This document shows, in pieces, positions 1-64,000 of a DNA stretch of 64,000 bases (position 1 is the first letter of the stretch; the number at the start of each line of letters is the position of its first letter). The stretch is taken from contig JAIWZP010000039.1 in NCBI GenBank assembly GCA_025201375.1, positions 62,001-126,000 of the forward strand, read 5' to 3'. Made by a program: the position numbers and the translations under genes. The notes below the pieces were generated by a model. That model had not been told where the DNA came from, did not search any database, and saw only the letters and a program-made list of their open reading frames with translations. Source of the stretch: Gongronella butleri. Lineage: Eukaryota; Mucoromycota; Mucoromycetes; Mucorales; Cunninghamellaceae.

Positions 1-1323
1 CTGGATCTGGTGACACGCATCTACGATCTGTTATTCCTCGAGGGAGCCACCGAAGTCATGATGCGCGTCGCCATTGCCATGCTCAAACGGTCCGAGGCAC
101 GCTTGCTCAAGCTAACCGAATGCGAGGATCTTTTGGATGGCGTCGCGTCACGCAAGTTGTGTGCACCGTACCACGATGACTGGGCTCAGGTACTTCAAGA
201 TGCCATGGCATTGCAAAAAGTCATCAGTACATCGCAATTGGATCAACTCGAGGAAAGGTATCGCGGTCAGCCGCGCCCAAATGTTGCTGCTGCAGGTAAT
301 CGTTTTGGCAGTTTCCTGCGCCGCCGCTCATTGCAACAAAAAAAGAAGCCTGCGACCGCCACCGCCATGGCATTGGCACCCACAACCAGCACAAGCTCAA
401 ATACATCACGTGGATGCACATCCATGGACTCGCCACCGCCTCCCATGCCCTCCATATCGATGATACCTGAAATCAAACGTCGCGCAGCACCCATCCATCA
501 CCCCCGCGCGCCATCCCCCACGCCACGCGCAAACCCAAACACGTCAACGACATCCAGTTCGTCAAATTTGCCAAATTCGTCAAAATCAGTGCCCGAACAC
601 GACCCCACCGCTTGTAAAGCCAAAATGGACGCGCTCATGACGCAGATCAGCGAATTGAAACGCCAATTGGACTCGGCCATGGACCAATTGCACGAGGCCA
701 AGATGGACAGACAAGAAATGAACACGGAGCGTGACGCGCTAAAGATGACCATCCAAGCACTCGAGCACCGCCATCATCACCAACTCCAGCACGACCAGCA
801 GCAACAGCAGCAACAGGCCACAAATCGGGCTGATTTGCGCGAACGCAATCAGTATTTGGAGCGCCATGTGGTGCAATTGCAAGAAAGGCTTGCCATTGTG
901 GACGATGATCAAGTGGCCCTGATTGAAAAGCTGGCGACGCTGACGCTGGACATGGACGATCTGGCGCAGCAGAAAAAACAGCAGGATATGGACATGGCCG
1001 ACTTGATCCAGGAGAACAAACGATTAACGACGCGTCTGCTTTGCATGGATGTCGTCCCCGATGCAGCGGCACGCCGCCCATTGTCACCACCGCCATGCTC
1101 ACCCCCACCACCAACCATCACCACACCACAGAGGTACCCCTGGGAGCCAAAGGAAGAGCACAAACACATGTCATTGCCACCACCACCGCCACAAACCCCC
1201 ATGTCACGCCCGCCATCCTCGGTCGCACCGCCCCCACGCTCAAGCTCCCTGCAGCAGCCAGCACGACGTTCAAATTCACTCTATGGACGCGTCTGGCATG
1301 CACTGTCCTCGGCAAAGACCTAA
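1..1323 (+). CDS. TBC-domain Rab GTPase-activating protein, C-terminal part
   Basis: The reading frame is open from base 1, so the gene starts before the window. The first ~85 residues match the last helices of a TBC (Rab-GAP) domain: a segment beginning IYDLLFLEG, then VAIAMLKRSE, a short acidic loop, and a helix ending near residue 85. The catalytic Arg and Gln fingers would lie upstream. After a Ser/Pro-rich linker, residues ~205-330 form a coiled coil with a Gln run, as in Gyp5/EVI5-like GAPs. The tail is Pro-rich. Such proteins speed GTP hydrolysis by Rab GTPases at Golgi or endosomal membranes. An AATAAA signal lies 12 bases after the stop (1335-1340). The family is clear; the exact orthologue is not. 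Confidence 0.8.
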   Translation: MDLVTRIYDLLFLEGATEVMMRVAIAMLKRSEARLLKLTECEDLLDGVASRKLCAPYHDDWAQVLQDAMALQKVISTSQLDQLEERYRGQPRPNVAAAGNRFGSFLRRRSLQQKKKPATATAMALAPTTSTSSNTSRGCTSMDSPPPPMPSISMIPEIKRRAAPIHHPRAPSPTPRANPNTSTTSSSSNLPNSSKSVPEHDPTACKAKMDALMTQISELKRQLDSAMDQLHEAKMDRQEMNTERDALKMTIQALEHRHHHQLQHDQQQQQQQATNRADLRERNQYLERHVVQLQERLAIVDDDQVALIEKLATLTLDMDDLAQQKKQQDMDMADLIQENKRLTTRLLCMDVVPDAAARRPLSPPPCSPPPPTITTPQRYPWEPKEEHKHMSLPPPPPQTPMSRPPSSVAPPPRSSSLQQPARRSNSLYGRVWHALSSAKT

Positions 1324-1489
1324 GCTATAATTGAAATAAAAATGCATCTTTTTATCATCGTCAACCCATGTTTTCTATAAATGAATTGGCTAATTTTTGC
1401 TATAGGTCATTCAATGGCGTTTGCGCTTGAGTCTATCGCTTTGCCGCCGGAGATGATAATGTTCAGGTCCGCGAGTTATCTAATACTTG

Positions 1490-2470
1490 TTTAATTGGCT
1501 GTGGTTTTGTATTACAATTCGCCAGCTAGGCACATGAATGATATTGAAATGCGACCAGATGTGAGATTGCACTCTTGAAACTCCAAGTGGGGCGCTTTTT
1601 GTCACCGGTAAGAGCAATTGGGGGCGCGCCACACGCAAAATAGAAAATGGGCCACTTTGACCACCCGAGAAGAAATCCAAAATGTGGATCAGCAGAATGA
1701 CGCCAAACTTACAAGATGCAGCGCAAGGCAAATCGGCGGAATATGCCTAAAAGGAGCATGATCGACTTTCGCGTTGGCGAGCAATTCGCGATTTTCAATT
1801 AAACTTCAATGGTGAATTGTACAGAAAAACACGTCCATAGAGCCGCGCTGACGCGTCCATTGGCAAGAGACGCCTTGGGTGCATGAATGATGAGAAACAA
1901 GCGCGTGTCACGCGACGCTTAACGCACTTTTTGACGCGTCGAAAATGTCTACGATTTTTCAAACCGTGTTAAAAATGTCAAAAATCCCTTTTTTTCAGTG
2001 GTCATCTGTGTTTGCGTACGCTGCGAGCCCTGCTCTCTCTGTTGATATAACTTATAGGGCGCTGCGGCCAATCCTCGTTGAGTATGCCTTGACATGAAAA
2101 ATCGCAGCTTTTCGCATTTTACACGAAAACCAATCAATGGACCCATGGTTTTTATGCCATTTCTATGTCTAAAGAGAAGCGATGTACCAAGTGGTTGAAT
2201 GGCGCGCGATCAGAGGACCAAAATTCACCATTGTCAAAAATCCTCTACGGTGCACCGGAGAAAATTCGCCATTTTCGAAAATCGTCATTGCGCGCCATCC
2301 AGCGGTCACAGAGCCTCGGGAGTAGGCTCATTTGATCGAGAAAATGCCGAATTTATTCATTCCAGTAGCAAATTGTCCCTGGAATCTTTAAATCCGTCGA
2401 CAAACAGCCAGAAAACAATAAAAATGCTCTCAACCGCGATTCTCTCCACAAACACTTGATTTAAAAGGCA
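1490..2470 (+). repeat. Dispersed repeat R1, copy 1 (solo)
   Basis: This ~1 kb gene-free stretch shares diverged sequence with 5920-6850 in the same orientation, and with 39690-40580 and 45235-46080 in the opposite orientation. Shared landmarks are a segment near 1838-1880 (AGAGCCGCGCTGACGCGTCC, then GGCAAGAGACGCC) and one near 2200-2330 ending in a block like GGTCACAGAGCC. No long open frame is conserved among the copies. At 39.7 and 45.2 kb R1 follows a helix-turn-helix array gene; here it stands alone. Ends are approximate. Confidence 0.65.
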
Positions 2471-2776
2471 TCTTGGCGCAGCACGCGGTGAATAAAAGAT
2501 CAAAACCTTGGCTGTAAGTTTGATACCACATCAACTTGGATGGATAAAAAAAAAGCCAAAATGCTTCAATTCGGCATTTCTGACCAAGCGAAACGTCAAT
2601 TCTTAGGCGTCAGAAGAAATCATGCAAATGCGGCGTTTCAATTCAATGCATTTTGGCTCATGTCATCGACAATGGGGGGATTGTGTGCCCCCCTTTTGGC
2701 TTTTTCACGCCCCCTTGCTTTTTCCTTTTCACTTTCTCCCCGCATAAAAACACTCTTTTTTTTTTTTGTATTCGTC

Positions 2777-3505
2777 ATGAGCGGCTCCCAAGGACGTCTT
2801 TCAATGGTGACCAAGCACCTTTCGTCGTCGTCGTCCACTAAGGCGGTGCCGGCGGCCGCGGCCACAAAAGTCAGCAAACCGCCCACGTTCCGAGAGCGCC
2901 ACCACTACAAGTACTTTTTACCTATTCAGACCAGGTTAGAAACAAGCGAAAACGAACGCAGGAGAGCCTTTTCAGGACAATTTCCCCGGTCCCGCCCGCC
3001 CAGCGCTGACCGTCCCCCCCTTTTTTTTTCCTTTGAAATAGGTGGTCCGACAATGATCAATATGGGCACATCAATAATTCCATCTATTACCATTACATTG
3101 ATACGATTGTAAATGAGTATCTGATTCGCCATTGCGGGCTGGAGCCGCAGGACACGACAAAGACCAAGCCAATTGGCCTGGTGGTCAATTCATCTGCAAA
3201 TTTCTACGCGCCTGCGTCGTACCCGTCGGTCATCCAGGCTGGCCTGGCCATTGCAAAGACTGGGCGATCCAGTGTGCAATACCGAGTTGGCCTGTTTGAA
3301 AATGAGGAGCCATTGGCGTGTGTGGTAAGACCCAAAACGATGAAAAAAGAACGCCCGGCGCTCATCTTCAATTTTATTTTATTTTATGTGCTTGCCCCAG
3401 GTTGGCGGATTTACGCATGTGTTCGTGGACGGCCAGTCAAGACGGCCAGTGCAGCAATTACCCTCGGAGATTGTCCAGGGTCTTGGTCGACTGACCAATG
3501 AATAA
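2777..3505 (+). CDS. Hotdog-fold acyl-CoA thioesterase (4HBT family)
   Basis: Three exons, 2777-2934, 3042-3324 and 3401-3505, encode 181 residues. Joining exons 1 and 2 creates the family signature RWSDNDQYGHINNSIYYHY (residues 53-71), with the Asp-x-Asp-x-x-Gly-His-Ile-Asn-Asn core of 4-hydroxybenzoyl-CoA thioesterase-like enzymes. These hydrolyse acyl-CoA thioesters; the substrate cannot be read from sequence. Residues 1-45 are Ser/Ala-rich with basic residues and could be a mitochondrial targeting segment. Intron 1 ends in a C/T run and intron 2 in CCCCAG. The start is the first ATG after a T-rich leader. AATAAA overlaps the stop codon (GAATAAATC). Confidence 0.85.
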
Positions 3506-3729
3506 ATCAAAGGTGGCATGCGTGCCTTTTTTTTATTTTTAGGTTTGGTTTCGCGGGTGTGACGAATTTGGAAAGTGCGAGCAGAGAGGATGCCACGTCA
3601 ATGGGCTGGCTGGTTTAAATAGGGCTAGCTTTTTTCCAATTGTTTCCATTTTTTTTCTCCTGTCTTTTTTTTTTTTCTTCTTCTTTCTTCATCCTCCATC
3701 CCCCCTTTTTTCTTCTTCCTGTTTTTATT

Positions 3730-5108
3730 ATGAAGGTGCCTACTCTTGCTGTTATCCTTGGTCTCGGTGCGCTTGCGTCCGCCGAGGTGTTCCTCCACGA
3801 GTCGTTTTCGGACGGCGAGGGCTGGAAGGACCGCTGGACTCCTTCTGCGTCGCGTGCCGACCTCGGTAACTTTGAGGTCTCGGCGGGCAAGTGGGCTGCC
3901 GACGCGTCCAAGCAGGTTGGTCTGCGCACCACCGAGGATTACCGCTTCTACGCGGCGTCGCGCCCCTTTGACAAGCCTTTTAACAACAAGGACAAGGACT
4001 TTGTCGTGCAATTCAATGTCAAGAACGAACAAAAGATCGGCTGTGGTGGTAGCTACGTCAAGGTAAACGAGAAAGGGAGAAAAAGGGATTGAGAGGAAAA
4101 GAAAAAAAAAGGACCAATTGGGCTCATTTTTTTCGTTTTTTTTAATTTTTTTTTTTCGCGATTTAGATCTTCTCTGACAAGTTTGACGCGGCCAATTTCA
4201 GCGGCGACAGCGAATACAACGTGATGTTTGGTCCTGACATTTGTGGTTCCAAGGCGATGGTGCACGCGATCTTGCAATACAAGGGCAAGAACTACGATTT
4301 GAAGAAGCAGGTGTCTGCGCCCACCGATGTTTACACGCACGCGTACACGTTTGTGATCAAGCCTGACCAGACGTACGAGGTGCTTGTGGATGGTGATGTC
4401 AAGGCGTCGGGCAACATTGTCGAGGACTGGGACGTGCTTCCTCCCAAGATGATCAAGGATCCCGAGGCGTCCAAGCCTGCCGACTGGGTCGACGAGGCCG
4501 AGATTGACGATCCCGAGGATGTCAAGCCTGCCGACTGGGACGCGATTCCCGAATTCATTGCCGATCCCGATGCGACCAAGCCCGAGGACTGGGACGATGA
4601 GATGGACGGCGATTGGGAGCCTCCTTCCATCAACAACCCCGAATACAAGGGTCCTTGGACGCCTCGCCGCATTGCCAACCCTGCCTACAAGGGCGAATGG
4701 GTCCACCCCGAAATCGAGAACCCCGACTTCAAGATGGACGACTCCATCTACAATTACCAATTCAACAACATTGGCTTTGACCTGTGGCAGGTCGAGTCTG
4801 GCACCGTGTTCAGCGACATCTTGGTGACCGACAGCGTCGACGAGGCAAAGGCCGCCCGCGACGTCACCCTTGCCCTGGCCAAGGAAGAGCCCGCCGCAAA
4901 GGAAGCCTATGACGAGAAGAACAAGCCCGTCGAGGCCGACACCCCCGTGGCCGACGAAGCCGCTCCCGCCGCCAATGATGCCCCCGCCGACATTGATCTT
5001 GATGAGGAGCTCGATGAGCCTGCCGCCAAGGAGCAGGTCAAGGAAGAGGCCCCCAAGGAAGAACCCAAGGAGGCGGCCAAGGAAAAGCCTGTCAAGGACG
5101 AATTGTAG
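3730..5108 (+). CDS. Calreticulin, ER calcium-binding lectin chaperone
   Basis: Two exons, 3730-4062 and 4167-5108, give 424 residues. The protein begins with a signal peptide (MKVPTLAVILGLGALASA) and ends in KDEL, the ER retrieval signal. The globular lectin domain includes a CGGSYVK stretch and GPDICG. The P-domain follows with three type-1 repeats (ADW/EDW units around residues 210-265) and three type-2 repeats (NPEYKGPW, NPAYKGEW, NPDFK). The tail from ~345 is Glu/Lys/Ala-rich and would bind calcium at low affinity. It folds monoglucosylated glycoproteins in the ER lumen. There is no transmembrane segment, so this is calreticulin rather than calnexin. The leader before the ATG is strongly pyrimidine-rich. 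Confidence 0.97.
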
Positions 5109-5384
5109 ATATCTTTTATTTCCCCCCCCCCGCTCTAGTAATCTGTTGTCTCCTCTATATCCAATCTGAAGTTAAAAAATAAAAAGAAGAAACCAGCATT
5201 TGCCTATTAAATGATCTCGTTTGCAAAATGTAATGAAACAATTCCTTGATTGGTTTTCGCTTGAGGGTCAATTGAGCGCGTTGCTCTCGTTGGCATATTA
5301 AATGCGACATCTAATACAATTTTTTTTTCTTGCCGCACTAAGATGCGAATTCGTCGAGAAACAGGCTTTTAAAGGTCGACATTG

Positions 5385-5765
5385 CTGTTTTAGCTTGGCT
5401 ATCGCAGAAGCGCAGCGCCATGATTTTGTACCATTCAACGCGCCCAATTGTGCTCTTTACACAGCACTATTGAAACAGCACAAATTGGATACGCTTATTG
5501 ATGAGAAAAAGGCATGGTTCATTGTATTTCATCCTCTTCGGGAAAATGCTTCCTTTTCGACGCGTCGCCAGATTTGGTATCACTTGCACGAAGTGACCCA
5601 GACTGACGCCGTTGTTCCATACCAATCTGCGCGGCGTCGCACGTGCTCTCGCGAAAAATTAGAACTTCAAGCGAAAATCGACGTTTTGGATACATAGTCG
5701 GCGTAGATTGATCGCACTGACGCGTTTGTTTGGCCTCGGGGTGAATCGGCGCCATGAGTCGGGTA
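5385..5765 (+). repeat. Dispersed repeat R3, copy 1
   Basis: This stretch aligns with 7040-7440. Shared blocks include CGCAGCGCCATG, CGCCCAATYGTGCTCT, GATGAGAAAAAGG, CACACGAAGTGACCCAG-like sequence and a final GTCGGCG/GAATC region. It contains open frames, but the frames are not conserved between the copies, so it is probably non-coding repeat DNA. It lies directly before an R1 copy; the second copy lies directly after it. Confidence 0.55.
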
Positions 5766-5919
5766 ATGACAATTCTGCCCCGTGATGATCATCGCTTGAT
5801 TTCAATGAGATAGCATTGAAGTGCATCTCATTTCAAGTTTACACCGTGAAGATCGCGAGACTGTTACTAGCCTCCTGGCGAGAATACAGGGCACTCGTCA
5901 AGTCTTTTGCCTCGATCTT

Positions 5920-6850
5920 CCTCTATTTCAAATTTGGGTCGATTGGGGTAAATTCATTCGGAAGTGCTATTAGGATGTTTCTTTTTTAACGACACTTCTA
6001 TTTTAGTTTCGTCAACAAGGCACTTTCCAGCCCCGACACGCGTCTCGACGTGAAGTGGCGAGCTCGAAACACCATAGAGAGCCCAACTCGTGGCTGCCAC
6101 CAAGGATCGGGGGCACGCTACACGCAAATAAAAAAACGAGCCTTGCCGAGCTCCAAAACCAAAATCGAAAAATCAGGTTCCCAGAATCACGTCAAACACA
6201 CACATAAGAATGGCCACCTGGGAAACCACGAACAAGACCAAAAATAAGAGCGATCCAATTGCTCGTAGTCGAGCAATCTGTAATTTAAGATTTAATTTCA
6301 AATGCGAATTGCATAGAAAGAGCGCGTCCATAGCGCCGCGCCGAAGCGTCCACTAGCAAGAGAGACGCCAGGTGCATGCGTGTGTAACTCGACGACTGAC
6401 GCCGTTTATTACGCGTCAATATTTGCCCCCAAACAGGCTGGTAGCATTAAATCTGCTAGGAACTCGATTTTTGTAGTGATCGCTGATAAATACGTATGCG
6501 GCAGGCTTTGCTCGTTCTAGTGATCTTTGTTTTGCGGCTCTGTGACCAATTTTCGTCGACTTTTCCTTGAGGCGAAAAAAAGAAGCAAATTACATTTTAC
6601 GCGTGAACCAGTCGATGTACCCCAGGGTTTTCTCGCATTTCCATAGGCTAAACAGGAGCGTTTGCCATGTGTGTGAATGGCGCGTTGACCTGAGGACTTT
6701 AATTTTGCTGTTTTCAAATCGTCGACTGTACCCCCCAGGCAAATCCATCATTTTCGAAGATCGTCGTCGTGCGCCATCTAGTGGTCACAGAGCCGCAAGT
6801 GCGCACTCATTCGAACGGCAAGGCGTGGAATGACAGGTTTAAACAGGAAA
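5920..6850 (+). repeat. Dispersed repeat R1, copy 2
   Basis: Aligns with 1490-2470 along most of its length. Examples are GCGCGTCCATAGCGCCGCGC near 6320 and TGCGCCATCTAGTGGTCACA near 6770, each close to the matching blocks of copy 1. No protein-coding frame survives comparison. The copy is flanked by the two R3 copies, as if two composite units lay head to tail. Boundaries are approximate. Confidence 0.65.
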
Positions 6851-7039
6851 TCATCTGATGGAGATGTTGCTCATGGCAAAGCTTGCAGAAAATATAAAAA
6901 AAAGATAAAATCGCAAACTTTTCTACAATTATATGATCAATTATTATTTTTTTTCTTGTGCAAAGCGCAACTTGTCAGAAACCCCGAGCATCCACACTAA
7001 GCTTGACACACATCAGATCAAGCGTGGCAGTGCTGAAAT

Positions 7040-7440
7040 AGGAATAAAGCCTAAGTCTGCTTTAGCCTTCTTGCCGCAGCACTGCAGGTCGCAGCGCCAT
7101 GGTTTTTGTATCGTCCGATTCGCCCAATCGTGCTCTACATTAAAACAACATAAACAGGATATGCATGTTCATGAGAAAAAGGAATGTTTCATGGTTTTCC
7201 ATCCTTGCCGGCAAATTACCTTTTTTCGACACGCTGACAGGACTTGGCGACACGCACACGAAGTGACCCAGATTGTCGTTGTTGTTCCTTCCAAATTTCA
7301 GCGGCGTAGAGAAAAAGGGAAAATCAAGCAAAATCCGCGTTTTGAGCGTGGACTTTGTGCGTGCTGAATCCAGCAACGCATGTTTTGACGATCTCCTATG
7401 AATCAGCGCCGTGAGACGGTCAGAGGGCTTGTGCTCTGCG
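7040..7440 (+). repeat. Dispersed repeat R3, copy 2
   Basis: A diverged direct repeat of 5385-5765, about 1.65 kb downstream. Matching words include AAAACAACATAAACAGGATA versus AAACAGCACAAATTGGATA, and CACACGAAGTGACCCAGATT. A 144-codon open frame crosses it but is disrupted in the other copy. The repeat ends shortly before the promoter of the helicase gene at 7602. Confidence 0.55.
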
Positions 7441-7601
7441 ATGAATCTGTCGTGATTTCAAAGTGAAAAAAGCGACGCTGGCATGATTTCCGCCGAAAAA
7501 GGAAGCCAAAGATGCCGTGCAACCTGCAATGAAAAAAAAGTAGGCGAGCAATCATTTTCTCTCTTTCTCTTCCTGCCTCTTTTTTTTCTGCCACGACAAA
7601 C

Positions 7602-10092
<2,491 letters not shown>

Positions 10093-10094
<2 letters not shown>

Positions 10095-10098
10095 TAAA
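10093..10098 (+). promoter_or_regulatory. Polyadenylation signal overlapping the DDX42 stop
   Basis: The stop TAA at 10092-10094 provides the first bases of AATAAA. On the other strand an AATAAA for HIS3 lies within the same ~45-base gap, so the two convergent messages probably overlap at their 3' ends. Confidence 0.5.
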
Positions 10099-10141
10099 AC
10101 GGTTGTTTATTTTTATCTAAAATGCTCCATGGTGCGAGATT

Positions 10142-10242
10142 TTACAACACACCCTTGGTGCTGGGCACGTCATTCGTTCCCGTACGCTCAATGGCTTGCT
10201 TGATGGCAACCGCAAGCGACTTGAACGCCGACTCGGCACTGT

Positions 10243-10273
<31 letters not shown>

Positions 10274-10992
10274 GTGAGTGCGTGCGCAAAACGGAGGGGG
10301 GGAGCAGCCAAAACCAAGAAAAAAACAAAAAAAGACATACATATGGTGATCGTTCTTGCCCTTGAGGCCGTCGACGTGGAGCGTGATGCCAGCACCAAAC
10401 GCGAACGATTGGAAAACGTGAGGGATCATTTCTGTTGACAGCTGGCCAATCATTTCACGCTTAAATTCCAAGTTGACATCGGCAAAGGGGCGGCCAGAGA
10501 TGTCAACGACTGAGCGCGAGAGGGCCTAAATGCATTTTTTGATCAGCATTCTGGCGTATAAAATTCATTGTTCTCTCTGTCGCTCTCGCTGCCACTCACC
10601 TCGTCCAGGGGGCAATAGGCCGAGCCATAGCGGCGGATGCCCTTGGGCTGACCAAGCGCTTGTTTGAACGCCATACCGAGCGCAATGGCCGTATCCTCGG
10701 TCGTGTGATGGTCATCGATGTGCGTGTCGCCCTTGCACGTCAATTGGAGCGACCAGCCGGCGTGCTTGGTCAGCGCATGGTACATCTAGCATGAAAATCA
10801 AACAAAATGAGTCATTGCGGCCCCCCACAATAGACAGCGCCACCCGGCAAGACTGTTGCTCACATGGTCCAGGAAACCAATGCCCGTATCAATCTCGATC
10901 TTTTGATCAAACTTGGAGTCGAGGTTCAACGTGAGCTTAATGTCCGTCTCGTTCGTGACGCGCTCCACAGTGGCAACTCGTGCGTTCTCCAT
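10142..10992 (-). CDS. HIS3: Imidazoleglycerol-phosphate dehydratase, histidine synthesis
   Basis: Four exons on the minus strand, 10992-10864, 10785-10600, 10525-10341 and 10238-10142, give 198 residues, the usual IGPD length. It removes water from imidazole glycerol phosphate to give imidazole acetol phosphate. Conserved blocks: [22 protein letters not shown] (made by joining exons 1 and 2), [10 protein letters not shown] with the manganese-binding histidines (residues 65-74), [24 protein letters not shown] and [12 protein letters not shown] at the end. The start [12 protein letters not shown] fits the family better than an upstream in-frame ATG. Intron 3 contains an A/T homopolymer of about 28 bases. 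The stop is only 47 bases from the convergent helicase stop. Confidence 0.95.
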
Positions 10993-11132
10993 GCTGTCAA
11001 AGGTGAATGTAAGTAAGAAAGAAGCAAGAAAAAATCGAGTCATCCATCAAACCCGAAATAGCCAATCGCCAATCTCCGCCCCTAAAAGGAAACGGGCTTT
11101 TTCGAGCATCCAATTCCAGCTCGTATTTAAAA

Positions 11133-11520
11133 ATGTCTGCGGTGGTGGCGATCAAAAATGAATCAAGCATGACAGTGTGATATCTGATCTCCCACAGCAG
11201 GTTGCAAAGCGTGCTGAAGAGACAAAACAGCAGACGCGCGCCGAGAAGATTGCGTCAAAATTCGCGTACGTATCTGGGTAATTTCACCATTTTCACAGCA
11301 GCAACCGCAGCAGCAGCCAAACGTCGATTACGAGTGTGAAAAGAGCCATCAACGGGAGTGCACAGCGGATCAAATAGATGACTACAGTATCTGCTTGCAG
11401 CTCATGGATGCCTCTCGAATGTCATGTATTTTACGATTACTGTATGCAAATCAATGCACCAATTGGGGCTCACAGTTCAGGCATGACGTTTCCAAATTCC
11501 AATGGTGAACTGGTGCCAGC
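11133..11520 (+). other. Possible small gene or exon remnant, divergent from HIS3
   Basis: An ATG at 11133 follows TATTTAAA-like sequence, 140 bases from the HIS3 start. After 14 codons, exon-like blocks begin after CACAG at ~11199 (QVAKRAEETKQQTRAEKIAS) and after TTTCACAG at ~11301 (Gln-rich, then NVDYECEKSHQRECTADQID). The gaps would be unusually short introns (~23 and ~35 bases) for this genome. I do not recognise a family. It could be a decaying exon, and coding status is doubtful. Confidence 0.2.
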
Positions 11521-12665
11521 AGACATCCAAACCAGATCGAGCATCAAATGAAAAAATCGCAATGAAAATGGTGTGAAGCTGTGAACGTGTAAAATTAATT
11601 TTTTTCAGGTTACATTAGTCAAAACCTCGTGTACGAACCCGATAACATATTAAATAATGTTCATTGACAGTTTTTGAGGCGGATTTCACTCATGTGGGTT
11701 GCCTAGGAGCATGTTTTAGGCTCATGCCAGCGAGTTTTCCTTATACGTAGAGTAGTTTACAGAAGAAATGGCTTGTTCTCGGCACGCCGCTATCCTATTA
11801 CTGTAGCTTGAAACTTTTCCTACAGTATCACACGGGAATAATACCGTACTTCGTACTTCTTTGTACTGTATTGAGTACCGGTAGATTGTTTAATACTGTA
11901 TCATATTTCGAAGTGCCTGAAATGCCAGTCAATTAAAGCATTATTACAGTATACGTACCTATCCATTTTTGCAATTTTATTTCGCGATTACGTACCATAC
12001 CGGTGTTGTGGTTCTGGAATGTTTTGCTCCTTTTTGTCTCATGTAGCTCCTTTTTCCTCTGCACATTCCCCTTTTTGCTCCATTCTTGCTATTTAATGCC
12101 CTTCTGTCTCTGTTTTTGCTCTTTTGTTCCCTCTCTTTGCTGTTTGCTTGGCTTGCAATGGCCTAAATAAACGCGTTTGCCGCGTCGCATCTTTGGTACA
12201 CATTGTGCAGGCCTCGTAGGAAGTATCTCAGCATTATAACACCGGTATTACGATATCCTTCTGCTGAAGTGCTGGACCACGCTCTCCAATTTAAATCCAT
12301 TAGAGATCATATCATAGAAAATGATTTAAATGACAATTTTGCTGCTTACAGTGGCGAGGTATCATACTCAGTACAACAATGCCCAGCAAAAAAAAGCTAA
12401 ACGTTGAAGACTGATCAAGTATTCAAGTTTGCTACTGTATGTACTTTTTCATTACAGTAATGTATCCCGCATAAATGTGGTGTTTGATCCTTCCATTTTT
12501 AATATCTGTGGACAGAATCACAGAAACACAGAAAACGGACGCATGCTGTTGTTACAGACTTACAGTACTGTACAGTACAGTACTGTACTGTACGTACAGT
12601 AATACCGTTCTAGGTACTGTTCTACTACTGTATTTCAATACTGTATCTGCGACGGTGCGCTACAT
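11400..12665. repeat. TACTGTA-rich gene-free segment
   Basis: A+T-rich DNA with many copies of TACTGTA/TACAGTA, culminating in a run of overlapping palindromes at 12560-12606 (TACAGTACTGTACAGTACAG and onward). Only short, unconvincing open frames occur. The same motif is dense at 20900-21150, 57040-57210, 58690-59280 and 60285-60310. Confidence 0.5.
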
Positions 12666-12669
12666 TGCA

Positions 12670-14400
12670 TAACAAATTGCACTTGTCATTTGAAAACGAA
12701 CGAGAGCGTGTTTTCAGACTGTTGTGCCTCCAGAATTTTTTTTTACAACCTGCGTGCCCGCCAATGAAAATTGCATCACGGGATGAATTACCGTATTGCC
12801 CAGTATGATACAGTATGCGGGATGCGTCCGCCCGATTTTTTTTGAACTCGAAAATGCTAAATCCCTCAGATTTGCACTTTTTTGCATTCATCTCATCATC
12901 TACATGATCGAGCCCGCTCAAAAATAGCTGCATCGCATTCAGTGCAAAATCTGCTATAAAAAAGCTTAAACTCCCAAAGCGCTACGATCACTTTTGAAAA
13001 ATTCAGGGGTCACTCAGGGGTCACACATTTCAATCCCAGAAAATGCCAAATTTGGGAAAGTTCGAACTCCGAGTGATCAATGCATCCCAAACGGGTAACC
13101 CCGACAATTTGCTATTGGCACACAAAATGCCAGGTTGCCTCAACAACTTAGGAAAAATGTCCAAAGAATGACGCATGAACGGCGATCGACTGAGAAAAGT
13201 GCCTACTTTGGCCAAGATTTTTTTTACAAAAATTTAAGGTTTGACGCTTCCAAATTTAGGTGCGTAAATTGCATGGAATTTTTTTTACTGTATTTTTTTT
13301 GCGGGTTTTTGTGCGTTGTAGTAGAAATATGGGCTGCAAGCTGGTGAAATGACCGATGCAAAAAGTTAAAACCCAAGCTAGCGCCCTGCAAGTCATCCCA
13401 TTAGATGCTTTGATTCCCTGTTCTTTATTAAATATGAACTAAAAATCGGGAATTGACTAGACAGTTGTTGAGCAAATCGCCATTGAATTTTTTGTTGAAA
13501 AAGTGTATTTCCTCGACCAGTTTTGATCAGATCGCCGTGAAACTTGTTCCATTCGGTGGAGATTCAGCAGCGGCATTTGACACGTTAAAAGCATTGTTGG
13601 TTATTTTTCCAGTTGTCGAGAAAAGCAAGTTTGAAAATTGATCCAACGTTTGATCGACTTTTGCAAGCGGGCAAAGTTCATCCATCGGGCAAGTAAACAA
13701 TCAGGAAATGACATCCGAGTGTGTCTCTTTCGATCGGTGCCATTTCACCGCGATCCACAAAATATTTTGAGAGACTCGTGCCAGATTTGTGGAAATGTCA
13801 GAATTTGGATTCATCTGCACAATGACTCGGTCGATTCCAGGTTTGAGCGGTTTTTCAAAAGGAGTCGCGTCGGTAAAACAGTAAATGTGTAGATTTTGAG
13901 CCACCCAAGCTTGATGATTTGTGGCATTTAATTCTGCATTTGTATCATAAAAATGTCGAGATTTCGAATTCATCTGCAAAACGATCCAGTCAATCTTGGG
14001 GTTTCATGTTGTGTTGTTGAATAAGGCGCGGCGAAATAGTCAAAGGGCAAAGGTTGGGAGGCAATCGATTCATGATTTGTGTTGGTCATCCATGGATTTG
14101 TGTCAATTCTTGAAAACGGCGCATGCCACGAAAGCGGCCCGATCAACATCTGGTTTTTTTAATTTTTTTCAAAGAGAGACGCTGAAAAAGCCAAATGGCA
14201 AAGTTTGGCGATGATCGAATCATGATTTTACCGCGAAATGAATTTTACAAAAACGCGCTACAGCCAAACTTTCAGCAATGCCGTGCTTCCCGACAAACCA
14301 CATGATTGACCTTTGGATTTTTATTTTTTTCTGAGAAGAGAGGAGCAACATCCACTACATGTAAAAGTTTCGTGGAGCTGCGATGAGTCCTTGGTGACGA
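12670..14400 (+). repeat. Dispersed repeat R2, copy A (longest uninterrupted)
   Basis: Aligns with 42655-42975 and, with one large interruption, with 57070-59260. Strong blocks are the CCGCCCGATTTTTTTTGAA region (~12830), AAAAAGCTTAAACTCCCAAA followed by GCGCTACGA (~12960), the region of TTCGAACTCCGAGTGATCAA (~13060), AACCCAAGCTAGCGC (~13370), TTTTGATCAGATCG (~13520) and TTTTTCTGAGAAGAGAGGAGC (~14325). Short open frames are not conserved between copies. It carries no recognisable transposase or reverse transcriptase. Confidence 0.65.
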
Positions 14401-15788
14401 ATTTTTTTTTTGTACGCAGATGCGAACATGGTGGCGACAGCGTCCCTCGCGCCAAGTGCGGTTGCATTGTGATATAATTGGCAAAGTTCGTATGCTGCCA
14501 TTACTTTCTAATGCGAATTCTTTCTTTTCTTTTTTGTTTTCTTGCCACAGCAGCATGCGACTGGCGCCTCTACATCACGGTCAGCGCCACATTGACCATT
14601 TCAAGCTTGACAAAGAATGCAGTAATCGCATTTGCTCTAATGGCTCTTTATTGTTCATTTCCACCAATGATCTGACTTGTTTTCCTCTTCTTTTTTTAAT
14701 TTTTACACGCGAACATTGCATAAAAATACGCTGAGATTGAAAATTTGATGTAGCATGTCGTAAAAAGAAAGAGCGCGGGGCCAATTTGCTGCGCATCTGA
14801 GATCAATGCCAATTCTGGCACGAGCGTTATGTGTTCATTTTTTTTTCATGTATTCCCAGGGGCCAATGGCAGAATAAACAGCTTTCCTAGTGCACCGTGT
14901 TCAAAATGCTGCAGCAGTCGCCCTCCTCCGATAGTGTGTTACGTATTTGGCGTTCTTTGCGTTGTTTTATCCATTTTGCATCGTTGTCGCACGCCATTGT
15001 CTCCTAGACCATTGCTCTTTTGTCGTTTTTTAATCAATTCCTCCCTTTTTGGAATATGTTCACTTGTGTGAGCAATTGGAGTTCTTGAACACACAATGCA
15101 TTTATCGTGATTTAGCTTAATTGCGAAGACTTCAGCATTTTTAAGCGTCCATGGTAATACAAGAAGTTTGCAAACACTTTGAGATTATTTTTCGGAAATC
15201 GCCTGGACTGCTCCGAGCGTGACAAAGCAACAGGTCGCTGGAGTGAGCATAAAAGAGCCATATGGTGTGTCATCGATTGACTTTAAGGTCTTTTCTCATT
15301 TTTTCAGGCAATCTGAACCCGCAGAAGCTTTGCTGTCGACTTGCAGGGGGAATAATCAATGAGATGGCATCATTGTTTGGTAGATAAGCGAGGACCTGAT
15401 GCGTGTGTCGATCAGGCCAATGGGAAATCACGCGCCGTCCTGCATGAATGGGCCCGATTTTTTATATGTTGTGGGAACGAGCACGCGCGTTGCCTTTATG
15501 CATGAACGTGTTGGTGAGCGGGTACGCGTTGCACGCACATTTTCGTGTGGGATCATGCATTGCGGGTGGATGTGGTACAGAGAGGAGGTCCCCATTAAAT
15601 GAGGAGCCCTGTGTGACCATGGCAATTGATGCTTGGCTTTTTTTTTTCCATGCGAAAAAGGGATAAATGGCGGGGTCCATGTTCGCATTTTTTTTTTTTT
15701 CAAGTCTTTTTCACGCCTTGCTCTCTTTCTTGTCGTTTTCCCCTCGTTTTGTATTGATGTCCTTTGTGTTTGCTTTGACTTTCTGATC
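14401..15788. other. Intergenic, no supported gene
   Basis: Short frames only. One, 14478-14675 plus, encodes 65 hydrophobic residues after an acceptor-like TTGCCACAG, but it has no recognised family and no partner exon. A pyrimidine-rich leader at 15690-15788 (many T/C runs) directly precedes the next gene and is probably its promoter and 5' UTR. Confidence 0.5.
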
Positions 15789-17586
15789 ATGTCGCAAGTG
15801 TACACGTCGTCTGTGCCGCCCACGCCAGGCACGCCTCCTCCACCTCCTTATTCGCCGCCGAGCGTGGCTCCTCGCAGCCAGGTACGTGTTTTTTTTCGTT
15901 TTTTTTTTTTTTTTTTTGTTCGTTTATGCTCATCGCAGGTGCTTTGTGTAGGTGCCTTTTGCCGACTTTTCCAAGTTTGACCTGCAGCTGTGGAGCACGT
16001 GTGGGACGGCGCACCATGCTTATCACACTGCGTGTCGAATTGGGCGATTTGTTCTTTTAGGAACGAGTGTCGGTGAAGTGCAGGCGCTGGACACGGAGCA
16101 AGGTGCGCTTGCGCCAAGACCGATTCTTTGGCAGACGGCGCGACAGCTTGTGGTGCTGGGCACCAGCCAATTGTTGCTTGTTCTGCCGGAACGCACGCGT
16201 AAAGTGCGGTGTTACTCGTTGTCTGCAATCATGCGCCTGTGCTATGGTGTGTTTGGCGTGCCCTGGACAAAGGAGCTCGATGATCAATACCCGCTGCCAC
16301 CCCTTGCTGCTTGGCTAGCATCCTCATCCTCATCTTCATCGTCATCTGCCTCAATATCGTCAATGTCAGCCGCGTCCACGTCGTTTTCCACCTCATCGCC
16401 GCCCATGCAGCCAATACCATATGTGCCGGACGCGTCTGTCAAGTTGGCGACGCGCAATTTGAACCGCAAATTGCTTGTATGGGGCGGCAAGGCGATTCCA
16501 TTGCAAGATTATTGCTATAAATTGGCCAATACCAAGGATGGGCTGTCTTTGCATACGTATCAGACCTCGGCGTACCTATTTGTGGCGACATTGCACCCGA
16601 ATAAGATTGAATTGTGGCAGTGCCACGTGAAATCGGAAGATGCGCTGATGCCGCCGCTGCTTTTACCCCTCAAAGCGTTCTGGATTCCCGCCGAGGCTCA
16701 CACCATCTCTTTTGCCGACGACCGCGCCACACTCAAGCACATTATTACCGTTTTTACCACGGGAGCAGCCATGATCACCCTGCGCACAAGCAAAGTGGAG
16801 GCGATTCCCATTGACCAGCAATTGGTTCAGCTATACCAGCAGACAATCCGCTCGCATCGCAATGCAAAAAATGCCGCTAGCACCGCATTGCCCCCCTCCT
16901 CCGGTTCTTTGAGCATGTCAGCCACACAACAAGCTTCAATGGCACCATCTGTATCATCGTCAGCAGCAGCATCCGCGTCAATTCCTCCCGCAACAACCGC
17001 GGCATCGTCTGTACCAGCATCAAATGCGTCTACACCAGGTTCTTCCGACGCTGCTGCATCATCTCGTCGGTTCCACCGGCCACCACAACTCGCATCAGCC
17101 TTTGGATCGTCCGCGCCATCGCTGCCATGGACGTCGCTCGTGCAATTGCCGTGTTACCCGGACCAATTGCCCGGTTTGACCACCAAATTCACACTGCCGC
17201 CGTCGTACAATGCCGTGATCCAGCATACCCCTTACCAGCCTTTTGATCCGGTGGCAATTCCGAGCAATGTGGCGCCGCAGCTGTTTCTCGCAACCTTTGG
17301 CAAGTACAGCATGGTGATTGACTCGACGGGTGCTCTATTCTCGACGCAGGTGTATCGCTGGCACGAAACACTCGTCCATGTCGCCTTTGTCCAAGCCGGC
17401 GATCAGCAATGGTACATGGTCGGCTTTGGCAAGACGTCTGTCACCCTGATGCACCTCCTTTCTGCTCAATCGCACCGCCTCATGAATGAACTTCCTGTGC
17501 GCTTCCTAGGCCAACATGACGCCACAGTATTTTGGTCGTGCCAACACGACAAGCTCCATCAAGTGTATTATTTGTATCTCAACTAG
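15789..17586 (+). CDS. CNH (citron-homology) domain protein without kinase or GEF part
   Basis: Two exons, 15789-15881 and 15952-17586, give 575 residues. Exon 1 encodes a Pro-rich leader. The rest looks like one CNH beta-propeller: ACRIGRFVLLGTSVGEVQAL, then LVVLGTSQLLLVL, VRCYSLSAI, a Ser-rich insert at ~150-185, TSAYLFVATLHPNKIELWQC, a second low-complexity insert at ~335-405, and the characteristic end VRFLGQHDATVFWSC...VYYLYL. CNH domains usually follow Ste20-like kinase or RhoGEF modules (ROM2) or occur in Vps39; none of these partners is present here. The acceptor at 15950-15951 is required, because the earlier CAG at ~15938 leads to a stop. It probably binds small GTPases or scaffolds. 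Confidence 0.65.
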
Positions 17587-17739
17587 ATCAACATAAAAAA
17601 AACAATGCGTATATACAAATTGGGGGTACCAAGGAGCAGAAAGAGCAATGAAAGAACAAGAAAGGAGCAAGAAAGGAGCAAGAAAGAGCACAGAAAGAGA
17701 CAAAAAGATATGATTTCTACAAAACTTGAGCGCGTTTGT

Positions 17740-19508
17740 CTAGTTCAATCTGCCAAAAAAAAAAAAAGAGCAAGGGGTAAGATGCGGGCATTCAAAAGTC
17801 GTGACGCGACACGTCGCTGATTTGGGGCGCCTGACTTACGTTTTGCGGCACCTCTTGCTTCCGCAATGGCACGGAATCTTTTCATCTTCCAATGGAAACT
17901 TGTAATCGTACGAAAGCTCCTCGCCCACTTCAATGTCGCGCTTGGCGTACAAGACAATGCGCTTGGTCTTGTCAATCTTGATGATGCGCGTCCCACAGTT
18001 GGGCTAACAAAAAAAAAAAGATGAAAAAAGACGCGAAAAAAAAAGATGACGCAGGTTTCGAATTCCCTCCATTTTGTCCTTACGGTGCAGCTGTGGTTGA
18101 TGTAGCGTGCGAGATTGCCCTGGACGGTGGCGTCAACGACCATGTCATCGTCGACGCGGAAGAGGTAGCTGCTGCCGATGCCGCTGTGCTCGTAGGCTGC
18201 CTCGCGGTGGTTGGCGACCTGCTGTCGAATCTTGACCCCGAGGTATTCAATGACAAATTCATGCGCCTGGATGGGCTCCATGGTGAAGACGCCCCATGCG
18301 TGGATGGGCGACCGCGCAAACATGAGGCGTTTCTGGTGCTGCTGCAGGTGCTGGTATCGGATGGAGTCTGAGGTATATTTCCATTGCGCCACAGTGGCCG
18401 CCAACAATGACGTGCTGCTAGCGCTGTTGCTCGTGCTGATAATGCTTGTCGTCGAATTGCCCTTTTTGGTCGAATTGGCCTTTTTTGTCGCATTTCTCTT
18501 GTTGCTGCTGCTGCTTGTAGGCGCAAGCTCGGAAGGTGCTGCACCTGAAGTCGGTAAATTTGGTGCGGTCGTGGAGGAGGATGCTGTGGATGTCGATGTC
18601 GATGGTGTGGGAGTCGACGAGGGCAAAGACAAGGGCAAAAGTGATGCAGGCTGTGGTGCTTGTTTTTTTTGCGCGACGCGTTTGCGTGGCAATGGGTGTT
18701 GTGGCAGTGGTTCATCCGCGTAAGGATAGGGGAGACGATATTCACCTGCATCCTTTGGTTTATGCGTCATGACACGCGTGCGAGCGCTTGAGCAATGGCG
18801 CACGACGCGATCTTGTTGGTAAATTGGAGGCGTGGGCGCGTCGAAAAGCAGGCGACACATGAAATAGAGATCCTCGGCATCGTCAATGGTTGCAAAGGGG
18901 TCGTGCGCGGGCAAAAGAGTATGTACTATGTCTTTTGGTGTGTTTTCCTCTTGGTCGTCAGAGTCGTCGGGGCATAATAGCTCTTCGACAGTATATTCGC
19001 GCGGCGGCGGTCGCACGGGGCTGGGAGGCGGCTCGTACACATCGTCGTCCACAGCGTTTTGCCTCCGTGGCGGCTCTTTTTCGCATTTCACCAAATCAAT
19101 GCCTTCCTGATCATCCTCATTCGCGTGCTTGGTGGGCGGCGGCGTGATCATGGCAGCCGCTGCTGCGTCATGTACGATTGCGTGCTGTGTTGGCTTCATT
19201 TGGTGCAGGGCGGACGGACACGTTAGCAGGACTGGGCTGGGTTCCGGTGGCGTGACATTGGCCTGGACTTGCACGAGAGGCGCCTTTGGCTGTGCCTTCT
19301 TCTTTTTCTTGGGCGGCGCCTTGACAGGCTGCTCATCGGTCGTCGACTGGGGCGACGGCGGCAAAACCGCGCCTTGCCCGCTCATGGGCAGCGTCAGGAG
19401 CAACACCGGCGAATACGGCAGTGGCCGCTGCCGTACCACAGAGATATCCATGATACTCATATACGGCGCAAGATCAGGGTAACGAGCAGGAAAACTAGGA
19501 GGCGGCAT
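17740..19508 (-). CDS. SET1: Set1-type histone H3 lysine-4 methyltransferase
   Basis: Three exons, 19508-18084, 18003-17840 and a 10-base last exon 17749-17740, give 532 residues. The N-terminal two thirds are Pro/Ser-rich with a Lys-rich patch and acidic stretches. From ~385 comes a short N-SET-like piece, then the SET domain: [48 protein letters not shown] at ~464-474, YDYKFPLED at ~507-515, and the post-[11 protein letters not shown]. The last exon supplies T-L-N-stop, restoring the L-N end typical of Set1; reading through the donor would end the protein three residues short. Set1 is the COMPASS catalytic subunit. No RRM is visible, and upstream exons may have been missed. Confidence 0.9.
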
Positions 19509-21671
19509 CGCTTTCAGACCATCGATTCAACCAAAAGGGACAAACGGGACAATGAGAACAAAGCAGAAAACGAATGAAAAGAAAATATAAAATAGGGGAG
19601 GTTTTTTTTTTTTTTTTTTCAATCACGCCTTGCGTCGCACATGGCCCTATTTTTTTTTGCGCTCGTCTGCCCAATTCATGTCGTGCATTTGCATGATTTT
19701 TTTGCTTTGTTTCCAAGCGTGGAAAAGTGCCTCTTTTCATTTGCCCAGCCCGCGCTGTCGACCATGGCCATCGTCTGGTTCAGCTCGTACCTTAGTCTCG
19801 TGAGGTCCAATTGCTTACTAAAATCTATTAGCCTTACAAAAAAATTCCCTAGACACGGAAATTCTTGTCTGCTCGTTCTTTTACTTTTATATGAGCCGCA
19901 TTTGCTTGGCCAAACGGCAGACGCGATCATTTGCGTAGACAACAGATGTTGGGGCGGCCATTTTTGGAAGGAGCTCAATGCAATTTGCAGTGCCAAAAAT
20001 CGGGGCACGCTGGCACATGCTTGTTTTGTCGTTTTTTTTTTTTGTGCCTTGATTTTTTTTTTTTTTTTTTTTTTTTGGATGGACTACTTTCATAAGGCCA
20101 CATCTGTAATTTAACAGCCACTTGCATGTGCACTTTTTGCCATTGATCAAACAGAATTTCATGCCAAAAAAGCTGCATGCGCTACAATCCGCCCACAAAG
20201 AATACACAATCGTATTGCGAATACGTGTCAGTAATTGCGGTACAATAGGTACTGTACACGCCTTGTTGTTGAAATGGGCCCACCCGGCCCTGTGATGATT
20301 AGATTGTCTCCATTTCAACAAATTTTCTCTTTTCTGAAATTGTTCAGCAAAAAGGTCCTGATTTTCACCCAAAATGCATTTCCTCGAGACCGAATGATCC
20401 AAAGTCATTGGAACCGCAAGTCGACTTTCCACTGGTCTAATTTTGGAACCATGCGGTCTGGCTCATCGAAAGAAACGCGTAAAATATCGTTTGGCACTGG
20501 CTTTCACGTCTCTCGAGCAACACGATTCTCGAAATTTCTCAAGACTGAGTGATCATTTGAGTCGCGAAAAAAAAACTGACACCATTGGAGACTTGCGATT
20601 ACAGTACCATCAACTGGTTCAAACTTGGGACCAGAATACCAGATGAGCAAGTTTCTGAGGGAGCGAGTGCCAGTTACATGGGCGTAAAGGAGGTAAAATC
20701 ACGACCATTTGTACCTCGGTAGCGGTTCAACGCATCGATGCGCGAGTCACCTCCAATGAATCAGCAGCCAAGCGTGATAAAAGTGCTGTGGTGTGGAGAG
20801 AACGCGTTGAGGTTTAATTTCGGCGATTTGGTATGAAATGACTCTGAAAACTCGCATTTTGGATTATGTTTTGGCAGAAAGGATGTTGGCTCGACTCTGC
20901 CTGGTGCCTGCCTGTCCATACAGTATTCGTGAATTTGAGCCTCATCTACTGTAGCTCTGTAGGTACATACATACAGTACAAGCATGAAAAAATTAGTCAG
21001 CATCATCTCAACAAGCAAGTACCCGAGAAAATGCACAAAAACACGATTTTCATTCGTTTTCGATTTTTGCCCACAAATAATACAGTAAAGCTTATCAAAG
21101 ACCTCTACTTCCAAGGAAGACATCTAGTTCTCAAACATTGTATACTGTTTTTAATGCCCATGAAGATAAACCGGTCCAAATTTGACATTGGCTGAATTAT
21201 TGCAACGCGAGCAATCTCGAATTTGGACATTTTATCTTTTTTTTTTTTTTTTTTGCCTTGCTCATTTTTGATTTTGCTTCCAATTCACTGGGGATGTTTT
21301 GTGTCTGCGATTGTCGCGTGCTGCGCAATAAAAGCGGTGATCGATCAGGCGCATGCTGAGAAAATTGCACCATTGAAGTTTTACAACGTCCGGTCATGAA
21401 ATGGGGCACATGTGGACTCTGTGTTCTTTGCATTTGCAATGGATTAGATGCACCGGGCGCGATCAGCGCTAATATCCACCATCAGCTGAGCTGCAATGGC
21501 ACACAATTGGCAGCGTTCAGGCACCGAAAAGAAGACAAAAACAGCTTGTGGAAGCTTTGATGGCTGTTGCTTTATGATACCAGCAAAATCGATTTTTTTT
21601 TGAAAGAAACATGGGACAATTTATTTTATATTTACACTATGATTGTTTTTTTTTCCTGCAGGCAATGCGAC
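19509..21671. other. Gene-free interval between two minus-strand genes
   Basis: About 2.1 kb with no convincing gene. It holds long T runs (19596-19619, 20049-20076, 21237-21254) and several TACTGTA/TACAGTA motifs at 20900-21150. A stretch near 20510-20570 resembles the TTTCGAACTCCGAGTGATCA block of R2 only weakly. The part next to 19508 would contain the SET1 promoter and possibly missed 5' exons. Confidence 0.45.
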
Positions 21672-23464
21672 TTAAAGGCGGGAGATCAATTGGATTTTGA
21701 CAGACTTGATGTTGGAGTACTCCTTGAGGGAATCCAAGCCCAATTCCTTGCCAAAGCCGGACTGCTTGTAGCCACCGAAGGGTGTGGACTGATCAAAGAC
21801 ATCGTAGCAGTTGACCCAGATGGTGCCGGCTTCGATGGCGTTGGAGACGATGATGCCGGTGTCAATGTCGCTGGTGTAGACACCGCCGGCCAAGCCGTAC
21901 TCGCTGTCGTTGGCGATCTCAATGGCTTCGTCGATGGTCTTGAAGGTAGTGATGGCGACGACGGGGCCAAAGATTTCCTCGCGCATGACGCGCATGTTGT
22001 TGTTGCAGTTGATGAGGACAGTGGGTTCGACAAAGTAGCCCTTGGTGCCGACGCGCTTGCCGCCATAGGCGACGGTGGCGCCCTCCTTCTTGCCAATTTC
22101 GATGTAATCGAGAATCTTGTCGAATTGAGCCTTGTTGATCTGGGGGCCCTGGGAGACCTCGGGGTCAAAGGGATCGCCGACCTTGATCTTCTTGGCCTCG
22201 GCCACAAAGAGCTTGACGAATTCGTCGTGGACGGATTCGTGGACCAAGATGCGCGAGCCAGCGTTGCAGCTTTGGCCGTGGTTGTTGAAGATACCGCCGC
22301 AAGCCCAGCGAGCAGCGTTGGCGAGATCGGCATCGGCGCACACAATCTGCGCAGACTTGCCGCCCAACTCCAATTGCACCTTCTTGAGGTTGCTCTTGGC
22401 CGAGCCGTCCATGACACGGCGACCGGTCAAGGTGGAGCCGGTGAAAGCCATCTTCTTGACCATGGGGTGGCCCGTCAAGGCAGAGCCAGTGGGCGCACCA
22501 TAGCCGGTGATGATGTTGACGACACCAGGAGGGAAGCCAGCCTCGACAATCAGCTCAGCAACCTTGAGCATGGCCAAGGGAGTGACCTCGCTGGTCTTGA
22601 GCACGACTAACAAAAAAAAAAAAAAAGGGGTCAGCAACAAGGACCATTGTGCACCCAATCTCCTCTTTCTCACGCAGAGCGCGGACCCCCCTTTTGCAAT
22701 TCTTGGAGTTGTGTGTCACTTACTGGTGTTACCAGCGGCCAAAGCGGGGGCCAGCTTCCAGGCGGGCATCATGACGCTGTAGTTCCAGGGAGTGATGGCG
22801 GCAACAACACCAATGGGCTCGTGGCGGGTGTAGCACAGCTTGTCATAGGTGGTCTCAATGGTCTGGCCAGTGATCTTGTCAGCATAGCCGGCAAAGTAGC
22901 TAAAAAGTGCGAAAAAGAGAAAAAAGAGATCAGCACGGGTCATAAACCCCACGAAAAAAAAAATGCGCGTCAAATCTTACCGGAAGCAGCCAATGGAGCC
23001 CTCCATGTCCTCATCACGGGCAACGGTGAATGCCTTGCCGTTGTCCAAGGCCTCCAAGGTGGCCAATTCTTCAATGTCGCGCTCCATGAGGTCAGCGAGC
23101 TTGTTAAGGAGGCGGCCACGGTCGGCGGCAGCGACCTTCTTCCACTCAGAGTGGAAAGCATTGTGGGCAGCCTGGACAGCAGCATCGACATCCTCCTCGC
23201 TGGCACTGTGCACCTTGCAGATCACCTCCTCGGTGACGGGGTTGATGGTCTCAATCAAGGGGCCACGACCAGCGACAAACTTGTTGTTGATGAAGAGGTG
23301 GGTATGGACTGTCACGAGAAAAAAAAAGATGCATGAGCGCCTCATTTTTTTTTCTTTTGACACCCTCTTTCTCCCTCTTTTTTTCTTCTTCTCGTTTTTC
23401 TCTATGTAGTCTTACCATTGACGGACTTGCCGTTGGACAACTTGACGCTTTGGATATCAGCCAT
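21672..23464 (-). CDS. NAD(P)-dependent aldehyde dehydrogenase (ALDH1/2-like)
   Basis: Four exons, 23464-23416, 23308-22981, 22899-22724 and 22606-21672, give 495 residues. Every splice junction restores family sequence. The enzyme oxidises aldehydes to acids. Seen: [22 protein letters not shown], the general base in LELGGKSA (Glu264), the nucleotide-binding FTGST, the nucleophile in [11 protein letters not shown] (Cys298), EEIFGPV, and the substrate-site end [13 protein letters not shown]. There is no obvious mitochondrial presequence, so it is probably cytosolic. Ser precedes the nucleophile, where Val or Cys is common. The start is the first ATG after a purine-rich leader. It is divergent from the gene at 24192 across ~730 bases. 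Confidence 0.95.
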
Positions 23465-24191
23465 GATAATTAAACTTGATAAGAGGGGAAAGAACAAAGA
23501 AAAAAGAAGAAACAAGAGAGAATGAAAGAAAAAAAAGCGCAGGCCTTTTAAGTTGGAAGGGTCATTCCCTTTTTTAGAATTCATGCGGGATCTTTGACTA
23601 ATCGCCAGCGTGGGACACCCACCTTTGTGACAAATGTGATCAGGGCCGCCTCCCTCATTGACAATTGCACCTAGCCGTGGCTCGAATCGCGCTCCCACGG
23701 TAGGCGTCCTTTTTTTTTTTTTTTTGTACAGGAGATAAACAATCTTTTTTTGATTTTGTGCTTGTGTGCGTCGCGTGATAAGCCTTGTTTCCGTATACAA
23801 CAAGCGGATGCCTGCCCGATCTATCCGTGGAAACAAAATTGTAGACGCGAGCCCGCTAAAAAATCCATGCCAACTCACGCACACCATTGCCCAAAAAAGG
23901 ATCGGTGAAATCTCGCGCCCGGCTCGCATTGGTCGTTGGCCGTCTTGTTTGGTCATGATTGGATCCGCAACTTTGAAATGATGACATGCCCCCCCTCTTT
24001 TGATTTTTCCCCGCGGCGCATGCCCCGCCGGGCTTCATGAAACGCCATTTGCGAGGGGCGCGAGCCTAATGAAAAGCACTGGGCAGCTATACCTTAAAAA
24101 AGAGGAAAGCGAGGGAAAAACAAATCAAGGTCCGCTCTCCATTTGCGTTTTTTTTCGCTTCACTCTTTTTCCATTTTGTTTATTTTGAGCA
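23465..24191. promoter_or_regulatory. Shared divergent promoter region, ALDH and release-factor gene
   Basis: No gene is visible. Minus-strand purine runs before 23464 and plus-strand T/C runs before 24192 look like 5' leaders. CCAAT-like words (ATTGG on either strand) occur at ~23928 and ~23952. Confidence 0.35.
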
Positions 24192-24760
24192 ATGCTGCGG
24201 CATTTGGGAGCTCAATTGTTCGTGAGGCGAGCACCTCAGCAGGTCTTTTCGTCCCAGCGCACTGCCACGCTGCCTTTGCAACTGCACGCAGCAAAGGCAG
24301 CCACGAACTTGGCACCGAGTAGAGCGTCACTGACGACGGCAGCAGGTGCCAAACCCGTACGGCAAAAGATCGTGCTAAAGGATGACGAGCTCGTTGAAAC
24401 CTTTGTCAAAGGGTCCGGCCCGGGCGGGCAATGCATTAACAAGCGGTCAAGCTGCGTCGATCTACGACATATCCCCACAGGCATCCGAGTCCAGGTAATT
24501 TTGCTCCTTTTTCCACGCGTGGATCGCCCGTCGCTCACGTTTTTTTTAACTTCTAGTGCCAGCAGACACGCTCTTTGCAAGAGAACCGGGGGATTGCACG
24601 CAAGTTGCTTCGTGAAAAGTTGGATGAGCTTGTCAATGGGTCTCTGAGCAAAAATGCAAAAAAAGCGGCCAAAATAGCAAAAACAAAAGCGCGTCGCGCG
24701 CGACGCGCCAAGGAGAAATATGCACCCAGCGAATCTGCCGCCTCCCCGCCCTCCTCATGA
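24192..24760 (+). CDS. Mitochondrial GGQ peptidyl-tRNA hydrolase, MTRFR/Pth4-like
   Basis: Two exons, 24192-24494 and 24557-24760, give 168 residues. The N-terminus is Arg/Ala/Ser-rich without acidic residues for about 60 residues, fitting a mitochondrial presequence. The RF-1 catalytic block follows: GSGPGGQCINK with GGQ at 78-80, then LRHIPTGIRV, a CQQTRSLQENR segment formed across the splice, and a Lys/Arg-rich tail. The GGQ Gln triggers peptidyl-tRNA hydrolysis. The short length and absence of codon-recognition domains point to the C12orf65/MTRFR or ICT1 group, which rescue stalled mitoribosomes. The codon-independent role is inferred from the family. Confidence 0.88.
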
Positions 24761-25779
24761 CCCGCCAGAGTGCAATTGAACGCGGCATCCTCGGTTGATC
24801 GCACGGTTTTGTTGTTTTTTAGGCCTGGATGGCTGTGTACCCATATTCCCCGTTACCCTTGAGAGTTTCAAATAAATTGAAGGATACAATGGACGCGATG
24901 GCGCGTCGATACAAATGCCAAAAGCTGCTGGGTTTGTCATTTTTAGATAATTTATGCCAATATTGCCAATATTTTATACCACTGTTGTGAACATGTGGTC
25001 GTGGCGGCATAAAATAATGTGCGTTTGAAAATTGAGACACAGAGTCACCAAATGGTTGTAAAAAGATCAATTGTCTTGGTGATCTGGCACAGGAGCAGCA
25101 AAAGAAAAAAAATGATGGTTTTTTTGGGGCCCGGTAAAGTTTGCTTAAAGTCGACGCGCCCTGAAACGATGGTATCCCGCGCATACCACCGGGGTTCACT
25201 CATGGATGTTGGTGACCGCTTGCAAACGAGTGTCTCACGTGATTTAGGACGCGTCGAGTATCGCATAATTTTGAAGTTGAGTTAAAAGAGGCATTGATCA
25301 TTGGTCTCTAGGAAGTACGCTCATAGGGCAAGCTTGCAAACGACAAACGAGCGCTCCAAGACAAGAGCACGCGTATCACTTCTTGTAACGTGACGTTTGG
25401 TGCACTGGCGGTGATTTGTAAAAAAATTAATTTTGTTGCAAAGTGACGGGTGTTGATGATTGTCTATTGTCGTTTACGAGCGGGTGAGGCGCCGGGGCGG
25501 CGCACAAGCCGATAGAAATCGGTGACAATGGAGCGATCCTCAATGTCTTTCATCATTGTTTTCCTATTTGGGGCATGACTTGCGTATATGCCGCCAGTTT
25601 TGGGCAAGCTTTTTTTTCGGAGATTTGCACCAGAGATTCCAGCCAGACGGAGCCGCGCGCCTGTCAAATTGGTGGACCAAAAGGCAGAAATGTGCATAAA
25701 AAGAGAGTGTAATAAGTGATTTGTCTTTTTATTTCATCTTTTACCTCAAATTTACCAGGAAATTCATTGGAACGGAACC
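24761..25779. other. Intergenic; one weak minus-strand frame
   Basis: Mostly A+T-rich. A 77-codon frame, 25697-25464 minus, starts at an ATG divergent from the SDR gene and encodes a basic protein ending ARKRQ. I recognise no family, and a chance frame is likely. A possible TATA-like leader for the next gene lies within 25710-25770. Confidence 0.3.
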
Positions 25780-26816
25780 ATGTCTGCTGAACTTGGATTT
25801 AACAAAGAAACAACAAGCGAGCAAGTCGGCGAGGCGTTTGCCAGCAATATTCAAGGCAAGGTGGTGCTTGTCACGGGCTGCTCGCCCAAAAGTCTGGGCG
25901 CGGAGACGGCTCGCATTGCGGCCAAGTACGGTGCCAGTCTCGTGATTCTCGCCGGTCGTCGCCAAAGCGCGCTTGAAGAGACCGCAGCCGACATCAAAAA
26001 GGAGATGCCCAATGCCAACTTGCGCTTGCTCATTGTCGACCTCTCTTCCTTGGCATCCGTTCGCGCCGCCGCCAACCAAGTTCTCGCCTATGACGAGGCC
26101 ATTGACGTGCTCGTCAACAATGCTGGTATGCTTAACAAGAAAAGAGGAATTACCCGCAATTCTCATTTTCCTCGTTTTTTCATTTAGGCATCATGGCTGT
26201 TCCCCATGCAAAGACAGTGGATGGCTTTGAGAGCCAGCTTGGCACGAACTACATTGGTCCCTTTGTATTCACGAATACGATTCTTCCCAAGCTTTTTGAG
26301 ACCAGTGCGCCGCGCATTGTGAATTTGACGAGCTCTGGCCACTATTTGTCGCCATTCCGCTTTGAGGATCCAATGTTTGACAACGATTACAACCCGTGGA
26401 TCGTGTATGGGCAATCGAAAACGGCGTTCATGCTGTATGCCAAGGAATTGACACGTCGATACCACGCGTCGCACCATTTGAGTGCGTTTTCCGTGCATCC
26501 TGGCGTGATTAGCACCACCAACCTCAACAGCAATGCCACCTACGAGGGCAATGCAGTCGACACCATTCTCACATACAAGGGCGAAAAATTCTTTTATTTG
26601 CCAAAGGTTGCTCTGTACAACAATTGGAAGGATATTCCTCAAGGCACGTCCACGCAGCTCGTCGCTGCTTTTGATCCCTCCATTGTCAACCAATCTGGAT
26701 CGTACCTGTGTGACGCACAGGTGTGCAATGAGGCCGCCGAGGACTATGCATTGGACGACGACAATGCTGTCAAACTCTGGAAATGGACCGAAGAAATTGT
26801 TGGCCAAACTTTTTAA
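25780..26816 (+). CDS. Short-chain dehydrogenase/reductase
   Basis: Two exons, 25780-26125 and 26188-26816, give 324 residues, typical of classical SDRs of the retinol dehydrogenase/WWOX-like group. Seen: the Rossmann motif VVLVTGCSPKSLGAETA near 28-44 (a longer loop than the canonical TGxxxGIG), LAGRR, DLSSLASV, NNAG at 113-116 (completed across the splice), catalytic Ser near 164, and YGQSK with Tyr189 and Lys193. VHPGVIST follows, as expected. It binds NAD(P); Arg-Arg after the second strand suggests NADP(H). No membrane anchor is evident. The substrate is unknown. AATAAA lies about 17 bases after the stop. Confidence 0.92.
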
Positions 26817-27587
26817 AATGAAAATCCCTATAAATAAAACACTGTGTGAACAATTTTCTATCAGAGCATCCTTGGTGTGCGACATGGATGTCGCGGCACG
26901 CGTCAATAGCAAAAAAAAAAAAAAAAAGGCCAATACATGTTATCATCTCAAAAAAAAAACGAGTTTTGTCTCCATTGTTCCTTGTTCACTGTCTCTCCAT
27001 TGACCCAAATTTCATCTCATTGTTGGTAGAGTGGCCCTTGTAAGCTTCAATGGCAATGGAGAAAGAGATGAATACGCAAAGTACGAAGAGAAATGGCGAA
27101 AAAAAAAAAGCAAAAAACGTTATTGTTGCCCTGTCGCGCGCTTTTAGATGTCCAACAAAGCACATTGCCACCTAATGAAGGGCACATTTGTCTGGTGCCG
27201 TTGTTGATTTGAGCCTGTGACAGTCATTGATCCCTATTTTAATAAACGGATCGCATTTTGCCATGAATCTCGCTTCATTAAGCATCGGCGCGTCTCGATC
27301 TGCTTCTATTCTTTTTTTTTTTTTTTACGCACCTTGTGCGGCCAATGAATTGGGCAGGTAGCACAAGTGGGAAAAGGGGAGGAGGGGTCTCTGTAAAATG
27401 CTAGAGGGGCCTAAGATGCTTGGTGACTGCTTGCGCAAGGGTGAAGCTGGCTGCAAAAAAAAGTCAGGTCGGAGTTGATTGGCTGGACAATGTTCAATCG
27501 CAAAGAGCAAGACCCCCCCGCCCTCAATTCTGCGCTTGTTTCCTTTTTTCTTTACCCCCTCCCCACTCTTCTTTTTTTTTTTTTATC
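26817..27587. other. Intergenic between SDR and SDH4
   Basis: No gene is supported. It holds the polyadenylation signal of the SDR gene, A and T homopolymers (26911-26927, 27310-27327) and a T/C-rich leader just before the SDH4 start (27540-27587). Confidence 0.5.
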
Positions 27588-28331
27588 ATGTCGCTTCGTC
27601 TCGCATCGCCTACGCTTCGATCGACGGCTCGTATGATGGCCATGCGCCAGCAGCCTATGGGCTTGGTGAAGATCCACTCGTGTAGGTTTGACTTTTTAGT
27701 GAAAAGAGACGAATTAGCGACTTTTTTTTTTTTTATTTTTGCGTGTTTTTGTTGCTCATCTTTTCTCATTTGTAGCTGTGCCTGCCAAGGTCAATGCTGT
27801 GGTGACGCCTCCCGCTGACCGCGTGCACGGCTCGTACCACTGGGACGCCGAGCGCGCCTTGTCGATGGCCTTGGTGCCCCTTATTGGCTCTCAGCTCGCC
27901 TTTGGTGCCGCCCCTATCACCGACACCTTGCTCGGCGTCATTTTGCCTCTTCATATCCATATTGGTAAGATAAAAAAGATAATAAGATTATCAAATACTA
28001 ATTTTTTTCTCATTCTTTTCGATTTTTCTTTTTTCTATTTGCGCGTAGGTTTTGATTCTTGCATTACTGGTAAGCAATGGAGCCCATGTCCAGCACCCGA
28101 TGCTACCTGAAACGAGCGTGCGAATTGGTCGTGATTTCGTGTCTCATGCGTCGCTATTTTGCGATTTTTTTTCTTTTAGACTACTTTGGTGCTCGCAAGG
28201 CGCCCGTGATGAACAAGCTGATGAACGCTGCGTTGTATGGCTCGACGGCCGCCACGCTGTACGCGTCGTACCACTTCAATACCAACGATATTGGCCTCAC
28301 CGAGTTGGTCGCCCGTGCCTGGACCGCGTAG
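27588..28331 (+). CDS. SDH4: Succinate dehydrogenase membrane anchor subunit (CybS)
   Basis: Four exons, 27588-27681, 27776-27964, 28049-28069 and 28180-28331, give 151 residues. The third exon is only 21 bases; without it the conserved HIHIGFDSCITDYF block cannot form, and yeast Sdh4 has a closely similar block at the haem- and quinone-facing helix. Residues 1-30 form an Arg/Ser/Met-rich mitochondrial presequence. SYHWDAERALSMALVPL opens the first membrane segment, and two further hydrophobic segments follow. The protein anchors the Sdh1/Sdh2 catalytic dimer in the inner membrane and helps bind ubiquinone. Donor choice in exon 1 (GTAGGT at 27682) is set by reading frame. Confidence 0.9.
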
Positions 28332-28500
28332 ATTTCTCGAATTTGTGATTTAATAAAAAGATATTGACAAAAAAAAAAAAAAGAGGACACACACATGACA
28401 CGTCGCGTCGCGCAAGCATTGGCCATGCGAGAGAAAGAAAAAAGTGGGGGGGGGGTAAAATCTAGTCAACTGTAAAAATGCGTCTAATTGCACTCATCTA

Positions 28501-29767
28501 CTAGGAGGCATTGGGTAACGGGGAGGTGGACTCGTGCATGGTGGGAAACGGGGCGTCGTCTTGGTCATCGTCGCGGCCGCGGATGCTGCTGGAGCAGCTT
28601 TGGACGGGCGTGTTGCGTCCACCCGAGCGCAATCCGCGTTTGAGGAGGAATTGCTCGACCATGTCCTCTGCGCCAAAGAGTGCGGCGAAACCGAGGATCA
28701 TGTCGTGGCTGGGCCACGCGTTCAGATGATCGCGGATCGTACTGACCCAGTGTGCGCGCATGTCATCGAGCGATTGACGCGTTTTGAGCTGTTGGGCCTT
28801 GAGGTATGAGATGTTGAGGTCCTTGGCGGTCATGCCGCGGTTCAAATTACGCCGCAGGTACGCGTCGTAGTCGCGGACAATGCGCGTGATCAGATCGGAC
28901 GTCGAGATGCCCTCGGTGCGCCGTGTTGGCAGAAATCGGCCCTGAGCCTTGACAAATGCGTAAACGTCGTCGGTCCCCGAGCCTTGATACGGCTCGGCAT
29001 CGTGCGCAACGTAGTCAATCGCGTGCTCGTCGAGAAATGCCTGCGTCACGATCCATGGCGCGTCCGGAATCACCTCGTCCACCCATTTGATGTGCCGCAA
29101 AGCCTCGTATCGTTCGCTATCCGTCATCACCGTCTTGCCCTTGCGTGCATGCGTCTCAATGTCATTACATACTGACCCAAAAGAAGTACAGAATAAAAAA
29201 AAGGGGGGGAAGGGAAATGGGGCATGATGAATTGGCTTTTTTTCACTTTTACTTTTTTTTCTTTTTTTTTTACCTCCCACCATCAGATAGACGTTTGGGA
29301 ATGCCTTCTTGGCCTGCTCGAGGGCCTTTGCGTGGCCAAAATGACAGAGATCGAAGATGCCATCGCAATAGATGCGGACAGGGCGATCTGTGGGCGGCTA
29401 CACAAAAGATCGAATCACATGCAACCCAAAAAAAGGGGGGAAAGAGTGTCAAAAAAAAAAAAGAGGTGGTGTGTGCCCATTTCATCCTGTTCCACTCTCT
29501 CGTTTTTTGCCCCATGCTCCAATGGCTCCCTAGATGGGACCATGAAACGTGTTTTTGCATTCCTAACCTCATTGATGGCAAAATCATAGCCTTGGTCCAA
29601 GGCAAACGCGCTGGGCGCATGGGCCTCGTGCTCCTCTATGCCTGGCAGTGGCGAAAGCGCAGGGCTGGGAATCATGTTGAGATCCACTGGGCGATGAGAA
29701 GAAAGCGGTCAATCATCTCACATCATTCCCATTTTGGCCTGATTCACTGATTTTTTTTACCTGGCAT
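28501..29767 (-). CDS. PCT1: Choline-phosphate cytidylyltransferase, phosphatidylcholine synthesis
   Basis: Four coding exons, 29767-29761, 29686-29568, 29397-29274 and 29171-28501, give 306 residues. It makes CDP-choline from CTP and phosphocholine in the Kennedy pathway. Seen: [20 protein letters not shown] with the nucleotide-binding HxGH (residues 61-64), VGVCND (across a splice), [30 protein letters not shown], and the signature RTEGISTSD (168-176), then [13 protein letters not shown]. The C-terminal region is shorter than in animals, with a possible amphipathic part. The first coding exon, ATGCCAG, is inferred from splice signals and is the weakest part. A Ser/Pro tail could be phosphorylated. 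Confidence 0.93.
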
Positions 29768-30269
29768 CCTTAATAGCAATGACTCGAAGCAAGGCAAAAA
29801 CGAATGAAAAAGAAGGAGAGAAAAAGAAGAAAAGAGAGAAAAAGCGAAGAGTAGCCAACAAAAGACAAGACATAAAAAAAAAAACTAGGCACGCAGGGAC
29901 CCTCCATGTGTTGAGTCGCCGCGTCGGGATTCCAATTGACTCAGGTCCGGATGATGTGGACGACACGCACGATCATGAGCAAGCCCAGATGCCAAGCTAA
30001 GTGGAGAGCGGGACGGGTGCTGGAGCAAAGATGGAAAACGATGAAAAAATAGGTCTAAATCACTTGACCTTTCCCTGGCCCATCACATTTGACACACGAT
30101 CATGATCATGATCATGCACCAAGTCTGCCCCCCTTTCAAGGTCAATTCATGTGATGATGCTAAAGACTCCGAATTATACTGTTTGGGCCACGCACCAGCT
30201 ATTTTTTTTTTATTTTTTTTATTTATTTGCTTCGGTTTCATCATCCTTTTTTTTTTTTTTTTTTTTTTT
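29768..30269. other. Upstream of PCT1; no gene seen
   Basis: Contains a purine-rich strip at 29800-29885, a short GATCAT tandem (about four units, 30093-30117), and T runs at 30200-30270. Nothing coding is supported. The purine-rich strip reads as a pyrimidine-rich PCT1 leader on the minus strand. Confidence 0.4.
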
Positions 30270-30746
30270 TTAGCGGCGTCTGTGCAACCTGGCTGGCAAT
30301 GGGGACCGCGGTGGCACAGTGGAGCGATAGCGGCTTGTCAATGCGCCGACGATTCGCTTGCTCATGGAAGGTTTGGGCATGGGTGGCGATGGGAGCTGCA
30401 TGGAAGCGTGCATTCCTGGTGATGGTGGGGGAGACAGGAGGGAAGATGATGCGCGCGCAAGCAGCTTGCTGCTCAAGGTGGAGGACGCGCCGGAGGATGC
30501 CGATGAGCGGCGCGACAGGCTTGCAATGGATGGTGGCGGCGACGGGCCCGGCTTGGCATGCACGCGCTTCGTCCATGCCGCCAATTTCGAGTCCATGTGC
30601 ATATATCGCTGGAATCCACGGTCATACGCGGCAATTCGGTCGTAAATGTTCCATGCCAGGCGTGGGCCTACTTTAATTCTTGGAATGGGCGATGCCCGTG
30701 GCCGTGTCAACAAGCGCGTAGAATAAGAGACTGTTGGAAACACCAT
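30270..30746 (-). CDS. Hypothetical basic Ser/Pro-rich protein
   Basis: A single frame of 158 residues from ATG 30746 to TAA. The first ~65 residues are better conserved-looking: RPRASPIPRIKVGPRLAWNI, YDRIAAYDRGFQRYMHMDSK and LAAWTKR. The remainder is Ser/Pro-rich with many Arg. Longer starts upstream add only a Phe/Leu-rich stretch from a T/C-rich leader, so the inner ATG is preferred. Immediately after the stop lies a homopolymer of about 27 A on this strand. No family is recognised. It could be an incomplete model. Confidence 0.45.
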   Translation of the reverse strand: MVFPTVSYSTRLLTRPRASPIPRIKVGPRLAWNIYDRIAAYDRGFQRYMHMDSKLAAWTKRVHAKPGPSPPPSIASLSRRSSASSGASSTLSSKLLARASSSLLSPPPSPGMHASMQLPSPPMPKPSMSKRIVGALTSRYRSTVPPRSPLPARLHRRR

Positions 30747-30842
30747 GATAAGGCACAAAAAAAAAGTGAGAGAGAAAGAAAGGAAGAAAACGAGACTGAG
30801 CAACAGAAAACAGGTTCAAAACAATCAGTCCAATCACCTTTT

Positions 30843-31109
30843 TTATAAGCAATGCATCTTTTTTTTTATTTTTTTTTTAGAGTCGGGATAGATCTGCATG
30901 AATTTTCCAAGCAAAAGCAAGCTCCGCCGTATCTCTTTTCTTTCTTTCTGAGCCTCATGCAGCTTGGCCAATCGTGTCCTTTTTTCATTTCCCTTGGATT
31001 TTTGCAAATTACATGGCAATCCCTTGCCCCTGAGCGCATGGATCTCGCACTGATGCACTTCATTAACGACAGACCCATCATGGAGAAAAAGAGATTGAGC
31101 ACGGTACAT
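30843..31109 (-). CDS. Small basic hypothetical protein
   Basis: A frame of 88 residues starting MYRAQSLFLHDGSVVNEVHQ, then a charged helix (KRTRLAKLHEAQKERKEIRR), LLLLGKFMQIYP, and a Lys-rich end running into A homopolymers. The composition resembles small mitochondrial or ribosome-associated proteins, but I cannot name a family. The C-terminal Lys run crosses an AATAAA-like sequence, so the true stop or a further exon may differ. It is divergent from RTT109. Confidence 0.4.
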   Translation of the reverse strand: MYRAQSLFLHDGSVVNEVHQCEIHALRGKGLPCNLQKSKGNEKRTRLAKLHEAQKERKEIRRSLLLLGKFMQIYPDSKKKIKKKMHCL

Positions 31110-31743
31110 CTTGATGGAGCACGAGCGTGTTTTGCGGGGGAAAAAAAAAGGCAAAAAAAGCAAAAATCTGATTGAGCTGCATCATCTTTTTTATTGAGGG
31201 AGGAAACGAAGCGTCGCTAACGTAAAAAAAAAGCAGGGACACGCAAGGGGGGGGGAGAGAAAGGGAGCCATGTTTGGCCCGACAGTGGCAAGGAGAAGAG
31301 GCGAGAAAGGAGGCGTGAACAAGGAGAAAGACAAGCGGCGGGTTTGAATTTTCTTTCTCGGGCGCGTCGTGCGCAGCGCGATTTTTTTAAAAAGCGTCTA
31401 TGTTATCATATCGAGAAAAAAAATGGGCACGCAATGCCTCGTTCTTCTTGCAGTGGCAAATGTCGGCTAATCATCACGAAAAGAGCTGATCATCACCAAA
31501 ATGGAACAGCGACGCGTCTTTTTCAATCATTTACAACGATTGGCTTTGAAAAAGACCATGGAGTGCACGAGGACGAAAGCTCTTTTTCCCACACTTGCAG
31601 CCAATCGCACGAGAAATAAGGCCCGTTGCCATAGCAACCCGGGGCCAACTGACACCAATCGGTGTTTCAATGGCCATAATAGGAATGGGGGGTGCGCAAG
31701 ATGATCCAAGACCGACTTGCTTTGTTTTCCGTCCCCTTTTCGT
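31110..31743. promoter_or_regulatory. Divergent promoter region before RTT109
   Basis: No gene is supported. It includes a C/G-homopolymer patch near 31245-31260, a TTGCCATAGCAACCCGGGG block (X-box/RFX-like palindrome, GTTGCCATAGCAAC at 31626-31639) and ACGCGTC at 31512. The RFX-like site would suit a DNA-damage or cell-cycle regulated gene such as RTT109; this is inference. Confidence 0.4.
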
Positions 31744-32913
31744 ATGCTGGCGTCGTGTTTGAAGAAATATTTGTCGACGCTTGGTGGTGAGACGCGTACA
31801 TACAAGGTGTATCAGCTCACAAAGAAGGCATCGTCTCGGGAGCCACTCACAGCGGGTGACGACACGCGTGAAACGCAGCGTTTGATCTTGGTAGCGCATG
31901 GCGACGAGTGTTTTGTGAGTGGTTTGGAGATCTTTGAATACACGAGCGTGCGGCGCAGCGACGACAGCAAGGACGGCAAGGAAACGACGAGGCGCACGGT
32001 TTACATTAGCAAAATCGACACAACAGGGCACGCGGCGGCGCGTGGCGTGACAAAGCGGCTTGTTCTTGCGTATTTGGCGAGCCAGCCGGCTGGCACGACG
32101 GTGCACGTGTTTGCGCGTGCGCAGCCGCAATACCTGTTTGCGCAGTCGGCCAAAGATGCGCGCAAACGTGTGCTGAGCGACCGACAACTCGTGAAATGGT
32201 GGTATCAAGTGCTGGACGGTGTGGATGGCACGCGTTTTTGGAGCGTACCGGGCGTGGACGACGAATTGACGGCGTTGCTGGACATTGGGCAACCGCGTCC
32301 ACCCATTGGCGACTCGACACCGACGCGATGGCACTATGGCCACGCCTACAAACGCGACGCACTCGCACAAAACGTGATTCCTCGGTTTCCAGACGACAGC
32401 AAGGCGCGATTCCTCGCGAGTGTCGATCAGCCGGATCTGACCGTCGACGATTATTGGACGTTGCTTGGCTACAGCGAGGAATGCGGCGCAGGCAAGCTCA
32501 CAGGGATCTTTGTCGTCGAATTGAAGACGAAAAATGAAGAAAACGACGCGTCTGACGGCGACAATGACGACGACAATGCCATGGAAGACGACACGTACAC
32601 GCATCTGTGGAACGAATTTATGGACCTTCAATTCGACTCGGATGCAACCAATGCGTCATCATGGCAAAAGTGGAAAAAAGCGTGTTTAGCGCACGCGCGC
32701 CAATTTGAGGTGACCACGCTTGGCACTAGTCCAGACACCAATGCGCCAGCCGGCGGATCAGGCGCCCCCGTCCACGTGACCACTTTGGCACCAAAGAAAA
32801 AGGGTGACGCTGCGCCAATTCATACGCTCACCGTCAAACGGCCAGCCAACAATCATCACGATGCTGAAAAAACAACCATTCACGTGCTGACTCCTAAGCG
32901 GCGAAAGCAATGA
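31744..32913 (+). CDS. RTT109: Rtt109 histone H3 acetyltransferase
   Basis: A single exon of 389 residues from ATG 31744. Rtt109 acetylates H3 Lys56 (and Lys9/27) with Vps75 or Asf1 during replication-coupled nucleosome assembly; it is fungal and structurally related to p300/CBP. Seen: the opening MLASCLKKYLSTL, LILVAHGDECFVSGLEIFEY, VYISKIDTTGH, FARAQPQYLFAQSAK, and the highly characteristic LSDRQLVKWWYQVLD. An acidic insert at ~265-285 and a basic tail with PKKKG and PKRRKQ (nuclear localisation) follow. Upstream in-frame codons lack an ATG. An RFX-like palindrome lies about 105 bases before the start. Confidence 0.93.
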   Translation: MLASCLKKYLSTLGGETRTYKVYQLTKKASSREPLTAGDDTRETQRLILVAHGDECFVSGLEIFEYTSVRRSDDSKDGKETTRRTVYISKIDTTGHAAARGVTKRLVLAYLASQPAGTTVHVFARAQPQYLFAQSAKDARKRVLSDRQLVKWWYQVLDGVDGTRFWSVPGVDDELTALLDIGQPRPPIGDSTPTRWHYGHAYKRDALAQNVIPRFPDDSKARFLASVDQPDLTVDDYWTLLGYSEECGAGKLTGIFVVELKTKNEENDASDGDNDDDNAMEDDTYTHLWNEFMDLQFDSDATNASSWQKWKKACLAHARQFEVTTLGTSPDTNAPAGGSGAPVHVTTLAPKKKGDAAPIHTLTVKRPANNHHDAEKTTIHVLTPKRRKQ

Positions 32914-33235
32914 CGTCGTCGGGGGGGGGGAGCGGATGACCAGATCAAGATACGTCTTTGTTTCGGACCACACTAGATTGCCTTTTTGTGATGCATGTGA
33001 AAAAATAAAAAAAGTCTTTTTGTTCTATTTTTCTTTGGTTTTTTGCTGGCACAGCCTAGCCAAGAACACTTTATGGTATAATAATGATGTAATAATGACG
33101 AGAAAAGAGACGAGAGGACTACAAACTAAAAAGTCGGGTATAGGACTAATGGGTGGGAAACTGAAGCGAAATGAGAATATTTACAAAAACGAGGGTATAG
33201 GTATGGTCAATGGGCATCAAAGTACGACAGCGTGA
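32914..33235. other. Convergent 3' regions, no gene
   Basis: About 320 bases between two facing stop codons. It begins with a G run (32921-32930). Nothing else is identifiable. Confidence 0.5.
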
Positions 33236-33760
33236 TTAGATCATGTTGCCGTCGACCTCGTAGGTGGCAATGATCTTGCGCTGCGCGTTGCGGACGCGAA
33301 CGAGATAGTTGCCATTCTCAAGCTTCAGATAAAAATTGGAGTAGCCTTGGTCAGGGTGCGCAAAAGCGGCTGTAGGCGGCATCAATGCGTGTGTGGAGGC
33401 ACTGATGTCGTTTTGCTCGGTCGCATTGGAGGTCATCTCGAGGTGCTCGGCGTCCGATTCCGACAATTGAGCGATTTCTTGCTCTTCTTGCTGCATGATG
33501 TTGTTCTCTTCATCGTCCTCCATGGAGAAGTCGATGAGGGACGAGGCCGAGGACGTGGGGTACGACCACTCGCTTGCGTCGTAGTCGGATTGATAGCTGG
33601 AGATGGACGCCAGCGTTTCTCGCGATGCTTGGCGCGACAACAGCTTGCGGCTGGAGCGCATCATTTGCTGGCCGAGAGCCTTGCCTCGGTCGAGGAAGGA
33701 AAAGGTGTGAATGGGTTCCATTTGTGTGGGGAAGAGTTGTGGAGAAGAAGCAGAAAGCAT
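33236..33760 (-). CDS. Hypothetical acidic protein with conserved-looking C-terminus
   Basis: A single frame of 174 residues from ATG 33760 (or 161 from MEPIHTF at 33721). The N-terminal third has a basic Ser/Arg segment (MMRSSRKLLSRQASRETLAS) that could be a phosphorylation target. The middle is Asp/Glu/Gln-rich, and the end is an ordered beta-rich segment, YLKLENGNYLVRVRNAQRKI followed by IATYEVDGNMI. I know no named domain for this end. A TATATAAAG box lies 75 bases before the ATG, supporting expression. Confidence 0.6.
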   Translation of the reverse strand: MLSASSPQLFPTQMEPIHTFSFLDRGKALGQQMMRSSRKLLSRQASRETLASISSYQSDYDASEWSYPTSSASSLIDFSMEDDEENNIMQQEEQEIAQLSESDAEHLEMTSNATEQNDISASTHALMPPTAAFAHPDQGYSNFYLKLENGNYLVRVRNAQRKIIATYEVDGNMI

Positions 33761-33834
33761 TTGTATAAAAGTGTGTATGTGTGTGTATAAAAAGACAATT
33801 AAAAGAAAGAATAAAAAAAAGCCAAGGACGGTGT

Positions 33835-33843
33835 CTTTATATA
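33835..33843 (-). promoter_or_regulatory. TATA box of the 33236-33760 gene
   Basis: Minus strand reads TATATAAAG, about 75 bases upstream of the preferred ATG at 33760, a suitable distance for a fungal core promoter with a short leader. Confidence 0.5.
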
Positions 33844-33848
33844 CTAAA

Positions 33849-34892
33849 ATCGGATGGGGGGAGCGCTGACTGAGCCAAGGCGTGCATTTGGCGGAGGGAT
33901 GACTCAACAATTTTTTGCTGCGGAACTTTTACGCCGAAATTTCGTGATTTCTCAGCCGGCATCGGGAAACTGTGCCATCCCCACCCTCCCCCCTTGCTGC
34001 CCAATCCCGACCCTTTGCCACTTTTTTTTTCCTGCGGCAATTGGACGCGTCCTAGGGCGGCGCGCCACACGCACCAATGCTCTTTTCTCTTTTCTTTTTT
34101 TTATGCATTTGCCTGCGGCACCGTGTCTTGTGGCCTCTTTTTACAAAAAAAAAAAAAAAAAAAAAGAAAGAGGGCGCCACCATGGCGTAGTCAAGGGAGA
34201 TAGGGATTTGCTTTTTTGCCAAAGGCAAGCCACGTATGCAGCCAATTTTACAAAGCAAATAGCCAAGATCACGCAAGAGACCCTGGGCAGCTTGGCCAAT
34301 GGATGCCGAGGCCGGATTATTCATTTGGGCACCATTTGCTGATTGATTTGTGTGTGTGCGGCGAGCGGGCCGAGCTGGGTCATTACTCATCCGTTGTTGT
34401 GCAAAGCCAAGGTCCAGGGTGGCACGGCGCCGCAATTTATCCATTTTGTCTGACGCGTAGGGCCCAAATCCGGCAATGAGGAGACGTGGCTCTTTGTTTT
34501 GGCCATGGCGCCCACCCTCGGTCCGAATCAACCCAAAGCGGCAGCTGGCACTTGCGTCATCCGAAAACGGGAAATCTTGGCTTTGGAGGCGCCAAAAAAA
34601 AAAAAGGCATGTGACGCGCGGAGGCCAAGGATTTGCCAAATCCTCGGCTCGCCGGGGGACAATGGTATTGCCGAGTCCAATACCCAGCAAATCATTGTTG
34701 AGTGGGTGAAAAATGGTGGGGGAAAGGAAGCAAGCCGATTTTATTAAGCACGGCGGTAAAATATGGTACAAAATAATAAAAAAAAGTCTACAAGAACAAA
34801 GAGGGACGAAGGAACAAAGAAACAATCCAAGGGGGGAGGTCAATTGGCAAAAAAAAAAAAGACAAGGCTATTTACATTCTATTTCAAATCGT
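33849..34892. other. Intergenic, no supported gene
   Basis: Frames exist on both strands but are broken by homopolymers (A run at 34146-34165) and show no family. The last ~150 bases hold A-rich words (AATAATAAAA at 34771-34780) of unclear role, as the neighbouring genes both read leftwards. Confidence 0.4.
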
Positions 34893-36521
34893 CTAGGCAT
34901 CGACGATGGTGACGGATTTCTTCTTTTTCGGCGCGTCGGGCTTTTGCATGGACGCGGTGGGGGACGCGGTGTCCAAAGCGCGATCAATCAGTGGACAATG
35001 CAAGCGCTCATTGTCGACATCGATTTCGGCATCCGATTCGGGCTCATCTTCCGCAAAATCAACCGAGTCATACGCGTCGTCGTCTTCAGACAAGGCATCA
35101 TGGTCAATGTCGTCGAGATCATCATCATCGTCGTCGTCGTCGCTGTCATTGTTGGCGTCGACCCACTCTACAAATTTCTGCGTGACTTTGCGGAGTTGCA
35201 ACGAGATGTCTTTTTCGATTTCGTCGTCTTCATCGCCATGGACGCTGCTGGCGCTGCTTGTGGAGGGACTGTTGGCGTTGGAATGCCACCAATGTGACAC
35301 GGCGTCATCATCAACAATATCATACTTGTACAGCATGATGAGGATGCGGTGGAATTCAGGGACGAGCGCCGGGATCGGGTGCTGCTGCAAAAACAGCTCA
35401 ATTGCTTGCAAAAACACGAATTCGTCGTCGTCGCTGTGTACATGGTGCTCGAGCACGGTCTTCCAAAAGTGCAAAAACGTGTCTTGGATGGTCGGGAATG
35501 AAGCTTGCAGTGGTTGCTTGCCGGCGGCCTCCTCGACCCATTCCAAAAAGGCGGTGGACAGCGTGCGCAGGACAACGTCAGGTGACGGGTCATACTTGAG
35601 CAGCAGATCATCCAATTCCAGATTCGTGCGAGCGCTGGTCAGGTTTGAAACGAGAGCTTGGCGGATGTACGAGCGGGCCAATTCGGTGAAATGGGCTTTG
35701 ATGGCGGTTTGCGCATCCGAATTGGTCGAGGTGGAGGTGGCTGCGGACGCCAACGCGGGATCCAATGCTGCGGCGAGACACGAACCATCGTCTAGGGTAT
35801 CAATTTCATCGTTTTCGTCGTTTTCGTCCTCATCATCACAGACGATTGGCGGCGAATGATGAACTAAATCGGCATTCATGTCGACGGGCGTCAATGTGTC
35901 GTCGTCATCATTGTCCAATGCGTTGCGTGCGCGCATGGACATGCCAAAGGGCGAGGTATCTTGCAATTGCTGCTGAAGCTGGACGAGTCTGTCCTGTTGG
36001 TCGAGGATTTCCAACTCTAATTGGGTATGTGTGTTGATCGAGTCTTCGTAATATTTACGGTGGCACGCCTCGGCAATCTGGCGGCCCTCTTGCTCATGCC
36101 GCAAATCGGATCTGAGCAAATTTACGCTATGGTGCAACGAGGCATTTTCAGACCGCAAGCGGCGGATCTCACGCAGCAAACGCCGGTACGAAGGCTTGCG
36201 CGATTTGTAATTCGAAGCCGACGACGACGCCGACGACGAATGTGAAGACGACGAAAGCGACAATTGATCCTCGTCGTGGTGGTATTGATATCGAAGCATG
36301 TCGGCGGCAGACATTCGATAATAGTGAAGCGAGCGAATCGATGGTTCTGTGGACAAAAACAAGAAATAAGTATGCCTTTTGAAAATGGAAAGCGCTCTTA
36401 TTTTACCGAGCTTGCCTTGATAAAGGCGTCCTTGGTGACAAAATGGATTCAGAGGCATCGTATCGGAGTGTCCAGGTGTTTGAATGACCTGGTCCTCATA
36501 AATTGAAGGAAGCAAAGGCAT
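34893..36521 (-). CDS. Acidic coiled-coil protein with W2-like (eIF5C) HEAT domain
   Basis: Two coding exons, 36521-36407 and 36346-34893, give 522 residues; a further intron (36604-36533) lies in the 5' UTR. The 60-base coding intron is a multiple of three and lacks a stop, so retention would only insert residues. A Ser-rich patch precedes a coiled coil (residues ~80-170: RRLLREIRRLRSENASLHHS and onward). Residues ~265-430 are helical with FLHFWKTVLEHHVH, FLQAIELFLQQHPI and LIMLYKYDIVDDDAVSHWWH, resembling the aromatic/acidic W2 fold of eIF2B-epsilon and eIF5. The tail is very acidic. It lacks the nucleotidyltransferase or GAP parts of those factors. A translation role is inference. Confidence 0.6.
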   Translation of the reverse strand: MPLLPSIYEDQVIQTPGHSDTMPLNPFCHQGRLYQGKLGKIRALSIFKRHTYFLFLSTEPSIRSLHYYRMSAADMLRYQYHHDEDQLSLSSSSHSSSASSSASNYKSRKPSYRRLLREIRRLRSENASLHHSVNLLRSDLRHEQEGRQIAEACHRKYYEDSINTHTQLELEILDQQDRLVQLQQQLQDTSPFGMSMRARNALDNDDDDTLTPVDMNADLVHHSPPIVCDDEDENDENDEIDTLDDGSCLAAALDPALASAATSTSTNSDAQTAIKAHFTELARSYIRQALVSNLTSARTNLELDDLLLKYDPSPDVVLRTLSTAFLEWVEEAAGKQPLQASFPTIQDTFLHFWKTVLEHHVHSDDDEFVFLQAIELFLQQHPIPALVPEFHRILIMLYKYDIVDDDAVSHWWHSNANSPSTSSASSVHGDEDDEIEKDISLQLRKVTQKFVEWVDANNDSDDDDDDDDLDDIDHDALSEDDDAYDSVDFAEDEPESDAEIDVDNERLHCPLIDRALDTASPTASMQKPDAPKKKKSVTIVDA

Positions 36522-37013
36522 GATTGAAGAAGCTATGGATTGAAAAACCCCGAGAAATGAGCAAATCTTGGTTTCCAATGTGTCAATTGACATGCACTAC
36601 TTACAATGATGACGAATGGATTCTTTGTTGAGTAATGGCAACAAAAAATAGGGAGTGGGGAGGAGAGAGAAGGGAGGAAAAAAAGAAAAAAAAAGGGAGG
36701 GCGCTATTGCCAAGAGCAATGGATGACGGTGAGGTGGTGTGTTTGAGCTGAAAACAAGCGAGGGAGCAAATTTAAAAGAAGCTGTCTGTTGTTGCTATGC
36801 TGCTGTGGGGCTGCTGGCTATAAGTAAAGCGAGATGGAAAGCAAAAAGTGAAAGAAAGAGTAGAGAAAAAGAGAACAATTCCAGAAGAAAAAATTTCAGC
36901 GAGAATTTGGCCGGCTCCTTGTTGATGACTCATGGATTGGCCGCCCGACCCGGACCCAGCCAGCCTTGCCGAGTGTCTCAAATCGACGATCCCTTGAAAC
37001 AAATCACCATACG

Positions 37014-37046
<33 letters not shown>

Positions 37047-37839
37047 TGAAGAGTCCCTTCCTTTATTTACAATGCCATTGAAATGGCATGGACAATGACA
37101 TGACGACAGCAACATAAACAACCAAGACGGCATCCAAGAGAAATTGGGCTGGGTCTGTGCTTTCTCATCAGCTTGATGATGCATATTTTTTTGATTTTTA
37201 AGCTCCTCAAGGCACCGTGGTAAAAAAAATTTAGCTCAGACGCTAGTGTTTTCGATCAGTCGATCATTTCGCCCAATACCCCGCCAGTTGTGCGCACGCG
37301 CATTGGCGAGAAGGCAAAGTAAAACCATGGCCGCGCCGTATTTTACTCCATTCGCTCGAAATGACAAAGGAAAATTAGCACGGTGAAGGGTTGCGCGGAA
37401 TTGCGGCGACGCTCGGTGCATGTATGCTGTAAAGGGCGCTTGGAAAAGAGCATATGCAAAGACGAGTGGCCCACTGGTAGCCCATTGGTGCCCAAAAGAA
37501 TGGGATAAGGACAAAGGGAGGCTTTGTGCATCCCCATCATGGGCATCCCTGCAGTTTTTGAATGAAATAAATCGGCAATCCCGGAACGCCTAGACCGACC
37601 ATTGGCAACAAAGGCTTGGCGCTAAATTTGAGTCAAATGCATCAGCTGACGCCCGAAATCTCTCGTCCCCGCTTCTCTTGCCACCGCATATGCCAGTGCT
37701 CGGATGAATCAAATGATCAAGGAACATGGCGGGGATCACAAATTGTATTTAATGATGCCCGCCCACTCACTCTCATTTTGTTTTTCTCGCGTTTCAGCAC
37801 ACATTTTACATTTTCTTTCCTTTTTTTTTCAATACAAAA
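36522..37839. other. Intergenic between two divergent genes
   Basis: Contains the 5' UTR intron of the W2-like gene (36533-36604), a purine-rich strip at 36650-36720, and an A homopolymer of about 27 bases at 37018-37044. Short frames at 37236-37546 and 36739-37098 have no recognised family. A T/C-rich leader (37780-37839) precedes the FAD monooxygenase. Confidence 0.45.
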
Positions 37840-39166
37840 ATGGACAAAGTCATCATCATTGGCGGTGGTCTCGCTGGTCTGTCTCTCGCGGTTTCTCTCA
37901 AGCACCACGGAATCCCATTCCAACTATTTGAACGCGACGCGCAGGCGGATGGGCGGCTGCAAGGGTGGTCCATCAGCATGCACTTTGGCTGGCATTGGCT
38001 GAAGCGTGTTCTCTCGGACGCGCAGATTGCCGCGATGCCGCGCACGGCCGTCGTGGACGTGGCGCACCCTGACGCGTCAATTTTCACCATCATCGACTTT
38101 GCCACAGGCGAAAAAGTGGTGCAATTGCCACCCGTCAAGCCCGAGGGCGAGCCATTATCGTACCGCATCAATCGTCGCCGCTTCCGCAGCTGGCTCATCG
38201 ACAATTTGGACAAGGACGACATTGTGTGGGGCAAGCGATTGGAGGGCTACACGCTTTTGGACGGCAACGACGGCGTCGAAGCGCGTTTTGACGATGGCAC
38301 CACGGTGCGCGGTGCCATGCTCGTTGGTGCCGATGGTGTGCGTTCCAAGGTATGCGAGCAGCTCCTTGGCAACGAGGTGTTTGCCAAAGAAACCATCGTA
38401 AACCCTGTCGAGGTGCTTGTTTGCGTTCGCTGGGTGTCTGCAGCCGAGTGGGACCCCGTCGAGAAAATGTACTCACAGGTCTGCATGGGCTACGGCCGTG
38501 GCACGTGCGTCTTCAGCACGCTAAACGACATCGACCACGAGAATCACCCAGAAAGGCCGTTTCAAGTCCTTTGCTCCGTCTCCAACTTTGACGTTCCTAA
38601 AGAGACCATTGGCGCCACAGACGAAGAAAAGATCAACACCGCCAAGCAGTGGCTCGTTGACGGACAAATGGTCGTCGACAATCCCATCATAAATCTCGTC
38701 CGCAACATGTCCCTAGCCAATGGCGTGGAAATACACCATCTGACCGTCCGCGAGCGCGTCCCGAACCACGATATTCTAAAGGCAACCGACGGACGCGTCA
38801 CCGTCATTGGCGACGCGTGTCACCCAATGACGATGTACAGGGGTGAAGGTAAAGAATATGAGCATAAACAGGAAAAACGCGCAAAAACAAAAGGTTCTCA
38901 TTATATTTCTCCCTATTTTTTTAGGTGGCAATCACGCTGTCATGGACGCTGTGCTGCTTGCCAATGCTTTGGCCGAGGCAAAAAAGAAGCAAGCCCCCCT
39001 TACAGACGCGATTCAACCTTTTCTGTCCGAAACGATCCCGCGAGGAGTCGAGGCCGTCGAACAATCGAGCGAGGCAGCCAGGCTCATGCATCGCGATCCA
39101 GAGGCCATGATCAATGCCATTCTTCAACGCGCAGAGCCCCGCATCCATCAATTTTCGCGCGCTTGA
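37840..39166 (+). CDS. FAD-dependent monooxygenase (aromatic hydroxylase-like)
   Basis: Two exons, 37840-38848 and 38925-39166, give 416 residues. Group A flavoprotein monooxygenase motifs: the N-terminal dinucleotide-binding MDKVIIIGGGLAGLSLAVSL, the FAD/NADPH motif GAMLVGADGVRSKV, and the FAD ribityl motif VTVIGDACHPM followed by a Gly-rich turn completed across the splice (MYRGEGGNHAVMDAVLLANAL). Such enzymes hydroxylate aromatic or polyketide substrates using NAD(P)H and oxygen. No secretion signal or membrane tail is seen. No biosynthetic genes lie nearby, so the substrate cannot be inferred. A close alternative is a zeaxanthin-epoxidase-like or salicylate-hydroxylase-like enzyme. Confidence 0.9.
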
Positions 39167-39689
39167 TGTCACTATATGAAAATCGAGCAAATAGTAAAAC
39201 AAATCATTACCAAACCATTTCTTTGTAATAAAAGAAATGATGTTCGAATCCCTTTTGTTGCGCGGCAGAGAAGGACGCCAAGTGACGGTTACTTTGGTCG
39301 ATTTTTTATGCTGTTTTCTTTTCAAAATTCGATCTTTTTTTATTCAGTGTGGCGACTTGCGGTGCCTGGCAGGGTTTAAATGTGGTTGGATCAAAAGCTC
39401 ATCACATGTGCGTCGATCTCATATCTAATTTGCGTAAAGTCAATGTGATCAAAGACGACCTCTTTAAAAAAAAGGAGCAAAAATTGTTTTTTGCCCTATG
39501 CAGTCGCCATGCCGTTGATACACGGGTCTTTGAGACATTCAAAACAAGGAATCAACACTTTTCATTGTTTTATTCATTGGAGCAAAGCTCTATGCTTCCT
39601 ACAAAACCCGCTCGTGATGAAAAAGTGAAAAAATTGCATTTTTCAAAGGATCTTGCCAACGGCTAGTTGTGCCTCATGATTTTTATCGT

Positions 39690-40580
39690 TTTTCCCGAAA
39701 AAACAGCTTCCAAATGGTATATAAGCAGCAGAAGGCCGACACAGCATAAGCTTGATCGCGCGCAATGACCATTTTCAAAAACCTCCAATTTTCCAAGGTG
39801 TGCAGTCGAGGAATGGAAAATGGTAAAATTTCGGTCCCCTGATCGTCATGCCATTCACGCCGTACGTGAACACACTTCATTCATCGGCAAAAACGCAATA
39901 AAAAAAGGTAGTCCATCAAGCGGTTTTGGCGCAAAACACGCTTAAGGCTTTATTTTTGACTCTAGTGCAACTCAACGAAAACTGCCTGTATCTCAATGAA
40001 ACGCACACCATTAGAAAGAGTCTGCTTTCTGCATACGTGGACATTGATGATCAATGTAAAAAATGATTTTTTGGCAAAACTAACGCGGGTCAAAAGTTAT
40101 TATGAATTTTGACGCGTCATGAAAGCGCGTCAGCTTGGTTACTCCTGCTTTGTTTTTTGCATCAGCATCTTGCACCCGAGGGGTCTCTTGCTAATAGACG
40201 CGTCGACGCGGCTCCAACGTAATTTTTAGACGAGAAACTCGCAGGCAAAGTTTAATCTAAAATCGCACATTGCTCGCCACCGGGATGATGGATTGTTTCC
40301 TTTTTTTGTCGTTTTATTGTTTTGGCAATGCGACCATGCCTGTGTTCAAGTTTGATGCAATTCTGGGAACCTGATTTTTGGATTTTGGTTTTGGGGCCTT
40401 GCCATGGCAAGTTTCTGATTTGTGCATAGTGCGTCTACAAACATCTCTGATCGCTCCCCGTTGAGTCTCACCCGGGTTTCCAGCTTGCCAATTCACACGA
40501 AGATGAATTTTGGCAGTTAATAATGCTTTGCTGTCCTCGATCATTAATTAATTCAGCCATTTTCCTAAAATGAGCGATTA
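39690..40580 (-). repeat. Dispersed repeat R1, copy 3 (unit 1 of array)
   Basis: Aligns collinearly with 45235-46080 and, inverted, with 1490-2470 and 5920-6850. Landmarks: GCGCAATGACCATTTTCAAA (~39760), ATCTCAATGAAACGCACACC (~39991), ATAGACGCGTCGACGCGGCT (~40194) and ACCTGATTTTTGG (~40370). It lies downstream, in transcript sense, of the first helix-turn-helix array gene. Confidence 0.65.
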
Positions 40581-40883
40581 AACCTCAATTCACGTCGGAC
40601 CGCGAGCACTCAAAACACAAAAAAATAAATGAATAACGATGCCCGAGAACGTTTCTTTAGGATGGAAATTGCTTTTGCATGTCCTGCATTCGTCCATTTG
40701 CCGAGGTACGACCAAACGAGCAAAACAGGCGCATTTTCGCAATTGACGATAATCATACTGTAATATCGTGCTTGCTTGCAAAGTTAAAAAGAGGGAGACA
40801 ATGCGACGTACAACATTCATACTACATATTTTATGAATAGAAACGAATAAAAAATAAAAATAAAAAAAAAAGACGACAGCTGA

Positions 40884-41948
40884 TCAAATAAGAATGGAAA
40901 AGGGGATTTCGTTTACAAACTTGATGCGCTTGGAAGATACACGGGCAGATGTGCTGCGATGCTCGTTCACTGACATTCCACTGCGTAGGAGACGCTTGTT
41001 CATTTGTCCTTCACGGTGTGTCTCGTGGGAATCAGGCTTGCAATTGACATTTTTTGAACGCGATTTGCCGATGTTGAGCATTCTTTCGAGGCGGACTTTC
41101 GTGATGCCGAATGTTCTTGCCACAGCAGACGCGGAGTGGCCTTGCTCAAGGCGTTTTTTCATTGTTTCCTTTGCGGCCGGCGAGATGTACTTGAACCGTG
41201 GGTTGGGGATCTCGATGTTTCGTTCCTTGCATATATTTCGTACGGATTGAACGCTGACGCCACACTCTTTGGCTGCTGCGTCTGCCGACATCCTCTTGGT
41301 CATGCACTGCACAACCTTTTCTACCTTGTCTTTTCTGATTTTATGATCACAAATGCCCATCTTTTTTTTCACCAGTTTGACGAACGTGACCGTGGTGTCG
41401 CAATCCACAGCAATCTTCTTGTCTGATGCATCGCCAGGAGGGAGCGCTAGGATCTGCTCTTGGATCATTTTGACCGTGTTTGGGTCGTACATCCTTTCCT
41501 CGCCAGGGAGCGAGACGTCATTTAGAAATTTCAATCTTTGAACGGTGCCAAATGAAATGCCGTTCATGCTTGCTGTTTCCGCCACGGAGACGCCGTCCAA
41601 AAGAAGCTGTATGATTCGTTTCTTTTTTTCCTCGCTGATTGGTGTATTGGTTGGCTTGGGGACATCGCATTTTAATCGGTATCTTGCGACAGTGCTCGTG
41701 CTCACATTGCATGCCGCGGCTATCTGGACAATCGTTTTTCCCTGGGCAACAAGTGCGTTGATTTCTTCAATCTTTGATTCGCTTATTTTCTTGTTGGGAC
41801 CCCCAATTATCAGTGGAAGGTTGTGGATGCGTCGCTCTCTGGACACCACGGGGTAATTCACACCACATTGGCGCGCCGTTTGCTTCATTGGCATGCCACT
41901 CAACAAACATGCCCTTATCTCGTCACGTTTAGCTTGGTCAAGTTTCAT
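40884..41948 (-). CDS. Helix-turn-helix array protein A (six HTH units)
   Basis: An intronless frame of 354 residues from ATG 41948, the position matching the start of its paralogue. It is built of serial ~38-residue HTH units at about 6-43, 57-95, 104-143, 157-197, 205-244 and 256-293, each shaped like 'LLxxGxSxxxxAxxCGVSxxTVxxxR', as in resolvase or homeodomain-like HTH domains. A seventh unit is cut short (312-326). The last residues, RIKFVNEIPFSILI, recur in the paralogues. No nuclease, transposase, recombinase or ATPase motif is seen. Thus it looks like a modular DNA-binding protein. The flanks are shared with the next two copies. Function unknown. Confidence 0.8.
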   Translation of the reverse strand: MKLDQAKRDEIRACLLSGMPMKQTARQCGVNYPVVSRERRIHNLPLIIGGPNKKISESKIEEINALVAQGKTIVQIAAACNVSTSTVARYRLKCDVPKPTNTPISEEKKKRIIQLLLDGVSVAETASMNGISFGTVQRLKFLNDVSLPGEERMYDPNTVKMIQEQILALPPGDASDKKIAVDCDTTVTFVKLVKKKMGICDHKIRKDKVEKVVQCMTKRMSADAAAKECGVSVQSVRNICKERNIEIPNPRFKYISPAAKETMKKRLEQGHSASAVARTFGITKVRLERMLNIGKSRSKNVNCKPDSHETHREGQMNKRLLRSGMSVNEHRSTSARVSSKRIKFVNEIPFSILI

Positions 41949-42654
41949 AGATGCGACAAAAAAAGTGGCTGGGAAAAAAAAAGAAAGTGGGCAAGAAGAA
42001 AAGAAAAACAAAAAAAGGGGGAGGGTCGGGGGACGAAATAATGGCGTTTTGTTTCAAAGAGCGCCGTCAGCACGCGTTTTTGCCCACCCGCTGGTCTTCA
42101 CTTTTATGCAAGGTGCATCATGGGGCGGATTTACACTAACCATTTTGTCGTTTGCATCCACGTATTGTGTAATTTCAAGAAGAATGTATGTAATGGTTAT
42201 TGAGGGTCCGATTTTAAGTGCTTTTTTTTTTTTTGTATTTCATGATGTAGGATGCACACATCTCCAGTCAGCGAGACAACTCTCCCGCTTTGCACACGGC
42301 AAATCACAATATGAAATGCATCATCAGATATAATTTTGTTGCATGCATGCCATCTGATGCCTTAAACAATGGCCATTTTGAGCTTTTTAGAGTATTTTCG
42401 ATTTTCCCCAGCTGCGCACAGGGGCACAGCACACCTTGTTGGCATCAATACGTCGGTACCGCACACAAAAAGATACGTGATGCTGTATGGAGAAACGGAT
42501 TTTTGCATTTTTACGTTCATTTTGCATTCCTTTTTAACTAGGCCAGTGCCACTGCTGCGCACCGCATTCCAAGGTGCTATCATAGGTGCACTTCTTGACA
42601 CGCGCCTTCGCTACGATTCCTGCAACGTCGCTCTATGATATACTGCACAAAAAT

Positions 42655-42975
42655 TACACACGTTTGCCTTTGGAAAACAAAAAAAGTCAGTTTTCCGGAC
42701 TTTGAGAGCCTGCTGTGCCTCCAGAGAAAAATTTACAGCCTTACTTCCCGCCAACGACAGACGCGTCCTGGCATGAACTAAAGCCTATGTGCTGGATGGA
42801 TGCGCCCGATTTTTTTTGAACCTGCAAATTCCAAAAACGCAAAATTCGTCCTATTTTGCATTACTGTAATCTCACCATCCTCTTGGTTAATCTCACTCAA
42901 AAGCAGCTGCATCGGGTTCAGTGCAAAATTTGCAACAAAAAATCTTAAAACGCCAAAGCGCTATGACCACTATTC
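42655..42975 (+). repeat. Dispersed repeat R2, copy B (truncated)
   Basis: Matches the first ~300 bases of R2 copy A (12670-12985) and the split copy C. Blocks include GCCTGCTGTGCCTCCAGA, GCGCCCGATTTTTTTTGAAC, AAAAGCAGCTGCATCGGGTT and CCAAAGCGCTATGACCAC. It stops abruptly at ~42975, exactly where sequence of array unit 2 begins mid-R1, so R2 sits at the junction between units 1 and 2. Confidence 0.65.
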
Positions 42976-43479
42976 ATTCTTTGTGTTTAAAATTTGATGC
43001 AGCTCTGAAGACTTGATTTTTATTTTTGATTTAGGAGCTTACTTGGTTGTTAATAAATTTTCTTTTGTGCACGACGCGTCCGTAAACTTGAGCAGCTTTG
43101 AATCGAATCTAGCCCAGTGTCCCGGATGTCTCAAATGTATAAAAATGGGTTTTAGCGACCGTTTAGTGCTTTGTTTTCCTCGAGCAATATCAAATTTAGC
43201 CATTTTTTCAAATAATCGTTTTGACGTCATTTTTACGTCAGGTCACAAGCACGCTAGCATAGGCCAAATGTTACGCGAAAACGTCTCCCTGGAATGGTGT
43301 ATTTGCTTGGTCTAAACACAGCAAGTTGATGAGGAGGATTGAACAAAATAGCAAAACGCTGCATTTTCGCGCCTGACGTCTAGTCACGTGCTTCCTTTTT
43401 AAAAGTAAAAAGAGGGACAGGATGCAAAGTGCAATATTTATGGATAGAAACAAAAGGAAAAAAAAAAAAGGACAACGCG

Positions 43480-44805
43480 TCAAATAAGAATGCAAAAAGG
43501 GATTTCGTCTAAAAACTCGATATGCTTGAACGACGAACTGGCAGATGAGCTCCCAGATGCATTTTCTGCGAATAGAGCCAGAGATTCGAGTTGTTCCTCC
43601 TTGATCACGGGTTGTCCATGGATGTTGAGCCATTTTATTACGCGATTGATCGTCATAATGGTCAGGCCGCATTGGTCGGCTATGCTTGACGGGCTCTCAC
43701 CCTCGGCAAGGAACCTTTTGATCTTGTCCAGCTTGGGCTCGCATACACCTGGTGGTCTGGGCAGTTGCAATTCATGTCGTAAATTGCCCACGGTTGAAAT
43801 AGAGCGGCCACAGGCGGCTGCCACTTGGCTATTTGTCTTCCCACTGAGCAGAAGGCGCGTCATCTTTTGTTTTTCGAGCTCTGTCATTTTTGAAAATCTG
43901 GCTTTGGCTGAGCAAGACGGATCGAGATTTTTAGACGGTGGTTGTCGCTTTTTCGGAAGGACGACCTGGGCTGTTTTTTGGAAGCGCCTCACGCTGGTCA
44001 AAGAGACATTACATGCTGCAGCCACATCCAACGGATGCTCGCCGTGCTCCAGGCGTCTTTTCATTTCTTGCTTTGTGCTTGACGGGATGGTACTTGGGTC
44101 GGAGATCGGAATCTTGCGTTTTTCGCATATTTTTCGAGCGGTAAACACGCTCATGCCAGACGCTTTGGCCGCCATTCTTACCGACATCCCACTGGCCAGG
44201 CACTCCATAACCTTGGCAATTTTGTTGTCGCTGATTGAACGATGATCGTCGATGCCAAACTTTTTTTTCGCCATTTTGAGCATGTAGACCGGGATGTTGC
44301 AGTCCGTCGATATCTTTTTGAACGACTCGCCAGCAAGGAGCTTGCTTTTGATCTTGTCAAGGGAATCGATGCTGTTGGCGATTTTAATGTTTTTGACCGT
44401 TTCCACTTTTGTCTTGCAGATGCGAGATATTTCAGTCTCGGAGACGCCGTCCAAAAGGAGCTGTGAAATACGCTGCTTTTGGGTGTTGCTGAGTCTCCCC
44501 CTGTATGACCTTGGCATGGCCGATTGAAATCGATAATTTGCCGCTGTAAAAGGGCTGACACGGCATGTTTTTGCGATATATGCAAGCGTCTTTCCCTCGG
44601 CAAGAAGCTTTTTGATTTTTTTGATCGTCGATGGGGCGCACTTTTTGAAGGTTTCGTGCGTCTTGGGAATATTGTGCTTGCGTTGCTCGTGGGCCACAAA
44701 ATAATAGCCCACATTACAGTATTTCGCCGTTTTCTTCATAGACATGCCACTCAGCAAGCACGCCTTCACCTTGTCACGTTTTTCTTGGCTAGGGGCAGAA
44801 TACAT
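43480..44805 (-). CDS. Helix-turn-helix array protein B (eight HTH units)
   Basis: An intronless frame of 441 residues from ATG 44805, paralogous to 40884-41948. HTH units lie at about 9-46, 58-95, 107-144, 150-186, 194-231, 244-280, 309-346 and 357-394; typical text is CLLSGMSMKKTAKYCNVGYY and LLLSGKTNSQVAAACGRSIS. The order of units matches protein A for the first six, and A retains a remnant of unit 7, so A appears to have lost the stretch corresponding to units 7-8. The shared tail is HIEFLDEIPFCILI. The frame is open over its full length while the third copy is broken, which suggests recent or selected function. No catalytic domain is visible. Confidence 0.82.
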   Translation of the reverse strand: MYSAPSQEKRDKVKACLLSGMSMKKTAKYCNVGYYFVAHEQRKHNIPKTHETFKKCAPSTIKKIKKLLAEGKTLAYIAKTCRVSPFTAANYRFQSAMPRSYRGRLSNTQKQRISQLLLDGVSETEISRICKTKVETVKNIKIANSIDSLDKIKSKLLAGESFKKISTDCNIPVYMLKMAKKKFGIDDHRSISDNKIAKVMECLASGMSVRMAAKASGMSVFTARKICEKRKIPISDPSTIPSSTKQEMKRRLEHGEHPLDVAAACNVSLTSVRRFQKTAQVVLPKKRQPPSKNLDPSCSAKARFSKMTELEKQKMTRLLLSGKTNSQVAAACGRSISTVGNLRHELQLPRPPGVCEPKLDKIKRFLAEGESPSSIADQCGLTIMTINRVIKWLNIHGQPVIKEEQLESLALFAENASGSSSASSSFKHIEFLDEIPFCILI

Positions 44806-45234
44806 GGATACTGAAAGAGGGCAACGGAAAAGAAAACACAAAATAAAAATAAAAAAAAAAGGGGGTGACGGTGGCGAAAATGATGGCGTTTTCGTTTCAA
44901 AGAGCGCCATCGCGCTACCCCAGTTTCAGCATTGAAACGTGCATCGCAAATGCGTCACGTTCAAATCTGCTCTGAATGAGTGCCGCGTAAACTGACGGCG
45001 ATCTCATTCATAAAATAGCAAATTTCTTTTTTTTTTTTTTGCATTTTTGGACACCAGCACGCCAATGGATTGATTCTTTGAAAAATCCAAAACAAAACGG
45101 CATCGTTTGGCATCGTTTTGCCACTTGACGCGAAGCTTTATGATGTTCAAAAGTCTGTTGGCTACATAACTATGCAAATGTTGCCTTTTTTCGAGAGGCC
45201 TTATCAGCGACTTGAATCATCTTGACTTTTTATA

Positions 45235-46080
45235 TTGTTTTCTGAAAAGTGAGCAGCCAAATTGTGCACAGGCATCAATAGGAGGGTGCCGCAGATGCTC
45301 GATCGCCCGCAAATGACCATTTTCAAAACTGCGAAACTTCTAAGGGGCACAGTCGTTGATTTGAAATCAATGAAAATTGAGTCCTCAGATCACCACGCTA
45401 TTTAACTACAAGATAAATGCACAGCATTCACCGACGAAAATCAAATAAAAAGCAGGCCGTCCATTGACTCGTTTCCGCGTAGTATCCTATTTGCCTCTTT
45501 TTTTCGCCTCAAGGTCATCTCAACGAAAAATGACTGTATCTCCGAGAAACGCGCACCATCAGAAAGACTGTGGCTTGCTATATAGCGGATATTGGTGATC
45601 TACGAAAAAAGCGGCTTTGTGGCATTTTTGACGCGGTTTTAGAACCATATGCAATTTTCGGCGCGTCATAAAGTGCGTCAAACTTCGGATTATAACATGC
45701 CTGACCCTCGTGAAACATGCACATGAACTGTCTCTTTCTGATGGACGAGTCGGCGCGGCTCTATGAGCGCGTTTTCCCCGTGAAATTCGCTGTTGAAATT
45801 TTAACAAAAATTGCTCATTGCTCGCGAACGAACAGATAGATCTCGCTCGCTCTTTGCATTTTCCGTGGTTACAATACACATTCTTTCTTATGTGTAAGTT
45901 TGGCGCAATTCTGGAGACCTGATTTTTAATTTTTGGTTTTGGGGGCTCGCCATGGCAAATCTTTGATTTGCAAATAGTGTATCCGCAAGGATATCTAATC
46001 ACTCCTCATTGAGTCTCACTCGGTTTTCTAGCTTTCCAATTCGTATGAAACCAGAATTTTAAGATTTTTTGTACTTTATT
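45235..46080 (-). repeat. Dispersed repeat R1, copy 4 (unit 3 of array)
   Basis: Collinear with 39690-40580: GCCCGCAAATGACCATTTTC (~45308), ATCTCCGAGAAACGCGCACC (~45538), GACGAGTCGGCGCGGCTC (~45744) and GGCGCAATTCTGGAGACCTG (~45902). It lies downstream, in transcript sense, of the third, broken helix-turn-helix array copy. Confidence 0.65.
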
Positions 46081-46384
46081 TTCCTCGAGCAGTATCAAAT
46101 TTAGCCATTTTCTTAAATGCGCGTGTTGACGTCAATTTTATAACAGATCATAAGCATATAATAAGCACGGGCAAAACGTTGCTCGAGATCGTCTCTCTAG
46201 AATGGTTTTTGCTTTGCTTGGTCTAAACAGGAAAAGTCGTTGAGGTATGAACGAAATAGCAAAATGTTGCATTTACGCGCCTGACGTCTAGTCGCGTGGT
46301 GCCTTTTTAAATATAAAAAGAGGGACAGGATGTAAATGTGATATTTATTGATAAATACGAAAGAAAAAAAAGGGGGGCAACGCG

Positions 46385-47423
46385 TCAAATAGTAATGCAA
46401 AAAGTGATTGCGTCTAACAACTCAATGTGCGTCCACGTTGCATTGGTAGTCTCGCTGAACCCTGGGTGGGTGACCTGTTCCTTTTTGCACGCTGTCACGG
46501 GCGCTTAAGCACGGGTGAACGAACCGAATTGAGACTTTTTTGCAGGCGATCTGGCGATGTTGGCCCTTCTTTTAAATTCGCGCACACTGGATTCGAAGAC
46601 GCCGCATGCTCTAGCCACAGCAATACAGATCTCGCCTTGCTCAAGGTGCTTTTTCATTTTTTCCCTTTACGGCTGGGGTGATGCGCAATGGGTTACAGAG
46701 CGGGATGTTGCGTGTTTTGCATAATTTTCGTATTGCCGGGGCTTTTGTGCCAAACGCTTCGGCTGCTATGGCTGACGACATGTCCGCGGCAATGCACCGT
46801 GTGATCTTGTCAATTGTGCGGTTGCTCATTGAACGATTGTCAATGCCCAGTTTTCTTTTCACCGTTTTGACCAAACAAAACGCAACTTTGCAATCTTCAC
46901 AATCTTTGTGGGCGGATCGCCTGCCAAGAGCTGCCTTTGGATCTGTTGAATTTTGTCTGGGTCGTACTGCTTTTTCTCACCAGGGGAATGGATATAATTG
47001 AGGAATTTCATGACTTTGACGATCGTTGCTGTCAGATTTGAGCTGTTTTTGCCAGAGAGTTGCCGTGCAAAAGGAGCTTTATGGCCTGTTGCATTTTGAC
47101 GTCGCTGAAGTATGCGAGTGTGCTACCACGGTGCACTCGATAATTCGAGACTGTACATACAGTACATCGACTGACATTGCATTCCGCAGCCACTTAAGCT
47201 ATCTTCATGCCTTGGCCAAGAAGATTGTTGATTTTTTCTATTGTTGCTGCGCTGATTTTTTTTTTGGATCGCTCGTGTGTCTTTGGATGGCCATGTTTGC
47301 GTCGTACGTTGGCAACCATGCCGATGCTCACACCACATTGGCGTCCCGTTTGAACCATTGACGTGCCCTCAATAAGCACGCCTTGACCTCGTCATGTTTG
47401 GCCTGGCCAATAATAATGGGCAT
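46385..47423 (-). pseudogene. Helix-turn-helix array copy C, frameshifted
   Basis: The third paralogue. An ATG at 47423 opens GQAKHDEVKACLL, like the starts of A and B, but the frame shifts within the first HTH unit; the continuation (LIEGTSMVQTGRQCGVSIGM) lies in another frame. Further recognisable pieces are KISAATIEKINNLLGQGMKI (unit 2) and, near 46641-46874, a fragment matching units 4-5 (KRKLGIDNRSMSNRTIDKIT, then KLCKTRNIP). The C-terminal tail survives as HIELLDAITFCITI before TGA at 46385-46387. Multiple shifts make a functional product unlikely. The 3' flank and the start region still align with those of genes A and B. Confidence 0.75.
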
Positions 47424-47811
47424 CGTTATGGCAGCAATGTGGCTAGAAACAACCAAGTGAAAAAAAAAGGGGGGAACGACGGATCGGGGGCGAAAGGATG
47501 GCCTTTTTCATTCAAAGTGAATTCGTGTGCAACTTGATGTTTTGACAAGGAAAACACATGACAACAACAACAACAAAAAAAAAAAAAAAAAAAAAAAAAC
47601 CTGCCAGTGGGAAAAAAAATTGGTGCCCGCTCAAAATTGCATTGTGTGATGATGGCTGGCAAAGACTTTTTATTTCGCACGGGAATAAAGCATTATTAGC
47701 TTTTTTTGTGTGTGTGTGTGTACTTCAGTGATGAGAAGAAAGGGGGTGGCGGCAAGATGGCAAGGGCACTCTAAAAGTAACAAAAAAAAGTGACAAACAG
47801 GACGAATTGCT

Positions 47812-50800
47812 CTACAAGAATCCAGATTCTTGTAATAGACGCGTGATTTTTTCGTCCTCGCGCTCCCTAGAAGAAAAAAAGGATAAATGTCAGTCAAAAT
47901 GCATCCTCTCTCTCTCTTTCTCTATTTTTTTTTTTTTTTTTGAACGCACCTTGGCTCCAAACGGAGACTTTCCGAGTAAAGCGCCTCTTCGTCGCGTGTT
48001 GACTGCAAATTGGTCTGAATAAAGTTTTGCAGCTCATCGACGCTGGTGAGCTGGTAGTAGGTCGATTGATATTGCTGGATTTCGCGGATGACCTCGGCTG
48101 TTTTTGCGCGTTTTGCAAAGTTGATGAGGTGTTTTGACGTTTTTAGGTAGTCTGAGTTGCCATCCTCGATGAATGTGAGATCCTGCAGGTAGATGCCGAG
48201 GAAGGGGATGCATGGCGGGTTGATGGAGTGGATGATGGCGCGGTATTCGGTGAAATTGCGATTGGCGCCCATGAGGCGGCGGATGTTGGACAGCACCTGC
48301 GAAGTGCGCGTGCCCACGAGCTCCCACGTGCGCTTTAAGCGACCGACGGCGCTGTTGTCAAATGCTGACAGGATGGCCATACATGTGTTGAAATTGTTAA
48401 GCTGTCGGCAGCGCTGTGAAAAAAAAGAAAAAAAGAGGGAAAATCAGTCAATTGTGACGCGACGCGTTCTTTTTGTCTTCCCCCCTCCCTTTTATTCCCC
48501 TTTCTCTTGCCCTCTTTTTACGTACCTCAGCAACCTGGACCCAAAACTTGATGAGGGTGACGCGCTTTTTGACCTCGTGCTGGCTGAGGATGGCATCCGA
48601 GACCCATGAGGTGACCTGGTTGCAATATTCGATGGATGCGCGGATGTTGGTGGCAATGGTGCTGCTCTGCTCGTCGTCGTCGCGCGACCAGGCCTTGTTG
48701 AGGCACTCGACGGGGCGGATGGCGCTGTACAGTTTAAAATCCATGATGGTCATTTGGCGCGCGACTTCCAAGGGATCGAGATCGAGCAAGCGGAATTTCT
48801 TGCGATTGCGCGGCAAGATGGGGAGCGGCGGCGACGTGGGCAAAGTCAGAACCATCTTTTTGAGCGTGTCATTTGCGGATTCACGGCGTTTTGCGATTAA
48901 ACGCTCGAGTTGCTCGGCAGAGAACCGCAACGTGCTGCGAATGGTCGTGGTGGTGAACCGTTCTAGCTCGTCAAGAACGTCGGTGTCGTCCTCGTTGTTG
49001 TAGGCCATTTCGAGCCAGGTCTTGAGCACATTAAAGACGCGCAAACGAATCAATTTCAATTTTTTGTTTGTCCAGACCTCGATCTGGTCCGGGGTCAGGC
49101 CAGTTGGCTGCTGGATCATGTAGCGTTGCTCAAGGCATTTGAGGAGTTGCATGGAAGTACAAAACGAGCGATACGTAAGCAAAAAAGTGTTGATGAAATT
49201 CATGTCGAGATAATCGTGCAGGGTAAGACGGACAACGAGGGCCTCGAGCGTGGCTCCCTTGACGCTGCCCTCCATGTTGAACACGATTTCGCTCGGCTTG
49301 TAGTCGTATTGCAGATACCACGGCCGATCTTTGTCCTGGAGATTCGAATCGTGCAATTCTGCGGTATTCGCGTTGCTTCCCGAGGCATTGGCTCCGCCGG
49401 GCGCATTGCCAGGTGCATTACCAGCATTGCCAACAGCACCGCCGCTGCCAGGAGCGCCATTGATGCCTGAAGGTAAAGGTGGCGGCATGGCCATGTGCTC
49501 GGGAATATCATCGCCAAAGAATTGCTTGAGTTTCGCAGTGGATTGACGTGGTGGTTGCTGCGCCACCAATTGGCCTGTCAATTCGAGATCCTCGGGCAAG
49601 TCGCCAGTGGTCGCCGTGCCAGGGCCGCCATGGTGGCTGCTGCTGTAATTGGTCTGGACATCCGTGTAATAGCTTTCATTGTCATCGCCATTCTCATCAT
49701 CCTCGTCAATTGTCGTGTTTGTCGTGGTGATGCTGCTGTCGCGGTCAATTCGCTGCGATCCATGAAGAGACGCCGACCCAATGGATGATGTGATGCGTGG
49801 CTTGGCAGCAGATGGTGGTGACGTGAGAATCGACGTTCGCATGGCCGTACCTTGCTGTTGTTGATGCTGCTGTTGCTGCAGTGTCACGTGTTTGAGCGCC
49901 GGATCAAAGGCCAGGCGGTCGATGCATGCGCAAACCGTGTCAATGGTGTTTTTCATGTCGTTTCCAATGCCTCTGAGGGTGCCCAGGATACCAGACGCGT
50001 CGGCGGCCTCGCTGGTCAACGCTTGCATGTTACAAAAGAGCGAGCCGAGTAAAGTGAGCAATAAGGACCGCGCGTCGCGTAATTCCTGCAATTCTTGCGT
50101 CGGAAATCCGGTGTAATTGATTTCGTCAAAGATGGCGTCGAATTGACCAATCTGATTGCCAAAGCTGCGGAATTGACTAAAGAGCGACGACGAAAACGCG
50201 ACCAAATCGGACGAATTGGGCATGGCGGGATCCGAAACAGGAGGAACTGCATTGGACGCGATTTCCTTGCCTTTTGCGGATTTCGTGGCATTGTCGTCGT
50301 CCTTTTGCTGCAATTGCTGGTACCTGTCGATGCCTGCAATCATGCTGTCAATGGATTCTTGAATGTTGTTGCCGTATGCCTCGATATTCTCGGCGAGCTC
50401 GCCATCCATGGTGTACCTGAGCGAATTCGTCTGCTTTGCGTGGTCGAGGAGCTGCGGGTCGATGTGATGGACGGGAATGGGGATTGCCTCGCACGTGCTG
50501 ATGAAATTGCGCGTGGCCATAAGCAGCTCGTTGCCATCGGCGAGCATCTTTGCCATGGCATTTTTCGAAAACGCATTGGAACAAGACTGCGTGGACAAGA
50601 TCAACTTGGACAGTGCAGCCATCATGGTGCGGTGATGCGCCTTTAGGGTGGGATGCGCTCGGAGCGACACATCGTCCTTGTCCACGGTTCCGCTCGCGAG
50701 CAGCATGAGGCGGATCGCGTCGACAATGGATGACGTGTAGTCGTCATAATGCACCTGTGGCGGCGTGTGATGGGAGTCGCCCGTGTTGTTGCCATTTCGC

Positions 50801-50995
50801 GATACGATATTAAGGTTGTGGATCGCCAATGCAATGTGGATCGACAACTTTTTCCACGTCAATGGCTCGTTGTTGCTAATGACAGACCCGCGCCGCGCGG
50901 ACATACGCCGCGCTGGTGATCGAGGATGGGGACGCGGCACATCCAATGACCCTTTGCGGCTAGACGTCGCTGAATCAATCTAAAATCAGAAAAAT

Positions 50996-51028
<33 letters not shown>

Positions 51029-52331
51029 AAGGAACAAGAATAAGAAAATGTGGCGGGGCTGATGCTTAACCCCGCCCGCCCCCCCCCCCCAACACTCTCT
51101 TTTTCAGTTGCCTTACCGAGGATTCACGTGCACGTTCCCGTCGGATGTCATTGATGTCCCAAGCAATTTCGTGCGTGTTCATGTTGTAAAAGCAAGTGCC
51201 ACCCTGTGGCAATGATCGACGGATCCACGGTGCTGGGAGCTACACAAGGAAAAATAAAAAAAGAGCGTGCATGAGCGGCCCATGCACTTTTTTTTTTCCT
51301 TGCCACACACACTCACCATCCAAACCATTCCTTTTTGCTCTTTTCCTCTTTTTTTTTTTTTTGTCGTTTCCGTCCATTCTTGCACTTTTTTTTTATTTTA
51401 TTTTTTTTTTGCCTTGATGCTTGGGCTGTGACACCCGTGCACGCGCATTTCAATTCAACGTCGTAACACAATGTCCCTCACCGTTTGACTTTTTTTTTTT
51501 TTGTATCCCGTCACATTCAAATTAGCTTTTCCCTCTTTTTTTTGTTTTACCTGTCGTTGGTCATTTTCGAGCCAGTCATTGTCATAATTGTTGCCTCCCG
51601 TGGCATTGGCGTCGGCTGTGTAAACCCTTGATGGGTCGTCCACGGAGCCATTGCGCGAGTCCATGTATGATTTCTGATCCGAGTCACTTGCGAGGCTGTC
51701 ATCGACCATGAGAGGGTCCGTGGCTGGTCGAGAATCGTCATCGAGTGGTGGTGGATGATCACGTTTGACGTCGGTGGTCAAATTGGATGACGATATGGAA
51801 GCATTGTCGAGATTATCGTCAAACAGCTGGCGTGATGGTGCTTCTGTGGGTGACAATTGGAGTTGTGGAGGTAATGGCCGTGGAATGTCCATGTCGTCGC
51901 GGTGCTCTGCCGCAGGGAGATCCGTCTGTAAAGCACAAAAGCAAAGGAAAAAAGGAAAAAGGGGGGAGGGAGGGCAAAGCGAAAAAAAAATGAGCTCCTT
52001 TTCATCGTTTACGCTAATTCTGCAAATTTACGCTGGCTGTGGTATCTTGCGACGACGGGTCTTCTTGGATGACTTTGGTGTAATTGCTTGGGAACCAGCC
52101 TCGCGTGCCTTTGCAGCTTGAAACAAAAAAAAAAAAAAAAAATTGAGCCAATGGGTAAAAAAGTAAAAGCAGGGCGACTTACTAGCCGTCCCACCAGCCC
52201 GATGGCAGCTGTGACAAGACGTCAATGATATCGCCGCGTTCAAAAGACAAGGACGAGCCATCTTGGGCCGTGTAGGGATACAAGGCTTGCACACGGCACA
52301 CAAGCATAGGCGCACTGGCCTCTTTGCTCAT
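47812..52331 (-). CDS. SH3-WW-RasGEF protein, Cdc25-like Ras guanine nucleotide exchange factor
   Basis: Seven exons, 52331-52183, 52116-52032, 51925-51551, 51239-51117, 50979-48526, 48413-47950 and 47866-47812, give 1234 residues with all phases consistent. Order: SH3 (~12-66: ALYPYTAQDGSSLSFERGD, WWDGYCKGTRGWFPSNY), acidic/Ser linker, a WW domain (~205-235: WIRRSLPQGGTCFYNMN ending in W), a long helical region with Gln runs, RasGEF-N (~790-925), and the catalytic CDC25 domain (~976-1215: MDFKLYSAIRPVECLNKAW, FNTCMAILSAFDNSAVGRLK, CIPFLGIYLQDLTF). It loads GTP onto Ras at the plasma membrane, driving cAMP or MAPK signalling. SH3 plus WW ahead of the GEF is known in non-yeast fungi. Confidence 0.95.
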
Positions 52332-52924
52332 GTTGGTAATAAACGACGAGAAAAGACGAGTGTGTGAAGGTCAATAGGGTGTGCAGGGTCGAGCTGCACG
52401 GAATCAACGCTGAAAAAGGAGGGACAACGAGGCAAAAATGAAAAAAAATTCAAAGAAAAAGGGGTGGAGAAAGAAAGTGACTGAATGCAAAAGGAAGAGA
52501 AAAAGAACAAAGAAAAGAAAAAATAAAGCAGAAGATGTTTGATCGCACTTTTTAAGGTTTGCGGAGGCCAAAGGGCGCCGTGAAAAAAATGGGAGTGAGC
52601 CCTTTTGTGGAGAACCCATCCCACACAAAGGGAATGAGAAGCTTATTTCTTTTTTTTTTTTTTTTTTTTTTGCGCGCAGAATCCCGAGCGAGTCTTTGTG
52701 CGACCCGACCTTCAATTGTCAGCCATGAAAGCCAAAAAAAAAAAGCTTTGTCCTACATTTGCAAACAATGTGATGGGGCCCAATCATTCATGATGCCAAT
52801 GAAACACAATCATATTATTGAAAAAAAAAAAAAAGAATGGGGGGGGGGGAACGGGAGAAAGAGGCTGGGGATGACCAATTGCGATTTGTACGGGAGCCGA
52901 AGAGGGGGAGTGATTCATTTCATT
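52332..52924. other. RasGEF promoter and spacer
   Basis: Purine-rich strip 52385-52530 (a pyrimidine-rich leader on the minus strand) and long T and A runs at 52647-52671 and 52820-52834. No gene is supported. Confidence 0.4.
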
Positions 52925-54823
52925 TTATTTTGCCAATTCGTTGCCAATTGTTTCTATCATGTCTAAAAGCGGGACAAGATCGCGTTCCAGCGAGACGGTG
53001 GGCGCGTTGATCACGAGGCGGAAAAAGTCTGGCTCATCGACGAGTGGCGCGCGATCGACAAGGAACGCCCCGGATTGATTGACGCGCGTGTGGATTGTTT
53101 TAGTCACTTGGGCGACTTTTTGCTTGTACGAGCCCTCGAGGCGCCACGCTTCCCAATCCATGTGCTCCGGCAAGTACCAAAAGCACACCTGGACGAATGG
53201 GCATGGGTCACGCACCAGGTGGAAACCGCGTCGCTTCCGCAAATGTTGCGTAAATGCCTGTGTCGTTGCCAACGCGCGGTCCACGCGCCATCCAAGTCCT
53301 TCATGCCCGTAAAACCGCCACGCAAGAAACACCTTGAGTGCGTCCAGCCGTCTCCCACAGCCAATGGTGCCAGCGCCAAGGTCGTAGTCGTTGCCGTGGA
53401 ACAAATAATCCGCACGCAACGAATTGGCCGCCACAAACGTCTGATGACCCTTCTTTGTCAGCAACATCGAGCATTGCAGCGGCACACCAAGCAACTTGTG
53501 CGGGTTCAACGTAAATGAGTCCACCTAAATGCACACAAAAAGCACGTTAATGGCCTTTGTTTCATCGCTTTTTCTTGCTGCTTTACCAAATGCGAGCCAT
53601 TAAAGTAATCTGTTTGCTCGACGACCGCCTTTGAGAACACAGCCGAGCCACCCCAAGAGCCATCGGCGTGTAACCAGCAGCCAAAGCGTTGAGCCACGTG
53701 TGCAATTCGATCGAGAGGATCAAACGCGCCCTAAATCATACAAAGCTTAGGGTCAGTCGCACTCTATTTACAAAAATTGCACATTGTCTCACCAAAACAG
53801 TGGTGCCACTCGTCGCATTGATAAAGAAGGGGGTCTCACCGCGGTCCACTGACGCCTGGAGCAGGCGCTCTGCCGCACAAACACAGAAAAAAAAATGAGA
53901 AAAAAAAGAAAAAAGAGTCAAAAGAAAGCCTCCTTTGGCTCTATTTTGTTACTCTAAAATGCTGCTCGTTTGTTCTTACCAAGCTCCTGCACATCCATGC
54001 GGCCAACAGCGTCCGTGGGCACCTTGACGATATGATTCAGACCAATGCCCAAGACCTGCGCAGCCTTGTCGATGCTATAATGGCTGTGTGTAGAGGTGAA
54101 CACGGTGAGGATGCCGTAGGGCGCGTCGGGGTTCATGGGACGCGGAAAGTAGCCATCCGTCTTGATAGATGGAAACAGCTTGTTCCTTGCCGTGACCATG
54201 GCCAGCAGATTAGATGCTGATCCGCCTGCGCAAAACAGGCCACTCGCTTCCTCGCCCAAGCGCAACAGCTGCGCCGTCGCTTTGGTCACCGCCACCTCCA
54301 TCAGGCTCACCACCGGCGAACAATGGTACACGTGCCCGTTGCCATTTAAAATCGCAAGCAGCACCTCGGAAACCACGCCAATGGGATTTGTCCCGGCATA
54401 CAGCTTGTCCAGGAACCGCGGGTTCCACGTGTTCACGCTGTAACGCAGCGTGTCCTTGATCAGGCCAAACGTGTCTAAAAAAAACGTGCATAAACGTTAG
54501 CAAAACACACCTTTTTCTCTTTTTTTCAACTTACCTTCCAAGGTACCCGCTTGTTCTGGCAACGAGAGATCAAGCAGCTTGCCAAGAGCCTCGGGTGAGT
54601 GGGGCTGAACGACGTTGGACGCGCCGGTTTGGCCTTGCTTGACATCTAAAAGCAGGGGCAAAAAGAAAAAGGTTAAAAAAAACTCGTGAAACAAAGGAAT
54701 CCCCCCTCCCTTTTTTTTATTTATTTATTTGCCAGGGCACCTACGGTCGACCACCATGCCCTGCAGCTTGCTGAGCATCACATCCAGCTCTTGCGCAACG
54801 TCTTGCTCTTCTTTAGCAACCAT
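52925..54823 (-). CDS. PLP-dependent group II decarboxylase (glutamate/cysteine-sulfinate type)
   Basis: Six exons, 54823-54745, 54645-54535, 54474-53980, 53869-53793, 53730-53587 and 53524-52925, give 501 residues, the usual length. Seen: WNPRFLDKLYAGTNPIGVVS, GLFCAGGSASNLLA, HSHYSIDKAA (stacking His), INATSGTTVLGAFDPL (across a splice), the cofactor Asp in WLHADGSWGG, and the Schiff-base Lys312 in NPHKLLGVPLQCSMLL. FLNPHK-type context and QCSMLL match vertebrate GAD/CSAD rather than bacterial-type GAD or aromatic amino-acid decarboxylase. It would release CO2 from glutamate, aspartate or cysteine sulfinate; the exact substrate is not decided. No targeting signal is seen. Confidence 0.93.
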
Positions 54824-55184
54824 GGCCGATAGTGTAAAATGTAAAATGACAAAGAAAAAATAGCTTTGGTACCCGATCATCTGGATCTTTTTGTTTCTTT
54901 TTTTTGTTGGCAATGGCGTCATTCATTGGCACAAGTTTTACCCGCTTCCGATCTGCTACGGGTCACACAGGCTCGATTTCATTGCACTTTTTGCATAAAC
55001 CGCAGCAACTTTCGTCACCACGGCGATATTGCAGGCAAACAGCACTGTGTGCATGTGTCTTTCCACTTGACCCTTCGTTCACTTGCGATTTGAGACAGGG
55101 TCCACTCGACCAATGTGTCATAAAAACGCAAAATACGCGGCCAAAATCCAATTTATTTACAATAGTAATCATTACATCCTCATG

Positions 55185-56231
55185 TCAAGGTGTTCTATCC
55201 ACGTTTTTCAAGACGCGGCTCCATAAAGAGGTGATCCAAGGCGCGTGGTCATCATCGCGTGGTGTTAGTAATGTGGGCGATGGCAGACTGCCAGAGGACA
55301 TGCTGCGACGGCTGGCAATGGCGCGTCGTTGGCTTTCGTGCAATGCTGCATGCGAATTTGCGGCCGTGGTGCATGCGAGGGATGGCCGTCGGGGGTACAC
55401 TGCAGGCAAGTGCAGCGCGTATGCACTGCGCACGAGGCTGTTTAACATCGGCTCGCAGAATTGGCGCAGTAGTGCATATTCTTCGTCGAGCTCGGCGTGC
55501 TCATGCCGGTGAAGCGAGAAATACGACGCGGCGTCATCGTCGTTATCGTCCGTACTGCTGTTGTTGCCTTCGTCCTCGCCAATGCCATGTCCGTGTGTGT
55601 CGTGTGGGTAGAGAGCGTGGGAAGAATGTGGTGAGACGGGCGGCGACAATGGTGGTGCGGAGGCCCTAGCGGCGACTTGCTGCCAGTAAGTGGAGGTGCA
55701 TGACAAGGGTGAAAAACTCGGGGTTGCACAAGATGACGACGGAGTTGTTGCTGCGGCAGATGCCGAGAGAAACGACGATGAACACAAAGCCGACGACGAC
55801 ACCTTGAGAGACGGCGCATTCGTGCTTGTGTGAAGGCTCCCTAAAAGAACGCGTGACGACACGTACGGCGACGCCATGGGAGACGATTGTGCCGAGGCGT
55901 GAATTGGCTGCGCGACAGGCGCCGCGCACCCCGAAAGTGACAAAAGACTGTGATTTCGCCGGCGTTTGTCTTGCTTGGCACAGGTTGCCACAGGCAAACT
56001 TTGCTGCCGAGCTGGTTGAGGGACACGGATCATTTCAGGCGATGGAGGGAGCCGCAATGACAACCGTCTGGACGACGGCGCGCCTGATGACGTCGTCCCG
56101 GCGGCAATTGTCGCTAAAGGCGGTCGTTTCAGCCGCGTGCTCGTTGAACTCCGTGTTCGCTGAATGCGTTGCGCAGACAGACTTGCATGCTGCTCGGTGG
56201 GCAACATTGGTAGCCTGCTGTCGTGATGCAT
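55185..56231 (-). CDS. Hypothetical Ser/Ala/Pro-rich protein
   Basis: A single frame of 348 residues from ATG 56231. Low-complexity Ser/Ala/Pro stretches dominate; basic patches occur at 20-90 (RRLSLRLPPSPEM, KRRRNHS). A more ordered part at ~235-275 (AELDEEYALLRQFCEPMLNS LVRSAYALHLP) and a C-terminal motif WITSLWSRVLKN could be conserved helices. No family is recognised. Codon use is G+C-rich and the frame is long for intergenic DNA here, supporting a real gene; regulatory or cell-cycle roles are only guesses. Confidence 0.5.
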   Translation of the reverse strand: MHHDSRLPMLPTEQHASLSAQRIQRTRSSTSTRLKRPPLATIAAGTTSSGAPSSRRLSLRLPPSPEMIRVPQPARQQSLPVATCAKQDKRRRNHSLLSLSGCAAPVAQPIHASAQSSPMASPYVSSRVLLGSLHTSTNAPSLKVSSSALCSSSFLSASAAATTPSSSCATPSFSPLSCTSTYWQQVAARASAPPLSPPVSPHSSHALYPHDTHGHGIGEDEGNNSSTDDNDDDAASYFSLHRHEHAELDEEYALLRQFCEPMLNSLVRSAYALHLPAVYPRRPSLACTTAANSHAALHESQRRAIASRRSMSSGSLPSPTLLTPRDDDHAPWITSLWSRVLKNVDRTP

Positions 56232-56299
56232 ATGTAAAAGGTAAAAAAAAAAAAGACAAGAAATAAGCAGGGAGCAACAACAAAAAAAAATACTGAGAC

Positions 56300-57069
56300 A
56301 AAAAGAAGGAAAAAAAAAAAGGATGCTGGACCAGCGTTTCAGAATTTATGCAGCGTGCCGCTCCGCCCAGCTGCTGCTATTGGGCTCTGGCATGAAAAAA
56401 AAAAAAAAAAAAAAAAAAAGTTCTTCGCATTCGGTGATCCATGCGGCTACAGCTTTCTATGAACCTTTTATGTGAGCAGACTCCGCAGAGCGCCCTGTCA
56501 GAGTTTAGACATGTACGTCACCCACATCAAGAAAGTCATGGGGACGACGCAGGCGCGCGCACGGATGTTTCATTTGTTTCGACACGTTCCAGGCGTCGTC
56601 CAGCGAAATGAAATGTCGCCCGTTTGAAACGCAAGGCCACACTTTGTTCCTGTCTTTCTTTTTACGTGCCACACGCCCCACACATCTTGAATCTAGGCTG
56701 TGGACGATGAAAATTGAATCCAAATTTGGATTTTCTTCATTTTTGCATCTGCTTGGATTTTATCACACAGTTCCACAAATGCGATATTTGATCCGTCCAT
56801 ATTCGTGCTCAGTGGATAAATCTGACACGCGCCGAGAAAAAAGGGGGCTGCGAGTTCTAGTATTTCTGGTTCCAGAAAATGGTCACTACTGTATTATGAT
56901 AACAAGAGGGCACAATACACCCAGCAGGAGGCAGAATACTGTAGCCTTAGAGACGGTCGGAACTCGGGGGTGGGCATACGTACACGTGATGCGCGCCGCC
57001 GTGCCGCTGTCACTTGCTTGTCAATGCTTGCAGCATCGCGCTGCTACTGTACTGTACTGTATGTACAAA
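56300..57069. other. Gene-free spacer before R2 copy C
   Basis: A homopolymer of about 23 A (56395-56419) and weak frames only. TACTGTA motifs begin to appear after 56880 (for example 56887-56893 and 57040-57060). Nothing coding is supported. Confidence 0.4.
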
Positions 57070-59260
57070 GAAAGTGACACATTTGCTTTTGGAAAACGAA
57101 AAATGCTGTTTTTATGATTTTGGCAGCCTGCTGTTCCTCCAGAAATTTTTTTACAGTACATCCTGCTCGCCCGCCAATGAAACTTGCATCATGGCGTAAA
57201 CTACAGTATTATGACCCACTGCTCAAGACGGACCCGCTGTAGTGGGGGGTCTCCGTCAAAGAAAAATAAAAATAAAATAAAAAACAAAATGAAGACTACG
57301 AATCACGATTAAAAGACGGTCTGGACCTTTATTTCAGCTACGAGGATGAAAGGGCTATTTATACAGATTGCTAGAAAACGAGGCGCGGCTATGGTTTATG
57401 ACGATCGCGCTCTTTTCTCGCGCCCTTGTCATCTTTAATGTCCATTTTTCATTTCGGCCTTACTCTGAACGGCCAAGTGTCCTGTCGTGACACGCTTAAG
57501 CTTTGAGAGGGCCAACGTGTCACAGAAAGACAGAATTCAATTGTGCCACGGCATTGAGCTAGACAGCCCGTGACGCATTTCATTCAAAAAAAATTTTTTT
57601 TGCTTTGCTTGGCCTATCACTAAAAAGGCCAAGCACTCTTTCGAATTGTCATTTAGGATTTGTCATTCTTTCATTTTTGAATCTAAAGATATTTCTCGGC
57701 GAACATGTCCGCGCACACAAAGGCACTGCGCGGTCATTCGTTTCTTGTGATTTATATTCAGGGCTGCACGACACAGCGATGGTGCTGTCGCATTGAGCGG
57801 GATTGTCGGTGATCCGAAATGACGCCATGACATCATTTCCATATCGGACCTTTGGTGTCCGACCACAATCCTATTTTTTTTATTTTTATTTTGCTGCCAT
57901 CCGCTTGCGTCCCTGCCTAAGCCGGATCTGTGATGCATTGGCACTTGCAGCTGGCTGTGCTGCCAAGTCCATTTGACCAAGCAATGGCTGTGTGCTTGGG
58001 AGCCTGCCTCGAATTGCCGAAACTCGCATTGAGTGCTTTTATGCATTTGTTCACTCTTGCACCAATTGGTCCATTTCAGTGCTTGCGCCGCAGCTGGCGC
58101 GACCAATGCGTGTCAATCTGGCGCTTGACACCACACCCGCCCGATTTTTTTGGACTTGTAAATGCAAAAAACCTCATGTTTGTACTAATTTGCATTCATC
58201 TGGCCATCTGCATTGCCGACCCCACTCAAAAATACCTGCATCGCGTTCAATGCAAAATTTGCAACAAAAAAGCTTAAACTCCCAAAGCGCTACGACCACT
58301 TTTAAAAATTCAGGGGTCACACATTTCAATCTCAGAAAGTGCCAAATTTGGGAAATTTCGAACTCCGAGTGATCAATGCATCCCAAACAGGGAGCTTTGA
58401 CAATTTGCTATTGGCAGACAAAATGGCAGGTTGCCCCAACTTAAGAAAAAGCCCAAAGAGTGACGCATGAACGACGATCGACTGAGAAAAGTGCCTACTT
58501 CGGTCAAGATTTACTTTTCGCCAATTCATGTTTGACTCCTTCCCAAAATAGCAACTTATTTTTTTGAACTGGTGGGCTGCTGCAGCCTGCAAAATGATGA
58601 CCGATGCAAAATTTTCAAACCCAAGCTAGCGCGCCGCAAGTCATCATCCCATTACTGTGCAATATCATAGATGCTTTGCCCCCCTCCTCTTTGTTGGTAC
58701 TGTAAATCTGCAGGAATATCATACAGTAAAATCACAGGTCGTCTGGGCCGTTGCCGAGCAAATCGTCATTCCAGAAATTGTCGCAAAAAGAAGAAGCTGT
58801 TTTCTCGCCGTCAGTTTTGATCAGAACGTGGTGCACGAAACCTGCTTCATTCGAGAGAGATTCAGCAACTCTGCAACCGCATTTGACACGCACGTTGAAA
58901 GCGCACTGGGTTGTTTTCCCAGTTGTTGAGAAAAAAATTGAGTCTGAAAATTAATTCAATACCGTAATAATGATTGATTGATTTTTGCAAGCGAGCAAAA
59001 TTATTACGTACGTATGATAAAATGTACAGTATTTGTACATCGCTCGGGCCTTCTTCGGGCGAGCAAACAATCCCAAAATGACACCCACCAAGTGTGTTTT
59101 AATTTGTTTCTGAAAAGAGGAGCCAAAATTTCATCAGCAATGTCAAGTCTCGTCGCGTCCCTCGCGGAACCAGCCGAATGACCTCGAATTTTATTTTTTC
59201 TGAGAAGAGAGGAGCCAAAAGAACTTAAATACTGTATGATATCATACAGTATCATCAGAC
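57070..59260 (+). repeat. Dispersed repeat R2, copy C (split by an insertion)
   Basis: Matches R2 copy A on both sides of 57238-58135. Left part: TTTTTATGATTTTGGCAGCCTG and CGCCCGCCAATGAAACTTGC. Right part from CCCGATTTTTTTGGACTTG through AAAAAGCTTAAACTCCCAAA, TTTCGAACTCCGAGTGATCA, ACCCAAGCTAGCGC, TTTTGATCAGAACG and TTTTTTCTGAGAAGAGAGGA. The match is tight for ~270 bases around 58250-58510. Confidence 0.7.
57238..58135. mobile_element. Probable solo LTR inserted in repeat R2
   Basis: About 898 bases interrupt R2 at a point where copies A and B are continuous (CCGCCCGATTTTT and GCGCCCGATTTTT). The insert begins TGTAGTGG and ends CACCACA, i.e. TG...CA ends with short imperfect inversion, and is flanked by CCCGC on both sides (57233-57237 and 58136-58140), a 5-base target duplication. 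These are LTR-retrotransposon integration marks. It contains several AATAAAA-type words near 57265-57290 and a TATTTATAC stretch near 57355. There is no gag or pol, so it is either a solo LTR or a non-autonomous element. Confidence 0.6.
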
Positions 59261-59281
59261 TGTAGTTGTTCTACTACTGTA

Positions 59282-60286
59282 CAGTGCCCTACCAAAAAAA
59301 ACTTCCGCCCTGAATATTGATCTGCATTGCGCGTGTCAAATTAATCACGTTAATCTGCTCTGTATTGATCAGCAATGGCTTTAATGATGTGAAATTTCGT
59401 ATGAACAATGATATAAAAGTATAAAAACGATTCTAAAATTATGAAATAACTACAGCAAGCGGATTTTGAAACAGACTAAAAAAGGGGTACCTGACGCGTC
59501 ACGCGACGCGACGCGTACCCACGCGTATACAATGGCCAGTGGAGATGAATCGACATTATGAAGCAGCATCTCCAAATTTTTCTGAGACAAGTTTGACGGT
59601 GCCTGATTGTATTCAGTTAATAAATTTCATGGTACATGCGTCATGTCAAAGCTGAGCTCGACAAATATAAAATGACCACCGTGACGCGTCAGACACGTCA
59701 TACCCGCAATTTCCTTAAAATGATCGTTGTGCTCTAATTTCGTGATATAATCACAACCAATTGATAGCATCCTATTCTAATCCTTCAAATTAAATAATCA
59801 CAATGGTTTCAAGCCAAAAAAATATTAAAACTAGTTGCTGGAGGCGAAAATCGCCATTCCAGACGCGTCTGGCACGTGACGCGTCCCAGCGGTCATTTTA
59901 TATTTGTCGAGCTCAGCTTTGACATGACGCATGTACCATGAAATTTATTAACTGAATACAATCAGGCACCGTCAAACTTGTCTCAGAAAAATTTGGAGAT
60001 GCTGCTTCATAATGTCAATTCATCTCCACTGGCCATTGTATACGCGTGGGTACGCGTCGCGTCGCGTGACGCGTCAGGTACCCCTTTTTTAGTCTGTTTC
60101 AAAATCCGCTTGCTGTAGTTATTTCATAATTTTAGAATCGTTTTTATACTTTTATATCATTGTTCATACGAAATTTCACATCATTAAAGCCATTGCTGAT
60201 CAATACAGAGCAGATTAACGTGATTAATTTGACACGCGCAATGCAGATCAATATTCAGGGCGGAAGTTTTTTTTGGTAGGGCACTG
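59282..60286. mobile_element. Foldback element with ~410-bp inverted arms, TA-flanked (Tc1/mariner-like MITE)
   Basis: The left end, after TA at 59280-59281, reads CAGTGCCCTACCAAAAAAAA; the right end is its reverse complement, ending before TA at 60287-60288. Arms run about 59282-59695 and 59873-60286 and are nearly identical (one visible change, ATCGACATTATG versus its counterpart TGTCAATTCATC region). The ~175-base centre has no gene. TA duplication and CAGTG...CACTG ends are typical of Tc1/mariner non-autonomous elements. The near identity of the arms suggests recent origin or repair by gene conversion. Confidence 0.85.
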
Positions 60287-60532
60287 TACAGTACAGTACT
60301 GTACTGTAGTTGGGAAAGGTTCGTGGCGTTGCGACAAGAAGTCTATCTTTATTATTTGGTGGTGGTGATTATTCTGGTGATTGAAATGATTTTTTTTCGA
60401 ATTCTGGAAAAAAAGTGTTGGCCAGCAGGTCAAAAAAATGCATCTGGTGGAGGATGGTCCCGCCCCCCGTCCGCTTGAGAGGCTGCTCCGCCAGCCCAGA
60501 CAGAAAAGTCCAATCCGTTTGGCAACCTATTA

Positions 60533-61160
60533 CAGAGTTTCCACTGCTCATATGATGCGAGCCGTTGAAATGTTTTTGCACGCAAAGAGGATTTTTTCAC
60601 CCGCGAATAAAAATGCAAATGCACGCAAACACCTTTCATTGGCGCGCACCGCATCATCAGTCCACGCAAACTTCCCTCTCGATGGGCGCCAATTGAATTT
60701 TTAGGGCACGCGAATAGTTACGGTATTTCGTACAAAAAAAGGAAACTACTGTATGAGTACAACAGTAACCAGAAGACTTCGATCTGTCAGCCCAACGCGT
60801 TCGACTCGCTTGCCTGGCGTTCGACTCGTTTGCCTGGCGTTCGACTCACTTTGTACCGCGATCGACTCACTTTGTATCGCGTTTGACTCACTTTGTATCG
60901 CGTTTGACTCACTTTGTATCGCGTTTGACTCACTTTGTATCGCGTTTGACTCGTGTGACCACCACAATAAAAAAAAAGAATTCGCGTGCCCTGGAAATTA
61001 AATTAGCGCCCATCGAAAGTAGAATTTGCGTGGACTGATGATGCGGTGCGCGCCAATGAAAGGTATTGGCGTGCGTTTCTTTTTTTATTCGCGGGTGAAA
61101 AAAATCCTCTTTGCGTGCAAAAACATTTCAACGGCGCGCATATGAACAATGGAAACTCTG
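60533..61160. mobile_element. Second foldback element, arms around a minisatellite, TA-flanked
   Basis: Ends CAGAGTTTCCA and TGGAAACTCTG, with TA on each side (60531-60532, 61161-61162). Arms of ~175-185 bases (60533-60715 and 60985-61160) pair imperfectly, e.g. GATGATGCGGTGCGCGCCAA (61037-61056) and its complement near 60645, and GGGCACGCG near 60703 with CGCGTGCCC near 60984. Between them lies the 21-base minisatellite. No coding frame of a transposase is present. The end sequences differ from those of the neighbouring element, so it is a separate family. Confidence 0.7.
60797..60957 (+). repeat. Minisatellite, 21-base unit
   Basis: About eight tandem units of the form GCGTTTGACTCACTTTGTATC; the first units differ (TTGCCTGGC ending) and the last four are almost identical. 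Uninterrupted unit length of a multiple of three yields a chance heptapeptide repeat on the minus strand. It forms the loop of the foldback element 60533-61160. Confidence 0.85.
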
Positions 61161-61194
61161 TACTGTATTTGTCCATTTAGTTGGCGGGCAGTAT

Positions 61195-61395
61195 TTTTTT
61201 TTCTGCACGCAAAGTAAATTTTTCCACGCGCAAAGCAAATTGAGCACGCGCAAAGTGGAATTGAGGTGAGCGCAAATTGGAATTGTGGGGCACGCAGATT
61301 GTTAGTGTGGGGCGCGCAGATTGGTGGTGTGGTGCACGCAAACTGGTGGTGTGAGGCGCGCAGATTGGTAGTGTGAGGTGCGCAAATTGTTTGGG
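61195..61395 (+). repeat. Degenerate minisatellite, ~21-23-base unit
   Basis: About nine units based on GGCGCGCAGATTGGTGGTGTG, decaying leftward into GCACGCAAAGTAAATTTTTC-type units. The GCACGCAAA word also occurs in the arms of the adjacent foldback element, so the two may be related. Confidence 0.7.
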
Positions 61396-61721
61396 TAATC
61401 GAAGCTCAATTGGCTGATCCACTTGCACAAACAAAGCATCAAGTGTGACTCTGTTCGTGGTATTAATTTGGGGCTCCTAACACGCTTTGTCGTTGAGAAA
61501 TGACGCGTTTCACTAATTGCATAAATTTGGTACTAACTCAGCAATAACGCGTCGTCCTCGCGTTACCTCAGCACATTTCGCGTCTTTGGCGACGCTTTTT
61601 TAAAAAGTTTTGTTTGGGACCTCAAACGCGTGTCCTCCTCGAAAAAAGTCGCGTTTCATCCAAAATCATTAAAAAATTTCCTTGCCCACCCAACTACCCT
61701 ATTTTATTATGCTTTTTTTTT

Positions 61722-63193
61722 TTACAAATTTTTTTCTCTATTGAGGCAGCGATCAAAGAAGGACACAGAGTGCTTGATCCACCCAACACAATCGTCAGGG
61801 GTCACAAGCCTGGCTGACTCCAAGATTCTCGGCGTCAAAGAGTCGTTGTCAGTCAATTCCGACCTGCGGACACCTGCCTTCACCTTGGCCCAAAATTCCT
61901 CAATGGGATTGAGGAAGGGGGACCACGGGGGGAGGTACAGCACCCTATATCCTCGAGACTCGACTAGGTCGCGAATCATGGGGGACTTGTGGATTGGGGC
62001 GTTGTCCATCACTAAAAATCGGCCGTTCATTGCACGGGCATCGAGAACATCCATGACCGAAGAGATGAAAGCGATGTAGTCGGCTGTTCTCGTGCCCACG
62101 ACACTCTTGACCTTTTTGCCATTTTTGGCGCTTATACAGACTTGCGGCTTACGCAGCGACAAACAAACCACACCGAGCTCGCTCATCGCGCCCATGATGG
62201 TGATGTTGACACCTTTTTGGGTAGGGACCACTGCCTTGGCCGGAGTTCCCTTCTTGGACCAGCCAAATCCACGTCGGAGGTGCATGTTAAAACCAGCTTC
62301 ATCAAGAAACACACACGATGACAAATAGTCCAAGTCAGGTAGGCTGTTCCACTGCAGCAAGGTCTCGCGTCGCAGATCCAAGACACGATCCGAGGCGCGA
62401 GCGGCAGGCAATTTCTCCAGTTTCTTCAGAGTAAGTTTGCAATGTTCGACGGCGTGCTTTCGCAGACCAGAGAGAGTAATTGTAAAGCCGTCAAACTTGC
62501 TGGCAAGCATGTCACGGGCTTCTTCCAACGTAGCCGCATTTTTCGCTTCCCAAAATTCAATCAAGGCCTGTGTGTGCTCCTGGAAGAGCTTCCGGTTGCC
62601 ACCGCGACTATGCCCTGCACCTGACACCGGAACTCGTTGCTCTGCATCTTCGCGGTAGCGTTTGACGTACGACTGGGCTGTACGAACCACAATGCCCACA
62701 GATAAGCCCGCGTCTTTCGCCGTCATGCCTGATAAAATTAAAATTGTTGTGAATGCTCTTTTTTATTTTTGTTCGTTTTTTTGAAGCATTTACCTTGCTC
62801 AATGACCAAGTGGATGAGCTTCTCCACCTGCTCTGCGGTGTATTTTCGATACTTGCCACGCTTGGCCGTAAGGGGCAGCGGCGTCGTCTCTTCGGGGCGA
62901 TCCTTGCAGATGGACGAAATGGGCACTACGGGCCTCACATACGTCTCCTGGTAGCTCATGAGCGTCATAATTGGTGCATCAGCTTGTTTAGCCCAGTCAT
63001 TTTCCACGACCTTGTATTGAACTTGCGGATCAGACACGGTTGCTTCCATATCCATAGTCTCGCTCGAGATTTCTTCCATCAGATCATCCACTTGTGCAAA
63101 ACTGAAGTCGTGCACGAAGGGATCATTTTCATATTGATCATCTTGATCATCATCTTGGTCAATTGGCACTCTGTAATTCCAGTTAGCGGACAT
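61722..63193 (-). mobile_element. Tc1/IS630-type DD34E transposase gene
   Basis: Two exons, 63193-62794 and 62728-61722, give 468 residues. An acidic N-terminal part is followed by HTH DNA binding (KYRKYTAEQVEKLIHLVIEQ, then MTAKDAGLSVGIVVRTAQSY across the splice) and an RGG-type linker. The DDE_3 catalytic domain has Asp276 in FLDEAGFNMHLRRGFGW, Asp375 in FLVMDNAPIHKS and Glu410 in LPPWSPFLNPIEEFW; 34 residues lie between the last two, the DD34E spacing. It is intact, so may be active: cutting and joining transposon ends at TA targets. I could not find its terminal inverted repeats by eye. It is divergent from the gene at 63391. Confidence 0.92.
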
Positions 63194-63390
63194 CTTGAGG
63201 AAAAGTAACAACTGCAGCAAAAAAAAAAAAACAGATTGGCATCGTGCTTTATATTTTTTATGTGCCACAAAACGCCAATTTATGGCGCCGCTGTGATTTT
63301 TTTTCCAGGTGTCACGCTTGTCGTAATCCTTTTTATTGCGCACAAAGCAAAACTGACACCAAAATAGCTGTTTTTCGCTTACTATACAAC

Positions 63391-64000
63391 ATGTTTGCGT
63401 TCTTTGAGCCTATGGAGATTGACTCACATCTGTGCAATGGGCACCATGAGTCCATACCGATGCAGACTTTTTCTTCGAATACAGAAGAATTGCCGTTATA
63501 CACCACGGGTATGACCCGTTTCACGGATACGCCGGCCCTTTCCCCGAACCTGACGCTATACACAGAGAGACTGACCACCTCCAAGGATATGACGGTCTCT
63601 TCTACGGATACGCCGGCCCTTTCCCCGAGCCTGGCGCTATCCACAGAGAGACTGACCACCTCCAAGGATATGACGGTCTCTTCTACGGATACGCCGGCCC
63701 TTTCCCCGAGCCTGGCGCTATCCACAGAGAGACTGACCACCTCCAAGGATATGACGGTCTCTTCTGCGGATATGGTGTCCCCTCCTTTGGACACGTTGGC
63801 CACTACCACGAAAATGGGCACTTTTACGGCTCTTGTGGCTACTTCTAGTCCGACTCTTAACAGACGACTGGGGCCACTTCCGACACGTGGCCGGAAACCG
63901 TTGAGTTCGGATGCCAAGCTTCAAATTTTTAAGAAGTACGTAATGGCGCCCAAAGAAAAGCGACCATCCGCGCGTGCATTGGCCGTCCAGCTTGGAATAA
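63391..64000 (+). CDS. Repeat-bearing protein with HTH-like segment, 3' end outside window
   Basis: An open frame from ATG 63391 to the window end (203 codons, no stop), divergent from the transposase with 197 bases between starts. After an N-terminal segment (MFAFFEPMEIDSHLC) come three 27-residue repeats (TPALSPSLALSTERLTTSKD and MTVSSTD), Ser/Thr-rich, then TRGRKPLSSDAKLQIFKKYV and RPSARALAVQLGI, which looks like the first helices of an HTH as in transposase or Psq/CENP-B N-termini. Placement suggests a second gene of the transposon or a neighbouring element's transposase. A long opposite-strand frame across the repeats is a mirror effect. Confidence 0.6.
   Translation, partial: MFAFFEPMEIDSHLCNGHHESIPMQTFSSNTEELPLYTTGMTRFTDTPALSPNLTLYTERLTTSKDMTVSSTDTPALSPSLALSTERLTTSKDMTVSSTDTPALSPSLALSTERLTTSKDMTVSSADMVSPPLDTLATTTKMGTFTALVATSSPTLNRRLGPLPTRGRKPLSSDAKLQIFKKYVMAPKEKRPSARALAVQLGI
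63525..63769 (+). repeat. Coding tandem repeat, 81-base unit
   Basis: Three head-to-tail units starting near GATACGCCGGCCCTTTCC; units 2 and 3 are identical by eye and unit 1 differs at a few sites (CCGAACCTGACGCTATAC versus CCGAGCCTGGCGCTATCC). The length is 27 codons, so frame is kept on both strands. Confidence 0.85.

Follow-up and report, generated by a model that had tools for sequence, protein, structure and literature searches.

A multigene family of serial helix-turn-helix proteins, predicted to bind DNA, in the fungus Gongronella butleri

Introduction

The named proteins built of serial helix-turn-helix (HTH) units that we found have two or three units, and some unnamed viral proteins hint at longer arrays. 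Archaeal CRISPR repeat-binding proteins likewise consist of serial HTH units with basic linkers; three repeats are described for Cbp1 and two for Cbp2 (PMC4390879), as against four to eleven units in the family described here, and there is no mention of a catalytic domain. The likeness to the serine invertases Hin and Tn552 Bin3 lies in the HTH unit itself. In those enzymes a single HTH is joined to a recombinase domain. Tc1/mariner and paired-type proteins are alike in having a homeodomain-like unit of the HTH_23 type and consecutive HTHs, but they have two HTHs only, and the transposases add a DDE catalytic domain that is absent from the family members scanned. The TnsD target selectors of Tn7-like transposons differ from the family in being bacterial and in having a TniQ-type core and diverse C-terminal regions.

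KRAB zinc-finger and TALE proteins combine serial DNA-reading modules, changing module number, a shared effector part and an arrangement in gene clusters. The family appears to follow a similar logic with unrelated folds, and no code is known for its arrays; the likeness to TALE is one of analogy only and does not imply that one unit reads one base. Here we describe two genes, A and B, in a 64,000-nucleotide stretch of G. butleri DNA (contig JAIWZP010000039.1, positions 62,001 to 126,000; the window), together with their relatives elsewhere in the genome.

Results

Architecture of A and B

Both genes are read from the minus strand, A from an ATG at 41948 to a stop at 40884 and B from an ATG at 44805 to a stop at 43480. 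Their parts, in window coordinates, are as follows.

40884-41948, minus: gene A, 354-residue protein with six HTH units, a unit 7 stump and a tail
41817-41930, minus: A unit 1 (unit profile)
41664-41774, minus: A unit 2 (unit profile)
41517-41627, minus: A unit 3 (unit profile)
41352-41483, minus: A unit 4, with a short insert inside (limits from model helices)
41214-41327, minus: A unit 5 (unit profile)
41073-41180, minus: A unit 6 (limits from model helices)
40962-40997, minus: A unit 7 stump (looser profile cut; low model confidence)
40887-40919, minus: C-terminal tail of A (position -4: Ser)
43480-44805, minus: gene B, 441-residue protein with eight HTH units and a tail; database protein P0001
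44668-44781, minus: B unit 1 (this and B units 2 to 8: unit profile and AlphaFold2 model)
44524-44628, minus: B unit 2
44368-44478, minus: B unit 3
44251-44361, minus: B unit 4
44110-44223, minus: B unit 5
43966-44076, minus: B unit 6
43762-43872, minus: B unit 7
43621-43734, minus: B unit 8
43594-43605, minus: B psi-K-x-E site (IKEE), 41 residues before the C-terminus
43483-43515, minus: B C-terminal tail

The preliminary description had read A as six HTH units with a remnant of a seventh and B as eight, and this is confirmed for both proteins. Pfam gives strong HTH_23 matches in A (4.8e-22, four stretches) and B (1.1e-20, three stretches). The unit profile finds six units in A and eight in B, and a looser cut adds A's unit 7 stump. 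Shuffling A and B 2000 times produced just one sequence in which a unit, and no more than one, was called at the stricter cut; as this profile was derived from the family itself, it is Pfam that provides the independent evidence. The units are about 38 residues long and repeat at a spacing of about 47. That they fold as HTH, as had been proposed, is borne out by structure prediction, AlphaFold2 giving three helices per unit in both proteins (18 in A, 6 x 3; 24 in B, 8 x 3); the stump and tail of A are unstructured and of low confidence, and the arrangement of the units relative to one another is predicted without confidence (pTM 0.25 and 0.35). Linkers described as about 10-28 residues are roughly of that length, although by profile limits those of B cover a somewhat wider 2-31.

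The stated lack of a catalytic domain holds in Pfam scans of five uninterrupted members (A, B, P0006, P0007 and C1). A DDE domain is absent from all 24 families matched by B and from the matches of P0006, P0007 and C1, and there is none among the matches listed for A (25 of 35 Pfam families); the same scan detects DDE_3 in a G. butleri transposase. Neither a resolvase catalytic domain nor a nuclease domain appears among the Pfam matches listed for these members, in which the HTH_7 part of the resolvase alone was matched. The 24 families for B at E <=1 include neither a Myb domain, the likeness to Myb being structural only, nor a TAL repeat.

Against solved sequences the unit profile matches HTHs that bind DNA, those of the Tn552 invertase Bin3 (2r0q, 9.8e-07), a CRISPR repeat-binding protein (2lvs, 1.1e-05) and Hin (1hcr, 3.1e-04). 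In the C67 gene cluster one unit is preceded by a GRP stretch that resembles the arm of Hin. The top solved match (8vd6, 1.9e-16) is a designed repeat protein. In NCBIfam the first-listed match is NF040595 (B 2.2e-12, A 1.5e-13, C67z 1.6e-15, C1 3.6e-17), with scores of 47-62.6 bits in all four proteins that are summed over repeated units and lie below the curated cut-off of 140. The family shares with Cbp1 the possession of serial homeodomain-like HTH units; to our knowledge Cbp1 and Cbp2 have no tail and form no multigene family of varying length.

Foldseek against BFVD returned 22 matches at E <=0.001, the best being Q2XUW5 (462 residues) and A0A141HSI3 (447), with 433 and 414 columns aligned at about 1e-11; the top three show 14-17% identity and TM-scores of about 0.2, low values that are expected of flexible arrays. 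Some of the viral and phage multi-HTH proteins (D5-like, HNH-linked), compared here by their matches alone, carry nucleases. There were PHROG matches as well, and a tblastn search of 50,697 phage records with B gave no match at E <=0.01. Given the BFVD alignments, long HTH arrays probably exist among viral proteins too.

The family in the genome

That A and B are paralogues is confirmed, but the family extends well beyond two or three copies: by our count the G. butleri genome holds about 35 related loci, comprising 24 uninterrupted frames and 11 remnants, spread across many contigs and in tandem clusters. A third copy neighbours A and B in the window.

46388-47424, minus: copy C, a degenerate paralogue whose frame is interrupted by stops (upper limit approximate)

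Uninterrupted frames have 4-11 HTH units by the unit profile, and the proteins are basic, with a pI of 9.7-10.7 in 25 of 25 frames. Within the limits of a weak search no relatives were found outside G. butleri, nor did we find such a fungal family described in a literature search that took in few subscription journals. In A and B the tail is as previously described, F-[LV]-[DN]-E-I-P-F-[CS]-I-L-I. The shared tail is far more widespread than those two copies, being present at the end of 23 of the 24 uninterrupted frames across two clades (the exception is C45x).

Unit number changes by whole modules, as it does in KRAB zinc-finger and TALE proteins. Modules 6 and 7 of an 11-unit gene are identical at 141 of 141 bases, an exact module duplication; in the five-gene C67 cluster the seven units of C67c exceed by one the number in each of the other four genes; and C46 is without the stretch of units 5-6, which indicates loss. 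Of the earlier proposal of growth or loss by recombination, gain and loss of whole units is thus established, and recombination is the obvious route by which the arrays would lengthen and shorten.

Variation at the recognition helix

The C67 cluster is under purifying selection, with dN/dS of 0.36-0.54 in all ten pairs and a pN/pS of 0.30 in the tail. We compared four recognition-helix columns of the unit (25, 26, 29 and 30) with other exposed columns. Mean same-position identity in the B group is 0.16 at the recognition columns versus 0.49 at the others; synonymous change in this group is near saturation (pS 0.51), and because the four columns were narrowed after the B-group table had been seen, the p of 0.00015 is partly post hoc, a wider set that was fixed first giving a weaker contrast (0.59 vs 0.50 overall). 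The same columns in other genes, those of the C67 cluster, give 0.55 versus 0.75 (permutation p 0.018). In this cluster pN/pS is 0.83 at the recognition columns versus 0.44 at exposed helix-1 columns, and a value below 1 is no demonstration of positive selection; the least conserved columns (25, 26, 10, 3, 24, 12, 15 and 33) omit 29 and 30 and include two on helix 1. Among units 5-10 of C1 (15 pairs) the exposed helix-1 columns have 0 nonsynonymous and 22 synonymous differences; column 29 is invariant, and helix 2 and the last part of helix 3 carry changes as well. As a pattern, the predicted DNA-reading face diverges between paralogues and the remaining fold is better kept; its cause is a matter of interpretation.

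Flanking sequences

Several family copies have flanks in common, including a dispersed repeat. Downstream of B lies a segment that travels with family genes.

43160-43480, no strand assigned: 3' segment of B, with genome matches at family loci

All five of its other genome matches at E <=1e-5 are at family loci; a weaker related segment is present at 40519-40608, and that of copy C at 46067-46380. With <=3 mismatches allowed, the genome contains five occurrences of a 23-bp motif from this segment and none of its reversed control. Four are downstream of family genes or remnants and the fifth adjoins a fragment upstream of the C99 gene; we take the recurrence of the motif to reflect shared ancestry of the segment.

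A repeat of about 700 bp near A and B (39618-40450 and 45298-45971) is generic and degenerate, with 607 first-look candidates genome-wide, of which 40 were scored; it also adjoins other reading frames in the window, and six aligned copies show no sharp edges or clear ends. On the number of candidates, the other frames alongside and the indistinct ends we rejected it both as the LTR of a mobile unit and as the target of the arrays. As the repeat is generic and the 3' segment moves with the genes, the earlier suggestion that the arrays target their own repeats is unsupported here.

Discussion

We consider it rather probable that these genes constitute a lineage-specific, multigene family of modular proteins, predicted to bind DNA. 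Variable positions together with basic charge (pI about 10) make sequence-specific, multi-site DNA binding plausible, and we propose that three-helix HTH units strung on linkers would allow several recognition helices to dock along DNA, either on one long site or on clustered sites. The conserved C-terminal tail would recruit a common partner, and through it the family would have one output at many DNA sites, most likely repression or silencing; the members are probably regulators or silencers. We put forward more tentatively that this is a further natural, modular DNA-reading system, eukaryotic and built on HTH modules in place of zinc fingers or TALE repeats. Modules would be gained by duplication, lost, and given new specificity through the recognition helix, each gene would have its own long target, and the common C-terminal motif would recruit a silencing or regulatory partner.

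The genes could instead be cargo or accessory genes of a mobile element, or the domesticated DNA-binding parts of transposases, the arrays binding element ends rather than regulating host genes. Dispersal over contigs, tandem clusters and common flanks containing a dispersed repeat would suit such an origin, as would the presence in G. butleri of Tc1/mariner transposases whose first HTH is an HTH_23; all five examined score against the unit profile (6.9-23.9 bits; best of 1000 shuffles, 6.6). However, these HTHs score under most true units, the repeat is generic and lacks sharp edges across six aligned copies, and DDE, resolvase-catalytic and nuclease domains are absent from the Pfam lists of five members, and we regard this origin as unlikely. 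We give rather less weight still to the proposal that these are ordinary transcription factors with fixed targets, their long arrays being mainly structural and drawing specificity from one or two units: 73 of 76 B-group units have their best match at the same position (with units 5 and 6 of C46 relabelled 7 and 8 beforehand) and one C67-cluster unit is almost invariant, yet recognition columns differ between paralogues at the same position and unit number itself varies. HTH folds elsewhere also serve protein or RNA binding, and spliceosomal chains are among the structural matches; a scaffold of that kind, not binding DNA, is nevertheless very improbable given the high pI and the centring of variation on the recognition helix.

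If the family binds DNA as we predict, its arrays would do with helix-turn-helix modules what zinc-finger and TALE proteins do with theirs, and if target sites follow unit order they would provide a programmable scaffold and be fungal equivalents of the KRAB zinc-finger proteins. A eukaryotic family of 4-11 units, with an exact recent duplication and a constant tail, allows a direct test of HTH units as stackable DNA-reading modules, for which natural unit-number variants adjacent within one cluster are well suited. It would also allow a test of what is controlled through an expansion of this kind.

At position -4 of the same tail, some members have Val, Ser or Ile where others have Cys. We therefore rejected CaaX prenylation as a function that the tail has in common across the family; single Cys-type members may be prenylated. 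A psi-K-x-E site precedes the tail in most Cys-type members, and the IKEE of B is a possible SUMO acceptor.

Helix-turn-helix arrays of genes A and B

The reading frames of genes A and B, the two intact paralogues, were checked and lie at the positions given in the preliminary description, on the minus strand:

41948-40884, minus strand, gene A
44805-43480, minus strand, gene B

Several helix-turn-helix (HTH) models match A and B each, the best being HTH_23 (Pfam). By a unit profile, seeded with eight units of B and then iterated over the frames of fetched loci, A has six units and B has eight, and the stump of a seventh unit in A appears at a looser profile cut, in agreement with the numbers of units and the remnant first described. 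In a shuffle control of A and B a single unit was found in 1 of 2000 shuffles. AlphaFold2, given six family sequences, predicts 24 helices for B and 18 for A, in groups of three, one group to each unit. The pLDDT is 70-90 for most unit residues and the pTM is low (0.25 for B, 0.35 for A); as modelled, A and B are beads on a string, with the mutual placement of the units not predicted.

Past the stop codon lies a 3' segment (window 43160-43480 for B, 46067-46380 for the degenerate copy C) that is 79% alike between the two, the aligned coding stretch being 66% alike; a 23-bp motif of this segment occurs only at five family loci.

A gene family in the G. butleri genome

Searches of the genome of G. 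butleri, a fungus of the order Mucorales, with five members, with the C-terminal tail as a DNA pattern and with Pfam HTH_23 converge on about 35 family loci on 16 contigs, a hand count and a lower bound as only the best-scoring candidates were scored. Uninterrupted frames with 4-11 units are found at 24 of these loci. No relatives outside G. butleri were found in limited searches, which is not proof of absence.

Family loci, named by contig label
Uninterrupted frames (24): C1, C22, C31, C34 (two), A, B, C44d, C45 (three), C46, C52 (three), C54, C67 (six), C94, C99
Broken or fragmentary (11): copy C, C34 (one), C45 (one), C46 (one), C52 (one), C99 (one), C78, C85, C93 (two), C100

A FastTree phylogeny of 25 proteins (C78 and C93 included though not intact, the third C45 gene left out) recovers a clade with Cys-type tails (support 0.98) and groups the five tandem genes C67a-e with C45y and C34a (0.94); C67z adjoins this group with support below 0.9, and C34b and C45x fall outside with midpoint rooting.

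Gain, loss and divergence of units

The suggestion that arrays grow or shrink is borne out, and the changes involve whole modules. The DNA of C1 contains a tandem repeat (period 141 bp, 6.6 copies, 87% matches) in which modules 6 and 7 are identical at 141/141 bases, C67c has one extra unit near its end relative to the other genes of its five-gene cluster, and C46 is without the stretch that in relatives carries units 5 and 6. By contrast, the arrays of B and its relatives (the B group) are old: with the C46 units relabelled beforehand, 73 of 76 units find their best counterpart in a second protein at an unchanged array position (same-position identity 0.49, versus 0.27 for other pairs).

With dN/dS at 0.36-0.54 in all ten gene pairs of the cluster, the C67 proteins are kept. 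Within it, pN/pS is 0.83 at recognition-helix columns 25, 26, 29 and 30, which were picked after the B-group table had been seen, 0.60 at two other helix-2 positions, 0.49 at the helix-2 start, 0.44 at exposed helix-1, 0.38 at other exposed helix-3 and 0.36 at core positions. The seven least conserved columns of the B group (26, 25, 15, 29, 14, 30, 16) lie in the recognition helix and the helix-2 start. Among units 5-10 of C1 (15 pairs, not mutually independent), exposed helix-1 columns have no amino-acid changes versus 22 synonymous differences, all 24 differences at the helix-2 start are nonsynonymous (0 synonymous), and at the four recognition columns 35 nonsynonymous differences stand against 10 synonymous ones; column 29 is invariant, and other helix-2 and helix-3 columns vary too. 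This pattern fits diversified specificity or relaxed constraint at the recognition columns and is no proof of positive selection.

The C-terminal tail

Of the 24 uninterrupted frames, 23 end in the tail. At position -4 they carry either Cys (in A, Ser) or Val (in C45y, Ile), and C34b retains only the last eight residues of the tail. The exception is C45x (L038:1301-2755), where four or five HTH units are followed by a long proline-rich part. As a DNA pattern with up to two mismatches the tail has 19 matches in the genome, all at counted family loci, and its reversed control has 0. Because several synonymous sites vary and pN/pS is 0.30 in the C67 cluster, the tail is likely constrained at the protein level; some codons are nearly fixed, and constraint at the DNA level may exist as well.

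Of 16 Cys-clade tails, 9 have a psi-K-x-E motif at a distance of exactly 41 residues from the C-terminus and three more have it at 42-45 residues; the eight Val-type or outlying tails listed have none (24 tail-bearing frames including broken ones, with C67b, the broken C52 copy and the third C45 gene missed by the pattern). We infer that these may be SUMO acceptor sites.

Possible function and relation to known systems

What is observed is a predicted HTH array, whole-module gain and loss, variation concentrated on the recognition face, a constant tail and purifying selection in one cluster. In the mechanism we propose, the proteins would bind DNA, each unit would read one segment of the site, the tail would be a motif that recruits a partner, and the output would be repression. 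Alternatively, the family could be an accessory of a mobile element, a set of ordinary fixed regulators, or scaffold proteins.

Single units match DNA-binding HTH domains of invertases, Cbp-type CRISPR repeat binders, Tc3 and GcrA. Among proteins with arrays, the best-named relatives belong to the Cbp1 type and have three repeats, against 4-11 units in the family. The array format is perhaps not unique to the family, because some long predicted viral proteins align over nearly the whole structure model; the family's length, tail and behaviour are together in none of the named relatives compared. Multi-HTH DNA binders are already known as a kind, and there is a real chance that the proteins described here form a modular DNA-reading system of their own.

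The HTH_23 search of the genome gave 20 matches, several outside the family; five of the latter, once fetched, resemble transposases, and DDE_3 confirms one. The unit has a weaker relative in Tc1/mariner transposases of this genome, so the family may have arisen from the DNA-binding domains of transposases. Loci L042, L044, L045 and L046 have open frames, 333-343 residues long, that are Tc1/mariner transposase-like, with DDE_3 shown for L042 only.

Repeats in the window

An inverted repeat (59275-59691/59877-60293; 417-bp arms, 99% identical) resembles a foldback or MITE-like element of recent origin, and related stretches lie near family loci C100, C22 and C1. Another repeat, dispersed and degenerate and about 700 bp long, has copies at 1693-2344, 6123-6829, 39618-40450 and 45298-45971; these are about 65-70% identical, and there are 607 first-look candidates genome-wide. 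A second dispersed family, about 70-76% identical (12828-13678, 42790-42974, 58137-59002), is also found near family loci C44d, C52z and C1. There is also a tandem repeat at 63523-63772 with a period of 81 bp and copies 95-98% identical.
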